Shown here piece by piece: positions 1 to 64,000 of a stretch of DNA of 64,000 nt; the first letter of the stretch is position 1, and every line of letters starts with the position of its first letter. A program made the translations under genes and the position numbers. The DNA comes from Nitrospiraceae bacterium (lineage in GTDB: Bacteria; Nitrospirota; Nitrospiria; Nitrospirales; Nitrospiraceae): assembly GCA_019637075.1 (NCBI GenBank), contig JAHBWI010000001.1:186001-250000 (forward strand), given 5' to 3'. Below the pieces are notes generated by a model. The model was not told where the DNA came from. It searched no databases and saw only the letters and a list, made by a program, of their open reading frames with translations.

Positions 1-233
1 GCGTAACCATCCTAGGCCAATCCCTAGTTTGTGGGTCCCGCAGCCCTCAATACAGAAACGCCGAGAGGAGCGACCGGAAGAGCGACCATGGACGGACGTG
101 ATTTGCATGGATCACCGAGTCCATTGAACAGGTGCGTCATGCATTGAACCTGGCGGCAGGCGTCCGTGTTGACATGGATAGGCCGTTGGCGTAGAGACGT
201 GACGAGGCGCAGGCACACGACGGGGAAGCGGTA
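1..233. other. Left chromosomal flank, no gene seen
   Basis: This stretch lies outside the Tn7-like element. I see no convincing coding sequence or tRNA. An 86-codon open frame on the minus strand runs across the transposon boundary and has no recognisable family character, so it is not called. The flank is the left half of the pre-insertion site; joined to 19521 onward it would restore the uninterrupted target. Confidence 0.5.
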
Positions 234-238
234 GAAAC
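234..238. repeat. Target-site duplication, left copy (GAAAC)
   Basis: GAAAC directly precedes the left terminal repeat and is repeated exactly at 19516-19520 after the right one. Five base pairs is the duplication size made by Tn7-type DDE transposases. The match is exact and correctly placed on both sides. Confidence 0.85.
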
Positions 239-267
239 TGTCCGAGGAACTAATACTCCTTACACAT
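239..267 (+). repeat. Tn7-like left terminal inverted repeat
   Basis: Reading inward it starts TGTCCGAGGAACTAATACTC and continues with TTACAC. It matches the inverted right end at 21 of 29 positions, including the first seven. A possible further transposase-binding repeat lies at 368-387, whose CGGAA...TGTCA pattern resembles inverted 19468-19486 at the right end. That second match is weak. Confidence 0.82.
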
Positions 268-937
268 GAATCTCCGTAAGTCATTGTAATCTAAGCCAAC
301 CGTTCAACGTGTCATCGCTTTTTCCTGCAAACGAATTTGATGGTAAATATACTGACAGAGGTACGGTCGGAACTGAATTTGTTGTCAACGGTTCGGCATG
401 GCGTAATGTGTTGATATATAACAGAAACATTTTTCAGACCATGGCATATATCTGACGTCTCTCCCGAAAACGACGGCAGCTTAAAACGAGAGTAGAATGG
501 CGGCTTCGGCGGTCCTCGACGACAGGAGTAGATCGATGCAGCAGTCACGATTCTCCGAAGAATAGATCGTCTATCCCGCCTATCCCATCAGTCAAGCCGT
601 CCAGATCGGCCGGTAGAACAAAATCCGCAGTCTTCCCTCCTTACTGGCCTCCGCTTTCTCTTGGGTACCAAACCCATCGAAATTGCCATTCACCAAATTA
701 ATTGAACCAGCACTAGATAGGGGGAGAGGTTGACAGGAAAGTCCTAAAACCCTAGAAACTCAGATTCTGAGATCTGGATTGGCTGAATAGGACAATGTAG
801 GCTGCACTAAAACATAGGTGAGTTTTTCGAATAGAGCTACTTAAGCCCAAATATCTCACGACAATGCCAGCAACTGGTAAATGTTGGCTCAATCTTTCGG
901 CGGCAAACGGCGCGATTACGGATAAATAAAAGACACT
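268..937. other. Left-end noncoding region of the transposon
   Basis: About 670 bases between the left terminal repeat and the methyltransferase gene. No credible gene was found; a 78-codon minus-strand frame at 312-548 shows no family features. The stretch probably contains further transposase-binding sites and the promoter of the restriction-modification genes. The bases just before the methyltransferase start are A-rich with no clear ribosome-binding site. Confidence 0.4.
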
Positions 938-2446
938 ATGCCACTGCTTCATTGGCTCACTCGCGACAAGGACATCCACACCGCCACCCAGGCCCCCTAC
1001 CGCCTGCTTGAAGAAGTGGCAAAGCATTCGCATGGCGATCGTGACGCTGGGAACATGCTCATTCAGGGCGATAATCTCGACGCATTAAAAGCTTTACAAC
1101 CTTATTACGCGGGCAAGGTGAAATGCATCTTTATTGATCCGCCCTACAACACACGTAGCGCTTTTGAGCATTACGACGACAATATTGAACACACACAATG
1201 GCTGGCGATGATGTATCCCCGCCTAGAGCTGTTGCAAAGCCTACTTACCAAGGATGGGAGCATCTGGGTCACAATCGACGACAATGAAGCGCATTACTTG
1301 AAAATCATTATGGATGAGGTTTTCGGACGAAAAAACTTCCTTGCTAAGGTTCTGTGGCAAAAACGAACATCCCCAGATGCACGAATCGAACTAGGCGCTG
1401 CTCACGACCACCTACTTGTCTATGCCAAGGATGCGGGGAAAGTTATTTTCAACAAGCTTCAGCTTTCGAGCGATCAGGCAAAGAACTTCAAGAACCCAGA
1501 CAATGATCCACGAGGTCCATGGGCGTCTACCGACTTCACTGCACAGGGTTGGCGCCCCAACCAGATGTATAAAATCACAACGCCAGCAAACGTCGTCTAT
1601 GAACCGCCAAAAGGAAGATGTTGGTCTAATATTGAAAGCGAATATACCCGTTTGCGCAAAGAAGAAAGAATCTGGTTTGGGAAAAATGGAAAATCTAGAC
1701 CTCGGGTCAAAAATTTTCTAAGTGAAACATCAGGAGTTAGTTCGTGGACCTGGTGGACGAACTCTGAAGTGGGTCATAACCAAGAAGCTAAAAAAGAAAT
1801 CAATGAACTATTCGGTGCAGATGAAGCTTTTGATACCCCTAAGCCAGAGCGCTTGATTAAGAGGATCTTGCAAATTGCCACAGACAAGAATGATCTCGTT
1901 TTGGACTCCTTCCTAGGCTCAGGGACGACCGCCGCCGTCGCACACAAAATGAACCGTCGTTATATTGGTATTGAGACGGGCGATCACGCCATGACCCATT
2001 GCGTACCCCGGCTCCAGAAGGTTATTGAAGGCGAGCAGGGGGGCATATCAGAGGCCATAGGTTGGCAGAGTGGCGGCGGTTTTCGCTTTTATCGCCTAGG
2101 GGTTCCTGTCTTCGATGAAACAGGCCATATTTCCCAAGGCATCCGCTTTGCGCCGCTGGCCGCGCATCTGTGGTTTTTGGAGACTGGCATCCCGTTTTCA
2201 GGCCGCGCCAATTCACCCTTCCTGGGCAGTCACGAAGGAATCGGCTACTACCTGCTGTACAACGGGATCCTGGGTGATACACGTCCGACTGGTGGCAACA
2301 TCCTGACAGGAAAAATTCTCGCCAGCCTCCCACCGCATGACGGGAAAAAGATCATTTTTGGTGAAGGCTGTAGTTTAGGTGCAAATCGTTTACAGGCGAA
2401 ACATATTACCTTTCGACAAATTCCGTATGAGATCAAGGCACGCTAG
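938..2446 (+). CDS. mod: Type III restriction-modification DNA methyltransferase (Mod)
   Basis: Predicted 502-aa N6-adenine (or N4-cytosine) DNA methyltransferase. The catalytic motif DPPY is at residues 67-70, and the SAM-binding motif DSFLGSGTT at residues 323-331. Catalytic motif first and SAM motif later is the beta-class order typical of type III Mod subunits. The long middle segment would hold the target-recognition region. In type III systems Mod both methylates the host and supplies recognition for the restriction complex. The gene ends 12 nt before the helicase-nuclease gene, so the two form one transcription unit. Length is at the short end for Mod proteins. No good ribosome-binding site precedes the chosen ATG, but the translated N-terminus leads directly into the conserved LIQGDNLDAL region, so the start is plausible. 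First cargo gene at the left end of the Tn7-like element. Confidence 0.9.
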   Translation: MPLLHWLTRDKDIHTATQAPYRLLEEVAKHSHGDRDAGNMLIQGDNLDALKALQPYYAGKVKCIFIDPPYNTRSAFEHYDDNIEHTQWLAMMYPRLELLQSLLTKDGSIWVTIDDNEAHYLKIIMDEVFGRKNFLAKVLWQKRTSPDARIELGAAHDHLLVYAKDAGKVIFNKLQLSSDQAKNFKNPDNDPRGPWASTDFTAQGWRPNQMYKITTPANVVYEPPKGRCWSNIESEYTRLRKEERIWFGKNGKSRPRVKNFLSETSGVSSWTWWTNSEVGHNQEAKKEINELFGADEAFDTPKPERLIKRILQIATDKNDLVLDSFLGSGTTAAVAHKMNRRYIGIETGDHAMTHCVPRLQKVIEGEQGGISEAIGWQSGGGFRFYRLGVPVFDETGHISQGIRFAPLAAHLWFLETGIPFSGRANSPFLGSHEGIGYYLLYNGILGDTRPTGGNILTGKILASLPPHDGKKIIFGEGCSLGANRLQAKHITFRQIPYEIKAR

Positions 2447-2458
2447 GAAACCAAGAAT

Positions 2459-5086
2459 ATGGAACTCAAACACTTTCAGCTGGCTGCGCTCAAGGCACTC
2501 ACTACATTTTTTGAGCGCGCCCGTATCACCGGCGATCCAGAACAAGCTTTTTTGCAGATCTGGCGCGAGCAAGAGCCGAACAGGACTCATCCATCCTATC
2601 GCACTATTGCTGGACTCTCCGGCGTCCCGAATGTCTGCCTGCGCCTTCCCACAGGCGCCGGAAAAACGCTCCTCGCAGCACATGTCGTCGCCAAGGCCGG
2701 CCGGCACTTCCTGGAGCGAGATTACCCTGTGGTGTTGTGGATGGTGCCGACCAACACGATTCGCGTGCAGACCGCCGAAGCGCTCAAGAAGCCGTCCCAT
2801 CCCTACCGTGCCGCTCTCGACGAAGCCTACGACGGCCGTGTTTCCGTCTTTGATCTGGAGGAAATCGCCCAAATCAGGCCACAAGACCTGACCGAGCGCG
2901 TCTCTATCATCGTCACAACTATTCAGAGTTTGCGCGTCAGCAATCCAGACGGTCGTCGGGCGTATGCTCACTCAGAGAACTTTGAGCCGCACTTTGCCCA
3001 TATTCCAGCCAACGCCCCAGGATTGGATCGAGCCGAAGATGGTAGCCTCAAGTTCTCCTTCGTCAATTTGATGGCGTTTCATCGTCCATTAGTCATCATC
3101 GATGAGGCGCACAAAGCCGGCACGAACCTGTCTTTTGAGATGCTCGCCGCCTTGAAGCCGTCCTGCATCGTGGAATTCACTGCGACTCCGAACACCGATC
3201 CACACAACGGCAGCAATGTCCTCTTTCGGGCGTCCGCCGCTGAGGTCAAAGCCGCGGACATGATTAAGCTACCCATTATCCTGACCGAACATCTAGATTG
3301 GCGGGCCGCAGTCCACGATGCAATTGAAACACGGGCGCGCCTTGCCGAGACCGCCAAGAGCGACACGCGCTATATCCGCCCCATCGCGCTCTTTCAGGCA
3401 CAGGACAAGGGGCAAGAAGTAACCGTTGAGGTCTTGAAAACATATCTTCTCGAGAACGAAAACATCGCGGTAGAGAAGATCGCTATCGCGACAGGCGAAC
3501 AGCGCGAATTGGATAGTATCAACCTGTTCGATCCTACCTGCCATGTAGAATTCATCATCACAGTTGAGGCACTCAAGGAAGGCTGGGATTGCTCGTTCGC
3601 CTACGTGCTGTGCTCCGTGGCGAACATCGGCAGCGCCACCGACATTGAGCAATTACTTGGCCGCGTGCTGAGGATGCCCTACGCCGAGGTCAGCACCCAA
3701 GTTGCCTTAAACCGCGCCTATACCCACGTTTCAAGTCCGCGTTTCGGTGAAGGCGCGATGGCGCTCACCGATACCCTGGTCAAAAAAATGGGGTTTGAAC
3801 CGGATGAGGCGGCCACCATGGTGGAACCACGGCAAGCCACCATTCCAGGCCTCGACACGAATACCGATCTGTTTGACCGTGAGCCCGTGCTGCTCGAAAC
3901 GCTAGACTGCGCGCCGGACTTGAACGGGCTTGCACCGGAAATCGCTGAACGTGTCCAGGTGGAAACACGCCCGGACGGAAGTGTGACCGTCACAATACGT
4001 GGAGAGATTCCAAACGAGCTGGAACAACGCCTTGTCGCCACGATGCCCCCGGAAGGCCGCGAGAACATCCAGGCCGCGGTACACCGTCATCGCATTATGC
4101 ATCGCAACAGCACCACCCCGGCAGAGCGCGGTGAGAAGTTCCCCGTACCCTCCTTATTCATAGACGTGCAGGGCGAGCTGCAGCTTGCCGAAAAAGAACT
4201 GATCCTTGATCTGTGCGGCTGGACACTGAACACCTATGCAGCAGAACTCACTTCGGCTGAATTCGCCATCCAGGACACTGCCGAGCGATGGGAAGTGGAT
4301 TTGCGGGGCGAGAAAGTCATCTACCAGCACCTGGAACAAAACGCTCAGCTTGAAATTGGACTCCTCAAGCTTGATTGGACCGATTTACAGCTCTCGCGCT
4401 GGCTGGATCGTGAGTGTCGACAAGCCGATGTGACCCAGCCCGTGCTGTTAGAATTCTGCCGCAAAGTAGTCGCGTACCTGACCTCAACACGCGGCCTAGC
4501 ACTGAAGGACCTGCTGCGCTTCAAATACCAGCTGGCCAAAGCCGTGCAGCAAAAGATTGCTGTCTATCGACAACAGGCCTATGCACAAGGCTATCAAACA
4601 TTCCTACTCAGTCCACAGGCGCAGGTGGCAACCAGTTTCACAGACGGCTTCGCCTTCGAGAATCGCCCATACCCTGCGACAGACCTCTATCGAGGTGCCT
4701 ATCAATTCAAGAAGCACTTTTTCGGGAGCATCGGAGAACTGGACGGGAAGGGTGAAGAGTTCGAATGCGCTAAGCTACTCGATACACTGCCGCAGGTAAA
4801 ATACTGGATTCGCAATCTGTCTAATCGCCCGCAAACGTCCTTCTGGCTACCGACCTCGACGGATCGCTTCTACCCAGACTTTATGGCACGCTTGAAGGAT
4901 GACCGCGTCTTCGCTATCGAATACAAAGGGGCACACCTCGCGGATAGCGATGATACCAAGGAGAAGACCAATGTTGGTCAACTCTGGGCGGCCAAGAGCG
5001 ACGGCAAAAGCCTCTTCCTTATGGCACAATTGAAGGACAAACAAGGCCGCAACCTAAAAGACCAGATTGTCAGCATGATCGAGTAG
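2459..5086 (+). CDS. res: Type III restriction enzyme helicase-nuclease subunit (Res)
   Basis: 875-aa superfamily 2 ATP-dependent translocase fused to a nuclease. Walker A PTGAGKT is at residues 64-70, DEAH at 215-218, and the SF2 motif EFTATP follows about 25 residues later. The C-terminus carries a PD-(D/E)xK nuclease signature: PD at 806-807 and E-Y-K at about 821-823. With Mod it would form the complex that cuts unmethylated invading DNA after ATP-driven translocation or diffusion. It follows mod after a 12-nt gap. Length and domain order match type III Res proteins, and all key motifs appear intact, so this is probably an active system. The ATG at 2459 is the first in frame and sits close to the mod stop, consistent with translational coupling. 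Confidence 0.9.
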   Translation: MELKHFQLAALKALTTFFERARITGDPEQAFLQIWREQEPNRTHPSYRTIAGLSGVPNVCLRLPTGAGKTLLAAHVVAKAGRHFLERDYPVVLWMVPTNTIRVQTAEALKKPSHPYRAALDEAYDGRVSVFDLEEIAQIRPQDLTERVSIIVTTIQSLRVSNPDGRRAYAHSENFEPHFAHIPANAPGLDRAEDGSLKFSFVNLMAFHRPLVIIDEAHKAGTNLSFEMLAALKPSCIVEFTATPNTDPHNGSNVLFRASAAEVKAADMIKLPIILTEHLDWRAAVHDAIETRARLAETAKSDTRYIRPIALFQAQDKGQEVTVEVLKTYLLENENIAVEKIAIATGEQRELDSINLFDPTCHVEFIITVEALKEGWDCSFAYVLCSVANIGSATDIEQLLGRVLRMPYAEVSTQVALNRAYTHVSSPRFGEGAMALTDTLVKKMGFEPDEAATMVEPRQATIPGLDTNTDLFDREPVLLETLDCAPDLNGLAPEIAERVQVETRPDGSVTVTIRGEIPNELEQRLVATMPPEGRENIQAAVHRHRIMHRNSTTPAERGEKFPVPSLFIDVQGELQLAEKELILDLCGWTLNTYAAELTSAEFAIQDTAERWEVDLRGEKVIYQHLEQNAQLEIGLLKLDWTDLQLSRWLDRECRQADVTQPVLLEFCRKVVAYLTSTRGLALKDLLRFKYQLAKAVQQKIAVYRQQAYAQGYQTFLLSPQAQVATSFTDGFAFENRPYPATDLYRGAYQFKKHFFGSIGELDGKGEEFECAKLLDTLPQVKYWIRNLSNRPQTSFWLPTSTDRFYPDFMARLKDDRVFAIEYKGAHLADSDDTKEKTNVGQLWAAKSDGKSLFLMAQLKDKQGRNLKDQIVSMIE

Positions 5087-5122
5087 GCTAGAGGACTCGC
5101 CTGAGCATCAATAGTTTAGCTT

Positions 5123-5434
5123 TCATGGCACTGCGCCTTCTCTCGTTTCCCCCTCTTTTACTTTCACGCAGACTTCGACGCGTGAGCCAAGCTTATTGAG
5201 GATCATCATCAATCTGTCAGAGGTGAACCGTTCGAGGTCAGCAGTTCGTATTCGGGAAAAGTCAGCAGCTGGAACCCCTGTAAGGCCTTGCGCCTTCCGG
5301 ACAGTGAGATCTTGCTTATCAAGTGTCTTAATGATTTCAGCGGCCAGAATAGTCTTAAACTGCCGAACATCTGCATCAGGAATTTTCAAATCCTGATAGA
5401 CGTTTCCGCTCCCACGGATAATATCTTCTTTCAT
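5123..5434 (-). CDS. HTH antitoxin-like DNA-binding protein (HTH_37 / HigA2-like)
   Basis: 103 aa from the preferred ATG, whose product begins MKEDIIRGSGNVYQDL; an upstream in-frame start at 5485 would add 17 residues and overlap the preceding gene. The pattern NVYQDLKIPDADVRQFK, followed by a helix-turn-helix around the TVRKAQGLTGV segment and MMILNKLG, is characteristic of small XRE-type regulators that often act as antitoxins of RelE/HigB-type toxins. No such toxin lies beside it. It is the last gene of a three-gene leftward operon (XRE regulator, ImmA/IrrE protease, this protein) and starts 10 nt after the protease stop. Its role may be repression of this operon, or it may be a left-over antitoxin that protects against a toxin elsewhere. 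Confidence 0.75.
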   Translation of the reverse strand: MKEDIIRGSGNVYQDLKIPDADVRQFKTILAAEIIKTLDKQDLTVRKAQGLTGVPAADFSRIRTADLERFTSDRLMMILNKLGSRVEVCVKVKEGETREGAVP

Positions 5435-5444
5435 TTGTATGACG

Positions 5445-6311
5445 TTATCGCTTCTTCGTTCTGTCTGGCCACGAAAGTACACCATCTAATTCTCGACAGT
5501 ACGGGTCGCCGTCTTCAGTTTCCTTGTTTGCTGTGACTCCTCCCGCAGGCAGAGAGTCTTCATCGAACCAGAGTAACGACAACATTCGATCCCAATCAGG
5601 CAAATACCTCGACTCCTCATAGAGAGTTCCCCCTCGAGTCCAGGCTTCAAACCATTCTGTAGGGTCAACCTCACAGGGCCCCTCTTGTACAAGCTTTGCT
5701 CCTTGCACTGCCAGGGATGAAGGCGGCACACGATATCCAATCTGAACCCATGCTCCCATTTCTCTCAGGGAAGGGGAGCGGCTCGCGTAACGCACGATCC
5801 CATGCTCAGATAAGACAAATGTGCATGGTATGTCATTTAGCGCCGCAAACCGTGATCCGGTTGCAGTCTGGGAGGCCTTAAATTTCTTTCCCAATGTGAC
5901 TACAGAATTAAACCCCAGATCTGCTGCATTTACTAGCGGCTTAAAATGATCAGAGGGCAATAGAACTTCAGAGGCAAAGACGTCACAGAACATTTCACTT
6001 TGGGGGCGCTTCGTATAACGTTGAGGGTCACTCTTGCCGGCGTGTTCGTTTGGCAGGTCGAGGAATATGTGTCCAAGCTCATGGCAAATAGTAAACCGCT
6101 GCCGTTCTTCGAGATGCCCCTTATTCACGATGATATGCCACTTGCCTTTGATGGGCAGAGAGTGACCAGATTCGTTATCAGGAAGATCCTTCTCATAATG
6201 AAGGACTGCGCCAATTGCCTCAGCATATAGGTCCATTGAAACGGGAAACCTAAGATTATGAAAGCTCCGCACAAAGGTGCGGGCTTTCATAACGATCGAC
6301 AACTCATCCAC
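5445..6311 (-). CDS. ImmA/IrrE-family metalloprotease
   Basis: 288 aa with the zinc-metalloprotease motif HELGH in the context FTICHELGHIFLD at about residues 79-91, followed by a conserved segment with EMFCDVFASEVLLP. ImmA-type proteases cleave partner repressors to switch on mobile-element or stress genes. Here the partner is likely the XRE repressor encoded just upstream, whose 3' end overlaps the start of this gene by 8 nt. The C-terminal half (about residues 160-288) is longer than a minimal ImmA domain and has no motif I recognise. It lies on the transposon between the restriction system and the E2-E1-JAB module, divergent from the latter, so it may control when cargo genes are expressed. 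Confidence 0.85.
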   Translation of the reverse strand: MDELSIVMKARTFVRSFHNLRFPVSMDLYAEAIGAVLHYEKDLPDNESGHSLPIKGKWHIIVNKGHLEERQRFTICHELGHIFLDLPNEHAGKSDPQRYTKRPQSEMFCDVFASEVLLPSDHFKPLVNAADLGFNSVVTLGKKFKASQTATGSRFAALNDIPCTFVLSEHGIVRYASRSPSLREMGAWVQIGYRVPPSSLAVQGAKLVQEGPCEVDPTEWFEAWTRGGTLYEESRYLPDWDRMLSLLWFDEDSLPAGGVTANKETEDGDPYCRELDGVLSWPDRTKKR

Positions 6312-6693
6312 CTTCCATGGTCTCCCTGATCTTCCGAATCTGTTCCAATACTCTTTCCCAGGCGTCCTTTCCTATTGGCCGTCCGCGTGATCTCATTCTG
6401 GCAGCGGATTCAAAGTCCTCGAGGGAAACTTTGGAACTTTCTAAAACATAGTTTAATAAATCCTCGTCAACTGGTTGTTGTACGAGAAACTTCAAGATTC
6501 TTGCTTTGCGTTCTCCAGGTCGCAGCGCGCGGATTAAGCTATCCACAGTGTCATCCGATGGATCAGCCTTTTCCCCCGTCTCCAGTCGGTGCACATATGC
6601 ATGATCGAGATCGGCCAACTGACCCAATTGTCGCAATGATAGACCCTTTTCGGTCCTGAGACGCTCAAGAAGTCCACCAAACCCTATCGACAT
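6304..6693 (-). CDS. XRE-family HTH transcriptional repressor
   Basis: 129 aa. A Cro/CI-type helix-turn-helix occupies roughly residues 8-62 (pattern LLERLRTEKGLSLRQLGQLA followed by LDHAYVHRLETGE). The C-terminal half is helical and charged, and would mediate dimerisation. It is the first gene of the leftward three-gene operon and overlaps the ImmA/IrrE gene, the standard arrangement for a repressor inactivated by its protease. A palindrome with TGTTGTC/GACAACA arms lies 37-66 nt upstream and is a good candidate for its operator. That placement suggests autoregulation and perhaps control of the divergent cargo genes that begin at 6946. Confidence 0.85.
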   Translation of the reverse strand: MSIGFGGLLERLRTEKGLSLRQLGQLADLDHAYVHRLETGEKADPSDDTVDSLIRALRPGERKARILKFLVQQPVDEDLLNYVLESSKVSLEDFESAARMRSRGRPIGKDAWERVLEQIRKIRETMEGG

Positions 6694-6729
6694 ATGCCCT
6701 CTTGACTTGAAGGTAGTTTGCGGGTAGCC

Positions 6730-6759
6730 TGTTGTCCAGAAATATATTTACAGACAACA
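6730..6759. promoter_or_regulatory. Candidate operator palindrome upstream of the XRE repressor
   Basis: TGTTGTC (6730-6736) and GACAACA (6753-6759) form a perfect 7-bp inverted repeat around an AT-rich 16-nt centre. It sits between the leftward XRE gene (start 6693) and the rightward DUF2188/MBL genes, where a repressor could control both directions. Binding by the adjacent XRE protein is inference. Confidence 0.55.
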
Positions 6760-6945
6760 TATTGACTCATAACAAGAAGTCCTTATCACAATGACAATAG
6801 AATGAATCATGGCAACTGTAGTCCAACTGGGCAACACAATTTACTCTGGTAAATATGCCAATGCAAGCAGCCTTGAGATGAAATTAGGACCGTGTGATCA
6901 GTCGGGAACACCGATAAACCAATCAGCCAACGAGAAAGGAGTCCT

Positions 6946-7188
6946 ATGGCGAAAAATGATCGTTACGTTGTGAAGCATGAAGATGGATGGGCCGTGAAAA
7001 AACCCGGTGCTGAACGAGCGAGTAGCATTCATCGCACCCAACACGAAGCTGAACAGTCGGCTAAAAGCACCGTTGCAAACCTTGGCGGAGGAGAAGTGAG
7101 GATTCAGGGACGCGACGGACAGTGGCGCGATTCCGATACGGTATCACCGGGCAACGATCCTTGCCCTCCGCATGATCGTAAGCACTAA
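6946..7188 (+). CDS. DUF2188-family small protein
   Basis: 80 aa, preceded by a good ribosome-binding site (AAGGAG, 4 nt before ATG). The protein resembles DUF2188: a short beta-rich fold starting with YVVKHEDGWAVKKPGAERAS, an internal QHEAEQSA helix and a GRDGQWRD ending. Members of this family are widespread and of unknown function, often in stress or mobile contexts. It lies 116 nt upstream of the MBL gene in the same orientation, so it could be the first gene of the MBL/E2-E1-JAB/patatin transcript, although the gap is larger than the ATGA overlaps that join the other three. It does not end in a glycine-type tail, so it is not an obvious ubiquitin-like modifier. Confidence 0.8.
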   Translation: MAKNDRYVVKHEDGWAVKKPGAERASSIHRTQHEAEQSAKSTVANLGGGEVRIQGRDGQWRDSDTVSPGNDPCPPHDRKH

Positions 7189-7304
7189 GAGTATTAGTTA
7201 AATATCTATTCGGTCAAAGTGGGAAATGAGTCGCTTGATTGGATATACGACACCCCTGAAGCAGGCCATCGATCAAACCATGACTCTACCAAGAAAGGAA
7301 CACC

Positions 7305-8462
7305 ATGAGCGCCCCACATAAGATTGTTTGCTATCCGGTAGGGAATGGCGACACAACCCAAATCATATTATCAAACGGTCGTCGGATACTGCTCGATTAC
7401 TGTCACAGGAAGAAGGGAGAAGAAACTGAGTCACCAGAGATCGATCTTAAGGAACGACTCAAACAAGAGCTGAAAAACGCTGAGCGAGACTATTTCGACA
7501 TAGTCGCCTTCACCCATGCTGACCTTGATCACATCCAGGGCAGCACGGAGTTCTTCGACCTGCAACATACAGAGAAATACCAAGGGGAAGGGCGTATTAG
7601 AATTCGTTGTCTATGGGTTCCGGCCGCTATGTTGCTCGAAGAGGTCGAAAGGGATGAGCAGAGTGAGGAATTTTGTATCCTACGCCAGGAAGCGCGACAC
7701 CGGTTACTTGAGGGCAAGGATATTCTTGTTTTCTCTAAACCCGACGCACTCAAGGATTGGCTGGAACCAAAGCTTAAAGAACGAGGGGAAGCGGCTAATG
7801 CACGGGATCACCTATTTATTGACGCCGGAACCATTGTGCCTGGCCTTTCGCTAGCATCCGATGGCGTAGAGTTCTTTTGTCATTCCCCTTTCATTAAGCA
7901 CTGTGATGGGACTGACATCGTTAGAAACTCAGCGTCTCTGGTCTTCAATGTCCGCTTTCTAATTGGAGGAGCAAATTATGACTATTTCCATGTTGGGGAC
8001 ACTGAATGGACCGATATTGAAGATATTGTAAAGACCACACTCTACCACAAGAATGATGATCGACTCGCATGGGACCTCTATAACATCCCTCATCACTGCA
8101 GCTACCTTGCTTTGAGTGACGAGAAAGGGGATACAGAAACCAACCCCAAACCCCTTGTAAAACATCTGTTACTGCAAGGTAAGAATGATGCCTACATGGT
8201 TAGCTCCAGCAAACCTATTCCTGATTTAGAAGAATCATATAAAGAGACTCAACCTCCACATATTCAAGCACGCAAAGCATATAAGAGACATCTCGAGGAA
8301 GTTGAGGGCCGGAAGCTTCTTGTGACAATGGAAGAACCAAACGCCAATAAGCCGGAACCACTTGTTTTTGAAATAGCAGGGGGGGGAATTACTTGGCGAC
8401 GCGCAGCCTCTCTTGGAGCTGCAGCCATCTTGACGTCCCGTCCCCCAAGAGCTGGATCATGA
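7305..8462 (+). CDS. Metallo-beta-lactamase-fold hydrolase linked to E2-E1-JAB
   Basis: 385 aa with the MBL-fold metal signature HADLDH at residues 71-76, a later HVGD segment and an IPHHCS segment, which together supply the usual set of zinc ligands. The start is preceded by AAGGA at good spacing. No transmembrane segments are seen, so it is a soluble protein resembling the hydrolase part of ComEC-like MBL proteins. The insertions between the metal motifs are large. Its stop overlaps the start of the E2-E1-JAB gene (ATGA), implying tight coupling. The substrate is unknown; a nucleotide, a nucleic acid or a cyclic-nucleotide-type signal are possibilities by family. Its C-terminus is a flexible-looking tail rich in small residues that ends Gly-Ser. 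That tail could be a conjugation target for the neighbouring E1/E2 enzyme, which is speculation. Confidence 0.85.
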   Translation: MSAPHKIVCYPVGNGDTTQIILSNGRRILLDYCHRKKGEETESPEIDLKERLKQELKNAERDYFDIVAFTHADLDHIQGSTEFFDLQHTEKYQGEGRIRIRCLWVPAAMLLEEVERDEQSEEFCILRQEARHRLLEGKDILVFSKPDALKDWLEPKLKERGEAANARDHLFIDAGTIVPGLSLASDGVEFFCHSPFIKHCDGTDIVRNSASLVFNVRFLIGGANYDYFHVGDTEWTDIEDIVKTTLYHKNDDRLAWDLYNIPHHCSYLALSDEKGDTETNPKPLVKHLLLQGKNDAYMVSSSKPIPDLEESYKETQPPHIQARKAYKRHLEEVEGRKLLVTMEEPNANKPEPLVFEIAGGGITWRRAASLGAAAILTSRPPRAGS

Positions 8463-10729
8463 AAGAAGAGTACTATACCCTTCATAATTTACGAGAACTT
8501 GACGACAAGGACCAACTTAAAATTCCTCGTGCCCGAGCCCTGCTTACTGCGGCAAAGCGGCAACGAGATTATTCTGTCCGCCAAATACTTCAAAAAGACG
8601 ATGGCGCCTTTGAATGTATACTTGTAGATATCGAAACCGATGGGGTGCCGAAGAACAATCCGTACGGCATCAAATATAAAGAACGATTGGCTCTGTGCGT
8701 ACCAGCAAACGCAAAAGAATTGGTGATTGTCCTCGCTCTTCGCAAAGACTTTCCAGCACTCATTCACCAGAATCAGACACCGCCGAATACAGCGAAAAGC
8801 CTCTGTCTTTATTTTGAGCCACCAACTTCAGTCTCTCGAACATGGACGCCAGATAATTTTCTCCGGCGAATTCAGTGGTGGCTTGAAAGTAGCGCTACGA
8901 ATCAGCTTCATCCAGCAGACCAGCCCGTTGAACGTTTATTTTTTGTTAGCAAGGATGAGTTGGTATTGCCTTGGGATTTCGAAAAGACCCGTCAAGAAAA
9001 TGATCATCGCCTGGTAATCGTACGTGGTCCTGAACGTCCTAATGGAGGTGTGACATTCTTCCTTGAAACCCTCTCCGCAACTAGCCAACTCCCAAAGGGT
9101 GCGATTCAACCCATCGAGTTCACCCTCCCTGCTATTGTACAAGGCCATGTCGAAAGTGATCCTACAACGTTAGGCGAACTGGCAGATCTTCTTGAGAGGC
9201 GGGAGATTAGCTTTCTTCAAATGCTGAAAGAAGCTTCATCTAAGCTGGTTGGAGCAATGGGAGTGCCTGAATCTGCAGATGACAGGCTTTCGGTGATCAT
9301 CTTAAATATTCCAGTGACCCGAGGGGAAGGGCAAGCGGCCGAAAAAATCACACGTCGAGCATTCATTGTGGGAGTTGGCGCATTAAAGCTTGGAGCTCTT
9401 ACCGGAGCCCTGTTCTCCCACGACGTCCAAGACGGCATACGCACTATTAAGAAGTATTTTAATGCAGCCGGACTTTTGGGTGGCAAATCACCCATTGAGT
9501 GGCGAGACCAACTTATCTTGCCTATGGAGGTGCTCTATCAGAATGATGCTGCGTCATGCAGAAGGCAGTCAGGGGTTGGAGATGAAGGTCCAACCGGAGT
9601 ATTAGTTGGTGCAGGATCGCTTGGCAGTGCCTTGATGAACCTTTGGGGTCGTTCCGGGTGGGGACGATGGACGGTAATCGATAAGGACCATATTAGACCG
9701 CATAATGTGACTAGGCATTCAGCTTACGCTCAACATATTGGCCATTCCAAAGCAATGGTCGTCGCGGAGCTACATGCGGCAGCGATGCATGGCTCCAGCA
9801 CCCTCACTCCTGTGCACGCTGATGCTGGCAATTTCTCTCAGCCTTCCGTGATGGATGCACTGACTCATGCCCAATTGGTTGTTGATGCATCTACCTCTCT
9901 CGAATATCCTCGCAGCGCCAGTCATATTGACGCTATAGGCAGGCACATATCCGTATTCGTTACTCCTAACGGCAACGCGGCTATTTTGCTTGCCGAAGAT
10001 GAAAAGCGGGGTATTAGGATCAGAAGCATCGAGGCACAGTACTACCGTGCGCTTATTCAGGAAGCTTGGGGCAAGCAGCATCTCGATGGGGCCCATTCGT
10101 TTTGGAGTGGTGCTAGCTGTCGAGACATATCCATGGTAATGCCCTACTCCAGAATTGTGAGCTATGCTGGCATATTGGCAGAACAGATCCCGATGATATC
10201 GCTTCGCCCTGAAGCCGTTATCCGTATTTGGCAGCGAGATCCACAACATGGGTCGGTAGTGGTGCATGATTACCCTGTGGCATCCGAACACCAGATTAAG
10301 TTTGGAGAAACAGATCTTTACATCGATGCTGCAATAGAGCAACAACTTCGAGAGTGGAGATCTGCAAACTTCCCAAATGAGACCGGCGGAGTTCTATTGG
10401 GTTACCATGACTTCAACATTTCTGCACTGGTAATCGTTGCAGCCCTACCAGCACCCCCTGACAGCAAATCAAGTCCTCGTTCGTTCGAACGTGGTGTTGA
10501 AGGTTTATTACAGGCAGTGCAAGAGGCGTCCCGGCGAACAGCAGGCATCGTTGGTTATGTCGGCGAATGGCATAGTCATCCACCAAGACATTCAGCGTCG
10601 CCCAGCACAGACGATTTCGTTCAACTCGTGGATCTCACGCGCAAAATGTCAGAGGATGGGCTTCCTGCTGTACAACTTATAGTGGGTGAGAAGGATGTAC
10701 AGATACTCCAGGGCACGATGAGAGAATGA
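8459..10729 (+). CDS. Three-domain ubiquitin-like enzyme: E2-like + E1/ThiF + JAB/MPN peptidase
   Basis: 756 aa from the ATG that overlaps the MBL stop (ATGA); an in-frame start 66 nt upstream is less likely. Three domains are visible. (a) Residues about 1-170 are E2-like. The core is the run SLCLYFEPP with Cys116 as the candidate catalytic cysteine, compare ICLD in eukaryotic E2s, then SRTWTPDNFLRRIQWWL and LHPADQP. (b) Residues about 375-600 are a ThiF/E1 adenylation domain with GAGSLG at 384-389, the D-x-D...N-x-x-R signature at 408-419 and candidate catalytic Cys554 in GASCRD. (c) Residues about 620-756 are a JAB/JAMM isopeptidase with Glu641, His705-x-His707, Ser716 and Asp719, all ligands present. 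In type II CBASS the E2-E1 (Cap2) and JAB (Cap3) are separate proteins that attach and remove a CD-NTase. Here all three activities are fused, and no CD-NTase is nearby. The patatin gene follows with an ATGA overlap. Confidence 0.9.
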   Translation: MKEEYYTLHNLRELDDKDQLKIPRARALLTAAKRQRDYSVRQILQKDDGAFECILVDIETDGVPKNNPYGIKYKERLALCVPANAKELVIVLALRKDFPALIHQNQTPPNTAKSLCLYFEPPTSVSRTWTPDNFLRRIQWWLESSATNQLHPADQPVERLFFVSKDELVLPWDFEKTRQENDHRLVIVRGPERPNGGVTFFLETLSATSQLPKGAIQPIEFTLPAIVQGHVESDPTTLGELADLLERREISFLQMLKEASSKLVGAMGVPESADDRLSVIILNIPVTRGEGQAAEKITRRAFIVGVGALKLGALTGALFSHDVQDGIRTIKKYFNAAGLLGGKSPIEWRDQLILPMEVLYQNDAASCRRQSGVGDEGPTGVLVGAGSLGSALMNLWGRSGWGRWTVIDKDHIRPHNVTRHSAYAQHIGHSKAMVVAELHAAAMHGSSTLTPVHADAGNFSQPSVMDALTHAQLVVDASTSLEYPRSASHIDAIGRHISVFVTPNGNAAILLAEDEKRGIRIRSIEAQYYRALIQEAWGKQHLDGAHSFWSGASCRDISMVMPYSRIVSYAGILAEQIPMISLRPEAVIRIWQRDPQHGSVVVHDYPVASEHQIKFGETDLYIDAAIEQQLREWRSANFPNETGGVLLGYHDFNISALVIVAALPAPPDSKSSPRSFERGVEGLLQAVQEASRRTAGIVGYVGEWHSHPPRHSASPSTDDFVQLVDLTRKMSEDGLPAVQLIVGEKDVQILQGTMRE

Positions 10730-11793
10730 TTTTGCCATCGAGCATTGCGCTTGCTCTATCAGGCGGCGGCATCCGAGCAATTGGTTTTCATCTTGGCGTG
10801 ATACGTCTACTCGCAGAACGTTGCTTGCTAGAGCACGTCGAACGAATCTCTACAGTGTCCGGTGGCAGTTTGCTTGTGGGGCTAATACTTCAAGCTAACC
10901 AGTATCAATGGCCATCTTCAGATCTCTTTATCGAGTCGGTATACCCAAATCTGCGTAATTCGCTGTGCAATAAAAGCTTTCAGTGGGGAGCCCTCCGGCA
11001 GCTCCTAAACCCTGTAAACCTGCCGTTCGTTTTTTCTCGAGCAAATTTATTGGCGTTAGCTATCGAAAAGGAATGGAATATTCGGATTAAGCTATCTGAA
11101 TTGCCGATTAGACCAGAATGGTCCATCAATGCTACGACAGCTGAGAATGGCAAACGTTTTCGGTTTAAGCGAAGTGATATTGGCGACTATCAGCTAGGCT
11201 ATGCTTCTGCTGGAGACTTTCATCTTTCGAGCGCGATGGCAGTTTCCGCTGCTTTTCCCGGAGGGTTCGGACCACTACGGTTAGACGCCACGCTCTTTAA
11301 TTGGCAAAAACGGGAATGGAATTCGCTTAAGGGAACTGAGCAGCCTGTCAATATAGGCTACAAATCTCTGCATCTATACGACGGGGGTGTCTATGATAAT
11401 CTCGGGTTGGAACCATTTTTTGATGCAGGGCGCAGCAAGGCCAAGCATCCAGGGACTGCTATCATCGTCTCGGATGCCGGACGTCCCTTACCTTCCGGAT
11501 TCGATTTTTTTTCGCTGAATCCGTTTCGACTTAAGCGTGTCGCCGACATCATGTCAGACCAGTCTCATGCATTACGTGTTCGGACCTTCTCCAACTATCT
11601 CCAAGAAAGCCCAGGACGGGGAGCGTTCATATATATTGGGACGCCTATAGAGCCTACATTACCCTGTAAGTCAGCTACATACACCTCGAACTTTCCTACG
11701 ACATTACGCCGAATTGATCTTACGGAGTTCGATTTGCTGGCCAACCATGGATATCAGGTAGCGAAACTGGCTGAGCAAGCCTATGGCTTATGA
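10726..11793 (+). CDS. Patatin-like phospholipase (CapV-like candidate effector)
   Basis: 355 aa patatin-family lipid acyl hydrolase. The oxyanion-hole motif SGGGIR is at residues 12-17. The nucleophile Ser45 lies in STVSGGS (a known variant of GxSxG). The dyad aspartate is Asp218 in YDGGVYDNLG. All catalytic parts are intact. There is no signal peptide. Patatins such as CapV are membrane-degrading effectors of CBASS, where a cyclic nucleotide activates them. Here the gene is the last of a translationally coupled trio (MBL, E2-E1-JAB, patatin), with its start overlapping the preceding stop. The obvious reading is a suicide effector kept off until phage infection, controlled by conjugation/deconjugation, but the trigger is unknown. 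It converges with the ImmA/IrrE gene that follows. Confidence 0.88.
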   Translation: MILPSSIALALSGGGIRAIGFHLGVIRLLAERCLLEHVERISTVSGGSLLVGLILQANQYQWPSSDLFIESVYPNLRNSLCNKSFQWGALRQLLNPVNLPFVFSRANLLALAIEKEWNIRIKLSELPIRPEWSINATTAENGKRFRFKRSDIGDYQLGYASAGDFHLSSAMAVSAAFPGGFGPLRLDATLFNWQKREWNSLKGTEQPVNIGYKSLHLYDGGVYDNLGLEPFFDAGRSKAKHPGTAIIVSDAGRPLPSGFDFFSLNPFRLKRVADIMSDQSHALRVRTFSNYLQESPGRGAFIYIGTPIEPTLPCKSATYTSNFPTTLRRIDLTEFDLLANHGYQVAKLAEQAYGL

Positions 11794-11859
11794 GGCTACC
11801 CAAAATCGAAAGAGAATTGATGCGGCCTTGTGCAAGCCCTGTGAAGGAAACCCGATGTA

Positions 11860-12618
11860 CTACCTTGCAGGAGACGATGTCCAAACAACCAAACTAAGGA
11901 CAAGATGGGCAGTGATTCGCACCGTGTCTTCGACGACATTCCTAATCGACTCGTTTTTTCCACCAAACCAGACTGAGGCTGGGACCTTTCTAAGGCCTGT
12001 TGGCTCTTCATCTCGCTTAAGAAGAGCAGAAGCTCCAGATTCAACAGGAAGGCTACGTCTCGGCCAACATTGCGCTTCCTTAGCACTGGGACTTAGCTCA
12101 AACCACTGTCGGCCGTGCTCGCTCGAACAAATGAGGGCGGCTTCACTATTTGTCAACTGAACCGCTCGCATAGCGGTTGCCGTAATGCTGGTTTCGAACT
12201 GTTCCGCTAGCCACCGCACCGTCTCAAACGTCATGGCCCTATTCTGTAGCAGCGGTTGAAATAGATACTGGGGAAGAAGCAATTCAGATGCATAGCGATT
12301 CGCCACTCCTTCTCTATCATGTCCATCCCATTTACAAATTAGCTGTTCATTATCACAGACTAGCGCAACCTTGCCGCGATGCTTCAACCAATGTCCCAGT
12401 TCATGTGCAGCCGAAAATCTTTTTCTCGATACGGTCGCTCTCTGGTTGACCGTGAGGATTGCACGATCACCATAGCCGATTATCCGTCCCTCACACCCTA
12501 CAAGTGGTTCGTATGTCACGGTGGCGCCGCAATATTGTGCAATGGCCTCAATATCGATCTCACGGGGAGCAGTCACGCCCAATGCTCTGAGTAGTGCTTG
12601 GGGATCGTCAGCAAGCAT
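11860..12618 (-). CDS. Second ImmA/IrrE-family metalloprotease
   Basis: 252 aa, HELGH motif in FSAAHELGHWLKHRG (about residues 68-82), then a helix with ANRYASELLLP that carries the third-ligand region. The N-terminus (MLADDPQALLRALG) lacks a helix-turn-helix, so this is a stand-alone protease. It faces the patatin gene tail to tail with a 66-nt gap. No XRE repressor gene lies directly upstream; the nearest regulators are the sigma-like gene pair at 12961-14024 and the XRE gene at 6304. It differs clearly from the ImmA protein at 5445-6311, so it is not a recent duplicate. It may be a sensor or regulator of the patatin module. Confidence 0.82.
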   Translation of the reverse strand: MLADDPQALLRALGVTAPREIDIEAIAQYCGATVTYEPLVGCEGRIIGYGDRAILTVNQRATVSRKRFSAAHELGHWLKHRGKVALVCDNEQLICKWDGHDREGVANRYASELLLPQYLFQPLLQNRAMTFETVRWLAEQFETSITATAMRAVQLTNSEAALICSSEHGRQWFELSPSAKEAQCWPRRSLPVESGASALLKRDEEPTGLRKVPASVWFGGKNESIRNVVEDTVRITAHLVLSLVVWTSSPAR

Positions 12619-12960
12619 GATACGCCATCAAGGAAAGAAGAGCCTTGTCAGAATGTAATACGAGCATCATGGAGAAGGAGGTGCTCTTCCTCAATTAGGA
12701 GAACAGGAGACCGGCATGAAAAACAAATTGAATTTTATAGTACCGCGTGACCCGTCGCGACGGCAAGCAACAGACCAATTTGCATGAGCGCCGATATACG
12801 AGTGCTGCTGTGGCTTTCTAGGACCATAAATGCTGCTGCTGACGGGCGAGCGTAAATTGATTTAGAGTGAAACTTGCTACCTGCGAGGGATGCCATTCCT
12901 AGGATTCGACATGGATGTATTGTCGACATGACGTCTCAGATCTTGAAGTTTGTATAAATG
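12619..12960. other. Intergenic region with one weak small ORF
   Basis: 340 bases between the ImmA/IrrE start and the small protein gene at 12961. The only candidate is a 23-codon ORF on the plus strand at 12716-12787, preceded by two AGGAG-like sites; its product begins MKNKLNFIVPRD. It is too short to support. The region otherwise would hold the promoter of the leftward ImmA gene. Nothing else was recognised. Confidence 0.35.
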
Positions 12961-13404
12961 CTAGCTCTTCTTGAATTTGAGCAGACCCAAGACGTGTAAC
13001 TGCCGCAAAAGACTGTCAACGTCTGCTGGCGCCATATCGCTCAATTTATGATACTGGCCGGTTAGCACCGCGGGCTTCAGATAGTGGTGATGATCCAGAC
13101 ACGCCTTGAGGAGCTGTAACTTGTCTTTCATGGAGGTCGGCAATGACAGGGGGATCTGCTTGAGTGAAGTCACTTCTTTTTTGTAAATCTGTCGGGATTT
13201 AGCCAATGCTTGGTGACCAGACGCTCCGAGCGCCTGTGCAAATACACTCGTTGCACGCTGACCAAACTGTTCTGGGTCCAAGCCACTTACGCGGATTTCT
13301 TCATCCAATTCTTCTTCTGAGAGATTCCTAATTGATTCAGCCTCTAAGTCGAGCAGGCGCTCATACTGAGACCAAACGTCGTTCGTGTTAACTCTTGGCT
13401 TCAT
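12961..13404 (-). CDS. Hypothetical partner of the sigma-like protein
   Basis: 147 aa, family not recognised. The N-terminal third is acidic and helical (LSEELDEEIRVSGLDPEQFG); the C-terminal half is mixed, with HHHYLKPAV and a helical LLRQLHVLGLL end. No membrane segment, signal peptide or metal motif. Its start overlaps the stop of the sigma-like gene by ATGA, so the two are co-translated. By position it could be a cytoplasmic anti-sigma or accessory factor, but the sequence does not prove this. It is part of the Tn7-like element. Confidence 0.7.
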   Translation of the reverse strand: MKPRVNTNDVWSQYERLLDLEAESIRNLSEEELDEEIRVSGLDPEQFGQRATSVFAQALGASGHQALAKSRQIYKKEVTSLKQIPLSLPTSMKDKLQLLKACLDHHHYLKPAVLTGQYHKLSDMAPADVDSLLRQLHVLGLLKFKKS

Positions 13405-14024
13405 AACCGTCCTTCCAAATTGCGTTTTCTGATCTTCTTCATGGCGCGCACTATTTGCATATTGTATACGGCGTATTGCCGTTTTTGGATTGCTAACTTA
13501 CCACAGATATCCGGGCCGCTGACTCCGTCCATTTGAAGCTGAAATATCTTCATACCCATTGACTGCTGGCCCAGAATTTCCGCCATCTGTTCTTTAATCT
13601 TGTCCAGAGCGAGCTGACGCTGCTTCAGTTCCAATTGTTCTTCAGGATTGGGGAGGGCAGACGGAAAGTCGTCTGCGGTCTTTGTCCCCATTTCAGAGTC
13701 GAGATCGCCCTCATCTTGTGAGTTGAGTGAGGAGAAGAGGAGAGGCTCCTGATACCGTTGACTAGTGTGATGCTGCGCATGATTGCTCACTTGGGACCGG
13801 ATTACGTGGTACAGATGGTCGCGCATCGGGTATTGCTTGTCCCAGGTGCGAGCCCCCTCGAGCGTGGCCGTAATGGCTTCGTGCACAAAGTCTTCATCCA
13901 CCATTCCTCCCGCCAAAGGGCCGATATGAGCCACAAGCTGCCTGGCTTGCCACAGTAAACTCTTGCGCTCTCTTAGGGTAAGTGCCTCGAGGGCGCGTCG
14001 GATCTCATCATGAGTCGCTCCCAT
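13401..14024 (-). CDS. Sigma-70/ECF-like regulatory protein
   Basis: 207 aa with the layout of an ECF-type sigma factor. The N-terminal half has a region-2-like pattern (VDEDFVHEAITATLEGARTW followed by HLYHVIRSQVSNH). A variable acidic linker follows. The C-terminal region looks like a sigma-4-type helix-turn-helix (FQLQMDGVSGPDICGKLAIQ) and ends in a basic tail. It probably recruits RNA polymerase to specific promoters. It is transcribed divergently from tnsA with only 93 bp between the starts, so it may control its own promoter and the transposition genes. Remote similarity only; an alternative is another HTH regulator with a sigma-like fold. Confidence 0.65.
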   Translation of the reverse strand: MGATHDEIRRALEALTLRERKSLLWQARQLVAHIGPLAGGMVDEDFVHEAITATLEGARTWDKQYPMRDHLYHVIRSQVSNHAQHHTSQRYQEPLLFSSLNSQDEGDLDSEMGTKTADDFPSALPNPEEQLELKQRQLALDKIKEQMAEILGQQSMGMKIFQLQMDGVSGPDICGKLAIQKRQYAVYNMQIVRAMKKIRKRNLEGRL

Positions 14025-14117
14025 AAATTGAATTCGTCCAGAGTCTAAGACCGATGGCTCAAATATTTATTTCCGATTGTCCCGTTAAAAACTGACGAAA
14101 ACTCAGTATAGCGAAGT
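14025..14117. promoter_or_regulatory. Divergent promoter region between the sigma-like gene and tnsA
   Basis: 93 bp separate two divergent starts, so both promoters must lie here or inside the genes. The stretch is AT-rich and includes AAATATTTATTT. It is not a transposon end: no TGT...ACA terminus paired with a target duplication was found here. No specific promoter elements are assigned. Confidence 0.45.
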
Positions 14118-14882
14118 ATGAATCAGGAGAGTGCTTCCGAAGCAGTCAGGATACCACGACAAAGAAGGATCGAAATGAGAAAAACGATTTGCGGACAGAA
14201 GCCGATTAAAGGAGACGCTTCAGCGCCAGTGTGGAAACAACTGCGTGGCAGCTACGGAAGTAACTTTTGGCAGATGTATAGCTGGAAATTAGATCGGGAC
14301 GTCCACTTCTACAGTAGTCTTGAACGTGACCACGGCGTGATCGTCGAAGCCGATCCCACCGTCGCCTCGTTCTGCGAACAACCGCTACGTATCAAAATCA
14401 AGCTGGATGGTCGAGATCGTGAAACAGTGATGGACATGCTGATCCAGTTCACGGACGGCCGAACGGAATATCGTGAAATCAAATACGTCAACGATGTGCA
14501 AGCCATTGATGATCACTCTCGAGTCTCTCGGCAATTGGCGGCTCAACGCGAGTGGGCGTTCGTCACCGCGAATGACTATAAAGTCGTCACGGACGAGGAA
14601 ATCAGGAGAAATCCCACATTTCTTCGGAACTGGAAGCAAATCCTAGCCTATCTCGCCACGTATGCCTCCTATGATCTCTCAGAGATCGAACATCAACTGC
14701 TCGCCGCGTTCGACATCAAACCTTCTTGGTCCCTGAAAGATCTGGAACGTCATCTCGCACCTCAAGATCGCCAAGCGGTAAAGGCCTCGATCTTTCGCCT
14801 GATCCATGGTGGTCTGTGCACGGCTCCACTCGACGTGTACCCATTGACCAACTCTATAGCCATACAGCGAGGGACAAAATGA
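14118..14882 (+). CDS. tnsA: TnsA-like transposon endonuclease
   Basis: 254 aa. TnsA makes the 5' strand cuts at transposon ends so that Tn7-type elements move by cut-and-paste. An N-terminal restriction-endonuclease-like core is visible, with a candidate acidic residue in FYSSLERDHG, an Asp in TVMDMLIQF and the E-x-K of YREIKY, matching the E/D/ExK arrangement of TnsA. The C-terminal part (about residues 165-254) would be the winged-helix region that contacts TnsC. The stop overlaps tnsB by ATGA. Its presence distinguishes this element from Tn5053/Tn402-type elements, which lack TnsA and replicate via cointegrates. Confidence 0.85.
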   Translation: MNQESASEAVRIPRQRRIEMRKTICGQKPIKGDASAPVWKQLRGSYGSNFWQMYSWKLDRDVHFYSSLERDHGVIVEADPTVASFCEQPLRIKIKLDGRDRETVMDMLIQFTDGRTEYREIKYVNDVQAIDDHSRVSRQLAAQREWAFVTANDYKVVTDEEIRRNPTFLRNWKQILAYLATYASYDLSEIEHQLLAAFDIKPSWSLKDLERHLAPQDRQAVKASIFRLIHGGLCTAPLDVYPLTNSIAIQRGTK

Positions 14883-16819
14883 CGGTATCGAAGCCTCGAA
14901 TGGATCGCGACTCACTCCCGCCCGATGTGACAAATCTCTCTTGTTGGCCGACTGTCGATCTCGATCTTTTAGATGAGAAAAATGCGGCTCGAGTCAAGAA
15001 GCGGATTCAAGCAGTGAGTGACTATATCGAGGGACAACCCGTTGGGATCATCTCGAAACAAGCGGCCATCCCACGCCAAGAGGTGTATCGGCTCGTCACA
15101 CGTTGCATACAGCCTCACGCTGACGGACGAATCTGGGGATTCCGAGCGTTGCTGACAGCATGTCGTATCAGCTCCTACATTCGAACGGCCACCATAGACG
15201 GAGCCAGACATTCTCAGCAGGGAGGGGCCGCGGGAGCGCTCACGATGCTGTTCGAGCGATTCCCGGCGATCCAACAAGCTGTTGACGCCTTGTTCCTGAA
15301 GAAAGTGAAAGATGACCTTGTGCAGGAATCTCGCATGCCAGTCAAGGCGATTCACAAGTACTTCATTGACAAATGTAAGGAAGCTGGCCTGACCGCGAGA
15401 CACTATCCATTCAACATGAACCATCGGGGACGCCGTGCGCTGTCGAGCTATCTGAAGCGGGTCTTTAAATCGAACCTTAAACAAGCAGTAAAGGCGCGTC
15501 ATGGGACTGATGCCGCGCGAGCGCTCGCCTCGAAAGAAGCAGGTCCCGACAGTATCGTGACCAGACCCTTCGAACGGGTAGAGTTTGATGGCCATCGGAT
15601 CGATGTGATGTGTACGATTGATCTGCCGAATCCTTATGGAGGCACGCAACGGCTTGTGCTTGAGCGACTATGGCTGCTCGTCATCGTCGATGTGAAGACT
15701 CGCGCAATTCTGGGGTATTCCTTGGTGCTGAATTCCGAATACAACGCAGGAGATGTCCTCCGCTGCATCAAGCATGCCTTAACCCCATGGACGCCGATGA
15801 CCTTAACCATCCCCGGGTTGAAGTATACGAACGGCAGTGGGCTTCCTTCTGGAGTCCATGCCGAATGTGCAGGGGCGTTGTGGGACGAATTATGGTTCGA
15901 CAATGCCAAAGCTAATCTGGCAGAGGCGGTTAAATCGAATCTCAGTCGAGTAGTCGGATGTGCGATTAATGCGGGCCCTGTGAAAACCCCTACACGTCGG
16001 CCCTTCATTGAACGATTCTTTCAAACATTGGAAGAAAACGGATTTCATCGGCTGCCATCTACGACGGGCAATGGTCCCAAGGATCCCCGCCGTAAAAATC
16101 CAGAAGATGCGGCGCTACGTTGGAATATCTCCTACCAACACCTTGTTGAACTGATCGACGTATTGATTGCGCGTTACAATGCCGAGCCGCATTCGGGGTT
16201 GGGGTATCGATCACCGCTCGAGATGCTTGAGTACTTTATAGTGAATGAGGGATGCGAGTTCCGTTCGATTCCTGAACAGAGGAGACGAGATCTGGCGCTG
16301 CTCCACATCCGCGTCTGGCGCTGTATTCGTGGAGATGTGACGCAGGGAAAGTGCCCCTACATTGAATTTGAAGGGGTTCGCTATTACAACGATGTCCTCA
16401 GGCACAGCCCTGATCTTATCGGAACACGCCTTTCGCTCCTCGTTGATCCGGACGATCTCCGTTGTATTACCGCATATCTCGAGAATGGAAGCGAGTTTGG
16501 CGTACTCACCGCGCATGGCCTGTGGGGCCGGACGCCACATACGCTCACCGTTCGAAAGGCCATTAACAATCTCCGGGCTCGAAAGTTGATCTTCTATACG
16601 GATACTCAAGACCCCATCCGTGTCTATATGGATTACCTCAATAAGGAAGCCGCGACGAGTAAGTCTGCGAGAGCAGAGGCCACAAAACTCAAAGAAAGCC
16701 TTCGGACAATTACCAAGACCGAATCCACGTCGTCAGTCGCCAGTGCCACAGAGTCGACTTCCTCAGCGTCATCTCGCACGATCCATACCCCTGCCATGAG
16801 GAAAACCCGCCTCGATTAA
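14879..16819 (+). CDS. tnsB: TnsB-like DDE transposase
   Basis: 646 aa from the ATG overlapping the tnsA stop; the open frame extends 51 codons further upstream, but within tnsA. The catalytic triad is visible as Asp237 (RVEFDGHRID), Asp341 (LWFDNAKAN) and Glu378 (FIERFFQTLEE), the DD-35-E spacing of rve-type transposases. An N-terminal part (about 30-200) carries helix-turn-helix segments for end binding, and a C-terminal beta-barrel plus Ser/Thr-rich tail (after about 600) would bind TnsC. It joins the 3' ends of the element to target DNA and leaves a 5-bp duplication, as seen here. All catalytic residues are intact. Confidence 0.92.
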   Translation: MTVSKPRMDRDSLPPDVTNLSCWPTVDLDLLDEKNAARVKKRIQAVSDYIEGQPVGIISKQAAIPRQEVYRLVTRCIQPHADGRIWGFRALLTACRISSYIRTATIDGARHSQQGGAAGALTMLFERFPAIQQAVDALFLKKVKDDLVQESRMPVKAIHKYFIDKCKEAGLTARHYPFNMNHRGRRALSSYLKRVFKSNLKQAVKARHGTDAARALASKEAGPDSIVTRPFERVEFDGHRIDVMCTIDLPNPYGGTQRLVLERLWLLVIVDVKTRAILGYSLVLNSEYNAGDVLRCIKHALTPWTPMTLTIPGLKYTNGSGLPSGVHAECAGALWDELWFDNAKANLAEAVKSNLSRVVGCAINAGPVKTPTRRPFIERFFQTLEENGFHRLPSTTGNGPKDPRRKNPEDAALRWNISYQHLVELIDVLIARYNAEPHSGLGYRSPLEMLEYFIVNEGCEFRSIPEQRRRDLALLHIRVWRCIRGDVTQGKCPYIEFEGVRYYNDVLRHSPDLIGTRLSLLVDPDDLRCITAYLENGSEFGVLTAHGLWGRTPHTLTVRKAINNLRARKLIFYTDTQDPIRVYMDYLNKEAATSKSARAEATKLKESLRTITKTESTSSVASATESTSSASSRTIHTPAMRKTRLD

Positions 16820-16840
16820 TCGAAGTGAAAGGAGTACCGA

Positions 16841-17809
16841 ATGTCCCGTGTCCTGCACACAAGACCATATCTGCCTTCTGGAACTCATCCAGTCGAAACT
16901 GGACGGTATACACTCTCCACGCCTCCATTAGGTCTCTTCTGTGACCAACTCAAAATCTGGGTCGAGAATCGGGCTGTCGGCGCCATCGTGACAGCGCCGC
17001 CGAGATTCGGAAAATCCAAAGGGATACGATTCGCTATTCATGAATTGCACGCGGAACTTGGCGAGAAGTTTCCAGTGTTCTCATTTAGCTGTCAGCACCA
17101 TCAGCATCTGACCGAATCACGGTTTTTTGAAAATTTGCTGAGCGATTTTGGTCATGCCTTTAGTGACCGTGGATCCACCAACACAAGGCAAGCTCGACTA
17201 ACACAGTTTTTGATCCAGCAAGCCTGTGCAGGTCATCATCGACGCCTGGTGCTGATTGCGGACGAGGCACAGAAACTTCAGGAGCCTCACTACAATTGGT
17301 TGGTCGACATCTATAATAAGCTGGATCGTCAGGATATCGCGACGACCGTTGTGCTTGTTGGGCAACCAGAATTAATTCATCAACGAGATGCCTTTGAGAA
17401 GGCTAAAAAAATGCAGATCGTCGGCAGATTCATGGTGCATCTTCACGAATTCGCCGGTCTACGAAATCTGGAAGATTTCACTTACTGTCTGAAAGGCTAC
17501 GACGAACAGTCCGAGTATCCCGAGGCAAGTGGCTATTCATTCACACGATACTTTTTTCCCTCCGGATTTGACGCGGGATGGCGGTTGGCTAAGGAGGCCG
17601 AGATTCTCTGGGAGGCGTTTCAGCACGTGCGGGCAGAAGCTAAATTGCCTGGCACTAGGGAAATCCCAATGCAGTACTTTTCACGGACCGTGGAATACGT
17701 TCTGAAGAATTTTGGGTCCATGGATAGTGGCCCACCGACCATTTCACTGAATCAGTGGAAGTATGCCATCGAATGTTCCGGATACCGTGAAGCGGGGAGA
17801 TACATATGA
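16841..17809 (+). CDS. tnsC: TnsC-like AAA+ transposition regulator
   Basis: 322 aa AAA+ ATPase. Walker A is APPRFGKSKG at residues 52-61 and Walker B is LVLIADEAQ around residue 140. The arginine-rich middle and the absence of other domains fit TnsC/TniB. In Tn7-type transposition, ATP-bound TnsC rings connect the target selector (TniQ/TnsD) to the transposase and impose target immunity. The gene begins 21 nt after tnsB, with GAAAGGAG as ribosome-binding site, and its end overlaps tniQ by ATGA, so the four genes form one operon. Confidence 0.9.
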   Translation: MSRVLHTRPYLPSGTHPVETGRYTLSTPPLGLFCDQLKIWVENRAVGAIVTAPPRFGKSKGIRFAIHELHAELGEKFPVFSFSCQHHQHLTESRFFENLLSDFGHAFSDRGSTNTRQARLTQFLIQQACAGHHRRLVLIADEAQKLQEPHYNWLVDIYNKLDRQDIATTVVLVGQPELIHQRDAFEKAKKMQIVGRFMVHLHEFAGLRNLEDFTYCLKGYDEQSEYPEASGYSFTRYFFPSGFDAGWRLAKEAEILWEAFQHVRAEAKLPGTREIPMQYFSRTVEYVLKNFGSMDSGPPTISLNQWKYAIECSGYREAGRYI

Positions 17810-19191
17810 GCAACCTCGTCGACATACGCAGTCAAATGATGCCTCAGACACGATATACGTGGGATGCCAGCCAATGCGTTCCGTTCGAATCCTCGTGGTC
17901 AATGATTCAGAAGTTCATAGGATTAAACGCGTGTGGAGCTCGGGATATTCAACGCGAATTCGGTCTACCGGCGAAGAATCAGCATCCCCAAAACTGGTCT
18001 GATCGGGACCGGAATCTACACCACTGGGGCGCGCTCAACCCAGAACTCATACAACGCGCATTGAACCTTACCGACCTTCACATCAGGACGGCATGCACTG
18101 TTGACTATATTCGCCCGGATGAGGTGAAAGTGTTAGCGAGTCGATTCCTTCGCATCTGCCCGAAATGCGTCAAAAACGGTTTTCATACGCCTTTCCATCA
18201 ATTAATATTCATTCCCGATTGCCCTCTGCACCAGATACCGCTTTTGGAGGTCTGTGGTGACTGCGGAAAGCCGACGCCTCAGTACTCGTTGTCGAAACAG
18301 GCATGTTCTACCCCCTACGGGTGTGCTGAATGCGGAGCGGTCTGGTGGCAACAGGGTCGTGTCGGACAGCTGACAGCAACAGAGCAAGACGCGCGGTTTC
18401 TCATCATGTCTGAGGTCGGGGAGTGGCTCACGAAAAGAAAGGAAGGCCAGACAATCGAGGCGCAAATTTCGAAACTTGCTCGATTTATACCGGACACGTA
18501 TGAATTTCAGGCCTATGTTCGACGTCTTCCTGAGAGATGGGCGGATGTATTAGGAGTGAGCGTACCGCACCATCGGACTGAAGTGCGGCAGGCTGACTTG
18601 CATGTCACGGTTGAGTATATGACGCGTAGCGACGAGGGATCGAATTCTTCTGGCTTGTTAGACAACAAGAAGTATTTCGAGGTGTATCGCGCGATTCGAC
18701 GTGCCATCACAAAGCGGGTTCGCAAATCCCACAGCGAGTGCTTTGAAAAAATGGGACGCGGGATTTGGTTCCCGGTCACGACCAGAGAAGTGGCTATTCG
18801 ACAATTCTGCCCAGAAGCTTACGCGCTACTTCTTTGGAGAATGTTCTGGGAGAATATCGATGTTCCGCAGAAATTATTTTCGCGGCAACTTGTGCTCTTT
18901 CATCGTGAGATAGATTTTGTATCCGATCGACATCCTACGAATCTCTCCGATGAAGCTGCGCTGCGAATCTTCGGTTTGGAATGCTTAAGAACGTATCGAC
19001 GATGCCAGGAGATTGGGAACCTCATGTGCCAAAGAGAGCATATCGGTTTCCCACTGCAGAGCTTGAATAAGGATCGTGCTGGTGAATGGGTTGTGAAGAT
19101 TCCTCAAATTGGAAACAGACAGAAACTGCATTGGTGGTGGCCAAGACGATGGGAAAAGGCTCCTTCGATTCAAGGCCACAAAGCTGCTTAG
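17806..19191 (+). CDS. tniQ: TniQ/TnsD-family target-selection protein
   Basis: 461 aa. The N-terminal TniQ region (to about residue 130) is followed by zinc-finger cysteines: CPKC with CPLH, then CGDCG and CAECG. The C-terminal 250 residues are helix-rich with basic patches (RRAITKRVRKS). This is longer than the small TniQ of CRISPR-associated transposons and close to TnsD, which recognises a fixed chromosomal attachment site. Site-specific insertion is therefore likely. The attachment sequence would be near the 234-238/19516-19520 junction. The gene lies only 324 bp from the right end, with the operon reading outward. Confidence 0.85.
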   Translation: MSNLVDIRSQMMPQTRYTWDASQCVPFESSWSMIQKFIGLNACGARDIQREFGLPAKNQHPQNWSDRDRNLHHWGALNPELIQRALNLTDLHIRTACTVDYIRPDEVKVLASRFLRICPKCVKNGFHTPFHQLIFIPDCPLHQIPLLEVCGDCGKPTPQYSLSKQACSTPYGCAECGAVWWQQGRVGQLTATEQDARFLIMSEVGEWLTKRKEGQTIEAQISKLARFIPDTYEFQAYVRRLPERWADVLGVSVPHHRTEVRQADLHVTVEYMTRSDEGSNSSGLLDNKKYFEVYRAIRRAITKRVRKSHSECFEKMGRGIWFPVTTREVAIRQFCPEAYALLLWRMFWENIDVPQKLFSRQLVLFHREIDFVSDRHPTNLSDEAALRIFGLECLRTYRRCQEIGNLMCQREHIGFPLQSLNKDRAGEWVVKIPQIGNRQKLHWWWPRRWEKAPSIQGHKAA

Positions 19192-19486
19192 CAAGACATG
19201 CTAAAAGGAACTTCTCAGTGAAGCATATTTTGTAGGAGAGCGCATCGGGTTCTTCGACTAGCTGAAAACGGGGCGGCCGACCCACTTCAGCTGGTCTGAT
19301 TACTCCAAAGCTTTCTTTCCACCGTTTTCTCCAAATTCCTCCAATTGACTGCGATCGGCAGCCAAGTCTACAGTCTGCATTCACACTCAGAAGATTTGAG
19401 AACAGTGGCTACTTAAGACCTTGCTCTAAGGTGTCGTGGAATGCGCAATTTTGTACGAGCGAAGGACTGACATGATTTTACTTCCG
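19192..19486. other. Right-end noncoding region of the transposon
   Basis: About 295 bases between tniQ and the right terminal repeat. No gene is called. On the minus strand the frame at 19200-19384 has a protein-like composition (IGGIWRKRWKESFGVI), which might be a remnant, but it has no start and overlaps tniQ. The segment 19468-19486 weakly resembles a left-end motif at 368-387 and may be a second transposase-binding site. Confidence 0.4.
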
Positions 19487-19515
19487 AAGTGTAATAAGAT
19501 TTACTTGTTCGGACA
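19487..19515 (-). repeat. Tn7-like right terminal inverted repeat
   Basis: Read inward on the minus strand it starts TGTCCGAACAAGTAAATCTT and continues with ATTACACTT. It matches the left end at 21 of 29 positions. It is followed by the second copy of the GAAAC duplication. Confidence 0.82.
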
Positions 19516-19520
19516 GAAAC
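19516..19520. repeat. Target-site duplication, right copy (GAAAC)
   Basis: Exact copy of 234-238, immediately outside the right terminal repeat. It marks the return to chromosomal sequence. Confidence 0.85.
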
Positions 19521-19585
19521 CGTGGTGCCGGAAGTTAAGACTTCAGCATAAGTTTACATAATATATCTTATCAGACATTTCTGAG

Positions 19586-20230
19586 ATGCTGTCCTTTGAG
19601 CTGTTAGCGCGGATCCGAAAAGAACTCTCGCTTACCGGCAGCGCCTTGTATGAGAGCATCCTGGCAATTGCCGAGCGCGTCAACCGTAAGGTCCACGTGC
19701 TGCGACTCCACGGACAAGCCACGTCGCTCCTGACACAGATCCGCACGATTCATCGCCAGGTCGGTCAACGGGTCGCGACTCGAGTCGCGGATCCCGCCAG
19801 ACCGCATGCCGACCTGACCGCGGATCCCGCGCTGCCCCCTTTGGACGACCTGCTGCGCAATGCCTCGGATCGCATCAAGGCCCACCGGCTGACGCTGCAA
19901 CAGGTCGAGACACACATTCGGGAGCTCAAGGAGGAGCTCGTCCATGACGAGTTGCTCAAGATCCAACGGGACTTGGGCGTTCACGGCGCCGCCATTGAGC
20001 GCCTGGTCGTTGCCCAAGGCGCACCGGTGATCGGTCACCCCATCGGCGAATTCGACCTTCCAGCCACGATGCGCCTGGCAGCGGTTTTCCGTGGGCCCTT
20101 CCTCTTACCCCTCAGCGATTCCGTCGCGCTGCGGGCCGAAGACATTGTCGTCCTCATCGGACTGCGCGAAGATCTCGCGCGCTGGGCCCCGCACTTTCAG
20201 GGCCCGGTCGTCTCCTCAAGAACTGCGTAG
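19586..20230 (+). CDS. Hypothetical protein with C-terminal RCK_C/TrkA-C-like domain
   Basis: 214 aa. The N-terminal two thirds are helical, probably partly coiled coil (LQQVETHIRELKEELVHDEL). The C-terminal 70 residues resemble the TrkA-C/RCK_C ligand-binding domain: IGEFDLPATMRLAAVFRG followed by LRAEDIVVLIG. Such domains regulate ion transporters by binding small ligands, but no transporter gene is adjacent. It is the first chromosomal gene right of the transposon, and its start lies only 65 nt from the target duplication, so the insertion may have separated it from its original promoter. No clear ribosome-binding site precedes the ATG. Confidence 0.65.
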   Translation: MLSFELLARIRKELSLTGSALYESILAIAERVNRKVHVLRLHGQATSLLTQIRTIHRQVGQRVATRVADPARPHADLTADPALPPLDDLLRNASDRIKAHRLTLQQVETHIRELKEELVHDELLKIQRDLGVHGAAIERLVVAQGAPVIGHPIGEFDLPATMRLAAVFRGPFLLPLSDSVALRAEDIVVLIGLREDLARWAPHFQGPVVSSRTA

Positions 20231-20304
20231 CCGGTTCTTTCCCGCTCAATCGCCGATCTGGTATTCTGTAACCTTCAGGCCGGACACGTCATAGGAGTCA
20301 TCTC

Positions 20305-21723
20305 ATGCATAGCCGTACGTCTTTTTCGCACCGTACCCGCCGAGTCCTGCCCCTTCTGGTGCTGGGCTCGCTGCTTGCGGCTTGGTCTGGTCAGACCATC
20401 GCGGCCCCGTCGGATCACCGGCCGGGCCCTCCGAAGGATTCGCCGGGGCTTCGGCTCCTCGAGGATATCCAAACCGTCATCACGGATTTGGCGGAGGACA
20501 CGAAGCCCTCCGTCGTCAGCATCTTTCCGATTCAGGCGCTCGGCCGGTCGCGCGACGGTTCCGGCGATCGCACCCCGAGCACGACCGGATCAGGCTCCGG
20601 CGTGATCGTCGACCCGGAAGGCCATATCATCACCAACAACCATGTCGTGGGCGACGCCAACGAGGTTGAGGTCCGGTTGTCGGACAAATCCAAACTGTTC
20701 GCTCAGGTCATCGGCAAGGATCCCGACACGGACTTGGCGGTACTCAAGGTCACCAGCGACCACCCGCTCCCCTCCGCCCATTTCGGTGATTCGGGCACCG
20801 TGAAGGTGGGTCAATGGGTACTCGCGGTCGGCAATCCCTTCGGCTTGGACCGCACCGTGACGCTGGGAGTCGTAAGCGGCGTGGGCCGCGAGAACATCAA
20901 TCTCTCCCGTTACGAAAACTTCATTCAGACGGACGCCTCGATCAACCCCGGCAACTCCGGCGGTCCGCTCTTCAACCTGCGCGGCGAGATCATCGGCATC
21001 AACACCGCGATCATCAACTTCGCGCAAGGCATCGGCTTCGCGATCCCCTCGAACATGGCCAAACAGGTGATGCAGCAGTTGATCGCCAAGGGCCGCGTCG
21101 TGCGCGCCTGGCTGGGCGTAGGGCTTCAACCGTTGACACCCGATCTGGCAAAGAAATTCGGGGTCGACGAAAACGAGGGCGTGCTGGTCAACGAGGTATT
21201 CGAGCGCGATCCGGCCGCGATCGCCGGCATCAAGCCGGGAGATGTCATCACGAAGGTCGACGGCGCCTTGGTGGATACGCCGAACAAATTGTCCCGGTTG
21301 GTGGCCACCCTTCCGCCCGGGGCCACGACGCAGGTTGAAGTCGTCCGCGACGGACGACGGATGACCCTCCCGGTGTCTTTGAGCGAGCGTCGCGATACCG
21401 CCACCGTAGCCTCGATTCCGCAGGCCCGATCGGAAGTGAAACTTGGGATCGACGTGCAGGATCTCACCGCAAGCTTGGCTGAAAAATTCCACTTGCGCGA
21501 GACGAAGGGCGTGTTGATCGCCAAGGTCGAAGGCGGCAGCTTGGCTCAAGCGGAAGGTCTTCGTGAAGGCGACCTGATCAAGGAAGTGAATCGAGTGGAC
21601 ATCGGCACCGTGGGAGAATTTACGGTGGCCGTCTCGAAAGTCCGGCGCGGAGAAACCGTGTTGCTCCGCGTCATGCGGGAGATGCGGGCGTTCTACGTGG
21701 TGCTCAAACCGTCGGACCACTAA
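20305..21723 (+). CDS. htrA: Periplasmic Do/HtrA serine protease with two PDZ domains
   Basis: 472 aa. A Sec signal peptide with a Leu/Ala-rich core lies at about residues 12-34. The trypsin-like domain has His113 (NNHVV), Asp143 (DTDLAVLK) and Ser218 (INPGNSGGPL). Two PDZ domains follow (about 270-365 and 385-472). This is the standard DegP/DegQ layout: a periplasmic protease and chaperone for misfolded envelope proteins. It is a single gene with a perfect hairpin 38 nt after the stop. All catalytic residues are present. Confidence 0.93.
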   Translation: MHSRTSFSHRTRRVLPLLVLGSLLAAWSGQTIAAPSDHRPGPPKDSPGLRLLEDIQTVITDLAEDTKPSVVSIFPIQALGRSRDGSGDRTPSTTGSGSGVIVDPEGHIITNNHVVGDANEVEVRLSDKSKLFAQVIGKDPDTDLAVLKVTSDHPLPSAHFGDSGTVKVGQWVLAVGNPFGLDRTVTLGVVSGVGRENINLSRYENFIQTDASINPGNSGGPLFNLRGEIIGINTAIINFAQGIGFAIPSNMAKQVMQQLIAKGRVVRAWLGVGLQPLTPDLAKKFGVDENEGVLVNEVFERDPAAIAGIKPGDVITKVDGALVDTPNKLSRLVATLPPGATTQVEVVRDGRRMTLPVSLSERRDTATVASIPQARSEVKLGIDVQDLTASLAEKFHLRETKGVLIAKVEGGSLAQAEGLREGDLIKEVNRVDIGTVGEFTVAVSKVRRGETVLLRVMREMRAFYVVLKPSDH

Positions 21724-21760
21724 CGACAGCAACCGGTCGAACGGACCTCTATTCGAATAG

Positions 21761-21788
21761 AACGACGTGAGCTTCGGCTCACGTCGTT
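21761..21788. terminator. Bidirectional hairpin between htrA and the EF-G paralogue
   Basis: Perfect 12-bp stem AACGACGTGAGC / GCTCACGTCGTT around a TTCG loop. It lies between two convergent genes. There is no T-run, so termination efficiency is uncertain; the very stable stem with a tetraloop is typical of GC-rich terminators. Confidence 0.7.
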
Positions 21789-21927
21789 CATGCAACGAAG
21801 GTTGAATGACGCGGGAAAGCCGCCCGTCACCAGCCGGCAGTTCCCAAATCTCTACTCCCTGTTCCTCTCCTCCGGGTTTGCCCGATTTCCTTTGCGTTGC
21901 GGTTCGCCCGTGACCTTCCCCGTTCGA

Positions 21928-24033
21928 TCAGTGCGCCCCCACTGCCTGCCGCCCTGCCCTGTGTTCTTCGACGATGCGTACCGCCAATTCCCTCGGTACC
22001 TCGTCATAGTGGGCATATTCCATCACATAACTCCCCCGCCCGCCCGTAATCGAGTTGAGCGAGGGTGCATACTTCAACATGTCGGCCAGCGGAACCGTCG
22101 CGGTCACGGTTTCGGTGTGTTCGTTGGCCATCACGGTGACGATGCGCCCACGGCGGGCATTGAGATCCCCGATCACGGCCCCGATACAATCCGCCGGCGC
22201 GTCGACTTCAACGGTCATGACCGGCTCGAGCAGAATCGGGTGCGCGGTCTCCATCGCCTTCTTGAATCCCATCGACCCCGCAATCTTGAACGACATTTCC
22301 GATGAATCCACCACATGGTAGCTGCCGTCGTAGACGCTCACCCGCACATCGACCACCGGGAACCCCGCGAGCACACCCTCGTGCATGGCCTCGACCACGC
22401 CCTTCTCGACGGCTGGAATGAAGTTGCGGGGAATCGCCCCGCCCACGACCTTGTTCTCGAACTCGAACCCTTTTCCACGTGGGAGCGGTGCCAGTTCCAA
22501 CCAACAGTCGCCGTATTGCCCGTGCCCACCCGTCTGCTTTTTATATCTGCCCTGCGCCTGCGAGGTGCTGCGGATCGTTTCCCGATAGGGAATTTTCGGC
22601 ATGTGGAGCGTCACGTCGGCTCCGTACTTTCGATGTAGTTTTTCCAACGCGACGTCGATGTGCAATTGCCCCATCCCGCTGAACACCATTTCCTTGGTCT
22701 CCGTGTTGCGCACGAATTCGAGGCTGGGATCCTCCTCGATCAGCTTATGCAGCCCGAGGCTGACCTTCTCGATATCCGCCTTGGACTTGGGTTCGATCGC
22801 AAAAGACACCACCGGCCGCGGCGCAGGAAGCACCGGATACCGGATCGGCGCCTGCTCATCACAGAGCGTGTCACCGGTCAGACTGTCTTTCAGCTTTCCG
22901 ATCGCAATGATGTCGCCGGCTGCGGCCCGCGGCACGGCCTGGTACTTTTTGCCGAAGATTGAAAAGAGATGCCCGCCTTTTTCTTTGGTCTGGCGGGAGG
23001 CATTGTAGAGGGGCTTATCAGCCTCGAGCGTGCCGGAGCAGACCCGTACATAGGACAACCGGCCCAGAAACGGATCGATGATGGTCTTGAAGATGAAACC
23101 CGAAAAGGGATCAGTCGACGTGGGCTGGCGCAGCACGGGCGCTGCGTCATCGGAGATGCCCCGCCCCTGTAACGGCGAGAGCGCGGCCCGCTCGACAGGG
23201 GAAGGCAACAACGCCACCAGATAGGCCAGCAGCGAATGGAGGCCGATCATCTTGGTTGCCGCCCCGCCGAGCACCGGTACGAGCGTCCCCCGATGCACGG
23301 CCGCCTTGAGCCCCGTCAACAGATCTTCCTCTGACAGAGCGTTTTGCGCCAAATACCGGTCCAGCAACGTTTCATCGGTCTCGGCTACTTCCTCCATCAG
23401 TCGCCGACGGCCTTGGTCGACGGCCGCTTCACTGTCCGCAGGAATGGCGCCTTCGAGCGCCTGCGGCCGGTCCGGCTTCGGCGTGACCGAGACCAGACGC
23501 AGAAGATCGACGACGCCGCTGACGAGCGCTCCGGCACCGACCGGAACGGTCAGCGGCACGGCGGTCACCCCGAGTTCCTTCCCGATCGCCTCCACGGTTC
23601 GCGCAAAGGCGGTCCCATCTTTGTCGAGCCCGTTGACGAAAATCAGACAAGGCAACCCGGCTTCACGGATCGCCGCCCAGAGCCGCTGGACATCGCCGCG
23701 CACCCCCATGCCCGCGTTGACGAGCAGAATCACGCCGTCGGCCGCGCGGAGCGCGCCTCGGGTTTCGGCCACGAAGCTGGAGGCCCCAGGCGCATCGAGC
23801 AGATTCAGTGTGTGGGATTGGAACGGGCAGTGCAGGACACCGGTGTTGAAGGAGGTCCGGTGACGGATCTCTTCCGGCTCGAAATCGGAAACCGTGGTGC
23901 CGTTCGGGACGGAGCCTGGAATCGGCACATGACCCATGCAGTAGGCGAGCGCTTCGACCAACGAGGTTTTCCCTGCTCCCGCATTCGACACCACAGCGAC
24001 GTTCCTGATGGATTCGACGGGGGGAAAATGCAT
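21928..24033 (-). CDS. EF-G-like translational GTPase (EF-G paralogue)
   Basis: 701 aa, collinear with elongation factor G: GTPase domain, domain II, and domains III-V. The G motifs deviate from canonical EF-G: the P-loop reads SNAGAGKTSL instead of HIDAGKTT, the G3 motif DAPG replaces DTPG, and G4 reads NGLDKDG. These features place it in the EF-G-II-like group of paralogues rather than the housekeeping fusA product, which is normally in the str ribosomal operon. Its role is uncertain; relatives act in ribosome recycling or are poorly characterised. A strong site (AAGGAGG) precedes the ATG. It is convergent with htrA and codirectional with radC. Confidence 0.88.
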   Translation of the reverse strand: MHFPPVESIRNVAVVSNAGAGKTSLVEALAYCMGHVPIPGSVPNGTTVSDFEPEEIRHRTSFNTGVLHCPFQSHTLNLLDAPGASSFVAETRGALRAADGVILLVNAGMGVRGDVQRLWAAIREAGLPCLIFVNGLDKDGTAFARTVEAIGKELGVTAVPLTVPVGAGALVSGVVDLLRLVSVTPKPDRPQALEGAIPADSEAAVDQGRRRLMEEVAETDETLLDRYLAQNALSEEDLLTGLKAAVHRGTLVPVLGGAATKMIGLHSLLAYLVALLPSPVERAALSPLQGRGISDDAAPVLRQPTSTDPFSGFIFKTIIDPFLGRLSYVRVCSGTLEADKPLYNASRQTKEKGGHLFSIFGKKYQAVPRAAAGDIIAIGKLKDSLTGDTLCDEQAPIRYPVLPAPRPVVSFAIEPKSKADIEKVSLGLHKLIEEDPSLEFVRNTETKEMVFSGMGQLHIDVALEKLHRKYGADVTLHMPKIPYRETIRSTSQAQGRYKKQTGGHGQYGDCWLELAPLPRGKGFEFENKVVGGAIPRNFIPAVEKGVVEAMHEGVLAGFPVVDVRVSVYDGSYHVVDSSEMSFKIAGSMGFKKAMETAHPILLEPVMTVEVDAPADCIGAVIGDLNARRGRIVTVMANEHTETVTATVPLADMLKYAPSLNSITGGRGSYVMEYAHYDEVPRELAVRIVEEHRAGRQAVGAH

Positions 24034-24150
24034 GGCGACCTCCTTCGGTTCGGCGGCGGATCCGAAGACCCGCAGGTCAGAGTGAATATCGAGCTACATA
24101 CGATCCTTCGATCCTTTCACTTTGAGCGAGAGATTCCCCAGAAACAGGCT

Positions 24151-24867
24151 TCATCGCCGCGACGGCTCCGGTTGCAACCAACCCTGATCGGCAAAACTTA
24201 CATACCGGCCGTCACCGACGATCACGTGATCCAGTACCTGAATACCCAACAACTGCCCCGCCGAAACCAGACGCGCGGTCAGGACGCGATCTTCCTGACT
24301 CGGTGTCGGATCGCCGCTCGGGTGATTGTGCAGAAAAATGACCGCGGCGGCGGAGGCCCGTACGGCGGGGAGAAACACTTCCCGCGGATGCACGATGCTG
24401 AGCGTGAGACTTCCTTCCGAGACCGTGAGGTCTCGAATGATACAGTGTTTCGCGTCCAGCAGAACCGCCGCGAAGACTTCATGCCGCAGATCGCGCAGGC
24501 GTGCATGGTAATGCTTGAAGAGATCCGCACTGGAATGGACCCTTGTGCCGGTCGACAACGGCGCAGCCGCCGCCCGTTTTCCAACTTCTACAGCCGCTTT
24601 CAGCTGTGCCGCCTTGGCCGGACCAATTCCCGAAACCTGACACAGTTCCTCGGTGCTCGCCTGGATCAACCCTTGGATTCCGCCGAGTTGGCCCAATAAG
24701 TCCATGCCGACCTGCACCGCCGACGCATCCTCGCGCCCGACGCGCAACAGAATCCCCAGTAATTGTGCGTCCGAGAGGTGATCAGCCCCTTGCCGGAGCA
24801 GTCGTTCGCGGGGACGCTCCTCTGCCGGCCAGGTCCCGATCCCGCCGCTGTTCTTTCGACGCCCCAT
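24151..24867 (-). CDS. radC: RadC-family JAB/MPN protein
   Basis: 238 aa from the ATG at 24867; a GTG two codons upstream is possible. The N-terminal UPF0758 region includes a helix-hairpin-helix (VSGIGPAKAAQLKAAVEVG). The C-terminal JAMM motif is HNHPSGDPTPSQED, with zinc ligands intact. RadC proteins are widespread; their exact role is unsettled despite the historical DNA-repair name. It lies 117 nt upstream of the EF-G paralogue in the same direction. Confidence 0.9.
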   Translation of the reverse strand: MGRRKNSGGIGTWPAEERPRERLLRQGADHLSDAQLLGILLRVGREDASAVQVGMDLLGQLGGIQGLIQASTEELCQVSGIGPAKAAQLKAAVEVGKRAAAAPLSTGTRVHSSADLFKHYHARLRDLRHEVFAAVLLDAKHCIIRDLTVSEGSLTLSIVHPREVFLPAVRASAAAVIFLHNHPSGDPTPSQEDRVLTARLVSAGQLLGIQVLDHVIVGDGRYVSFADQGWLQPEPSRR

Positions 24868-25051
24868 AGGCACTTTCTACGACAAAAAACTGTCAGGTTG
24901 CACAGTTTTGTACCAGGACTTTGACGCTTGACAGGCTGAAATTGACGCATCTCGACCACGCAAATAATTGATATTGTTCACTTCTACATTTTGGTGCAGG
25001 TCTTGCTTGAGTACGCATACAGCTGTAAACGTCGCCACCCAGGAGGGGAAA

Positions 25052-25225
25052 ATGGAATGTCCGAAGTGCAAAGGCCTGATGATGTTGGAACGGTTCTCTG
25101 ATTTCTTTCTCATTTTTTACGCCTGGAAGTGCATCAATTGCGGCGCGATCATCGATCGCACGATTTCGTCGAATCGCCGCAAGAGCCTGGCCGCGCGGGA
25201 ACCGCAGCCGGTGGCGACTCGCTAA
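25052..25225 (+). CDS. Small zinc-ribbon protein
   Basis: 57 aa from the ATG that follows a perfect AGGAGG site. Two cysteine pairs, CPKC near the N-terminus and CINC about 27 residues later, form a zinc ribbon around the segment ERFSDFFLIFYAWK. An upstream in-frame start would add 28 residues without family support. The function is unknown. Confidence 0.75.
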   Translation: MECPKCKGLMMLERFSDFFLIFYAWKCINCGAIIDRTISSNRRKSLAAREPQPVATR

Positions 25226-25382
25226 GCCGGACGAATCGCCCGTTCCGTTCTGAATTGGCTCGGTGCGCAGGCCGAAACCATCGGCCCCTCTCCAACGCCA
25301 CGAACTGACCGAAGATTCGGCCCGATTATAGCGAGCCCCTCCACAAGCGTCAAAACGACGAAACCTCGACGGCGTTACAGCG

Positions 25383-25406
25383 ACTCCCCGCCCTAGGGCG
25401 GGGAGT
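25383..25406. terminator. Perfect palindrome in the 25226-25543 intergenic region
   Basis: The 24-nt sequence ACTCCCCGCCCTAGGGCGGG continues to GAGT and is an exact palindrome. It can form a strong hairpin with no unpaired loop beyond the central CTAG. It lies between the zinc-ribbon gene and rsmD, in a 318-nt stretch with no other feature I recognise. It may be a terminator or a dispersed palindromic repeat. Confidence 0.5.
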
Positions 25407-25543
25407 GAATGTCTCTCCCACTGCCGACGTCGTCCTGCTCCCCTCGCCGCCCGGCGAGACCGCTCCTTGACCCCTTCAAAAACGCTGTGTTACAGTCCCG
25501 TACTCCTTCGCCATGAAGTCATGGCACTCACCTTCGAACGGTC

Positions 25544-26116
25544 ATGCGCATCATCGCAGGGGTTCATCGGGGCCGCCGATTGCAGGGTCCGACGGGACAG
25601 GCTATCCGTCCGACGTCGGATCGTGTGAAGGAAGCCTTGTTTTCCATCCTTGGGCAACGGACGCCGGACGCTCGCGTGCTCGACCTCTATGCCGGCACCG
25701 GGGCCATCGGTATTGAGGCCTTGAGTCGAGGTGCCACCCATGTCACATTTGTCGAACAGGACCGCCAAGCCCTTCGCCTGCTCGAAGCGAACCTCCGCAC
25801 CTGCGGCATGGAGTCCCACGCCCAGGTCTGTACCTGTCGCGTCGAACAATTTTTCCGCCGCGGGACGCAGTGGGCCGGCCCGTACGACATTGTTTTTTGC
25901 GACCCCCCGTATGACCTCGTACCGGACCTGATCGAACTGATGAACGCGTGGGAGGCCGGCTGGTTTACCGAGCAGGCCGTCGTCGTGTTGGAGCATGCCC
26001 GTAAGACCATGCTCCCGCAGATGATCGGCCCGCTGACTCAAGGCAAACGCTATGACTATGGCGACACCGCGTTGACGCTCTTTCACGTCGGACGGCAGGA
26101 GCCCCGCCCCTCATGA
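25544..26116 (+). CDS. rsmD: 16S rRNA (guanine966-N2)-methyltransferase RsmD
   Basis: 190 aa. The N-terminus MRIIAGVHRGRRL with RPTSDRVKEALFSIL is diagnostic for RsmD. The SAM-binding motif is VLDLYAGTGAIGIEAL and the catalytic motif is DPPYD. It methylates a conserved guanine in 16S rRNA during 30S assembly. Its stop overlaps the coaD start by ATGA, the common rsmD-coaD pairing. Confidence 0.95.
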   Translation: MRIIAGVHRGRRLQGPTGQAIRPTSDRVKEALFSILGQRTPDARVLDLYAGTGAIGIEALSRGATHVTFVEQDRQALRLLEANLRTCGMESHAQVCTCRVEQFFRRGTQWAGPYDIVFCDPPYDLVPDLIELMNAWEAGWFTEQAVVVLEHARKTMLPQMIGPLTQGKRYDYGDTALTLFHVGRQEPRPS

Positions 26117-26601
26117 AAACCGCGGTGTATCCAGGGACCTTCGATCCGATTACGCACGGCCACAGCGACATCATCCGGCGCGGCCTGCGGCTCTTCGACG
26201 AAGTCATCGTGGCGGTGGCGCCCAACCCGAGCAAACATCCCATGTTCAACCTGGCCGAACGGCTGGACATGGTTCGCTTGGTGACGAAGGATTTGAAACA
26301 TCTGGAGGTCATTACATTCGAAGGCCTGCTCGTGGACTTCGTGCAACGGCGCGGCGCGCAAGCCGTGCTGCGCGGCATCCGCGCGATTTCCGATTTCGAG
26401 CACGAATTTCAGATGGCCCTGATCAACCGCAAACTGGCCGACTCGGTTGAGACGGTCTTTCTCATGCCGAGCGAAGAGTTTTCTTATTTGTCATCCACCA
26501 TCATTAAGGATGTCGCGACCCACGGCGGGGGCTTGACGGATTTCGTCCACCCCGAAGTGGCCAGGCGGCTCCAAGAACGAATTCGGAGTTTGAAAGGATG
26601 A
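26113..26601 (+). CDS. coaD: Phosphopantetheine adenylyltransferase
   Basis: 162 aa, normal length. The nucleotidyltransferase signature is AVYPGTFDPITHGHSDII at the N-terminus, and the C-terminal LSSTIIKDVATHGG is also conserved. It catalyses the fourth step of coenzyme A synthesis, adenylating 4'-phosphopantetheine. It overlaps rsmD and the following aminotransferase gene by ATGA, so the three are translationally coupled. Confidence 0.95.
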   Translation: MKTAVYPGTFDPITHGHSDIIRRGLRLFDEVIVAVAPNPSKHPMFNLAERLDMVRLVTKDLKHLEVITFEGLLVDFVQRRGAQAVLRGIRAISDFEHEFQMALINRKLADSVETVFLMPSEEFSYLSSTIIKDVATHGGGLTDFVHPEVARRLQERIRSLKG

Positions 26602-27794
26602 AGCTCGCAGCCCGTGTCGGACGCATCGTCCCCTCCCCCACATTGAGCATCACTGCCACGGCCAAGTCGATGGCGGCCCAAGGCATCGACGTGATCGACT
26701 TCGCCTCCGGCGAGCCGGACTTCGACACGCCCGAACCGGTCAAGGCCGCGGCGGAAGCCGCCATCCGCGCCGGGTTCACGAAGTACACGCCCTCCTCGGG
26801 CATCGACGAACTTCGCGGCGCAATCGTGGACAAGCTCCAAACCGAACAGGGCTTGCGCTATGAGAAGTCGCAAATCCTGGTGTCGTGCGGCGCGAAGCAC
26901 TCACTCTACAACGTGGCCGAAGCCCTCCTCGAAGCCGGCGATGAGTTGATCATCCCCGTCCCCTTCTGGGTTTCGTACCAGGACCAGACGCTTTTGAATG
27001 ATGCGACCCCCGTTCTCCTTCCGACCAAGGAATCCGAGGGGTACAACATCAGCCCCGAGGAGTTGGAAGCGAAAGTCACGCCGCGCACGAAGGCGATCAT
27101 CGTCAACAGCCCCTGCAACCCGACCGGTGCGACCTACGATCGCAAGACGTTGGAGGGTATCGCCGCCGTGGCGTTGCGCCACGATCTGCTGATCATCTCG
27201 GACGAGATCTACGAGAAGGTCTTGTACGACGGACTCACGCACGTCAGCATCGCCACGCTCGGTCCCGAAGTGGCCGCCCGCACGGTAATCATCAACGGTG
27301 TGTCGAAAGCCTACGCCATGACCGGCTGGCGGATCGGCTATGCGGCCGGACCGAAAGATCTCCTCACGGCGATGGCGAATATCCAGAGCCAGAGCACGTC
27401 CAATCCCTGCTCGATTTCGCAAAAGGCCGCGGTCGCCGCCCTGCGCCACGGCAATCCCTTCACCGCCACGATGGTGGCCGAATTCGACCGGCGGCGGCGC
27501 GTGATGGTCGACCGGTTGAACCGCATGCCCGGGGTCAGCTGCCGCATGCCGACCGGAGCCTTTTATGCGTTCCCGAACGTGAGCGGAGTGTTGGCCAAAC
27601 GCTGGAACAATCAGCCCCTTGGGTCGGCGGCCAACCTGGCGACCTACTTGCTGAAGGAAGCGCAAGTGGCGCTCGTGCCGGGCGAACCCTTCGGCAGCGA
27701 CCAGCACATCCGCCTCTCCTATGCGACCTCGATGGAGGCGATCGAGCGCGGATTGACCAGGATCGATGCGGCGCTGCGCAAGTTGACCTCGTGA
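26598..27794 (+). CDS. Class I PLP-dependent aminotransferase (aspartate/prephenate type)
   Basis: 398 aa. The start ATG overlaps the coaD stop. Motifs include DFASGEPDFDTP near the N-terminus, the PNNPTG-like segment NSPCNPTGA, DEIYEKV with the PLP-binding aspartate, and the Schiff-base lysine in NGVSKAYAMTGWRIGY. This matches subgroup I-gamma aminotransferases, which in many bacteria use aspartate and prephenate. Substrate range cannot be read from the sequence alone. Confidence 0.92.
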   Translation: MKLAARVGRIVPSPTLSITATAKSMAAQGIDVIDFASGEPDFDTPEPVKAAAEAAIRAGFTKYTPSSGIDELRGAIVDKLQTEQGLRYEKSQILVSCGAKHSLYNVAEALLEAGDELIIPVPFWVSYQDQTLLNDATPVLLPTKESEGYNISPEELEAKVTPRTKAIIVNSPCNPTGATYDRKTLEGIAAVALRHDLLIISDEIYEKVLYDGLTHVSIATLGPEVAARTVIINGVSKAYAMTGWRIGYAAGPKDLLTAMANIQSQSTSNPCSISQKAAVAALRHGNPFTATMVAEFDRRRRVMVDRLNRMPGVSCRMPTGAFYAFPNVSGVLAKRWNNQPLGSAANLATYLLKEAQVALVPGEPFGSDQHIRLSYATSMEAIERGLTRIDAALRKLTS

Positions 27795-27905
27795 GCGGGT
27801 TCCGACCGGGAACCCGGCCTTGATTCCACCGGAATCGGTGTTATTCAAACCGGCGGCGCTCGATGCGCCGATTCATCGGTTGGGAGCAAGGAAAGGAGAA
27901 AACCA

Positions 27906-28289
27906 GTGCCGATTTACGAATACCAGTGTACGGGTTGCGCCTACCGCTTCGAGGTGAAGCAGAGTATCAAGGACGACCCGATCAAGGAATGCACCCGATG
28001 CGGACAGCCGGTGACCAAACTGATTTCTCCGCCCGCCATCATGTTCAAGGGCAGCGGGTGGTACATTACGGATTACTCGGACAAGCTCAAGCCGGGTGGC
28101 GGCAACAGCTCCGGCGAAAAGCCCGCCGCAACGGGGGGAGACCAGGCCAAAGCGCCGGCCACCGCAGAGTCGGGCACAGCCGCGAAGCCGGCTGCCGCGG
28201 CGGCACCCTCGACTAGCACGACCAGCACTCCCGCCGCCGGTTCATCGAGTAGTTCAGGCAGCAGCTCCTCAGGGTCTTCCACGACATAA
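27906..28289 (+). CDS. FmdB-family zinc-ribbon protein
   Basis: 127 aa starting with GTG after GGAAAGGAG. The first 70 residues are an FmdB-type putative regulatory domain (PIYEYQC, two CxxC pairs, IMFKGSGWYITDY). The rest is a low-complexity tail of Ala, Thr, Ser and Gly, probably disordered. The function of the family is unknown. Confidence 0.85.
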   Translation: MPIYEYQCTGCAYRFEVKQSIKDDPIKECTRCGQPVTKLISPPAIMFKGSGWYITDYSDKLKPGGGNSSGEKPAATGGDQAKAPATAESGTAAKPAAAAAPSTSTTSTPAAGSSSSSGSSSSGSSTT

Positions 28290-28406
28290 CTTCCCATCCC
28301 GAGGCGCTCAGCTCAAGCCGGCGCACCTCGATCGATGGACGATGGACGTGAGCAGCAGACGTGCCGGGGACGCGTATGCGTCACCGGCAGATCCGTTTGC
28401 ACAAGG

Positions 28407-28862
28407 CTAGGCGACGCGCTTGACCGGCGTCGGTTTGGGTTTGGGTTTTGGCTTGGTCTTGGAAGGAGACTGCTTTTTACTCGAGGGCTTGGCCGGTTGT
28501 TTGGCGGCAGGTTTCGCGGGGACAGCCTTCTGGGATTTCGCCGCACCCGACTTGGCCTTCTGCGCCCGCTCACGCTCCGCGGCAAGATTGTGCTCGAGCG
28601 TGGCAATCATCGCCGACTTTTCTTTATTCACGCGCGTCAGTTCCTCCACGCGTGACTGCAATTCTTCCTTCGCCTTGTTGGCGGCGTTCAACTGATTCTG
28701 CAACAGCGACTTGTCCGCTTGCGCCTGCTGCGCCTCGCTGCGCAACTGTTCGATCTGCGCCTGCAACGCCGGCGGCCAATAGTCACATCCGGTGAGGCCG
28801 AGCACGGCCAAGAGGCTGAACGAACCGATCGCGAGCGCACGATGGGCGGCACGAATGTTCAT
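28407..28862 (-). CDS. Coiled-coil lipoprotein with basic Lys/Pro tail
   Basis: 151 aa from the ATG preceded by AGGAGG. The lipoprotein signal peptide ends in the lipobox LTGC at about residues 23-26. A coiled coil covers about residues 32-105 (LQAQIEQLRSEAQQAQADK). The tail is rich in Lys, Pro and Ala and ends KPKPKPTPVKRVA, which might bind anionic surfaces or nucleic acid. The open frame extends upstream without a plausible start. Probably a periplasm-facing envelope protein. Confidence 0.75.
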   Translation of the reverse strand: MNIRAAHRALAIGSFSLLAVLGLTGCDYWPPALQAQIEQLRSEAQQAQADKSLLQNQLNAANKAKEELQSRVEELTRVNKEKSAMIATLEHNLAAERERAQKAKSGAAKSQKAVPAKPAAKQPAKPSSKKQSPSKTKPKPKPKPTPVKRVA

Positions 28863-28912
28863 GGGCACATCCTCCTTATAGCGGCGAATTATACAGGCTA
28901 TCGGACGGCAAA

Positions 28913-29566
28913 TCATGGCGAAAGTATGTAGCCCTGTTCTGCCAGCGCGGCGCGGAGCCGGTTTGCGTCCACCACGCCCGGACGCAGCACGCGCAGCGGG
29001 CCGCACGTGTCCACCAAGGTGGAGGCGGGGCCTCCGGGAGTGCGCCCTCCGTCCAAGATCACGTCGAGATCCTGCCCAAGCAGGCGCTCGACATCCTCCG
29101 GCCGATCGAGCGGCGGTTCCGCCGAACGGTTTGCGCTGGTGCCGGTCAACGGACCCACTTCGCGGAGTAACGCCTGCAGATGGGCGACCGGCGGCAATCT
29201 CACACCGATCGTCCCGCTGCCGGCCGTCAGGAGCGACGAAAGCGCCGGCGCGGCGGGAAAAATGATCGTCAGGGGCCCGGGCCAGAATCGGTCCATCAGC
29301 AGCTTTGCCGCAGGCGGCACTGATGCCACGAGCGACGCCAGCTGGTCTTGATGTCCGATCAGCACGAGAATCGGTTTGTCCGCGGGCCGCCCTTTGATCT
29401 CCTGCAATCGGCGCAGGGCCCATTCATCGGTGGGGCTTACGGCGAGACCGTAATAGGTTTCGGTCGGCAACGCAAGAGCGCCGTGCCGCTCGAGCACGCG
29501 GCGGACCGGCACGACGGCCGATTCCCAGGTGGCGGAGGTGAACGGCAGAACGATGGTCATGGACAC
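28913..29566 (-). CDS. L-threonylcarbamoyladenylate synthase (YrdC/Sua5 family)
   Basis: 217 aa YrdC-domain protein. Conserved segments include ALPTETYYGLAVSP, EIKGRPADKPILVLI and TSANRSAEPPLD. It makes threonylcarbamoyl-AMP for the universal t6A37 modification of ANN-decoding tRNAs. It is at the short, YrdC-like end with no Sua5 C-terminal domain. Its start lies 18 nt from the purD stop in the same direction, suggesting one transcription unit. Confidence 0.88.
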   Translation of the reverse strand: MSMTIVLPFTSATWESAVVPVRRVLERHGALALPTETYYGLAVSPTDEWALRRLQEIKGRPADKPILVLIGHQDQLASLVASVPPAAKLLMDRFWPGPLTIIFPAAPALSSLLTAGSGTIGVRLPPVAHLQALLREVGPLTGTSANRSAEPPLDRPEDVERLLGQDLDVILDGGRTPGGPASTLVDTCGPLRVLRPGVVDANRLRAALAEQGYILSP

Positions 29567-29583
29567 CGCGAGTCGCAGGGCAC

Positions 29584-30861
29584 TCAGGGGGTGTGGGGCA
29601 AGGCGCGGTTGGCGATATCGGTCCGGTAGTGGCGACCATCGAACTGGATCGACGGCACCCGATCATAGGCGGCTTGGCGCGCCTGACGTAGGGTCGAGCC
29701 CCAGGCCGTGACGGCCAGCACGCGACCACCGGACGTCACCACGCGATCGCTGTCCCGTTTGGTACCGGCGTGAAAAATCGTGCTGTGCGAGGAACCGGCG
29801 GCAGGCGCGAGTCCGTGAATCGGCAGACCGATAGGATAGGGCCCCGGATATCCGCCGGAGGTCAGCACGATGCAGACTGCCGTTTCGGGATGCCATTCCA
29901 CGGTCAGTTGATCGAGACGATGTTCGACCACCGCCTCCATCACTTCCAGCAAATCGGTCTTCAGAAGCGGCAACACGACTTCCGTTTCCGGATCGCCCAT
30001 GCGGGCGTTATATTCCAAGACATACGGCACGCCCTTCACGACCATGATACCTGCGTAGAGCACCCCTTGAAACGGCGAGCCGATTCGTGAAAGCGCATCG
30101 ACGGTGGGCTGCAGAATCTCCCTGGTGACCTGATCGCGCAACGCCGCCGTCCCGAGCGGAGCCGGCGCATAGGCGCCCATGCCGCCCGTATTGGGGCCGG
30201 TATCCCCGTCTCCGACTCGCTTGTGATCCTGGGCCGGCACCATCGGGACGACCGTCTTCCCGTCCGTGAAGGCCATGATCGTCAGCTCTTCGCCGTCCAA
30301 GAATTCCTCGATCAACACCCGATGCCCCGCTTGTCCGAACACCGACTTTTCCATCGCATCGCGAACCGCCTGCTTGGCCTGCTCGCGCGTCGTGGCCACG
30401 ACGACCCCTTTGCCCTGGGCCAGCCCATCGGCCTTCACGACGATCGGCACCGGCTCCGCATCGATATAGGCAAGTGCCTGGTCCATCTGCTCGAAGCTGC
30501 GGGCCTTCGCCGTGGGAATCCGATTCGCCGCCATGATCTCTTTGGAAAAACTCTTGCTGGATTCGAGACGCGCGGCGGCCTTCGTCGGCCCGAAAATCCG
30601 TAATCGCGCCTTTCGGAACTCATCGACGATACCCAGTGCGAGCGGCGCTTCAGGCCCGACCACCGTCAGGTCGATCTGCTCCTTCAAGGCGAAGGCCTTC
30701 AGGCCGGCGAGGTCGTCGGCCTTGATCGGCACACAGGTCGCCAGGCCCTCGATTCCCGCATTACCCGGCGCGCAATAGATGGTCGGTTTGCGCGGACTTT
30801 GCGCAATCTTCCACACCATCGCATGCTCCCGTCCACCGCTGCCGACAACCAGTACTTTCAC
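29584..30861 (-). CDS. purD: Phosphoribosylamine-glycine ligase
   Basis: 425 aa GAR synthetase of the ATP-grasp superfamily. It starts MKVLVVGSGGREHAMVWKI, followed by YCAPGNAGIEGLA. The ATP-grasp loop is VKADGLAQGKGV, and YNARMGDPE is conserved. It catalyses the second step of purine synthesis. It lies downstream of purH in the same direction, separated by a long inverted repeat. Confidence 0.95.
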   Translation of the reverse strand: MKVLVVGSGGREHAMVWKIAQSPRKPTIYCAPGNAGIEGLATCVPIKADDLAGLKAFALKEQIDLTVVGPEAPLALGIVDEFRKARLRIFGPTKAAARLESSKSFSKEIMAANRIPTAKARSFEQMDQALAYIDAEPVPIVVKADGLAQGKGVVVATTREQAKQAVRDAMEKSVFGQAGHRVLIEEFLDGEELTIMAFTDGKTVVPMVPAQDHKRVGDGDTGPNTGGMGAYAPAPLGTAALRDQVTREILQPTVDALSRIGSPFQGVLYAGIMVVKGVPYVLEYNARMGDPETEVVLPLLKTDLLEVMEAVVEHRLDQLTVEWHPETAVCIVLTSGGYPGPYPIGLPIHGLAPAAGSSHSTIFHAGTKRDSDRVVTSGGRVLAVTAWGSTLRQARQAAYDRVPSIQFDGRHYRTDIANRALPHTP

Positions 30862-31006
30862 AGTTCAACCATTGCTTGATGTTGAGAAATGTATGCCGTC
30901 ATCTAGGTCTGCGCGAACTCCCCGCCCACGAGACTCGCTTCCGATTCCCACTCTTCGAGGCGGCTCACAATGGCCGTCTCGCTTGCTCGACTCCCAATTC
31001 CCACGA

Positions 31007-31170
31007 GGATGTTCAAACGGTCTGCCGTTCTCACCCGCCTACCCCGGCACGTAGCCACGTGCCTGACCCGGCAAGGCCGCAGGGGGCAAGAGCCCCGAGG
31101 CGTACCGTACTTCGTACGTCGCAGGCGGCGAACGATGTGAGAACGCCGCTGGATGACCGTTTCAACATCC
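31007..31170. repeat. Long imperfect inverted repeat between purH and purD
   Basis: The left arm (31007-31034) reads GGATGTTCAAACGGTC, then CGTTCTCAC. The right arm (31137-31170), inverted, reads GGATGTTGAAACGGTC, a 9-nt extra stretch, then CGTTCTCAC. A small inner hairpin (CGTAC...GTACG) lies near 31102-31118. The element starts three bases past the purH stop and fills most of the 312-nt gap. It looks like a dispersed palindromic element and could attenuate purD expression; both are inference. Confidence 0.6.
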
Positions 31171-31173
31171 GTT

Positions 31174-32727
31174 TTAGTGGCGGAAGTGGCGCATGCCCGT
31201 GAGAATCATCGCCATCCCATGCTCATCCACCGCCTTCGTGACTTCGGGATCGCGGATGGAACCGCCCGGCTGAATGACGCAGGTGATGCCGGCTTGCGCG
31301 GCCGCGTCGATGCCGTCGCGGAACGGGAAGAAGGCATCCGATGCCATCACGCAGCCCTTCACTGGCGACTGGGCTTTCATCCCCGCGAGCTTCACCGAAT
31401 CCACGCGGCTCATCTGGCCCGCGCCGATGCCGACGATTTCGCCGGGGCGGCCGTAGATGATGGCGTTGGACTTCACGTGCTTGCAGACGATCCAGGCGAA
31501 GGCGCAGGCCGCGTACTCTTCTTCGGTCGGTTTGCGCACCGTCGGCACCGCGAGTGTCTTCAAGTCCGGCAACACGCCGAGGTCGCGATCCTGTACGATC
31601 AAGCCGCCGACCAGTTTCTTGAGGTCGTAGCCCTCGGGGCCGGCCTTTGCGAGCGGACCGACTTCCAACAACCGCAAATCCTTCTTTCGCTTCAACTCCG
31701 CCAGCGCCTCCGCGGTGAAGCTCGGCGCGATCACGACTTCGACGAACGTCGAGGTGATCTCTTTGGCAGCCGGCAAGTCCACCGGACGATTGAACGCGAG
31801 CACGCCGCCGAACGCCGACACGGGATCGGTCGCACGCGCCTTTACATAGGCCTCGACCGGCGTTGCGCCCAACGCGCAGCCGCAAGGGTTGTTGTGCTTG
31901 ATGATCGCCACCGCGGTCTGGTCGAATTCCTTCACCAATTCCAAGGCCGAGTTGGCGTCGAGGAAATTGTTGTAGGACATCGCCTTGCCGTGCAGAATTT
32001 TCCCGCGCGACACGGAAGGCTCCTTGGAATTGAGATCCCGGTAGAAGGCGCCCTGCTGGTGCGGGTTCTCTCCGTAACGCAAGGTCTCGACGCGCTCGAA
32101 CTGCAGCGACAGGATCGCCGGGAACTTCACCTCGCTCCCCTGCACCTGCTTTTCGAGATAGCCCGCGATGAGGCTGTCGTAGCGCGCGGTATGCTGGAAT
32201 ACCTTCATGGCCAATTCACGACGCAAGGCCGGGGTGGCCGCCCCGCCCTTCAACGCATCGAGCACCCGCCCATAGTCCTTCGGATCGACGACCACAAGCA
32301 CGTCCTCATGGTTCTTCGCCGCCGATCGGAGCATCGAGGGGCCGCCGATGTCGATGTTCTCGATCGCTTCCTCGAACGGGCAGTTGGGTTTCGCAATGGT
32401 GGCTTCGAAGGGATAGAGATTGACCACGACCACGTCGATGTTGCCGATGTGGTGTTGCTTCATTTGGTCGACGTGGGCCGGTACACTGCGCCGCCCCAGC
32501 AAGCCCCCGTGGATCTTCGGATGCAGGGTCTTCACGCGCCCGTCGAGAATCTCGGGCGAGCCGGTGTAGGCCGCCACGTCCGTCACGGGCACCCCCGCGT
32601 CCCGGAGCGCCTTGGCGGTCCCGCCGGTGGAGAGAATTTCAGCGCCCAATGCGGCCAATCCCTTGGCCATATCAACCACACCCGTCTTATCGGAAACACT
32701 GATCAGTGCCCGCGCAATGCTGGCCAT
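31174..32727 (-). CDS. purH: Bifunctional AICAR transformylase / IMP cyclohydrolase
   Basis: 517 aa. The N-terminal MGS-like IMP cyclohydrolase domain has [20 protein letters not shown] and [13 protein letters not shown]. The C-terminal AICAR transformylase domain has [13 protein letters not shown] and KHNNPCGCA. It performs the last two steps of IMP synthesis. AGGAG precedes the ATG. Confidence 0.96.
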
Positions 32728-33062
32728 GATGGACTCCTTCGCTCAAGTATATGTTGCAGTTCGGCAGGATTAAGGTCAGACAAAAAACGGCGTGAGAATA
32801 GCAGATGGCCCAGGCCACTGCAAGGTCGGGGGACCGCCGAAAAACCGTCGCCGAGAGGCTAGCATGAGACCGAGCGATGTGGTACCCTGCCGACTGTCGC
32901 AGGCGCATGAAACGCGGCGCTCGCGCCAATCTCAAGTGATTGTTGAAGTGTGTCCGACTCGCAGAGTCGGACCGCAAACAACGGCTTTTCATTCAGCTCA
33001 GTCCGCCCATGCGATTCGTCCCTTCGACGCAGTCGCGTGAGGCCATCCGGTAAAGGCGGCGC
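32728..33062. other. Divergent intergenic region purH / OmpA-like gene
   Basis: 335 bases between the leftward purH and a rightward gene. It must contain both promoters. No riboswitch or operator was recognised. Nothing else is seen. Confidence 0.4.
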
Positions 33063-33992
33063 ATGTCGCGTGGAACGATTCTCGGCATCGGCATCCTAGC
33101 CCTCACATTGCTGGCGTTTCTCTGTATTCCTCGTCACCTCCCCGTGGCGCCGGCCGCCGCAGTCCCCGCTTCATTCTCCGCCGTCATCGACAACGGACAA
33201 CTCACGCTCTCCGGCGTGCTCGCGGGCGAACAGGAAAAAGCGACCGCGCTCGCGCGCTCACAAGAATTGTTCAAGGGCGGAAAGCTCCGCATCACCGACA
33301 ACCTGGAAGTCACCGAGGGCACGAAGCCGGGCGGCTGGGAAACGGCGCTGCCCTTACTCCTGGCGCAACTCCATGCCCTGCATCCGACGCGCGCCTCCAT
33401 CACGCTCGAGGGCCACACGCTCACGGTGAAAGGCTCGGTGTCCAGCGCCGAAGCCAAGGCCCGCCTGTTGCGCGACACGGCCGCCGCCGTCGGGTCCGTC
33501 GCCAAGGTGCAGGACCAGATCACGATCTCGACATCCGCCGCCGTGCCTGCGCCATCCTCCCCTGCCGCCGCGACCGGCACAGCCGCGACGAGTGCGGCCG
33601 CCGCCCCCGCGCCGACCATGGGACGCGCGCAGATCCAAGCCGCAGTCGACGAAGCCATTCGCGGCGAAAGTGTCGCCTTCGAAAGCAACAGCGCCACGCT
33701 CACCTCGCGCGGGCGGGCGGTGGTCGATCGCATCGGCAATGCGCTGAAACGGGCGCCGGATTCCTTGATCGAAATCGCCGGCCATACCGATCCCTACGGC
33801 GACCCCGAATACAACTTGGAACTGAGCCGTAAGCGGGCCGATGCGGTCCGGCAGTATCTGGTGGACCACGGCAGCACGAATCGCTTCAGCGTCGTCGGCT
33901 ACGGCTCGACGCGCCCCTTGATCAACGAGCGCACGCGCGCGGCCTCGCAAAAAAACCGCCGCATTGAATTTCGCGTCAAAGAGGAACGGTGA
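33063..33992 (+). CDS. BON-domain + OmpA-family peptidoglycan-binding protein
   Basis: 309 aa. An N-terminal signal anchor (about residues 7-30) is followed by two BON-like repeats (about 35-165), an Ala/Pro linker, and an OmpA C-terminal domain (about 205-309) with the peptidoglycan-binding signature GHTDPYGDPEYNLELSRKRA. Probably an envelope protein linking membrane and cell wall. It lies 4 nt before the coiled-coil/HhH protein gene, indicating an operon. Confidence 0.85.
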   Translation: MSRGTILGIGILALTLLAFLCIPRHLPVAPAAAVPASFSAVIDNGQLTLSGVLAGEQEKATALARSQELFKGGKLRITDNLEVTEGTKPGGWETALPLLLAQLHALHPTRASITLEGHTLTVKGSVSSAEAKARLLRDTAAAVGSVAKVQDQITISTSAAVPAPSSPAAATGTAATSAAAAPAPTMGRAQIQAAVDEAIRGESVAFESNSATLTSRGRAVVDRIGNALKRAPDSLIEIAGHTDPYGDPEYNLELSRKRADAVRQYLVDHGSTNRFSVVGYGSTRPLINERTRAASQKNRRIEFRVKEER

Positions 33993-33996
33993 CGTT

Positions 33997-35268
33997 ATGG
34001 GAGCCCTGATTGCGCAAATGGTGGGATGCTTGCTGGTGGCTGCGGCCATCGGGTTGATGATGGGGTGGCTGCTCCGCAGCTTCGCCACATCGGAAAAGCG
34101 CCAACAGCTCTCGGAGATCGCCTCTCGGCTGCGGGGACGCGAGCATGAACTCGACACGCTCAATCATGAACTGAAGGTCCGCACGTCGGCCGTCCAAATG
34201 TTGGAAGGCAAAATCATGGCGTCGGAAGCGGCGCTCAAGGATCTGCAGGCTGAGGTCGCGGCGAAGGCCGAGCGCGAACGGACCATGCAAGTGCAGGCCA
34301 ACGAGCAGAGCGTCCGCCTCCATGCGGCCGAACGCGAACGCGACACGTTACGCGCAGAGGTCGAGACCGCGGAAGCCAACCTCCGCGAGCGGACGGCGAG
34401 CCATGCCCAAATGCAGACTCAACTGGAAGCCGCGGAAGATCTCCTGATCAGCCGCGACCAGGAGATCGCCACCCTGAAAACCTGGGTCGAGCAGCTCGCA
34501 CCGAAAGATGCCGAGATCGCGCGGCTCCGCGCGCGGGTGCAAGAAGTGGAGCCCTTCATCGAGCGTTTCCGCCAGGTGGAACACACGCTGGAGCAGGAAC
34601 GGGCCGACGCCACCTCGACGCTGCAAGGGAAAGATCGCCATATCGAGCAACTGGAGCACAATCTTCGCCATCAGGACGATCTCCTCAATCAACTACGGGA
34701 CGAACGGACGGAAAACCTCCAGCGTTTCGAGCGCGACCTCCAAGCGAAGGACGAGGAAATCGGCGCGCTGCAGATCCAAGTACAGGAACTCGCCCCCCTG
34801 CGCGCCGAAGTGGCCAAACAACAAACCGCCTTGCAGGAAGCCGAAGAACGCCGCGTCATGGACGTGAGCGAACGCGAGGAAGAAATCTCCGCCCTCCGGA
34901 AGCGGCTGGTCGAGTACCGCGTGGCGCAAAAATTCGGCCGCCCCACGCAGCGGACCGACCAGGCCGGCACGAGCAAATCGACCGCCGCGCCCACGCCGCC
35001 CCCTGCCTTCACCGACGGATCAGTCTCTACGCCGCAAGCCCCCGCCGACAAAGACGACTTGAAAAAGATCCATGGCATCGGGCCGGTCATGGAACGGGTG
35101 CTCAACCGGATGGGCATGTTTACGTTCAGGCAGATCGCCGAGTGGGACCAACTCGACATCGAACACGTGGCTTCGGAACTGAACACCTTCCCCGACCGTA
35201 TCCACCGCGACAAGTGGGTGGACGGCGCGAAGCAGCAACATTTCCTCAAATACGGCGAAGAGCTGTAG
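33997..35268 (+). CDS. Membrane-anchored coiled-coil protein with C-terminal HhH-type domain
   Basis: 423 aa from the ATG 4 nt after the OmpA-type gene; an in-frame start 33 nt upstream overlaps it. One transmembrane helix lies at about residues 5-27. A very long coiled coil follows (about 35-310, mostly Glu/Arg/Leu/Gln). The C-terminal domain contains LKKIHGIGPVMERVLNRMG and resembles helix-hairpin-helix modules seen at the ends of some membrane and ribosome-related proteins. The function is unknown. The pairing with a peptidoglycan-binding protein suggests an envelope scaffold, but an HhH domain on the cytoplasmic side might contact DNA. Confidence 0.75.
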   Translation: MGALIAQMVGCLLVAAAIGLMMGWLLRSFATSEKRQQLSEIASRLRGREHELDTLNHELKVRTSAVQMLEGKIMASEAALKDLQAEVAAKAERERTMQVQANEQSVRLHAAERERDTLRAEVETAEANLRERTASHAQMQTQLEAAEDLLISRDQEIATLKTWVEQLAPKDAEIARLRARVQEVEPFIERFRQVEHTLEQERADATSTLQGKDRHIEQLEHNLRHQDDLLNQLRDERTENLQRFERDLQAKDEEIGALQIQVQELAPLRAEVAKQQTALQEAEERRVMDVSEREEEISALRKRLVEYRVAQKFGRPTQRTDQAGTSKSTAAPTPPPAFTDGSVSTPQAPADKDDLKKIHGIGPVMERVLNRMGMFTFRQIAEWDQLDIEHVASELNTFPDRIHRDKWVDGAKQQHFLKYGEEL

Positions 35269-35586
35269 CAGACAAGCTCGAATAGTGTTGCAGCAGTCCG
35301 TTCCACTATCCCGAATCTGACCTCGCTGCCCCGCTTCACTCCCCGTTATCTTCTGGTTCATCCTGCAACAGCGACGAAGGATGCACATTCCTGTGCGAAG
35401 GGGTGCCGTTCAGCGACAGGCCGGTCAGCAGCGGCCGATCGGCACTGGCGCAAGATCAACAGCTTGCCTAAGATCGCGACGGCATTCGCCATGCAGGGAT
35501 GGGCACCGGCATATGCAGGGAGCCTTGGGGCAACCGCCTGGAACACGGCTTGAACGCACAGGCAACTCGACGAGAAGGGACGGAGC
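35269..35586. other. Intergenic region
   Basis: 318 bases between the coiled-coil gene and the PEP-CTERM gene. It would hold the promoter of the latter. No repeats, RNA genes or ORFs could be supported. Confidence 0.4.
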
Positions 35587-36306
35587 ATGACGAGGACGAG
35601 ATGGACGGCAGCATGGCAAGCGAGCTTGCTCACCGGGGTCCTGACACTGGGCACCGCTACGGCATCCGACGCCACCATCCTGACGTTTGATATCGGCGGG
35701 GCGCAGAACTTCGACGAGATTTCCTCCCCCTACGGCAGCAACGTGACGTCGCTCACGAGCGGCAGCTTCTCGTATGGACAGGGAAATGGATTCACGCCGA
35801 ACATCGCCGTCGGCTATGCGACGAAGGACCTCACGACCAACGCCGTCGTCTCGCCGACCTTGCTGCATTGGGATGTCGGCAACGGTGATTTGGTGAACGT
35901 GGCCTTCCCAAGCCGACTGTCGGGCCACTACGGCGAGATCGCGCTGCTGCCGCAGGCGGGCACGCAGGTCCGCCTGAACAGCTTCGATCTCTCCGGCTTC
36001 GCAGGCAATGTTCCGGGACAAACCGTGCGCGTCATGGACGGCCTCGGCACGCTGGCGGAATTCACGAACTTCACGGTGATCGGCGACGGACCGGGCCACA
36101 GCCCCTTCGCCTTCGGGCCTGGCCTCGTCTCGCGCAGCGGCGCCTTGCGGGTGCAATTCGGCTTCGACAATTGGGACGTGGCGATCGACAACGTCAACTT
36201 CGACCAGCTCGCGCCGGTGCCGTTGCCGCCCGCCGTCTTGTTGATGGGCACAGGGCTGGCCGGTCTGGGAGCCTGGCTACGCCGTAGCCCGACCAAAACC
36301 GCCTAA
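35587..36306 (+). CDS. PEP-CTERM-type secreted protein
   Basis: 239 aa. A signal peptide lies at about residues 8-28. The beta-rich body (IGGAQNFDEISSPYGSN onward) is about 180 residues long. The C-terminus is a sorting signal: VPLPPAVLLMGTGLAGLGAW then basic residues, a variant of the PEP-CTERM motif. Such proteins are processed by exosortase and exported to the surface or extracellular matrix. No exosortase gene is in this window. Confidence 0.82.
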   Translation: MTRTRWTAAWQASLLTGVLTLGTATASDATILTFDIGGAQNFDEISSPYGSNVTSLTSGSFSYGQGNGFTPNIAVGYATKDLTTNAVVSPTLLHWDVGNGDLVNVAFPSRLSGHYGEIALLPQAGTQVRLNSFDLSGFAGNVPGQTVRVMDGLGTLAEFTNFTVIGDGPGHSPFAFGPGLVSRSGALRVQFGFDNWDVAIDNVNFDQLAPVPLPPAVLLMGTGLAGLGAWLRRSPTKTA

Positions 36307-36339
36307 TCAGCAGAATTGCAGCCATGGCCTCGACACCGG

Positions 36340-37356
36340 CTACCGATCCCTCCGAAGCCTGAAGGCGTCGTCGGCGAGGCCGGAGGTCAGGCTCACGAAC
36401 GCGCGCTCCTCCTCTCCCGCACAGGCGCCGCCCATGGCTGATCTTACGACCGCCGGCCTACGCCCCTCGGCCTGATCGTTCGAAGCCGTCTCCCATCGCT
36501 CCCGCCGAAGTTCCTGCCCCGCGCGCGTGCGATAGACCAGCTCGTCGGTCTCCAAGTCATACTCCGGAATGTCCGGACTCGCCCATCGCTGCGCGAAGTA
36601 ATGCGCATAGAGACTGTACAGGCCGTGGGCCTTCCCGTTGCGTCGCAGCACATACTCCGGCATCGCCTCGACGTCGAGGTCCGCGTGGTAGTGCTGCAAC
36701 CACAGGTGGTCGCCGAGAATCACCAGCTTGAGCAGCGGCGGATCGGCATAGAGTTTCAGCGTGACGCTTTTACCCAGCAGCTTCAGGCGCTTGAGCAACG
36801 CAATGCTCTGCCGCACCTCCGCGCGAAAGGCTGCCAGCGTCGAATGCCCCTGGGCCTGAATCCGCGCGCTCGCATCCGCGCCGAACGGATTCACCAACAG
36901 AATCTTGGCCTCCACGCAGCGATCGAGCACCGAGGCAAGATCGCCCATCTGGTCCACGAACGTCCCGTAGCCGCTCGACCCGAGCACCATGAGCGACTGC
37001 CCGGTCCCCTGCTCTTCCTTCAATGCCTTGATCCGTCGCTGCGCCCCGGCCGTGCGCCGCGGGTAGAACGAGACCAGGCCGGCGCCGGCCGCCGCGGCGG
37101 CGCGCGCGCGATCCTCCAGCACGCGATGCCCCAGGCTGAAGAGGGCGATCAACAAGACCGCGGCAGACATCTCGACCGCAATCAGCGAGAAGGCCTCATG
37201 CTCCACCTTCGCCCAGAACGATAAGAACGTCCGGGCCGCGGCCGGGAGCAGCAGCGCGATACCCGCGCTCATCGCCACGATCAGCATGTGAAAGAGGCTG
37301 CCCGCCGCGTTGCGGAGGACGGCCTGAAAACGAAACCAACAAGCGTGAAACAACAC
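36340..37356 (-). CDS. Hypothetical two-TM membrane protein with a soluble C-terminal domain
   Basis: 338 aa, GTG start with GAGGTG just upstream. Two transmembrane helices lie at about residues 20-45 and 56-78. A cytoplasmic region follows with SLMVLGSSGYGTFVDQ, KILLVNPFGADASARIQ and LKLVILGDHLWLQHYHADLDV. The last segments recall phospholipase-D-like regulatory domains found next to signalling or defence modules, but the HKD motif is not clear. No confident family. Confidence 0.6.
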   Translation of the reverse strand: MLFHACWFRFQAVLRNAAGSLFHMLIVAMSAGIALLLPAAARTFLSFWAKVEHEAFSLIAVEMSAAVLLIALFSLGHRVLEDRARAAAAAGAGLVSFYPRRTAGAQRRIKALKEEQGTGQSLMVLGSSGYGTFVDQMGDLASVLDRCVEAKILLVNPFGADASARIQAQGHSTLAAFRAEVRQSIALLKRLKLLGKSVTLKLYADPPLLKLVILGDHLWLQHYHADLDVEAMPEYVLRRNGKAHGLYSLYAHYFAQRWASPDIPEYDLETDELVYRTRAGQELRRERWETASNDQAEGRRPAVVRSAMGGACAGEEERAFVSLTSGLADDAFRLRRDR

Positions 37357-37658
37357 AACACCTCGTGAAATGTAAATGACCGACTACCCGCAGCCAGCAT
37401 CCGGCCTGCCTCTCGGGAGACGATCGCATCGTCTGCGAAGGGTACAGCCGGACCGACTACGCTACGGCGCAGGGTCGACAGATTCTCGCGAAAGACTTGA
37501 AAGGATTCGGAGGCTGGAAGGGCCCCGGAAGCACCGGAGGTCTGACACGAACGAGGTCACAGTAACAGATCGCCTGACAGGACGCAAGACAACCCCTGGA
37601 GGCGGCCCCATGAGTCCGCCGCCTCCTCCGGCCCCCGCCTATCACGATCCCTACCGCC
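37357..37658. other. Intergenic region
   Basis: 302 bases between the membrane-protein gene start and the CBS gene end. A plus-strand frame across it has no protein-like features and is not called. Nothing else recognised. Confidence 0.4.
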
Positions 37659-38096
37659 TTACGGCCAATAAAACGACGTGGCCTTCACGTAGCCGAACAG
37701 AATATCCTGCCGCGCCACGATGCCGACCAGCAACCCATCTTTCACCACGGGGACGCGGATCAAGTGCCGCTCCTGCAGGATGTGAATCACCTCCATGATC
37801 GGAAGGTCCTGCGCGACCGTGACGACCTGGCGCGTCATGATGTCCGAAGCCATCACCGTCTTCAGATTCTCGCCCCGCTCCATCGCATGCAGCAGGTCGA
37901 ACTCCGACACGACCCCCAACAACCGCCGATCGTGATCCACCACCGGCATGCTGCCGAAATGGTGTTCGGTCAACAGATCGGCGATGCGCGCGCCCGTCGT
38001 ATCCGGGCCGATCGCGTAGACGCTGTCCTCCATCACGTCATGCACCGTAAGGGATTTGGGATCGCAGGCCCGAACCATGAACTCCGTGGCTCTCAT
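37659..38096 (-). CDS. CBS-pair domain protein
   Basis: 145 aa from the ATG preceded by AGGAGGTG; the open frame continues 55 codons further upstream without support. Two CBS motifs fill the protein (VMEDSVYAIGPDTTGARIAD... and IMTRQVVTVAQDLPIMEV...). CBS pairs bind adenine nucleotides and act as energy or ionic-strength sensors. It is stand-alone, with no fused catalytic domain. Confidence 0.85.
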   Translation of the reverse strand: MRATEFMVRACDPKSLTVHDVMEDSVYAIGPDTTGARIADLLTEHHFGSMPVVDHDRRLLGVVSEFDLLHAMERGENLKTVMASDIMTRQVVTVAQDLPIMEVIHILQERHLIRVPVVKDGLLVGIVARQDILFGYVKATSFYWP

Positions 38097-38408
38097 GACG
38101 CACCTCCTGCGCGAACGCGCCGTGGATGGAACGGTGAGGGAACTCGGCACAGAGCGGTCTGTATGGGTGACGGGAGGGAAAGACACGGATGGAAGAGGAG
38201 GCGGAAGCAGGCATGAGAGCCTCCGAGATCGCCTCACCGAAACAGGAACCGTAGCCGGCAATGGGAAGTGTACGCTCCTCTCCGCAAGGACTCAAGAGGA
38301 GAAGCGGCGAGGTCCAGGGCGTGAAGGACCATGCGGTCCGCCACGCGACGAAGAAGGCGCGTCCTGTTTGCGGACGGGCGCGAGACGGTGAGCCGGCACT
38401 GTCCGGAT

Positions 38409-38440
38409 GGCCCAACGTACTGCCGATAGTACGTTGGGCC
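38409..38440. terminator. Perfect 13-bp hairpin downstream of the lipoprotein gene
   Basis: GGCCCAACGTACT and its exact complement AGTACGTTGGGCC enclose a 6-nt loop. It lies 48 nt past the stop of the leftward lipoprotein gene, in the 391-nt gap before the CBS gene. No T-run follows, so it is either a terminator or a dispersed palindrome. Confidence 0.6.
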
Positions 38441-38488
38441 CCTGAGCGATGCGAGAACGTAGCCGGCGGGCGTGATCAACAGCCTGAG

Positions 38489-38830
38489 CTACTTCACCTC
38501 TACCGCCATGCCCTGCACCTGCGTACAGGCCCGGCTGAACAGGATGAAGAACTGCCAATACCCGTCCACCGTCACCTCCGTCAGCGCTTCCGCCAACGGC
38601 CGCTTCCGCAGCGCATCCGCCACGGCATCGCGCAACTCGTTCCCGTTCGTGAGGGGCACCAAGCCGAGCAGATGGTAGACGCAATCCTCGCCCTCGACCC
38701 TGCCGAGTTCGGTATAGCCGCCCGGCGCCAGCGGTTTTGTGGAGGGCGCGATCCCGCCCGGATGGTGCACGCAACCGGCGAACACAAGCCCGGCAACAAA
38801 TAAGACGGCAAGACTGGTCATTCGTCCCAT
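38489..38830 (-). CDS. Small lipoprotein, possibly TRL-like
   Basis: 113 aa from the ATG preceded by GGGAGGT; the open frame reaches 32 codons further upstream without support. The lipobox is in VFAGC at about residues 15-19. The mature part has a GGYTELGRVEGEDCVYHLLG stretch and ADALRKRP, resembling the small TRL-type lipoprotein family of unknown function. Outer-membrane or periplasmic location expected. Confidence 0.72.
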   Translation of the reverse strand: MGRMTSLAVLFVAGLVFAGCVHHPGGIAPSTKPLAPGGYTELGRVEGEDCVYHLLGLVPLTNGNELRDAVADALRKRPLAEALTEVTVDGYWQFFILFSRACTQVQGMAVEVK

Positions 38831-39121
38831 AGATACCTCCCTGCAGACCCGCAACCGAACCGGCGCGACCCTGGATAAAAATACATCGAACCCGCCGGCG
38901 TATGTTCGGCGGGCTGCCGCACGCAATCTGCTGTGTGTCGTGAGCTACGAGGCCGGAGTCAACGAAGTGACAAAGGCGGCAGCCGTGACGTTCCGCTGCG
39001 GCGCATCATGATGCAACTGTTCCCGTTGAATATGAGGAAATGAGCGGACGGAATCAACCCAGAATCTGCGGCTGTTCGAAACTGCACCGCGCTGTCGCAG
39101 AGAGAATCAGGAGAGACCCGA

Positions 39122-39850
39122 TCAGTTTTTTCCGCAGCACCGCTTAAATTTTTGACCGCTGCCGCAGGGACAGGAATCGTTGCGACCGATCTTGGGAGGC
39201 GCCGGATGCGCCCCGCCCGGAACACCGCTGTCACGTCGAGCCTGATAGAGCGCACGCCCGATCCGGACATACTCGCTCATCGCATCGGGAAACAGCTCGA
39301 CGATGGTGCCGGCCCATTGGGCCAGCGTTCGGCCGTTTCGCTCCTCCCGATGGCAGGCCTCTGCGAGTTCCCGCGAGGCAAAGAAGCTCAGCACCATCAC
39401 CAGCGATCCCACGACCTCATCGAGTTCGTCACCGATCGCCTCCTCCCAGAGTTCCTCGAGATAGGCGTGGCCCCGTACGAATCCCCTCGCCCATTGGCTG
39501 ACCGGCGCAGCCGAATCCAGGTTATCGAGCGGGTCAACCCGAAAGGCACAGGCCGGAGGAAACGAACGTTGCTTTCCCAGTGGATCGCGCACGACCTCAT
39601 TGTAGAGTGCCATCATAGCCTGGGTGATCGCTTGGACCTCTTCGATCGTATCGTAGCCTCCGCTTTCATTGTTGAAGACCATGGGCATCCATTCGGAAGG
39701 CGGAATCAACTCCGGCCCGTTGGCAAGACTGAAGAGAAACCCTGCGAGTTCGGGATAGGTCAACGTGCCATGAGGCCGCCGGGGGGCGGAAAGAAACCGT
39801 TGCAACAATTCAGCATGAACCGCGGTAAAGCGAGGCATCGGTGTCGGCAT
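39122..39850 (-). CDS. UPF0149/YecA-like protein with C-terminal SEC-C zinc motif
   Basis: 242 aa from the ATG at 39850; a TTG 14 codons upstream or an ATG four codons downstream is possible. The body matches the UPF0149 family (GTLTYPELAGFLFSLANGPE, RGFVRGHAYLEELWEEA). The C-terminus is a SEC-C metal-binding motif, NDSCPCGSGQKFKRCCG, as in SecA. Such proteins are thought to act as adaptors or chaperone-associated factors. Confidence 0.85.
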   Translation of the reverse strand: MPTPMPRFTAVHAELLQRFLSAPRRPHGTLTYPELAGFLFSLANGPELIPPSEWMPMVFNNESGGYDTIEEVQAITQAMMALYNEVVRDPLGKQRSFPPACAFRVDPLDNLDSAAPVSQWARGFVRGHAYLEELWEEAIGDELDEVVGSLVMVLSFFASRELAEACHREERNGRTLAQWAGTIVELFPDAMSEYVRIGRALYQARRDSGVPGGAHPAPPKIGRNDSCPCGSGQKFKRCCGKN

Positions 39851-39962
39851 GGCGGCATGATAGGCCGAACGGTCTTGAGATGGAAGTGGCAATGCGAAAT
39901 CTACGGCGCGAAACCGGATGGGCGAAACGATGGGAACATCCTAAACAAAAGAGCGAGCTGGG

Positions 39963-40148
39963 TCAGCAAGGAGGCTCCGAACCTCGCGGCTTCGCGAGAC
40001 GGAAGCGGATCACGTCGCCGGTCGACGTCGCACGGCTCACGCAATACAAGTCCACGTCCTCCCGCCTGACCGGCCGCTTAACCGGGCCGAAGAACGCAGG
40101 CCACGCCTTACTGAAGAATGATTTCAGCCGCGCAAGCCATTCCGTCAT
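39963..40148 (-). CDS. Small basic hypothetical protein
   Basis: 61 aa with a good GGAGGG site 7 nt before the ATG. The N-terminus is an amphipathic, aromatic-rich helix (WLARLKSFFSKAWPAFFG) and the rest is basic. No family recognised. The ribosome-binding site and the leftward gene direction shared with its neighbours support it; the short length keeps confidence low. Confidence 0.45.
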   Translation of the reverse strand: MTEWLARLKSFFSKAWPAFFGPVKRPVRREDVDLYCVSRATSTGDVIRFRLAKPRGSEPPC

Positions 40149-40209
40149 ACGATGCCCTCCTCTCCATTGTGCGAATCACCGGCACCCGAAACCGTTGCCA
40201 CAAGCGCGC

Positions 40210-40440
40210 TCACCCGCGAGCGGCCTCACCCTCATCGAGTCCCCAAGGGACCTGCGCCCAGGCCCGTTCATGGAGAAAATAGGCGACCGTCGTGTAGAGG
40301 TTGCTGGCAATCATGAAGCCGATCGCCACGCGCACCATGCCGGTGAACAGGTAAATCGTCACGAAGTCGAGGCACATGATCACGACACGGTAGGTGACCG
40401 CCTTCGCGACGGATCGACGCCACAACACCGTTCTCGCCAT
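40210..40440 (-). CDS. DUF2061 membrane protein
   Basis: 76 aa from the ATG preceded by GGGGAGG. The pattern RSVAKAVTYRVVIMCLDF, a second membrane segment, then ERAWAQVPWG is the DUF2061 signature. Two transmembrane helices. Function unknown. Confidence 0.85.
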   Translation of the reverse strand: MARTVLWRRSVAKAVTYRVVIMCLDFVTIYLFTGMVRVAIGFMIASNLYTTVAYFLHERAWAQVPWGLDEGEAARG

Positions 40441-40485
40441 GATGGCCTCCCCTGCGCGCGCAAGCAACCGTGAAGGGCCTTCCCT

Positions 40486-40719
40486 TCACGGCAATACGTC
40501 CGAGATACCTGGGGCCGGCATCCAGTGAGGTGGACGCCCCGCCACCGCCGTCTCATAGATGCGTTGTGGATCCAAGCCAACGGCCTTTGCGTGCGCCGAC
40601 CACATCCTGACGGTGCTCACCTGAACGGGGTTCTGCATCGCCGGCGCAAGTCGCATCACGTAGTCCATTTCCTGTGCATCGCACGGACATTTGGGAGTAG
40701 AAGACATTGACGGTGTCAT
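40486..40719 (-). CDS. Small hypothetical protein with CPC motif
   Basis: 77 aa if started at the second ATG; 87 aa from the first. It carries KCPCDAQEMDYVMRLAP and a helical middle part. No family recognised. It is the last ORF before the CRISPR array and shares direction with its neighbours. The start is uncertain. Confidence 0.4.
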   Translation of the reverse strand: MTPSMSSTPKCPCDAQEMDYVMRLAPAMQNPVQVSTVRMWSAHAKAVGLDPQRIYETAVAGRPPHWMPAPGISDVLP

Positions 40720-40836
40720 GAGAGCAACAGGCTCCTTCTTCACAAGCATGGAAGGGATAGGATTCGGCTCTAATTCTCACTCGCCTCAAGGAAAGCCGCA
40801 ACGGTGCCACACGCTAAAGTCCCTAGAATGACACAT

Positions 40837-43800
40837 ATTTCAATGGGGCCACAGCAATTGAGCCGTGGAATTGCGATGCCTGAGCCCTCGGCCACATCTC
40901 ATCTGCCCGCTTCAATGGGGCCACGGCAATTGAGCCGTGGAATCAGATTGCCATTTCGACCTCAGCCTCACCGGTTTCTCGGCTTCAATGGGGCCACGGC
41001 AATTGAGCCGTGGAATCTTGGTGTGGTCCTGGCGATCTACGCCTATCGTAAGGTGCTTCAATGGGGCCACGGCAATTGAGCCGTGGAATCGTGTCCGCCG
41101 TCCGTCCTCCGCGCGGACCACGAGCAACTGGCTTCAATGGGGCCACGGCAATTGAGCCGTGGAATCTGCGCAGTTTGCAGAGAAGAATAAGCGCACCTTT
41201 TCGCTTCAATGGGGCCACGGCAATTGAGCCGTGGAATCGACACCCAGGTGCGGAAGGCGTGAGGCCAGGAGACAAAGCTTCAATGGGGCCACGGCAATTG
41301 AGCCGTGGAATCGAAATCCCTCCGCGAGCGGCTCGGCCTCACCCAGGAGGCTTCAATGGGGCCACGGCAATTGAGCCGTGGAATCAGCGCCTTATTCTGC
41401 TGATTCACCCACGCTTCGACGCTTCAATGGGGCCACGGCAATTGAGCCGTGGAATCCGACGGCGTACAGCCCGTCCGCGGCGACATACAAGTAGCTTCAA
41501 TGGGGCCACGGCAATTGAGCCGTGGAATCTTCCAGAGCCGTGATCAAGTGGCGCGTGCTTCTGGCGCTTCAATGGGGCCACGGCAATTGAGCCGTGGAAT
41601 CCTCACGCATACGATCCATGTGAAGGACGGGGAGCTGCTTCAATGGGGCCACGGCAATTGAGCCGTGGAATCGTTGAACGTCTGCATCACCATTGAAGAA
41701 ATCAGGCTCAGGCTTCAATGGGGCCACGGCAATTGAGCCGTGGAATCGAGGGCAGACGATGACTGAACCCTCGGAATTTTCTAGGCTTCAATGGGGCCAC
41801 GGCAATTGAGCCGTGGAATCGCGATGGCCTGCAGCGCGGTCGGCACGATCAGCTGCGGCTTCAATGGGGCCACGGCAATTGAGCCGTGGAATCTCAGTGT
41901 CGCCCGCAAGCCCGTCGCCGATCCCGTAGCTTCAATGGGGCCACGGCAATTGAGCCGTGGAATCCTCGTCGAACGACAAAGCGGTCTAGGTGGTACGCTC
42001 GCTTCAATGGGGCCACGGCAATTGAGCCGTGGAATCACGTCGTCGTGCCGGAACGCTACGTCATTGTGGTTGCTTCAATGGGGCCACGGCAATTGAGCCG
42101 TGGAATCAGCTCGAGCACCTGGCGCGCCCCCGAAGGCGTCACCGCTTCAATGGGGCCACGGCAATTGAGCCGTGGAATCCGTGCCGGTCTTGAAAACCGT
42201 GGACCAGTGATCCTGGCTTCAATGGGGCCACGGCAATTGAGCCGTGGAATCACCGACGTTGGGACTGATGGCGGAAGCCGGATCACCGGCTTCAATGGGG
42301 CCACGGCAATTGAGCCGTGGAATCGTCATCATGGCGTCCGCATCCGTGCGGCACTGCCCGCTTCAATGGGGCCACGGCAATTGAGCCGTGGAATCCAACA
42401 CCCAGGCTATGGATTGATTAGCTTCACTGGGCTTCAATGGGGCCACGGCAATTGAGCCGTGGAATCACCACAACTCGCCCAGAGCATGTTCCAGCAGTAT
42501 GCGGCTTCAATGGGGCCACGGCAATTGAGCCGTGGAATCTCCACCCGCTGAGGCGGACCAATACACATTGAACCCCGCTTCAATGGGGCCACGGCAATTG
42601 AGCCGTGGAATCTACCGTCGTCTTGACGCGATCGCGCGGCACATGGCGGCTTCAATGGGGCCACGGCAATTGAGCCGTGGAATCACCGCCTCTGAACGGG
42701 TCCGGTGTTTCCGACAGGTGGGCTTCAATGGGGCCACGGCAATTGAGCCGTGGAATCGGGAATCTCGTGGGCCAGATCGTCTGCGACAAGACGGCGCTTC
42801 AATGGGGCCACGGCAATTGAGCCGTGGAATCTTACGGGGTGCATGTGTGGGTCGTCGCGCATCCACAGCTTCAATGGGGCCACGGCAATTGAGCCGTGGA
42901 ATCAATTTCAACGGCGAGCTACAGGCGCTCGTCGAGGATGCTTCAATGGGGCCACGGCAATTGAGCCGTGGAATCTTTGACGATGTAGCCAAACGTATTA
43001 ATGATGAGTTTTAGCTTCAATGGGGCCACGGCAATTGAGCCGTGGAATCCGATTAGTGCCTGGGCCGATAGGGTGAAAGTTGCGCGGCTTCAATGGGGCC
43101 ACGGCAATTGAGCCGTGGAATCTTGGATCGCGGCGCGACACTCAAATTGTTTCTTGCCCTGCTTCAATGGGGCCACGGCAATTGAGCCGTGGAATCCGAA
43201 GAGGACGAGTCCTTGAAGACGGCGTTCTTGGCGGCTTCAATGGGGCCACGGCAATTGAGCCGTGGAATCAGTTTGATTTGACAACCTGGTCCGCAACGGG
43301 AGTGACGGCTTCAATGGGGCCACGGCAATTGAGCCGTGGAATCATGCCTCCTCGGTTTATCCGGGGAGGCCTCCATGTCTGCTTCAATGGGGCCACGGCA
43401 ATTGAGCCGTGGAATCCACGCTGTCCACGAATGGCACCGTCTACCCGCTGATGCTTCAATGGGGCCACGGCAATTGAGCCGTGGAATCCGATCAGCATTT
43501 CGTCCGACGCGATCACACCGACGCGGGGCTTCAATGGGGCCACGGCAATTGAGCCGTGGAATCTAAATCCTCGTAATCAATAACCACATCATCATGCTAC
43601 CGCTTCAATGGGGCCACGGCAATTGAGCCGTGGAATCTCGTCACCTATGTGACCGCAGGCTCGGCAGCCGAAGCTTCAATGGGGCCACGGCAATTGAGCC
43701 GTGGAATCCATGGACATACATAGTGCCGGGGATGGAAACCGTTGCGCAGCTTCAATGGGGCCACGGCAATTGAGCCGTGGAATCCACGCGGAGGCCGAGA

Positions 43801-45390
43801 CATGCCCCAAGCGATGACCTTCGGCTTCAATGGGGCCACGGCAATTGAGCCGTGGAATCCGCCTCGATCGGGCTCTTGGATTTGGCGGCCGTCTACGCGC
43901 TTCAATGGGGCCACGGCAATTGAGCCGTGGAATCGCGTGACGGTCGACGGCGTCGTCCGGACCAATCTCACGCTTCAATGGGGCCACGGCAATTGAGCCG
44001 TGGAATCACCCAGGAGCAATTGGCCGAGCGGCTCGGCGTCACCCGGCTTCAATGGGGCCACGGCAATTGAGCCGTGGAATCACCGGCGCGAATTGCTTGC
44101 ACGACATTCGTAGTGCGGCTTCAATGGGGCCACGGCAATTGAGCCGTGGAATCGTGCGGTAAACGGCTGCGCCGTGACGATCGAGCCGCCGCCGCTTCAA
44201 TGGGGCCACGGCAATTGAGCCGTGGAATCAGCCGCGCCACCCTCTACCGCTGGATGGCCGAGTACAGCTTCAATGGGGCCACGGCAATTGAGCCGTGGAA
44301 TCTCTCCGCCAACGTCTACCTCGACGAGTTTGCATTCCATGCTTCAATGGGGCCACGGCAATTGAGCCGTGGAATCCCAGCTCCAGTCCGCAAACGCGAC
44401 CGGGCACGGGTGCTTCAATGGGGCCACGGCAATTGAGCCGTGGAATCATACAGACGGCTACCGGCGCCCAATTCGTTTCGGCGCTTCAATGGGGCCACGG
44501 CAATTGAGCCGTGGAATCCGGGCGGCTATGAGGAAGGGCAAGCCCGGCTTGAGGCGGCTTCAATGGGGCCACGGCAATTGAGCCGTGGAATCTTCGGTAC
44601 TGACACATCAATCGAACCGGTTGCACAGGCTTCAATGGGGCCACGGCAATTGAGCCGTGGAATCGGCAAAGATGGCGAACCAGGCATTCTAGAGTTCAGC
44701 TTGCTTCAATGGGGCCACGGCAATTGAGCCGTGGAATCTGGGAGGCGGGCATCCATCCGATTTCCCGCCAGACGCGCTTCAATGGGGCCACGGCAATTGA
44801 GCCGTGGAATCAACTCGTCACCGGTCACGCAGGAGGCGCTGACTCGCATGCTTCAATGGGGCCACGGCAATTGAGCCGTGGAATCCTCGATACGCCTCTA
44901 TGACTCTCGCGGCATCGTGCGGCTTCAATGGGGCCACGGCAATTGAGCCGTGGAATCCCAATTCCAGGGGGGAAAAGTCCTGCACTTCATCCAGGCTTCA
45001 ATGGGGCCACGGCAATTGAGCCGTGGAATCGGCCGAACGGAGCGCCGAAGACAACGCTTTCCACCGCGCTTCAATGGGGCCACGGCAATTGAGCCGTGGA
45101 ATCCGCGCCGGAACATTGGTACGGCGGCGGCGGCGACGTGCTTCAATGGGGCCACGGCAATTGAGCCGTGGAATCATGGCGGAAATCTAACACTCTCCTC
45201 TTTTTGCCCCGCTTCAATGGGGCCACGGCAATTGAGCCGTGGAATCGTCGGTAACGGCACGTTGACGCGTGGCGTGTGGCAGCTTCAATGGGGCCACGGC
45301 AATTGAGCCGTGGAATCGAATTGAGGGACATTCTTTGCCGACACGGTGGCGATGGCTTCAATGGGGCCACGGCAATTGAGCCGTGGAATC
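40837..45390 (-). CRISPR. Type I-G CRISPR array, 63 repeats and 62 spacers
   Basis: 36-nt repeats start about every 71-76 bp. On the plus strand they begin GCTTCAATGGGG and end GAGCCGTGGAATC, with an internal palindrome CCACGGC/GCCGTGG. By my reading 62 copies are identical. Only the leftmost (40837-40872) is degenerate: it starts AT instead of GC, has ACAGC in place of ACGGC, and ends in T. Degeneracy marks the leader-distal end, so the array is transcribed leftward from a leader at 45391-45599. In that direction the repeat ends ATTGAAGC, the usual 3' handle for this class. Spacers are about 34-40 nt. Individual spacers translate to phage-like motifs (see findings). Open frames across the array are repeat artefacts. 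Confidence 0.97.
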
Positions 45391-45599
45391 AGCTCTTGGC
45401 GAACAGCTTATCAATACAGCGATTCAAGAGCATTCTGCGAGCACCTTTGTTCGACGAAACATTACATTGCGACACGTGCAGATTCCACCTCCTCTCATAT
45501 TGAGTTGTTTTCCGCTCTCTCTCGTTTGTAGTCGTTGTGAACCGCGAGCGCTCCGCGGCCTTGCATCATTATAAGAGCGCTCGCGCAGTGCCCGGCAGC
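45391..45599 (-). promoter_or_regulatory. CRISPR leader region
   Basis: 209 bp between the leader-proximal repeat and the cas2 stop. It contains a perfect TATAAT on the minus strand (45568-45573) lying inside an inverted repeat: GCGAGCGCTC at 45544-45553 and its complement at 45575-45584. The hairpin could terminate the cas transcript, mark the array promoter, or serve in spacer integration. The 35 box is not clear. Confidence 0.6.
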
Positions 45600-45890
45600 C
45601 TACACGACACGAGCACGCCGTTCCTCCCATTCAGCCTTGATCCCCATCGACTCAATGCGCTTGATGGGATTACTTTCTGTCGTGCCCAAATCGATGATGA
45701 GGACTTGATCTTCCCGTTGATCGATAATCTCAGTCAAGGCTGCCTTCATCCGCACGAGATCAATGTCCGGCAGATCGCACTGGAACACGGAAAACTGCAG
45801 ATGAGCTCCGAAACCTTTCATGGTCTTAAAGACACGGCGCAAGCGTTTCGCATCGGCAATGTCATAGGTGACGAGGTAGTGGCGCCGCAT
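45600..45890 (-). CDS. cas2: CRISPR adaptation protein Cas2
   Basis: 96 aa, normal for Cas2. The N-terminal beta strand MRRHYLVTYDIAD carries the conserved aspartate, followed by the ferredoxin-like fold and QFSVFQCDL. It forms the Cas1-Cas2 integrase that inserts new spacers at the leader. It begins 4 bases after the cas4-cas1 gene and is the last gene before the leader. Confidence 0.95.
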   Translation of the reverse strand: MRRHYLVTYDIADAKRLRRVFKTMKGFGAHLQFSVFQCDLPDIDLVRMKAALTEIIDQREDQVLIIDLGTTESNPIKRIESMGIKAEWEERRARVV

Positions 45891-45893
45891 GGG

Positions 45894-47594
45894 TTACCTT
45901 GTGGTGAACGGCGGCAAATCCGGAATCTCGCCGAGCAGATACCGGCCCAGCAGACGTGCTTGCACTTCGAGCACCCGTCTGTAGCTGATCTGATAGCCGA
46001 ACACCGGATGAGTGATCTCCTGGCTCATTCGTCGCTCATAAGTCTCAATGAGCCGGCGGCGTCCTTCGGGCGTCAATGTGACCGACCCCATACGTTCGAT
46101 CCAGTCACTGACCCGGATTTCGCCGTTATTGATGGCGGTCAAAACGGCGGAATCTGCAATGAGCGGCCGAAACTCCTCCATCATGTCCAACGCGAGCGCC
46201 GGGCGTCCGTATCGAGGCTGATGATAGAACCCCAGGTAAGGATCGAGCCCCACGCTCTGCAATACGACCGTCCACTCGCGCGCGAGCATCGAATAGAGCA
46301 GCGAGAGCATGGCATTGACCGGATCGCGCGGAGGACGGCGATTCCGGCCGTCGAAATCGAATCGTGCGCCCGGTTCGGCCTCCTTCAGCATCCCGGAAAA
46401 TTCCGAGAAATAGCGGCGCGCGGCCGTGCCCTCGATGCCGAGCAGGGATTCCAACGACTCTGCCGTGCCGGCTTGCACTTGGTCCCGCTTCAAATCCTGG
46501 ATCACGGTGTCCGGAGCGGCCCGATGGTTCCGCCGCAGCAAGGTTCTGGAATTAGCGATCTTCGCCTGCACGAAGCGTCGCGCCAGCGTCAGACAGCGCA
46601 CCGGATCGGCCGCCACGGCGTATTGCCGTCGGCGCAGATCGACGTGCTTGTGCAGGAGACCGGAAGTCATCCCATAGAACCACCCCCCGCTGGAACAGTA
46701 GACGAGCGGAATGCCTCGTTTGCAGAGTTCCTGCACGACCTGCGTACTGACCTGCACGGCTCCATAGAGCACCACCTGCGAGGTCTCCACCAGGCGCGCT
46801 TCGCCGATGACTTCATCATGGTCCTTGATCTTCAGGCATTCGCCGTCCTTCGCCAGCTTTGCCCCCGGCGTCTGCACATGCAGCGGTAGCGCGTCGTCAT
46901 TGGTGGGAACCAGTTTCCGAAGAGCCGGGCCCTCCCCTTCATGCGGAGTCCGGAGCCACCCCACCTCATCCGGCAGACAGAGCCCCACGAGCGAGCAGCG
47001 AGGACACTTCGGACTGTCGACCAGCGGCGGCGGAGCAATGGGGGCGGCCGTCGTCGCCTTCATCCCCTCCACCAATTCACGCGTACGGGCGACCAGTTCC
47101 TCGTCGAACAGCACCTCCACGCGTTCGCGAGATCCCACGAAATACAGCACCCCATGATCGCACGTAAACCCTTGTTCTCTGAGCAAGAGGCCTTGCAGAC
47201 AGAGCTGGACCCGTTCCGGTTCCCACGCTCCCTGTGCCGTGTGCGGACGCTTGCCGCGCTTGTAGTCCACCGGCACGACCGTCGTGCCTTCGCCCTCCAC
47301 CAGATCGATTTTCGCCGTCACCCCCAGATGTTCCGACGAGAGCCACACCGATCGCTGGTGGATGGTGGTGTCATTCGACTCGCCCTCCTCGGTCTGCCGG
47401 GTTTTCCTCGCCGGTGCTTGGTCCACCCGTCGATGGTGGAACCGCCCCTCGGCGGTCTCCGCATTGTCGGTGAACACCCCGTCGACCCATTCGAAGTAGG
47501 CCAGACGCGGGCAATAGGCAAACTCATTGACCATCCTGGCGGGGAGCAACGGGAGGTCGCTCCCCGTGGACGGGCCTAGGTATTTGTTCTCCAT
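45894..47594 (-). CDS. cas4-cas1: Cas4-Cas1 fusion
   Basis: 566 aa. Residues about 1-215 are Cas4, a RecB-type nuclease with a 4Fe-4S cluster: Cys28 in FAYCPRLAYFEW, the DYK motif in VPVDYKRGK, and CPRCSLVGLC. Residues about 225-566 are Cas1: the catalytic Glu in GIEGTAARRYF, His in LGFYHQPRYG, and the acidic LDMMEEFRP. This fusion is characteristic of type I-G. Cas4 trims prespacers and selects the PAM; Cas1 integrates. Start chosen at the first ATG, 129 nt after csb2. Confidence 0.95.
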   Translation of the reverse strand: MENKYLGPSTGSDLPLLPARMVNEFAYCPRLAYFEWVDGVFTDNAETAEGRFHHRRVDQAPARKTRQTEEGESNDTTIHQRSVWLSSEHLGVTAKIDLVEGEGTTVVPVDYKRGKRPHTAQGAWEPERVQLCLQGLLLREQGFTCDHGVLYFVGSRERVEVLFDEELVARTRELVEGMKATTAAPIAPPPLVDSPKCPRCSLVGLCLPDEVGWLRTPHEGEGPALRKLVPTNDDALPLHVQTPGAKLAKDGECLKIKDHDEVIGEARLVETSQVVLYGAVQVSTQVVQELCKRGIPLVYCSSGGWFYGMTSGLLHKHVDLRRRQYAVAADPVRCLTLARRFVQAKIANSRTLLRRNHRAAPDTVIQDLKRDQVQAGTAESLESLLGIEGTAARRYFSEFSGMLKEAEPGARFDFDGRNRRPPRDPVNAMLSLLYSMLAREWTVVLQSVGLDPYLGFYHQPRYGRPALALDMMEEFRPLIADSAVLTAINNGEIRVSDWIERMGSVTLTPEGRRRLIETYERRMSQEITHPVFGYQISYRRVLEVQARLLGRYLLGEIPDLPPFTTR

Positions 47595-47722
47595 ACCCCC
47601 TTATCGGCAGGAGGTCTGGAAATATTCAGTTGTCAAAGAACGGTCGACGGCTAAATCGCTCTGTTCTCATAACCGACGCCGGAGAACCCATGGAACATTC
47701 GATCTTGAGTAGCTCAACATCA

Positions 47723-49279
47723 TCATGGTGGTGGAGGATCCTCCACCACCGGCACGAACTGGCCGAGGCCGAAGTGGGAAGAATGGCCGAGCGCGAGAGG
47801 GCCAGGAACAGGGTTGGGGAAGATCAGTCGAAATGCCCCGGCTAGGCGTCGGCCTCCGTCGTCACCAGCCTTGCGTCGGAAGCGCTTGAACTGAATCGGC
47901 CGCCAGCGACTAGCAATCGTGAAAACATGATGGTTATCCCAAAGTGGTTCGATAGTCACCATCGTCCGATCCACGCCAGCCAACTCAGGCCGCACATCGG
48001 CCAATTGCTTCCGAAGGTCTTCCTGAAGAAACGTGGCGCGAGCCTCTGGCGATCGCAAGTCGATTTGATGCTGACCTTTAGTTTTGGCGTAGCGCGTGGC
48101 AACGTATGGAGTTGAGGACTCCCATATCTTAGACGCACGCAATGGGCCGGGGGTATACTCGTCCGCTGCGCCCATACCCAACAGAAGCAGGAGAAGCGGA
48201 TGGCGTTCCTCATCGTCCCAGCCCATCTTGAGTTCCCTTAGGCGGTCGAGTGCGCCCCGCTCATCTGGATCAAAACCTCCCGCCGCATATACCGTCAGGT
48301 GGTCCAGACGGCCGTCTCCATCCTCGTCAGTCGGCAGATAATACGCGTGCCGGTGGTTGATCAGCCGTTTCCCCTGGTGATCCTTGCCCGACAGCACGTC
48401 GGACCGTCCTCGAATGCCACCCTGCGCAGTCAACCTTCCGTGAATGCCCATCAGATTACGCCTCGCCGCTTCTGCTACAGGCAGAGTGTCAGTAACTAAG
48501 GGAAGAACGACTGAGTCGAGGGCATAACGGACGACTTGAATCAGGGAAGCACCTGATCGCTCGCGTGAGACCGTCGTACCCTTTGAACACCGCGGAAATA
48601 CGGCGTGATACCACACTGTTCCCGCTGGGATTCGAGATCTAGAAAGTCGCTTGTCGTCTGTGTTTGCAAGTAAGATATCAACATCGAGAACTTGATCCCT
48701 CTTGTGCGCAAGAACAGGAACCGACCCAGAAATTATGCTCGTCCGCAGTTCGCAATTGATAGTGATATCCCTGCTGTTCTCAATCAGTTGCATTATTGTC
48801 CACGTCTCAGCACGTCCGAAGTAGTGGATGCGTCTCAGAAGCTGACGTAATAGATGGACTGCTTCTTCTGAAAGCCTACAAGAGGACCAGATCCAGTAAA
48901 CGGGCTCAGCAGCAGGTACAGCACGATACTTGTCGAGAGCAAGTGTTGGTAGAGGAACTTTGACTTCCGGGACGTCCTTTGTCTTAGTGAACTTGACCTG
49001 AGTGGGATGGTACTGACGCAAGTCCTGTCCTTGCCAGGTTTGTGCGGGAAGATGGAACGATGGCAACTCACCGGCCAAAGCTTGAAGCAATTCATCGCGA
49101 AGATGCGTATTGTCAGTGCCCGTCTCACGTTGATACTGGAACCACCGTGCAGCCAGGGTGCGAATGAACCGCCATGGTGACGGCGGCCATTCACCCACTC
49201 GGTCTTCAAATGGATTCTGGTTCCAACGTGTGGCATGGAACCGTCCAAGCGGAAAGGTCTGTTCAATTACCACGGGCAT
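47723..49279 (-). CDS. csb2: Type I-G Csb2 (Cas5-Cas6 fusion)
   Basis: 518 aa, GSU0054-like Csb2. The N-terminus MPVVIEQTFPLGRFHATRWN and WPPSPWRFIRTLAARW matches the Cas5-like part. The C-terminal half contains RPIQFKRFRRKAGDDGGRR and GPLALGHSSHFGLGQF, the Cas6-like part with a glycine-rich loop. It processes the crRNA and caps its 5' end in the effector complex. It starts 3 nt after csb1, and DNA in this part of the operon looks less GC-rich than cas4-cas1. Confidence 0.92.
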   Translation of the reverse strand: MPVVIEQTFPLGRFHATRWNQNPFEDRVGEWPPSPWRFIRTLAARWFQYQRETGTDNTHLRDELLQALAGELPSFHLPAQTWQGQDLRQYHPTQVKFTKTKDVPEVKVPLPTLALDKYRAVPAAEPVYWIWSSCRLSEEAVHLLRQLLRRIHYFGRAETWTIMQLIENSRDITINCELRTSIISGSVPVLAHKRDQVLDVDILLANTDDKRLSRSRIPAGTVWYHAVFPRCSKGTTVSRERSGASLIQVVRYALDSVVLPLVTDTLPVAEAARRNLMGIHGRLTAQGGIRGRSDVLSGKDHQGKRLINHRHAYYLPTDEDGDGRLDHLTVYAAGGFDPDERGALDRLRELKMGWDDEERHPLLLLLLGMGAADEYTPGPLRASKIWESSTPYVATRYAKTKGQHQIDLRSPEARATFLQEDLRKQLADVRPELAGVDRTMVTIEPLWDNHHVFTIASRWRPIQFKRFRRKAGDDGGRRLAGAFRLIFPNPVPGPLALGHSSHFGLGQFVPVVEDPPPP

Positions 49280-49282
49280 AAA

Positions 49283-50530
49283 TCAATCCTCTTCGTCATC
49301 GCTGTCTTCAGGCTCCGGCAAATCTTGGACTTGTGACGCAGCGGGCTCACTGTCTTCTACAGTCTTAAACAATTCGCTGGATGGGTAATACACCTTGACT
49401 ACATTGTTACCGAATTCACAGTTGGAGATCGAATCCTTTATGCTCACGGACAGTTCGTCAGGTTTGTGGGAATGATCGTCTGGAACGTTTGGACCATCCA
49501 TTTCATCCCACCATGCAATCCCACTGCAGAGCAATTGGCAACCTGTGCGGAAGCGGAACGGTGATTGGAGTAAGCGTTTAATTTTCCAAATGGCGAGGTC
49601 AAGAAGCAGGCGCTTCTGCTTTTCGTTCAATCCTGTATTGTTGCGCCCGTATGACCGGAGTAACGCCAGGTCTATAATAAAAGTCGCAACGATAGTATGG
49701 GACGTCTCCTCATCGACGGCGAATATAGGCTGACCGGAAGTGGTCTTGCCTAGACGGTCGAACTTAACGCCGGAACTTCCCACACGGGCAGCCCCAAAAG
49801 CCTCTAGATGTGCTGTGAGAATCCGGCTGAGCTTGATCTGCTCCTTGGCAAACATGACACCGTGGATGAGAGAGTTAGGGTCGTACGTGAACAGTGTACG
49901 GTAAATAGTCCACCACGTATCCGGCCATATAAAGTATGTTTTATCCTTCTTGACCTCCTTAATGCCGAACTCTTGACGCAGTTGGGCCCGGAACTTGACA
50001 CCTACCCACTCTGCCGGAGCTGTCTTTTGCTGAGTTTCCTTCTTTCGAGACCCAGTTCCAATCTTTGTTTGCTTCTGAGTTTCAGTCTCCTGACTTTTCT
50101 GACGCCATGTGGGATTTATAAAGGCGTCAAGAAAATAGTCCGAGGCAAGGCGATGCCCTTCACTCAATGTTGTGCAGACTATAGTGTTGAGAGGATCATC
50201 CTGGGATGGAGCATCACCTTTATCCGTAACGCACTTGACATATGGGAGGCCTAAGAGATCCTCATGAAGGTCAGTCGGTCCGTCCATGCAAACGGACTCC
50301 AAGTGATTAGCCATGCTCGCAGGGCTGTCAACAATGCAGATCTTTTCTGAGCGTGAGTCTTCGCGAGGTGCATCATAAATAACATGGCCAATTTCAGGGA
50401 ACCCGGCCGGTTGGAAACGTGCCATTCCTGCAACTGGTTCTAAGCACGCACGGATGGCGAGGCAAGCCGGGCCATCTGCCCTGAGAGCTTCCGCCTGCCA
50501 GTTGTTTTCATTGAGGTTCAGCTTGGGCAT
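49283..50530 (-). CDS. csb1: Type I-G Csb1 (Cas7)
   Basis: 415 aa, GSU0053-like Csb1, the Cas7 backbone subunit that polymerises along the crRNA. Typical segments are ADGPACLAIRACLEPVAG, GHVIYDAPREDSRSEKICIV and ESVCMDGP. It has a charged C-terminal tail rich in Glu/Asp. Its start overlaps csx17 by 13 nt. Confidence 0.92.
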   Translation of the reverse strand: MPKLNLNENNWQAEALRADGPACLAIRACLEPVAGMARFQPAGFPEIGHVIYDAPREDSRSEKICIVDSPASMANHLESVCMDGPTDLHEDLLGLPYVKCVTDKGDAPSQDDPLNTIVCTTLSEGHRLASDYFLDAFINPTWRQKSQETETQKQTKIGTGSRKKETQQKTAPAEWVGVKFRAQLRQEFGIKEVKKDKTYFIWPDTWWTIYRTLFTYDPNSLIHGVMFAKEQIKLSRILTAHLEAFGAARVGSSGVKFDRLGKTTSGQPIFAVDEETSHTIVATFIIDLALLRSYGRNNTGLNEKQKRLLLDLAIWKIKRLLQSPFRFRTGCQLLCSGIAWWDEMDGPNVPDDHSHKPDELSVSIKDSISNCEFGNNVVKVYYPSSELFKTVEDSEPAASQVQDLPEPEDSDDEED

Positions 50531-52857
50531 GCAATTCTCCTTTCATTCTTACTCGGGGATGGCAGCAACCAATCTTTTTTTAGCTGGGCAGCTACCTCGA
50601 CAGGATCAACTGGAATCAGTAACGCCGCTGCAAATCGTTCTACATCAAGCGACATCTCATTGTCCGGCGGATCGAAGGTCCGCCAACCGGCGCTAAGATA
50701 GCGACGGCGCGCATGAGCGATTGCCTCCTGAACCTGATTTTGAAGAATCAGGTTCAGGAGGCATCGAATTGCAGCAGCATGAGGTTTTCGAGAGTCGTTC
50801 TGAGTAACTGGAAAGAGCAATTTTCCGTTCACTCTTATGTCCTGAGGCTCAACTATCGGTCGGAAGAGCGAGTATAGAGGATGGATTCTCTCAGAGGGCT
50901 CAATGGGCTTATCCTGCCAGTTACGAATCCCTTTGCTCCAATCAATGAGGGTCAATGCTGGGAGCCATCGTACCAGCAGTTCATCGTCGAATACGGATCC
51001 CCCTGTGAGATAGAGCGCAACCTTGGTGATACTGCACGGTCGCGACGCATGAAGTGGTGATAAATCAAGCTCTGTTGCGTCGAGGAGTCGACGGTGCAGT
51101 ACATCGATTAGGCGTCTGGTCGGATTGCCCTCATGCCAAATGGCTCTATTGGGACGAGCCTTCGGAAACAAAGGGATGCCGCTCTCAGCTATCTCGACCC
51201 CAAAAATATTCACAAGCAAAGGATCTGCAGGTTTCGTTAAACCATCGATTAACGATGGTTCTCCCCGAATAGAGGCAATTCCGCGTGCCACACACAGTTC
51301 CGGAGGTGGTTCAGGCCACGCCCGATCGAACCAACTTACATCCAGTCTGGGCACCGGGACGCACCGCTCGCGCAAGTTTCTGTTTTGGTCGATACGCCGC
51401 TGCGTTTGCGCAATCAACAATAGCAATCTCTGCCATCTCTCGGAGTCCTCTGGCTCCTCGGATAGATGAATAATGGCGACCTCCACGGGACCGCGCAGTC
51501 CAACGAATTTTCCACGTTGCTTTGAATCTCTGGGTTCAAACGGAAGCCGGTCGATCCAACGCTTGGTGATGAGGGGTAGGAGAAGTCGTGAGTAGCGCAG
51601 ACCTGCTTGGCGATGCACCTGAATCCGCTCCCGTGGCAATGCTTCGAAAACCTTTGCGCTCGTTGTCTGCCGGAACTCGAAACGTACAAATGCAGATATG
51701 CCCGCATCGACCCCTGCGTGAAGCGCGGCAGTCGCAAACTCGTGCGGAGCAGTGGCGGAACGCCCGTCCACCTCTGCCAGCCCTCCCTGTAACAATGCCG
51801 CGATCTCCGCCATTGCGGCAGGCTTATTCCATAGCGGAGCCCAGAACTCGCATCGTCCGTGAGCAACCTGCCCGTCAGTCGGTGGTTCCGTCGGGCGACA
51901 CATAAAAGGGAAGACAGCTCTGCCTTTCGTTTGCGTTCCAATTCGTCTGTGAATCGCCCCACGAATGAGAAGAGCACCTTCTATAGCGAGCAAAAAAGAC
52001 CAAGGAGAAAGCCGACCTTCCCGGTACCATTCCTGGCCACTGTTGAAGGTTTTATTGGAGTATACGAACCATGTACCAGCACTTTTAAGCTCAGGAAGCG
52101 GTTTATCCTCAACACCAAAAAGTGTGTGCTCAAGCCATGACCCGGCATCAGGCTTATTCGTCAACTCAAGACATCGCTTCCACACAGCTGCCAAGTCGCG
52201 TTTGCCTATATTTCCACCCGTCCCGAACAAGTCGTTGAAGATGCGCCGATTTGCTTGGACCATTACCGCGTCGAGACGATCTATGCGATCATCAGACTCG
52301 CATGCCCGCGCTTTGGGTATTGCATCACTATCATTCTTACTCGCAGTTTGGACAGGACCCCACCATCGCTCGAATGGAGCCGGCTTCCACTTTTTGAGCA
52401 AGTATGTGCACAAAGCTTCACGGTTAAGGACTGCGGTAGGGCCACATACAAGAAACCTTTCGTCTTTCCAGCAACCGCGAATGGCAATGTCCCCATTCAT
52501 TTGAGTTGCGGCATGAAGCACCCCTAGAGCAGCAAGATAGTGGCCCAGACTTCCTGTATGAAGACCGCCTAGCATCAGCGGCTCAGGTGTGCAGCCAGAC
52601 AATTCAAGGTCATATTGTGTATTGCCATTTTCATATTGAACCGACTGCTCGCTTACACTCGCGCCTCGCACAGACTCTCCCTGCTCATAGACCGGCGCTG
52701 TGCCCAACTGTTGAGCGATGTCCTGCATTTCCTCGATGGCAAGCAGAATATCTTCCAATGGCAATTGCGCCCAGCGCCGTAGTTGTTCTCGACGCGACCC
52801 CTCGAAGCTGGTCAAACGCCAGTCGAATTCTGAAATGTGTGGCCTATTTTCCGGCAT
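50518..52857 (-). CDS. csx17: Type I-G Csx17 (large subunit, Cas8-like)
   Basis: 779 aa. The segment LMLGGLHTGSLGHYLAALGVL, RGCWKDERFLV, and a conserved R-E-G-RLSPWSFLLAIEGALL block match Csx17, the Cas8-type subunit of type I-G. It would recognise the PAM and contact Cas3. It overlaps both csb1 and the nucleotidyltransferase gene, so it is translationally coupled on both sides. Confidence 0.9.
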   Translation of the reverse strand: MPENRPHISEFDWRLTSFEGSRREQLRRWAQLPLEDILLAIEEMQDIAQQLGTAPVYEQGESVRGASVSEQSVQYENGNTQYDLELSGCTPEPLMLGGLHTGSLGHYLAALGVLHAATQMNGDIAIRGCWKDERFLVCGPTAVLNREALCTYLLKKWKPAPFERWWGPVQTASKNDSDAIPKARACESDDRIDRLDAVMVQANRRIFNDLFGTGGNIGKRDLAAVWKRCLELTNKPDAGSWLEHTLFGVEDKPLPELKSAGTWFVYSNKTFNSGQEWYREGRLSPWSFLLAIEGALLIRGAIHRRIGTQTKGRAVFPFMCRPTEPPTDGQVAHGRCEFWAPLWNKPAAMAEIAALLQGGLAEVDGRSATAPHEFATAALHAGVDAGISAFVRFEFRQTTSAKVFEALPRERIQVHRQAGLRYSRLLLPLITKRWIDRLPFEPRDSKQRGKFVGLRGPVEVAIIHLSEEPEDSERWQRLLLLIAQTQRRIDQNRNLRERCVPVPRLDVSWFDRAWPEPPPELCVARGIASIRGEPSLIDGLTKPADPLLVNIFGVEIAESGIPLFPKARPNRAIWHEGNPTRRLIDVLHRRLLDATELDLSPLHASRPCSITKVALYLTGGSVFDDELLVRWLPALTLIDWSKGIRNWQDKPIEPSERIHPLYSLFRPIVEPQDIRVNGKLLFPVTQNDSRKPHAAAIRCLLNLILQNQVQEAIAHARRRYLSAGWRTFDPPDNEMSLDVERFAAALLIPVDPVEVAAQLKKDWLLPSPSKNERRIACPS

Positions 52858-53353
52858 CGTCTTCCAACCTCATGCGCAAGTGTTCGATATCAATCCTGTC
52901 CTGCTCTCGACCTGCCGCTTCTTTCATCTTGATCAGCGTGGGGATGCTGACGAATCGAACTTCTATGGCTCCATACAGCGGCTTGATCAATGCGTTGGCA
53001 TACTCATCCTCAAACGGGAATGGCTCCTGGACGAATATGTCAATCGATGTATCACGGTGACGATCGCTCCACAGTTGCAACACCTGCATGTTCTTGTCGC
53101 GTATCCATCCCTCCCGTGTAGCTTGATCGGCAAATTGCTCCGCCGTGACCGGTGCCAGCGGCTTGTAACCGAGCGTCTGGAGCGAGGCAAATGCGCGCTT
53201 CACATTGTCCGGAATCAACTGGATGACGAAGTCGGCATCCTTGGTAAAGCGCAGATAGCCGTGCGCGTTCACGGCAAGCCCTCCGGCGACTAGATAGCGT
53301 ACACCAGCTTCGTTTAACGCGCGAACAATGGCTTCAAAGCTGGCCAGTTTCAC
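52844..53353 (-). CDS. MNT/AbiEii-like nucleotidyltransferase inside the cas operon
   Basis: 169 aa. A minimal nucleotidyltransferase fold: GG at residues 24-25 (VAGGLAVNAHGYLRFTKD), the D-x-D pair Asp39/Asp41 and a third carboxylate Asp105 (SIDIFVQE). All catalytic positions are present. The family includes MNT antitoxins and AbiEii-type toxins that modify tRNA or proteins. No HEPN partner or AbiEi is adjacent. The gene lies between cas3 (18 nt away) and csx17 (overlap of 14 nt) on the same strand. It is not a standard type I-G component. It could be a guard that links loss of Cas function to toxicity, an accessory modifier, or a chance passenger. Confidence 0.85.
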   Translation of the reverse strand: MKLASFEAIVRALNEAGVRYLVAGGLAVNAHGYLRFTKDADFVIQLIPDNVKRAFASLQTLGYKPLAPVTAEQFADQATREGWIRDKNMQVLQLWSDRHRDTSIDIFVQEPFPFEDEYANALIKPLYGAIEVRFVSIPTLIKMKEAAGREQDRIDIEHLRMRLEDDAGK

Positions 53354-53370
53354 AATGTAGCCTCCTTCCC

Positions 53371-55893
53371 CTAGGGAGATATGTGTCCCGGCTGTTGTGT
53401 CATTGCTCTCTGCTCCGCGTCCCGACTAGCCCGCATATCCGCTGCCCGAAGGATGGCCTCAAGATAGGCCAGCCGGAACGGACCGAGTGTATGGCGAAGA
53501 CCTAGCATGCGCTCAGCCCATGAAGGCAATCCACGAAACGGCACCTGTTCGCACAACCCCAATTCCATCGGTTCCAGCGAGAGTTGGACGGCTGGCGCAA
53601 TCACATCGTCACCCAAATCAGTTGTCGGAAGCCTGTCGCTGTCCCATATTCCCCTGGCAAAACGGCGATCACCATCTGGACGCCTTTCACCAGGCAGCGA
53701 ACGGATCGAGAGACGCACCTTCCCGTGGTGGGAAGCAACGAGATAAGCCACAAGGTTTCTTAGGTCGTCAGGAATCTTGTCGTTTTGTGGATCAAGGACT
53801 GATAAAGCGGAAGCAAGTTCATGACGGAAGTGCCGACGGCTATACTTCTTCCATCGCCCCGGCGCCTTGGCCCAAACTTCTCCAGGTTTTGGCGAACCAT
53901 CAGGCAATGCTCCCCGAAAGACTTCGTGCGCTTTTCCTCGATCATGCCAGCGGGCGGCATGGCGAATTGCCTGCCCTTCGTCTTGGTTAACAGACAACGC
54001 ATCGAGTATTTGATTCACTTCCTGGCAGAGATCCTCCGTATGTTCGGCAATGGTCTGCCAGCGCTTGATATGAGAGAGAGGGTCATCATCCGTAGCGTCT
54101 TCAACATCTCCATTTGTTCCTGTCGGCGGAGGAATCGGAACAACAGTATCTCTACTCTCCGGATTCCAGCCCATTTTCGTCGAATATCCTCCGGCTTTGA
54201 CATGAATGAGAAACACTTGCCCTGGCGCGACCTTCCCTGCATCGGCCTTCTCCCACTTCCTATCAAGGAAATTCCACCGCCAGACTTTTCCGCTGTGTTG
54301 TTTAGCGAATTGTCGGAAGCCGGGTTTTTTTTCACTCCCGACCGGAGCAGAGCAAAGTTCATCGAGACGAGGGGCGGATTCCTCCTCCGACGGAGACTCA
54401 TATCCTTTGAGCTGCTCCCAATCACGCCAAAACACCCGCACATCACTCTCTTCGATATCGCGAATAAAATGATCAATGTCAATGTCGTTACCGGCCAAGT
54501 CCGGCGTAGTGTCAAACAGATCAATCAGATCTTTTCGGCGTATCACATGCGTATGTTCAAAACGTAAGGGCAGTGAACTTTCGCAAAGGCTTTTTAACCC
54601 CACATCGGACAGTTTCTCCAACTGCTCTTCTCCGGCCTTGAAATCCTTCAGATCATAAGGGGCAACCAGATTTTCCGTAGCCGAACTCTTCGTTGGCATG
54701 ACAATTCGATAAACTGCGGCATCAGCGTTTGCCTCCCCTCTGCGATTGCATCTGCCAAATCGTTGAACCAAAGACGCCCATGGGGCCGGCTCTGTGAACA
54801 ATGTCGTCGCACTGAGGTCCACGCCCGCCTCGATGACCTGCGTACTGACAACGATGATGCCTGGCTGATCCGGTTCAATTGCAGCAAGCGCTCGCTCCAC
54901 CTGTCTCTTTCGGTCCTCAGGCCTAAACCGCGAGTGCAGCAAGACGATAGCGGGTTCAGTGGCGTGGGGTTTACTCTTGGCATCAGCGTCTAGCACCTTG
55001 CACAGTTCACATGCCCGTTTGACTGTGTTGAGGATGACAATAGTGCGCTTACCCGGTTTATGGGCTTTGCGGACCTCTTTGGCCAGCACAGAGATGTCGC
55101 CCATTACTGCCTCGGTTTTCTTCAACGGCTTCTTCGCTGTCCAGCGCTTCTTGACCTCACCAGTGCGGTGGTCATCCTGATTTAGCGCGAGTTGCGAGAG
55201 GCTGTCTGCATGTTCTTTAAAATCTACAGTATTCAGCCAATCGCGATGCAACGTCGCGGACATCCATACACTGCGACAACCATGGCCGTTCTTAGCGTTA
55301 TCCGAATCCTTGGCGGGAAGTACCCGCCGGAACGCATCAAGTTGTGTAGTCGTCGACAGTCCCGCCCCCATCAACTGAATCTCATCGAACACCCATAGGC
55401 AGTCCGTGTTAAGCAATCCAAATTTTACCGGCCAGCGAGATCGAGTGGCGGCATAACCACGATTGAGCGCACGCGAGAGCAACATATCCTGAGTCCCAAT
55501 AATAATCTGATCGCATTCGGGATAGATGTCCCAATCTTCTTCATCCTCGCCACCCATGAGAACGTGCACCTTGAGAGGTTGAACCATTTCTGTGGGATAG
55601 CGTTTCTGAATTTCGGCAATCCACTTGCTGGTCTCACCTTTGGTCTGCTCCACTAGCACTCGCATCGGCAGGCAATACACCAATCGCCTTGGAGTGGCCT
55701 TCCTGACTGTCTCTTCAGCAAAGCGGCGCCGCCACAGCCACCCCAATACCGCCATGGCCGTTTTTCCCAACCCAGTCGGCACATCCACAAGCTCGGGTAG
55801 TTCCGGCTCACAGGCAAAGCGAATTTGAAATGGGTAAGGCTCATTGCCGGTCGCTTGCCGAAACCACCGTGCGAATTCGTCGTGATTGCTCAT
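53371..55893 (-). CDS. cas3: Type I-G Cas3 helicase-nuclease (C-terminal HD)
   Basis: 840 aa. SF2 helicase first: Walker A PTGLGKT at residues 39-45 and Walker B DEIQ at 170-173. The HD nuclease comes last: HD at 650-651 (ARWHDRGKAHEVF), His691 and the SHHG pair near 722-723. Helicase followed by HD is the type I-G order, opposite to most Cas3 proteins. It is recruited by Cascade to unwind and degrade target DNA. Confidence 0.95.
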   Translation of the reverse strand: MSNHDEFARWFRQATGNEPYPFQIRFACEPELPELVDVPTGLGKTAMAVLGWLWRRRFAEETVRKATPRRLVYCLPMRVLVEQTKGETSKWIAEIQKRYPTEMVQPLKVHVLMGGEDEEDWDIYPECDQIIIGTQDMLLSRALNRGYAATRSRWPVKFGLLNTDCLWVFDEIQLMGAGLSTTTQLDAFRRVLPAKDSDNAKNGHGCRSVWMSATLHRDWLNTVDFKEHADSLSQLALNQDDHRTGEVKKRWTAKKPLKKTEAVMGDISVLAKEVRKAHKPGKRTIVILNTVKRACELCKVLDADAKSKPHATEPAIVLLHSRFRPEDRKRQVERALAAIEPDQPGIIVVSTQVIEAGVDLSATTLFTEPAPWASLVQRFGRCNRRGEANADAAVYRIVMPTKSSATENLVAPYDLKDFKAGEEQLEKLSDVGLKSLCESSLPLRFEHTHVIRRKDLIDLFDTTPDLAGNDIDIDHFIRDIEESDVRVFWRDWEQLKGYESPSEEESAPRLDELCSAPVGSEKKPGFRQFAKQHSGKVWRWNFLDRKWEKADAGKVAPGQVFLIHVKAGGYSTKMGWNPESRDTVVPIPPPTGTNGDVEDATDDDPLSHIKRWQTIAEHTEDLCQEVNQILDALSVNQDEGQAIRHAARWHDRGKAHEVFRGALPDGSPKPGEVWAKAPGRWKKYSRRHFRHELASALSVLDPQNDKIPDDLRNLVAYLVASHHGKVRLSIRSLPGERRPDGDRRFARGIWDSDRLPTTDLGDDVIAPAVQLSLEPMELGLCEQVPFRGLPSWAERMLGLRHTLGPFRLAYLEAILRAADMRASRDAEQRAMTQQPGHISP

Positions 55894-55902
55894 GGGCAGT
55901 TC

Positions 55903-56136
55903 CTATTCCTCATTCCATCGTTCTGTCGTTTCCCGATGATTGCGCCTCTTGGCAGGACGCGCAATCAGGACATTGATGAGTCCTTCTTGTTCAGTTGCAT
56001 GGCGGCCGGCGGCCGGCCGATTGCTCTCTGCCGCTTTTCCGATTCCCACCGCTCTCAACCCATCACTGAGAGTCAGCAGCCCAAGCGTCACGAATGTCTT
56101 ACAGAGGTTGCGCCGGTTCAGTTCGCACAGGCTCAT
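55903..56136 (-). CDS. Small hypothetical protein leading the cas operon
   Basis: 77 aa with an AGGAGGG site just upstream. The product begins MSLCELNRRNLCKTFVTLG and has a basic C-terminal half. No family was recognised and no Cas protein of this kind is known to me. It ends 9 nt before cas3, so it would be the first gene of the cas transcript. It could be a regulator, an accessory factor or simply a leader peptide. Confidence 0.55.
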   Translation of the reverse strand: MSLCELNRRNLCKTFVTLGLLTLSDGLRAVGIGKAAESNRPAAGRHATEQEGLINVLIARPAKRRNHRETTERWNEE

Positions 56137-56252
56137 TGCTCCCTCCTTTTCATTCTCTCCGTCATCAGATGTCATTTACATTCGTTCGGGACCATCGCCT
56201 GCGCATCTCAAGCGCCGCAAGGATACCCGTTGTGATTCGTAGATACAATGGC

Positions 56253-56537
56253 CTAACCATAACCCATCCCCGCGTTCCCCACGATCCACCCGGTTTCGCC
56301 ATCCTCGGCGCTTCCCTCACGCACTACCGGCACGGCGATGCAGTGGCCCAACGCCTGATGCTGCGTGATGGCCTCGTCGGTCTTCGCGAGGTGCACGTCG
56401 CGGCGGCATTCGAGGCAATAGCGCACATCCTGCTCCATCGTCGGCTTCAGCCTCTGCCACTGCTTCGGACAGATGAAACTGAATCGGCAACGGATCGTCG
56501 CCTCGTCGTTCCAGGCTCTGTTGTTGTCACCGGCCAT
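56253..56537 (-). CDS. Small zinc-ribbon-like protein
   Basis: 94 aa. Cysteine pairs occur in the pattern FICPKQWQRLKPT and RYCLECRRDVHLA, followed by a later GHCIAVPV. The sequence resembles a short metal-binding domain found in many bacterial proteins of unknown function. GAGGTGA precedes the ATG. It lies 116 nt upstream of the small cas-leading gene, in the same direction. Confidence 0.65.
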   Translation of the reverse strand: MAGDNNRAWNDEATIRCRFSFICPKQWQRLKPTMEQDVRYCLECRRDVHLAKTDEAITQHQALGHCIAVPVVREGSAEDGETGWIVGNAGMGYG

Positions 56538-56564
56538 GGTTCACCTCGCTGCGTATCTCGTATC

Positions 56565-56640
56565 TCGTGAAGCGTGGTTCGTATTTCGCCGTTACCTCTG
56601 ACCATAAGCTATTCGCCATTCGCTATCCGCTATCCGCCAT
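56565..56640. repeat. Short tandem heptamer repeats
   Basis: The stretch 56609-56640 is made of 7-bp units of the form C(T/C)AT(T/C)CG in tandem. An 18-nt sequence, TCGTGAAGCGTGGTTCGT, at 56565-56582 recurs exactly at 57180-57197. These look like dispersed low-complexity intergenic repeats. Confidence 0.6.
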
Positions 56641-56987
56641 CATTTCCCCAACGGCGCAAACGGCACGTTGGAATTGAACTCATTGATCGGGTTCAGCGGA
56701 TTGGCCTGGTTGTAGCGATTGATTGGATTGAAAGGATTGTTGAGGTTGTACTGGTTGATCGGGTTGGCGGGGTTGTTGGGATCGTAGCGGTTGATGGGAT
56801 TGAACGGATTGCTCGGGCTGTAGGCCTGCGCGGGGTTCAGCGGATTGTCCGGCCGGTACTGATTCGCGGGATTGAAAATGTTGTAGTCGCGCTCGTACTT
56901 CTCGCCGAAGCCGGGCTCGGCGCCCGCGCTGCCACCCGTGCCTACGAGGATCACCACGACGGTTGCGGCCACGATTGCCTGTCGCAT
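56640..56987 (-). CDS. Secreted protein of NPxNP-type tandem repeats
   Basis: 115 aa from the ATG preceded by GGGAGGTG. A signal peptide (residues about 3-23) precedes a region built almost entirely of repeats of the form NPxNPxNxY, such as YDPNNPANPINQY and YNLNNPFNPINRY. About eight units are present. The composition is dominated by Asn, Pro and Tyr. Likely exported, elongated and perhaps self-associating. No family recognised. Confidence 0.75.
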   Translation of the reverse strand: MRQAIVAATVVVILVGTGGSAGAEPGFGEKYERDYNIFNPANQYRPDNPLNPAQAYSPSNPFNPINRYDPNNPANPINQYNLNNPFNPINRYNQANPLNPINEFNSNVPFAPLGK

Positions 56988-57323
56988 AGGCACCTCCCCT
57001 GTTCCCTGACGTTCCCCTCAACGCTTCCCCTCCACGTGAGAGAAAGCCCATCGAGTCAAAATCGGGAACAGGATACCCCATGGGCGTGACATCCAAGGTC
57101 ACTCCGAAACAGCGTGACTATCGCAGAGACAACACACGTTGCGTGACAGAATAGGTCACTCGAAGACGTCGTTCGTATTTCGTGAAGCGTGGTTCGTGGG
57201 AGAAGGGCGTCAGAGGTTAGAGGTGAGATGCGGGATTACCGGCGAAACTGGACAGTCGGTCACCCCCTGCTCTTCCGGCTTCCCTCCCCTCTTGCCGTTT
57301 GCTATACGCCATCCCACGCCCCA
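56988..57323. other. Intergenic region with a dispersed 18-nt repeat
   Basis: About 335 bases. It contains the second copy (57180-57197) of the 18-nt sequence described at 56565-56582. No gene was supported. Confidence 0.45.
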
Positions 57324-58307
57324 TCACTGGTCGGCGATTTTCTTGGCCTCTTCCACGACGACTTGCCGCAACGCGTCCGGCTTCATGACTCGGACGCCGC
57401 TTCCGAAGCTCAAGATCCAGCCGATCAATTCGCGGCTGTCGGCCACCGAGAGGCTCATGCGGAGACCGCCGCCCTTGAGCCTGGTCATGACCTGCGTGCC
57501 GTGCCAGACCCGATCCTTTACCCAGGCGGCGGTGGCGCGGTCGAACTCCAACTGCACGTCGATGCGCGGCCCCCGCATCACGGTCAGGGCGTCCTGCACG
57601 AAGGCGTCGAAGTCGAAATGCAGCGGCACTTGATAGGGATTGTCGGTGAGCGTGACGGACTTGATCCGCTCCACCGCGAACATGCGCGGCTCCCGCCGCA
57701 GGTGGCAATAGCCGATCAGGTACAGCCCACCCGCCGCATACCACAGCCGGTAGGGATCGACCGCGCGCCTGGTCGTCCGGCCGCGCGAGGCGGAGTCGTA
57801 GCGCATCTGGATCGCCGTCTTGTCGGTGATGGCGCGCGTGAGCCGGTCGATCGTCTCGCGATGCTGCCGATAGCGCTTGTGCGGACCGAGGCCGACCGTG
57901 AAGGTGCCGTCGAGCTGTTGGACCAGCGCGACCCCATGGGTCGGGAGCGCCGCCGCCGCCTTGCCCAAGGCGGACTGGAGCGACGTGTGCAATTCGGTCC
58001 CCTCGAGCGGGGTGATCAGCCGGCGCGTGAAGGTCAGGGCCATCAACTCGGTCGGAGAAAAGCGCAGGCCCGGCGCGTTGCGCACCCCTTCCATCAGACG
58101 CCAGGTGGTCTGCCCGTTGACGCGGTTGGTCACGAGCGGATAGCCGGCCTCTTCGAGCGCCGCAAGATCGCGGCGGAGCGTCCTAGGATGGCGGGTCGCG
58201 CCGGGCGCGAGCAGCTCGCCCAGTTGCTCCAACGTCAACCCCATCCGAGACGCCTCGAGATGCTTCAGGATCACCAACAGGCGCACGGCCTGATCGTTGC
58301 GCGGCAT
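57324..58307 (-). CDS. WYL-domain transcriptional regulator
   Basis: 327 aa from the ATG preceded by GGAGGA; an in-frame start 15 nt upstream is less likely. An N-terminal HTH (LTLEQLGELL and TLRRDLAALEEAGYPL) is followed by a WYL ligand-binding domain (VDPYRLWYAAGGLYLIGYCH) and a WCX-type C-terminus. WYL regulators often bind single-stranded nucleic acid or modified nucleotides and control CRISPR or defence genes. Whether it controls the cas operon nearby is unknown. Confidence 0.88.
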   Translation of the reverse strand: MPRNDQAVRLLVILKHLEASRMGLTLEQLGELLAPGATRHPRTLRRDLAALEEAGYPLVTNRVNGQTTWRLMEGVRNAPGLRFSPTELMALTFTRRLITPLEGTELHTSLQSALGKAAAALPTHGVALVQQLDGTFTVGLGPHKRYRQHRETIDRLTRAITDKTAIQMRYDSASRGRTTRRAVDPYRLWYAAGGLYLIGYCHLRREPRMFAVERIKSVTLTDNPYQVPLHFDFDAFVQDALTVMRGPRIDVQLEFDRATAAWVKDRVWHGTQVMTRLKGGGLRMSLSVADSRELIGWILSFGSGVRVMKPDALRQVVVEEAKKIADQ

Positions 58308-58580
58308 CGACGATTCCTCCACTCAATCGGGATTTTTTCCGGCGACAGTGTAGCGACGGCTCAAGGACAAATCCACCGCAAACCGCCGGAAATCCCCATC
58401 AGGAGCCGACATTTTCAAACTTAAAGCGACCGGAACTGAACCTCAAGCGATGCATGAATGACAATAAAAACGCATCGCTGGGCCGGCAAGACGCGCCGTT
58501 GCCCGGGAGGGACCACAGCCGCCTACCAATGATCCTTCCGAGCTTGCTACCTCCCCTTCTCTCTATTGGGATGAAGAAAC

Positions 58581-58691
58581 GCGGGGGAAGGAAGTTCCTA
58601 GCGCGCGCATCGAGGGACCACAGCCCTCTGGATGCACCTACAGATGGATCTTCGTGGGGCCTCTGCGAGCGACAGGAACTTCCTCCCCCGC
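58581..58691. repeat. Palindromic element, copy 1 (upstream of the Phd gene)
   Basis: Arms at 58581-58599 and 58674-58691 (GCGGGGGA..GGAAGTTCCT, one bulged base) enclose a 74-nt loop. The loop contains AGGGACCACAGCC (58613-58625), also found at 58508-58520. The loop is related to that of the copy at 59550-59669, although the arms differ. Confidence 0.6.
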
Positions 58692-58705
58692 TCTTCCCTC
58701 TCACC

Positions 58706-58743
58706 CGTTTGACTTCACCACCCCATACTTCTAGAATCCGCCG
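58706..58743 (+). repeat. 38-bp direct repeat, copy 1, containing a promoter
   Basis: Identical to 59680-59717. The two copies flank the Phd/PIN genes, suggesting that insertion of the toxin-antitoxin pair duplicated the region upstream of dnaE. Confidence 0.85.
58709..58737 (+). promoter_or_regulatory. Sigma-70-type promoter of the Phd/PIN operon
   Basis: TTGACT (58709-58714), a 17-bp spacer, and TAGAAT (58732-58737). The start codon of phd follows at 58745, so the expected transcription start is at or next to the ATG. This would give a leaderless mRNA. Sequence shows the elements; leaderless transcription is inference. Confidence 0.75.
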
Positions 58744-58744
58744 C

Positions 58745-59041
58745 ATGGTAAAGAAACTGAGCCTTACACGCGCCCGGCGCGACTTTTCAGAGTTGCTCGG
58801 CCGCGTTCACAGCAAGAAAGACACGGTCATTGTCGAACAAGATGGCAAGCCGGTCGTTGCCATGATTGACTTCGAGCGCTACCAATCGCTGACTTCAAAG
58901 CGCGAGCGCCTCTTCCGCGTCGTCGATCGCCTGTGGGACAAGAATCGCGGGAAGTCTGCGCGGCAGGCGGCACGCGATGCATCGGAAGCAGTGGCGGAGA
59001 TCAAGACCATCATCAGAAAATCCCGGCGTCGGAGTGCCTAG
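58745..59041 (+). CDS. Phd/YefM-family antitoxin
   Basis: 98 aa. The pattern KLSLTRARRDFSELLGRVHS, VIVEQDGKPVVAMIDFERYQ is typical of Phd/YefM antitoxins, which repress their own operon and bind the toxin. The C-terminal 40 residues are charged and helical, as expected for toxin binding. The start is the ATG 8 nt after the promoter's 10 box, with no ribosome-binding site. It overlaps the PIN gene by 8 nt. Confidence 0.82.
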   Translation: MVKKLSLTRARRDFSELLGRVHSKKDTVIVEQDGKPVVAMIDFERYQSLTSKRERLFRVVDRLWDKNRGKSARQAARDASEAVAEIKTIIRKSRRRSA

Positions 59042-59459
59042 AGCGGTCCTCGACACCAACACCCTGATCAGCGCCCTCATCACTCCGAAGGGCACCCCCG
59101 CACGCATCGTGCAAGCCTGGAGAGATGGTCGATTCGATCTGGTCACCAGCCCGCCGTTGCTTTCAGAGTTTCGAAGCGCGATCTCTCGCCCCAAGATTCG
59201 GACCCGATACAACCTCTCGACGACAGACATCCGCGAGATCTTAAAGCTCCTCACGGGAGCCACGATTCTCGTCGGAACGGGCACGTTACCCCCAGTCACC
59301 CTGCGCGATCCCGACGACCTTCCCGTGTTGAGCTGCGCGATCGAGGGCAAGGCGGACTATATCGTCACGGGAGACAATGACCTGCTTGTCCTTGAGCGGT
59401 ACCAGAAGATCTTGATCGTCCGCCCCTCGGCCTTTCTCCGACTCATCCCCACGGCCTGA
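59034..59459 (+). CDS. PIN-domain toxin
   Basis: 141 aa from a GTG inside the end of the antitoxin gene; an ATG 57 nt upstream is in frame but lies deep within the antitoxin. Acidic residues of the PIN site are visible: AVLDTNTLISALI, a central Glu in LLSEFRSAI, RDPDDLPVLSCAI and TGDNDLLVL. PIN toxins are Mg-dependent RNases, commonly paired with Phd-type antitoxins. The arrangement is a standard toxin-antitoxin operon. Confidence 0.85.
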   Translation: MPRAVLDTNTLISALITPKGTPARIVQAWRDGRFDLVTSPPLLSEFRSAISRPKIRTRYNLSTTDIREILKLLTGATILVGTGTLPPVTLRDPDDLPVLSCAIEGKADYIVTGDNDLLVLERYQKILIVRPSAFLRLIPTA

Positions 59460-59549
59460 AGAATCGGAATCCAACAACTTCCAAGAGCGACCCCCTTCCC
59501 CCAACATCGCACACGCCTTCGATATATATGGGATGAGATGAATCCCCCA

Positions 59550-59669
59550 GGGGCGGGGAGTTGCGGTCATCCCCTGCGGCCGTCGAGCGAGCACCGCCCT
59601 CTACTTAAAAATATGATGCGATCTTGGTGCGCGCTCCGGGAGCTGAGGATGACCGCAACTCCCCGCCCC
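59550..59669. repeat. Palindromic element, copy 2 (upstream of dnaE)
   Basis: Perfect 23-bp inverted repeat: 59550-59572 starts GGGGCGGGGAGTTGCGG and pairs with 59647-59669. The loop is 74 nt, the same length as in copy 1. The loop shares short blocks with copy 1 (TCGAG..., GCCCTCT, ATCTT.GTG). It lies just upstream of the dnaE promoter. Confidence 0.65.
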
Positions 59670-59679
59670 TCCCCATCCA

Positions 59680-59717
59680 CGTTTGACTTCACCACCCCAT
59701 ACTTCTAGAATCCGCCG
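59680..59717 (+). repeat. 38-bp direct repeat, copy 2, containing the dnaE promoter
   Basis: Exact copy of 58706-58743. Together they bracket the Phd/PIN module. Confidence 0.85.
59683..59711 (+). promoter_or_regulatory. Sigma-70-type promoter of dnaE
   Basis: TTGACT (59683-59688), 17-bp spacer, TAGAAT (59706-59711). The dnaE ATG is at 59735, so the 5' untranslated region would be only about 17 nt, without a clear ribosome-binding site. Confidence 0.75.
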
Positions 59718-59734
59718 AACCACTCTTTCGATCC

Positions 59735-62700
59735 ATGTCATCCCAATTCGTCCACCTCCATCTGCATACCCAGTACAGCCTCCTCGACGGTGCAAACCAG
59801 ATCGAGCCGCTCGTGAAGCGCGTCAAGGAATTCGGCCAACCGGCCGTGGCCATGACCGACCACGGCAACATGTTCGGGGCGGTTGAGTTCTACCGGAAGG
59901 CGAAGGATGCGGGGGTCAAGGCCATCATCGGCTGCGAAGCCTACATGGCCCCAGGCAGCCGCTTGGCCAAGGACAGCGGGCTCGCCCACAACGACTACTA
60001 CCATCTGATTCTGCTGGCGCAAAACCTCAAGGGATACCAGAACCTCGTCAAGCTGGTGAGCAAAGCATATCTTGAAGGGTTCTACTATAAGCCGCGGATG
60101 GACAAAGAGATTCTTCAGCAGCATAGCGAGGGATTGATCGCCCTCTCCGGCTGCTTGAGCGGCGAGGTCGCGTACCTCATCGGACAAAAAGACCTGGAGG
60201 GCGCCACCAAGGTCGCGGGCGAGTATCGCGAGATCTTCGGGAAGGACAATTACTACCTCGAACTCCAGGCCAACGGGCTCGAGCACCAGCGCATCGCGAA
60301 CGAAGGGCTGCTCGAGATCCATAAGAAGCTCGATATCCCCCTGGCCGGGACGAACGACTGCCACTATCTCAAGAAGGAAGACTCCCGCCCGCACGACCTG
60401 ATGCTCTGCCTCCAAACCGGCAAGACCATCAACGATCCGAACCGGATGAAGTTCGACACGGATCAGCTCTACGTCAAATCGACGGAGGAGATCCTGCGCG
60501 AGTTCAAGGAACTGCCGACGGCGGTCTCGAACACGGTGAAGATCGCCGAGGCCTGCACGCTCGAGCTGGCGCTGAACAAGACCTACTTGCCGCAATTCAA
60601 GGTGCCGGAAGGCTTCACCCGCGAAACGTATGTGGAGCAGTTGGCCAAGGATGGCCTCGCGGCGCGCCTAAAGGAACGGCCGAGCGCGATTCCCGAGCAG
60701 GTCTACCAGTTGCGGTTGAAAGAAGAGCTGGCGGTGATCTGCTCGATGGGCTTCGCCGGGTACTTCCTGATCGTGTGGGACATCATCAAGTTCGCCCGCT
60801 CGCGCGGCATCCCTGTCGGACCTGGACGCGGATCGGCGGCGGGCAGCCTGGTCGCCTACGCCCTGCGCATCACGGACTTGGACCCCCTGGTCTACTCGCT
60901 CCTCTTCGAACGGTTCCTCAATCCCGAGCGCGTGTCCCTGCCGGATATCGACATGGACTTCTGCATGGATCGCCGGGATGAGGTGATCAACTATGTGATC
61001 CACAAGTACGGCGAGGACCACGTCGCGCAGATCATCACGTTCGGGACGATGAAGGCGAAGGCGGCGATCCGCGACGTGGGCCGCGTGCTCGAAATGCCCT
61101 ACGCCGAGGTGGACCGCATCGCGAAGCTCGTGCCCGACGACCTCAAGATCACGCTCGACAAGGCGCTCGAGCAGGAACCGCGGCTCAAGGAATTGGTCGA
61201 CAAGGACCCGAAGGTCCAGGAGCTCATGTCGGTAGCGCAGTCGCTCGAAGGGCTCGCGCGCCACGCCTCGACCCACGCGGCCGGCGTCGTGATCTCCGAC
61301 CAACCGCTGACCGAGCACGTCCCGCTCTACAAGGGTCCCAAGGACGAAATCGTCACGCAATATTCGATGGGCGACGTCGAGAAGATCGGGCTGGTGAAGT
61401 TCGACTTCTTGGGCTTGAAGACGCTCACGATGATTCACCGCGCCGAGAATCTCGTCAATGAAGGGCGCCCGGATCAGCCGCCGCTGCACGTGGACCAACT
61501 GGCGTTCGACGATGCCGCCACGTTCGCCCTGCTCTCTTCGGGCAAGACCACCGGTGTGTTCCAGCTGGAAAGCTCCGGCATGCGCGACCTGTTGATGGGG
61601 CTGAAGCCGGACCGCTTCGAAGACATCATCGCCATCATCGCGCTCTATCGCCCCGGTCCGATGGACCTGATCCCGGACTTCATCAAGCGCAAGCAGGGCA
61701 AGATCCCGATCACCTACGAGACGCCCGAGCTCGAACCGATCCTGAAGGACACGTACGGCGTCATCGTGTACCAGGAGCAGGTCATGGCCATCGCCAACAA
61801 GGTGGCCGGGTTCTCGCTCGGACAAGCCGACATTCTCCGCCGCGCGATGGGAAAGAAGAAGCCCGAGGAGATGGAAAAGCTCCGCGTGCAGTTCCTGGAA
61901 GGCGCGAAGGGGAAGAAGATCCAGGAAAAGAAAGCGGACAAGCTTTACGAGCTGATCCAAAAGTTCGCCGGCTACGGGTTCAACAAGTCGCACGCGGCGG
62001 CCTACGCGGTGGTCTGCTACCAGACGGCCTATCTCAAGGCGCACTACCCGACCGAATTCATGGCCGCGCTCATGACCAGCGACATGGGCAACGCCGACAA
62101 GATCGTGGGCTACTTCACCGAATGCCGCGGGCTCGGCATCCCGGTGTTGCCGCCCGACGTGAACCAGAGCCAGAAATACTTCGCGGTCGTGGACGGCGGC
62201 ATCCGGTTCGGCCTCGCGGCGATCAAGAACGTGGGCGAAGGCGCGGTCGAATCCATCATCGAGATCCGGAACGAGACCGGCCCCTTCCGCTCGTTCTTCG
62301 ATTTTTGCCGGCGCGCCGACATGCACAAGGTCAACAAGCGGATGATGGAAGGGCTGATCAAGGCCGGCGCGTTCGATTCGATGGGCGGCCGCCGTTCCCA
62401 ATTCATCGCGGTACTCGACCAGGCGATGGAAGAAGGCGCGACGATTCAAAAAGAGCGGGCGATGGGGCAAACGAGCATCTTCGGCGACGAACTGCCGGGG
62501 ACGACCCAGACCTTGGACGAGCCGAAACTGCCCGACGTGCCCGAGTGGAGCCAGGGCGACATGCTCAAGTACGAGCGGGAGCTGACGGGCTTCTACATCA
62601 GCGCCCACCCGCTCGCGCGCTATGAAGCCGCCATCCGTCTCTTCGCCACCACGACGACCGAACAGGTGGGGAACGTTCAGGACGGCCGGGAGGTGAAGCT

Positions 62701-63187
62701 CTGCGGAATCATCACGGCGGTGAAGAGCATGCTGACCAAAAAGGGCGACCGCATGGCCTACATCACGCTGGAGGATTTACACGGGATGGTAGAAGTGATA
62801 GCCTTCCCCGACCTCTATCGGGAAAGCGCCGATCTGATCGTCCCCGAGCGAGTCGTGCGGCTCACGGGCACCGTGGATCGAGGCGAAAAGGGCACCAAGC
62901 TGCGCGGCAGCAAGATCGAACCCTTGGCCGAACTACAGAACAAGAACATCTCCAAAGTCACCATCCGCCTGGCCGACAGCCCGGGCATGTCGACCCGATT
63001 GCCCATCCTGCGCCAGGTGTTCCAAAAATATCCGGGCTCCTCGAGCGTCTCCTTGGTCTTTGTGGTGAGTCCGACCCTGGAAGCCCAGACGGCTCCGCTC
63101 CCGGACGTGAAGATTACCCCCAGCGAACACTTCATGGCAGATATTGAGGAAGTGCTAGGCAAGGGCACTATTACTTTGGTATCCTGA
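59735..63187 (+). CDS. dnaE: DNA polymerase III alpha subunit
   Basis: 1150 aa replicative polymerase of the C family. The N-terminal PHP domain has HLHTQYSLLDGA and MTDHGNMFGAVEF. The polymerase core includes VGPGRGSAAGSLVAYAL and the catalytic PDIDMDF. The C-terminal part has the beta-binding and OB-fold regions (KKGDRMAYITLEDLHGMVEV). Normal length for DnaE1. It starts at the first ATG after the promoter, and accA follows 38 nt after it. Confidence 0.97.
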   Translation: MSSQFVHLHLHTQYSLLDGANQIEPLVKRVKEFGQPAVAMTDHGNMFGAVEFYRKAKDAGVKAIIGCEAYMAPGSRLAKDSGLAHNDYYHLILLAQNLKGYQNLVKLVSKAYLEGFYYKPRMDKEILQQHSEGLIALSGCLSGEVAYLIGQKDLEGATKVAGEYREIFGKDNYYLELQANGLEHQRIANEGLLEIHKKLDIPLAGTNDCHYLKKEDSRPHDLMLCLQTGKTINDPNRMKFDTDQLYVKSTEEILREFKELPTAVSNTVKIAEACTLELALNKTYLPQFKVPEGFTRETYVEQLAKDGLAARLKERPSAIPEQVYQLRLKEELAVICSMGFAGYFLIVWDIIKFARSRGIPVGPGRGSAAGSLVAYALRITDLDPLVYSLLFERFLNPERVSLPDIDMDFCMDRRDEVINYVIHKYGEDHVAQIITFGTMKAKAAIRDVGRVLEMPYAEVDRIAKLVPDDLKITLDKALEQEPRLKELVDKDPKVQELMSVAQSLEGLARHASTHAAGVVISDQPLTEHVPLYKGPKDEIVTQYSMGDVEKIGLVKFDFLGLKTLTMIHRAENLVNEGRPDQPPLHVDQLAFDDAATFALLSSGKTTGVFQLESSGMRDLLMGLKPDRFEDIIAIIALYRPGPMDLIPDFIKRKQGKIPITYETPELEPILKDTYGVIVYQEQVMAIANKVAGFSLGQADILRRAMGKKKPEEMEKLRVQFLEGAKGKKIQEKKADKLYELIQKFAGYGFNKSHAAAYAVVCYQTAYLKAHYPTEFMAALMTSDMGNADKIVGYFTECRGLGIPVLPPDVNQSQKYFAVVDGGIRFGLAAIKNVGEGAVESIIEIRNETGPFRSFFDFCRRADMHKVNKRMMEGLIKAGAFDSMGGRRSQFIAVLDQAMEEGATIQKERAMGQTSIFGDELPGTTQTLDEPKLPDVPEWSQGDMLKYERELTGFYISAHPLARYEAAIRLFATTTTEQVGNVQDGREVKLCGIITAVKSMLTKKGDRMAYITLEDLHGMVEVIAFPDLYRESADLIVPERVVRLTGTVDRGEKGTKLRGSKIEPLAELQNKNISKVTIRLADSPGMSTRLPILRQVFQKYPGSSSVSLVFVVSPTLEAQTAPLPDVKITPSEHFMADIEEVLGKGTITLVS

Positions 63188-63225
63188 CCGGAATACTGGG
63201 TTGAACCCTTAATGGGGACGTCCAC

Positions 63226-64000
63226 ATGAGAGACTATCTCGATTTCGAAAAACCGATCCGCGAACTCGAAGAGAAAATCGAGAAGCTGGCTTCCGCCGAA
63301 TCGCCGAAGGCCGGCACCCAGGAAGAAATTCGCAAGCTGCGCGGGAAACTGGCGCAGGTCGAACACGAACTGTACAGCAGCCTCACGCCCTGGCAACGCA
63401 CGCAGTTGGCCCGCCATCCCCAACGGCCGACCACGCTGGACTACATCGGCGAACTCTGCCGGGATTTCATGGAATTGCACGGGGACCGCGGGTTCGGCGA
63501 CGACCGCGCCATCGTGGGCGGCTTTGCCCGCTTCAATGACCGATCGGTCATGATCATCGGCCACCAAAAGGGCAAAACGCTCAAGGAGCGGATGCAGCGC
63601 AACTTCGGCATGCCCAATCCCGAAGGTTACCGCAAGGCGCTCCGTCTGATGCGGCTGGCGGAAAAGTTCAACCGTCCGATCGTCACCTTCATCGACACCC
63701 CGGGGGCCTACCCCGGCATCGGCGCCGAGGAGCGCGGCCAGGCCGAAGCGATCGCCCGCAATCTTCTGGTCATGTCCCGATTGTCCGTGCCCATCATTTC
63801 CATCGTGATCGGCGAAGGCGGCAGCGGCGGAGCCCTGGCCCTGGGCGTGAGTGACCGGATTCTGATGCTGGAACATTCCGTCTACTCCGTGATTTCCCCC
63901 GAAGGCTGCGCCGCGATTTTGTACGACGATCCCGCCAAGGTGCCCGATGCCGCAGCCTCGTTGAAGATGACGGCCCAGGATCTCGTCGGCCTTGGAATCG
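63226..64000 (+). CDS. accA: Acetyl-CoA carboxylase carboxyltransferase subunit alpha (partial)
   Basis: The first 258 codons are in the window; the gene continues past the edge. The N-terminus [20 protein letters not shown], the biotin-carboxyl-binding region with [20 protein letters not shown] and [13 protein letters not shown] identify AccA. It transfers CO2 from carboxybiotin to acetyl-CoA in fatty-acid synthesis. dnaE-accA adjacency is common in bacteria. Confidence 0.96.

What the first reader, a model, noticed from the sequence alone, without database searches (positions are those of the whole stretch)
44303..44340. Spacer translating to a phage terminase motif
One frame reads SANVYLDEFAFH, close to the Walker-B region (YLDEFAFH) of Mu-like terminase large subunits. 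This points to targeting of a packaging gene.
Basis: partly seen in the sequence, partly recalled or inferred. Interest (0 to 1): 0.5.

Follow-up and report, generated by a model that had tools for sequence, protein, structure and literature searches.

The report
CRISPR spacer against phage packaging motor
One of 62 memory entries in a bacterial immune array copies the ATP-using core of the DNA-packaging motor of Mu-like phages; it is a clear but ordinary case of a bacterium remembering a virus.

Summary
The finding holds. Window 44303-44340 is spacer 48 of 62 in a type I-G CRISPR array (40837-45390), in a genome of the same family as a Nitrospira MAG. Its third + frame reads SANVYLDEFAFH. A degenerate pattern for ANVYLDEFAFH hit 11 viral and 4 bacterial stretches; exact 20- and 18-base pieces of the spacer hit 3 and 3 more. 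All 21 ORFs (four pairs identical or nearly so) match Terminase_6N; the reversed peptide hit none. T4 gp17 aligns there at its Walker B strand.

The best sites have 5 mismatches. One group lies in viral contigs related to a Mu-like prophage of the Nitrospira MAG (MuA, MuB, Gam, gp27 homologues). Spacers 59 (1 mismatch, portal), 14 (5, head protease) and 42 (5, unknown ORF) match the same phage group; reversed spacers reach 10 at best. TTN PAMs flank the spacer 59 and 42 sites and 5 of 15 spacer 48 sites.

Weak points: no perfect protospacer; the nearest spacer 48 sites have TGT or GGC, spacer 14 has GGC. Exact YLDEFAFH occurs in 0 of 8 isolate phages checked. The biology is standard anti-phage memory.

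The parts
44303..44340 (-). Spacer 48 of 62 (15th from the presumed leader); crRNA is antisense to the terminase gene. Third + frame reads SANVYLDEFAFH.
40837..45390 (-). CRISPR array, 63 repeats of 36 nt (62 perfect, the one at 40837-40872 with 4 changes), 62 spacers of 35-40 nt
   Evidence: the only array with this repeat in the genome at up to 3 mismatches
45391..45599 (-). Presumed leader, between the array and cas2
   Evidence: position beside cas2 and opposite the degenerate terminal repeat; inferred, no promoter test made
45600..45890 (-). cas2
   Evidence: TIGR01573 2.9e-10, PF09827 1.1e-18
45894..47594 (-). cas4-cas1 fusion of type I-G
   Evidence: NF049935 5.4e-245
47723..49279 (-). 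csb2 (cas5-cas6 fusion)
   Evidence: TIGR02165 7.1e-39
49283..50530 (-). csb1 (cas7)
   Evidence: TIGR02570 1.4e-14, PF09617 2.1e-27
50518..52857 (-). csx17 (cas8g)
   Evidence: TIGR04113 1.1e-106
53371..55893 (-). cas3 of type I-G
   Evidence: TIGR02621 1.1e-235
45104..45139 (-). Spacer 59: portal gene of the same Mu-like phage group, 1 mismatch, TTC PAM
41821..41857 (-). Spacer 14: head protease / major head ORF of the same phage group, 5-6 mismatches, flank GGC (not TTN)
43860..43898 (-). Spacer 42: 229-aa ORF of unknown function beside the head genes of the Nitrospira prophage, 5 mismatches, TTG PAM

Best explanation
Spacer 48 is an immune memory taken from the terminase large-subunit gene of a Mu-like transposable phage that infected this Nitrospira-like bacterium or an ancestor. 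The Cas4-Cas1/Cas2 adaptation complex would have cut it beside a TTN PAM and inserted it at the leader. Transcribed from the minus strand and cut by Csb2, it gives a crRNA with the 8-nt handle AUUGAAGC, antisense to the terminase gene, that guides the Csb1/Csb2/Csx17 complex and Cas3 to phage DNA. The peptide reading is a by-product: the spacer lies on the codons of the Walker B strand, which phages cannot change freely, so only third-position drift separates it from its nearest Nitrospira-phage relatives. Shown here: array, cas genes, terminase identity, phage kinship, other spacers against the same phage group. Inferred: acquisition, transcription, interference.
For: 21 of 21 ORFs found are Terminase_6N; reversed-peptide control 0; six of six hits of exact spacer pieces are in frame in terminase. 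Mismatches to the Nitrospira prophage (8) and to L018 (5) are all at third codon positions (partly forced by the search pattern). At 17 sites not recruited by the peptide pattern, mismatches fall 41/46/93 on codon positions 1/2/3 (the B3 row did not fall on the motif). Three further spacers (59, 14, 42) match the same phage group at 1, 5 and 5 mismatches against at best 10 for reversed spacers. TTN PAM at the spacer 59 and 42 sites, as published for type I-G (PMC9638904, passages seen). Repeat folds with a 7-bp stem followed by 12 nt, which fits the published cut 4 nt past the hairpin leaving an 8-nt handle.
Against: No protospacer with 3 or fewer mismatches in 395 genomes of the phylum, and none with the spacer's own last codons in IMG/VR. 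Nearest sites lack a TTN PAM (TGT in L003/L005/L017/L018, GGC in L023). Spacer 14 sites have GGC. Of 175 family genomes only one holds this terminase and the window genome has none. Expression of the array was not testable.
Confidence: 0.95

Rival explanations
1. Chance: one of about 370 short reading frames in 62 spacers happens to resemble a terminase motif, and the spacer comes from something else.
For: Spacers are short and a reader may pick the best frame; blastn to isolate phages gives only weak, mixed matches.
Against: 11-residue identity at 15 loci, reversed peptide none in IMG/VR; exact pieces 6 of 6 in terminase; sister spacers hit the same phages.
Confidence: 0.02
2. The spacer comes from a terminase gene, but of a different, perhaps non-Mu-like phage or a prophage remnant or gene-transfer agent with the same Walker B motif, not the Nitrospira Mu-like group.
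For: 5 to 7 mismatches occur in several phage groups alike (L003, L023, L020, L006, L007, L026); the motif is shared widely.
Against: Spacers 59, 14 and 42 point at the Nitrospira Mu-like group.
Confidence: 0.2
3. The spacer does something other than antiviral defence, for example regulation of a resident prophage gene.
For: The crRNA is antisense to the gene.
Against: The window genome has no such terminase and no second match with up to 3 mismatches; spacer 14 is in the sense direction, so there is no uniform antisense pattern.
Confidence: 0.02

Closest known systems
Type I-G (formerly I-U) CRISPR-Cas, as in Geobacter sulfurreducens, Methanosarcina barkeri and the system of PMC9638904
   Same: Cas4-Cas1 fusion, Csb2, Csb1, Csx17, Cas3g; 36-nt repeat whose hairpin is followed by 4 nt and an 8-nt handle; TTN beside several protospacers.
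   Different: Nothing that sets it apart was found; a different host lineage and spacer set.
Mu-like transposable phages with B23/B3-type terminases (Alteromonadaceae phage B23, Rhodovulum phage vB_RhkS_P1, Pseudomonas phage B3, Escherichia phage Mu)
   Same: Terminase of the Nitrospira prophage aligns to theirs (39.3% identity to B23, 29.8% to B3, 27.8% to Mu); gp27-like small terminase, MuA, MuB, Gam.
   Different: Exact YLDEFAFH is absent from the 8 isolates checked; it is in the uncultured and Nitrospira-linked group.

Membership tests
Type I-G CRISPR-Cas | Signature genes csx17, csb2, csb1 and cas3g | tested here: met
   scores above NCBIfam cut-offs
Type I-G CRISPR-Cas | Cas4-Cas1 fusion with Cas2 | tested here: met
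   (NF049935, 814 bits against a cut-off of 560; cas2 40.3 against 24.5)
Type I-G CRISPR-Cas | TTN PAM on the crRNA-like strand | tested here: inconclusive
   TTC for spacer 59, TTG/TTC for 42, TTN at 5 of 15 pattern-recruited spacer 48 sites, GGC for 14
Type I-G CRISPR-Cas | Transcription, processing and interference | not testable with these tools
   no expression or assay data
Target: phage terminase large subunit | Terminase_6N ATPase and Terminase_6C nuclease domains in the ORF that holds the protospacer | tested here: met
   21 of 21 ORFs hit both at E <= 0.001; 20 of 21 pass the Pfam cut-off for both (L024 Terminase_6C 22.2 against 22.6)
Target: phage terminase large subunit | Motif lies at the Walker B strand | tested here: met
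   alignment to T4 gp17 chains 3ezk, 2o0h, 3cpe, E 8.8e-08 to 8.6e-07; the residue label Walker B is recalled
Target phage is Mu-like | MuA transposase, MuB, Gam and gp27 homologues on the same contig as the terminase | tested here: met
   Nitrospira contig L029/L030; tested in this contig only
Authentic protospacer of this spacer | Near-perfect match with PAM | tested here: not met
   best site 5 mismatches with TGT or GGC

The most novel reading that the evidence does not exclude
The array could be biased to the head and packaging genes of Mu-like phages: all four recognised spacers fall within about 7.9 kb of the Nitrospira prophage contig (terminase, portal, head protease, next ORF). If acquisition or retention favours such conserved sites, the memory would cross phage lineages and be hard to escape by amino-acid change. 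Conserved genes are also the easiest to recognise in diverged relatives, so the clustering may be a detection effect.
Probability: 0.07. Interest if true: 0.5.

Novelty: new member of a known kind. Interest (0 to 1): 0.2.

Why it matters
It ties a large type I-G array in a Nitrospira-like bacterium to a Mu-like transposable phage group, by four separate spacers and a prophage in a relative. Nitrospira are nitrite oxidisers (recalled), so a virus-host link is of use to ecologists. The mechanism itself is textbook.

Tried and rejected
Searched and empty: own genome for a second copy up to 3 mismatches; 395 genomes of the phylum; IMG/VR for the spacer's own last codons and for the motif followed by a TTN-type PAM and Asn-Ser/Thr (a narrow pattern). 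Blastn to isolate phages gave only weak matches. The L016 terminase protein was found in 1 of 175 family genomes, that one being the Nitrospira MAG itself. A closer phage through the spacer 59 site gave only the two viral contigs already held.

Rejected: chance reading of a short frame; uniform antisense targeting (spacer 14 is sense). The match of spacer 44 (9 mismatches, L030) is too close to the control level (10) to use. The conservation rank of the site (2 of 496 windows of the 18-sequence alignment, 23 of 496 with the eight isolates alone) is biased in the first figure because most rows were recruited by the motif. In one search the frame chosen for spacer 42 in L018 was the longest ORF and not the right one, so that row was dropped. 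In one search the best site in phage B3 was not at the motif; it was left in the 41/46/93 total.

Literature: two searches on Nitrospira phages and CRISPR (12 of 34 and 4 of 4 listings seen) showed no title on this array or phage group; this is not proof of absence in print. PMC9638904 and PMC10504553 were seen as passages only.

Full report
What is there. The window holds a CRISPR array at 40837-45390: 63 repeats of 36 nt and 62 spacers of 35-40 nt. 62 repeats are identical; the one at 40837-40872 has 4 changes, which marks it as the distal end. The repeat occurs nowhere else in the genome at up to 3 mismatches (62 places, all in this array). Beside it, all on the minus strand, lie cas2, cas4-cas1, csb2, csb1, csx17 and cas3, a complete type I-G set.

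Orientation. On the minus strand the repeat ends in ATTGAAGC. It folds with a 7-bp stem followed by 12 nt. A published type I-G study reports a cut 4 nt past the hairpin base and an 8-nt 5' handle (PMC9638904, passages); here 4 + 8 gives the handle AUUGAAGC. A search string for the M. barkeri type I-G repeat end also ends in ATTGAAGC (PMC10504553, passage). The crRNA is therefore read from the minus strand and the leader is presumably at 45391-45599. The spacer in question, 44303-44340, is number 48, the 15th from that end.

The motif. The third + frame reads SANVYLDEFAFH. A degenerate pattern for ANVYLDEFAFH gave 11 stretches in IMG/VR and 4 in bacterial genomes; the reversed peptide gave 0 in IMG/VR. 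All 15 also have Ser in front, which was not asked for, in both codon families. To avoid forcing the peptide, exact pieces of the spacer were used: a 20-mer gave 3 stretches and an 18-mer 3. All six are in the same frame. All 21 ORFs match Pfam Terminase_6N and Terminase_6C (the weakest Terminase_6N E-value is 1.8e-06, L024, whose Terminase_6C score of 22.2 is just under the cut-off of 22.6). The 21 are not independent: L003/L005 and L002/L014 carry identical ORFs, L006/L011 and L013/L015 nearly identical ones. T4 gp17 aligns there as AMIYIDECAF or AMIYIEDCAF, its Walker B strand (label recalled).

The phage. The Nitrospira MAG contig JACOEL010000016.1 (L016) equals G123 contig 12, a genome of the same family as the window's (100% identity over 507 residues; contig length 108551). 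Around the terminase lie homologues of Mu gp27, a portal protein, a head protease/major head protein, Gam, MuB and MuA. Among isolates the terminase is nearest to Alteromonadaceae phage B23 (39.3%) and also aligns to B3 and Mu. In eight isolates checked the motif reads LDEFAFH in five, LDEFALH in two and IDEAAFH in Mu; none has the exact YLDEFAFH.

Other spacers. The 62 spacers were compared with 45 held loci (585,264 bases, with overlaps). Five reach 9 mismatches or fewer: 59 (1), 14, 42 and 48 (5 each), 44 (9); the best reversed spacer has 10. Spacers 59, 14 and 42 hit the same Mu-like group as 48: portal, head protease and a 229-aa ORF without a PHROG match. The loci had been fetched because of spacer 48, so the three others are separate support. 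The crRNAs of 48, 59 and 42 are antisense to the genes, that of 14 is sense.

Mismatches and PAM. Mismatches to the prophage (8) and to L018 (5) are all at third codon positions; this is partly forced by the pattern that found the group. The equally close L023 has only 2 of 5 at third positions. At 17 sites not found with the peptide pattern the counts are 41/46/93 for positions 1/2/3 (one of these, in B3, is not at the motif). On the crRNA-like strand the flank is TTC for the 1-mismatch sites of spacer 59, TTG or TTC for 42, and TTN at 5 of 15 pattern sites of 48 (L001, L008, L013, L015, L016). It is TGT or GGC at the nearest sites of 48 and GGC for 14. The type I-G PAM is reported as TTN. 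The known relatives may thus be escaped or merely diverged; the true donor phage was not found.

Verdict. The observation and the interpretation both hold. It is an ordinary, well-supported example of CRISPR memory against a phage packaging gene, in a host lineage where the phage group itself is little known. Interest is low to moderate.

Noticed in passing
45104-45139: Spacer 59 matches the portal gene of the Nitrospira-linked Mu-like phage group with one mismatch and a TTC PAM; the best target link of the array seen here.
   Followed up: yes
41821-41857 and 43860-43898: Spacers 14 and 42 match the same phage group at 5 mismatches.
   Followed up: partly
41313-41349 and 44008-44045: Spacers 7 and 44 read like helix-turn-helix regulators (recalled motif); spacer 44 has a weak 9-mismatch match in L030 at 15252-15289.
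   Followed up: no
L029 1-20000 and L030 1-20000: A Mu-like prophage in the Nitrospira sp. S2bin.17 MAG contig, with an ORF similar to phage pectate-lyase-like proteins at L029 9424-11004.
   Followed up: partly
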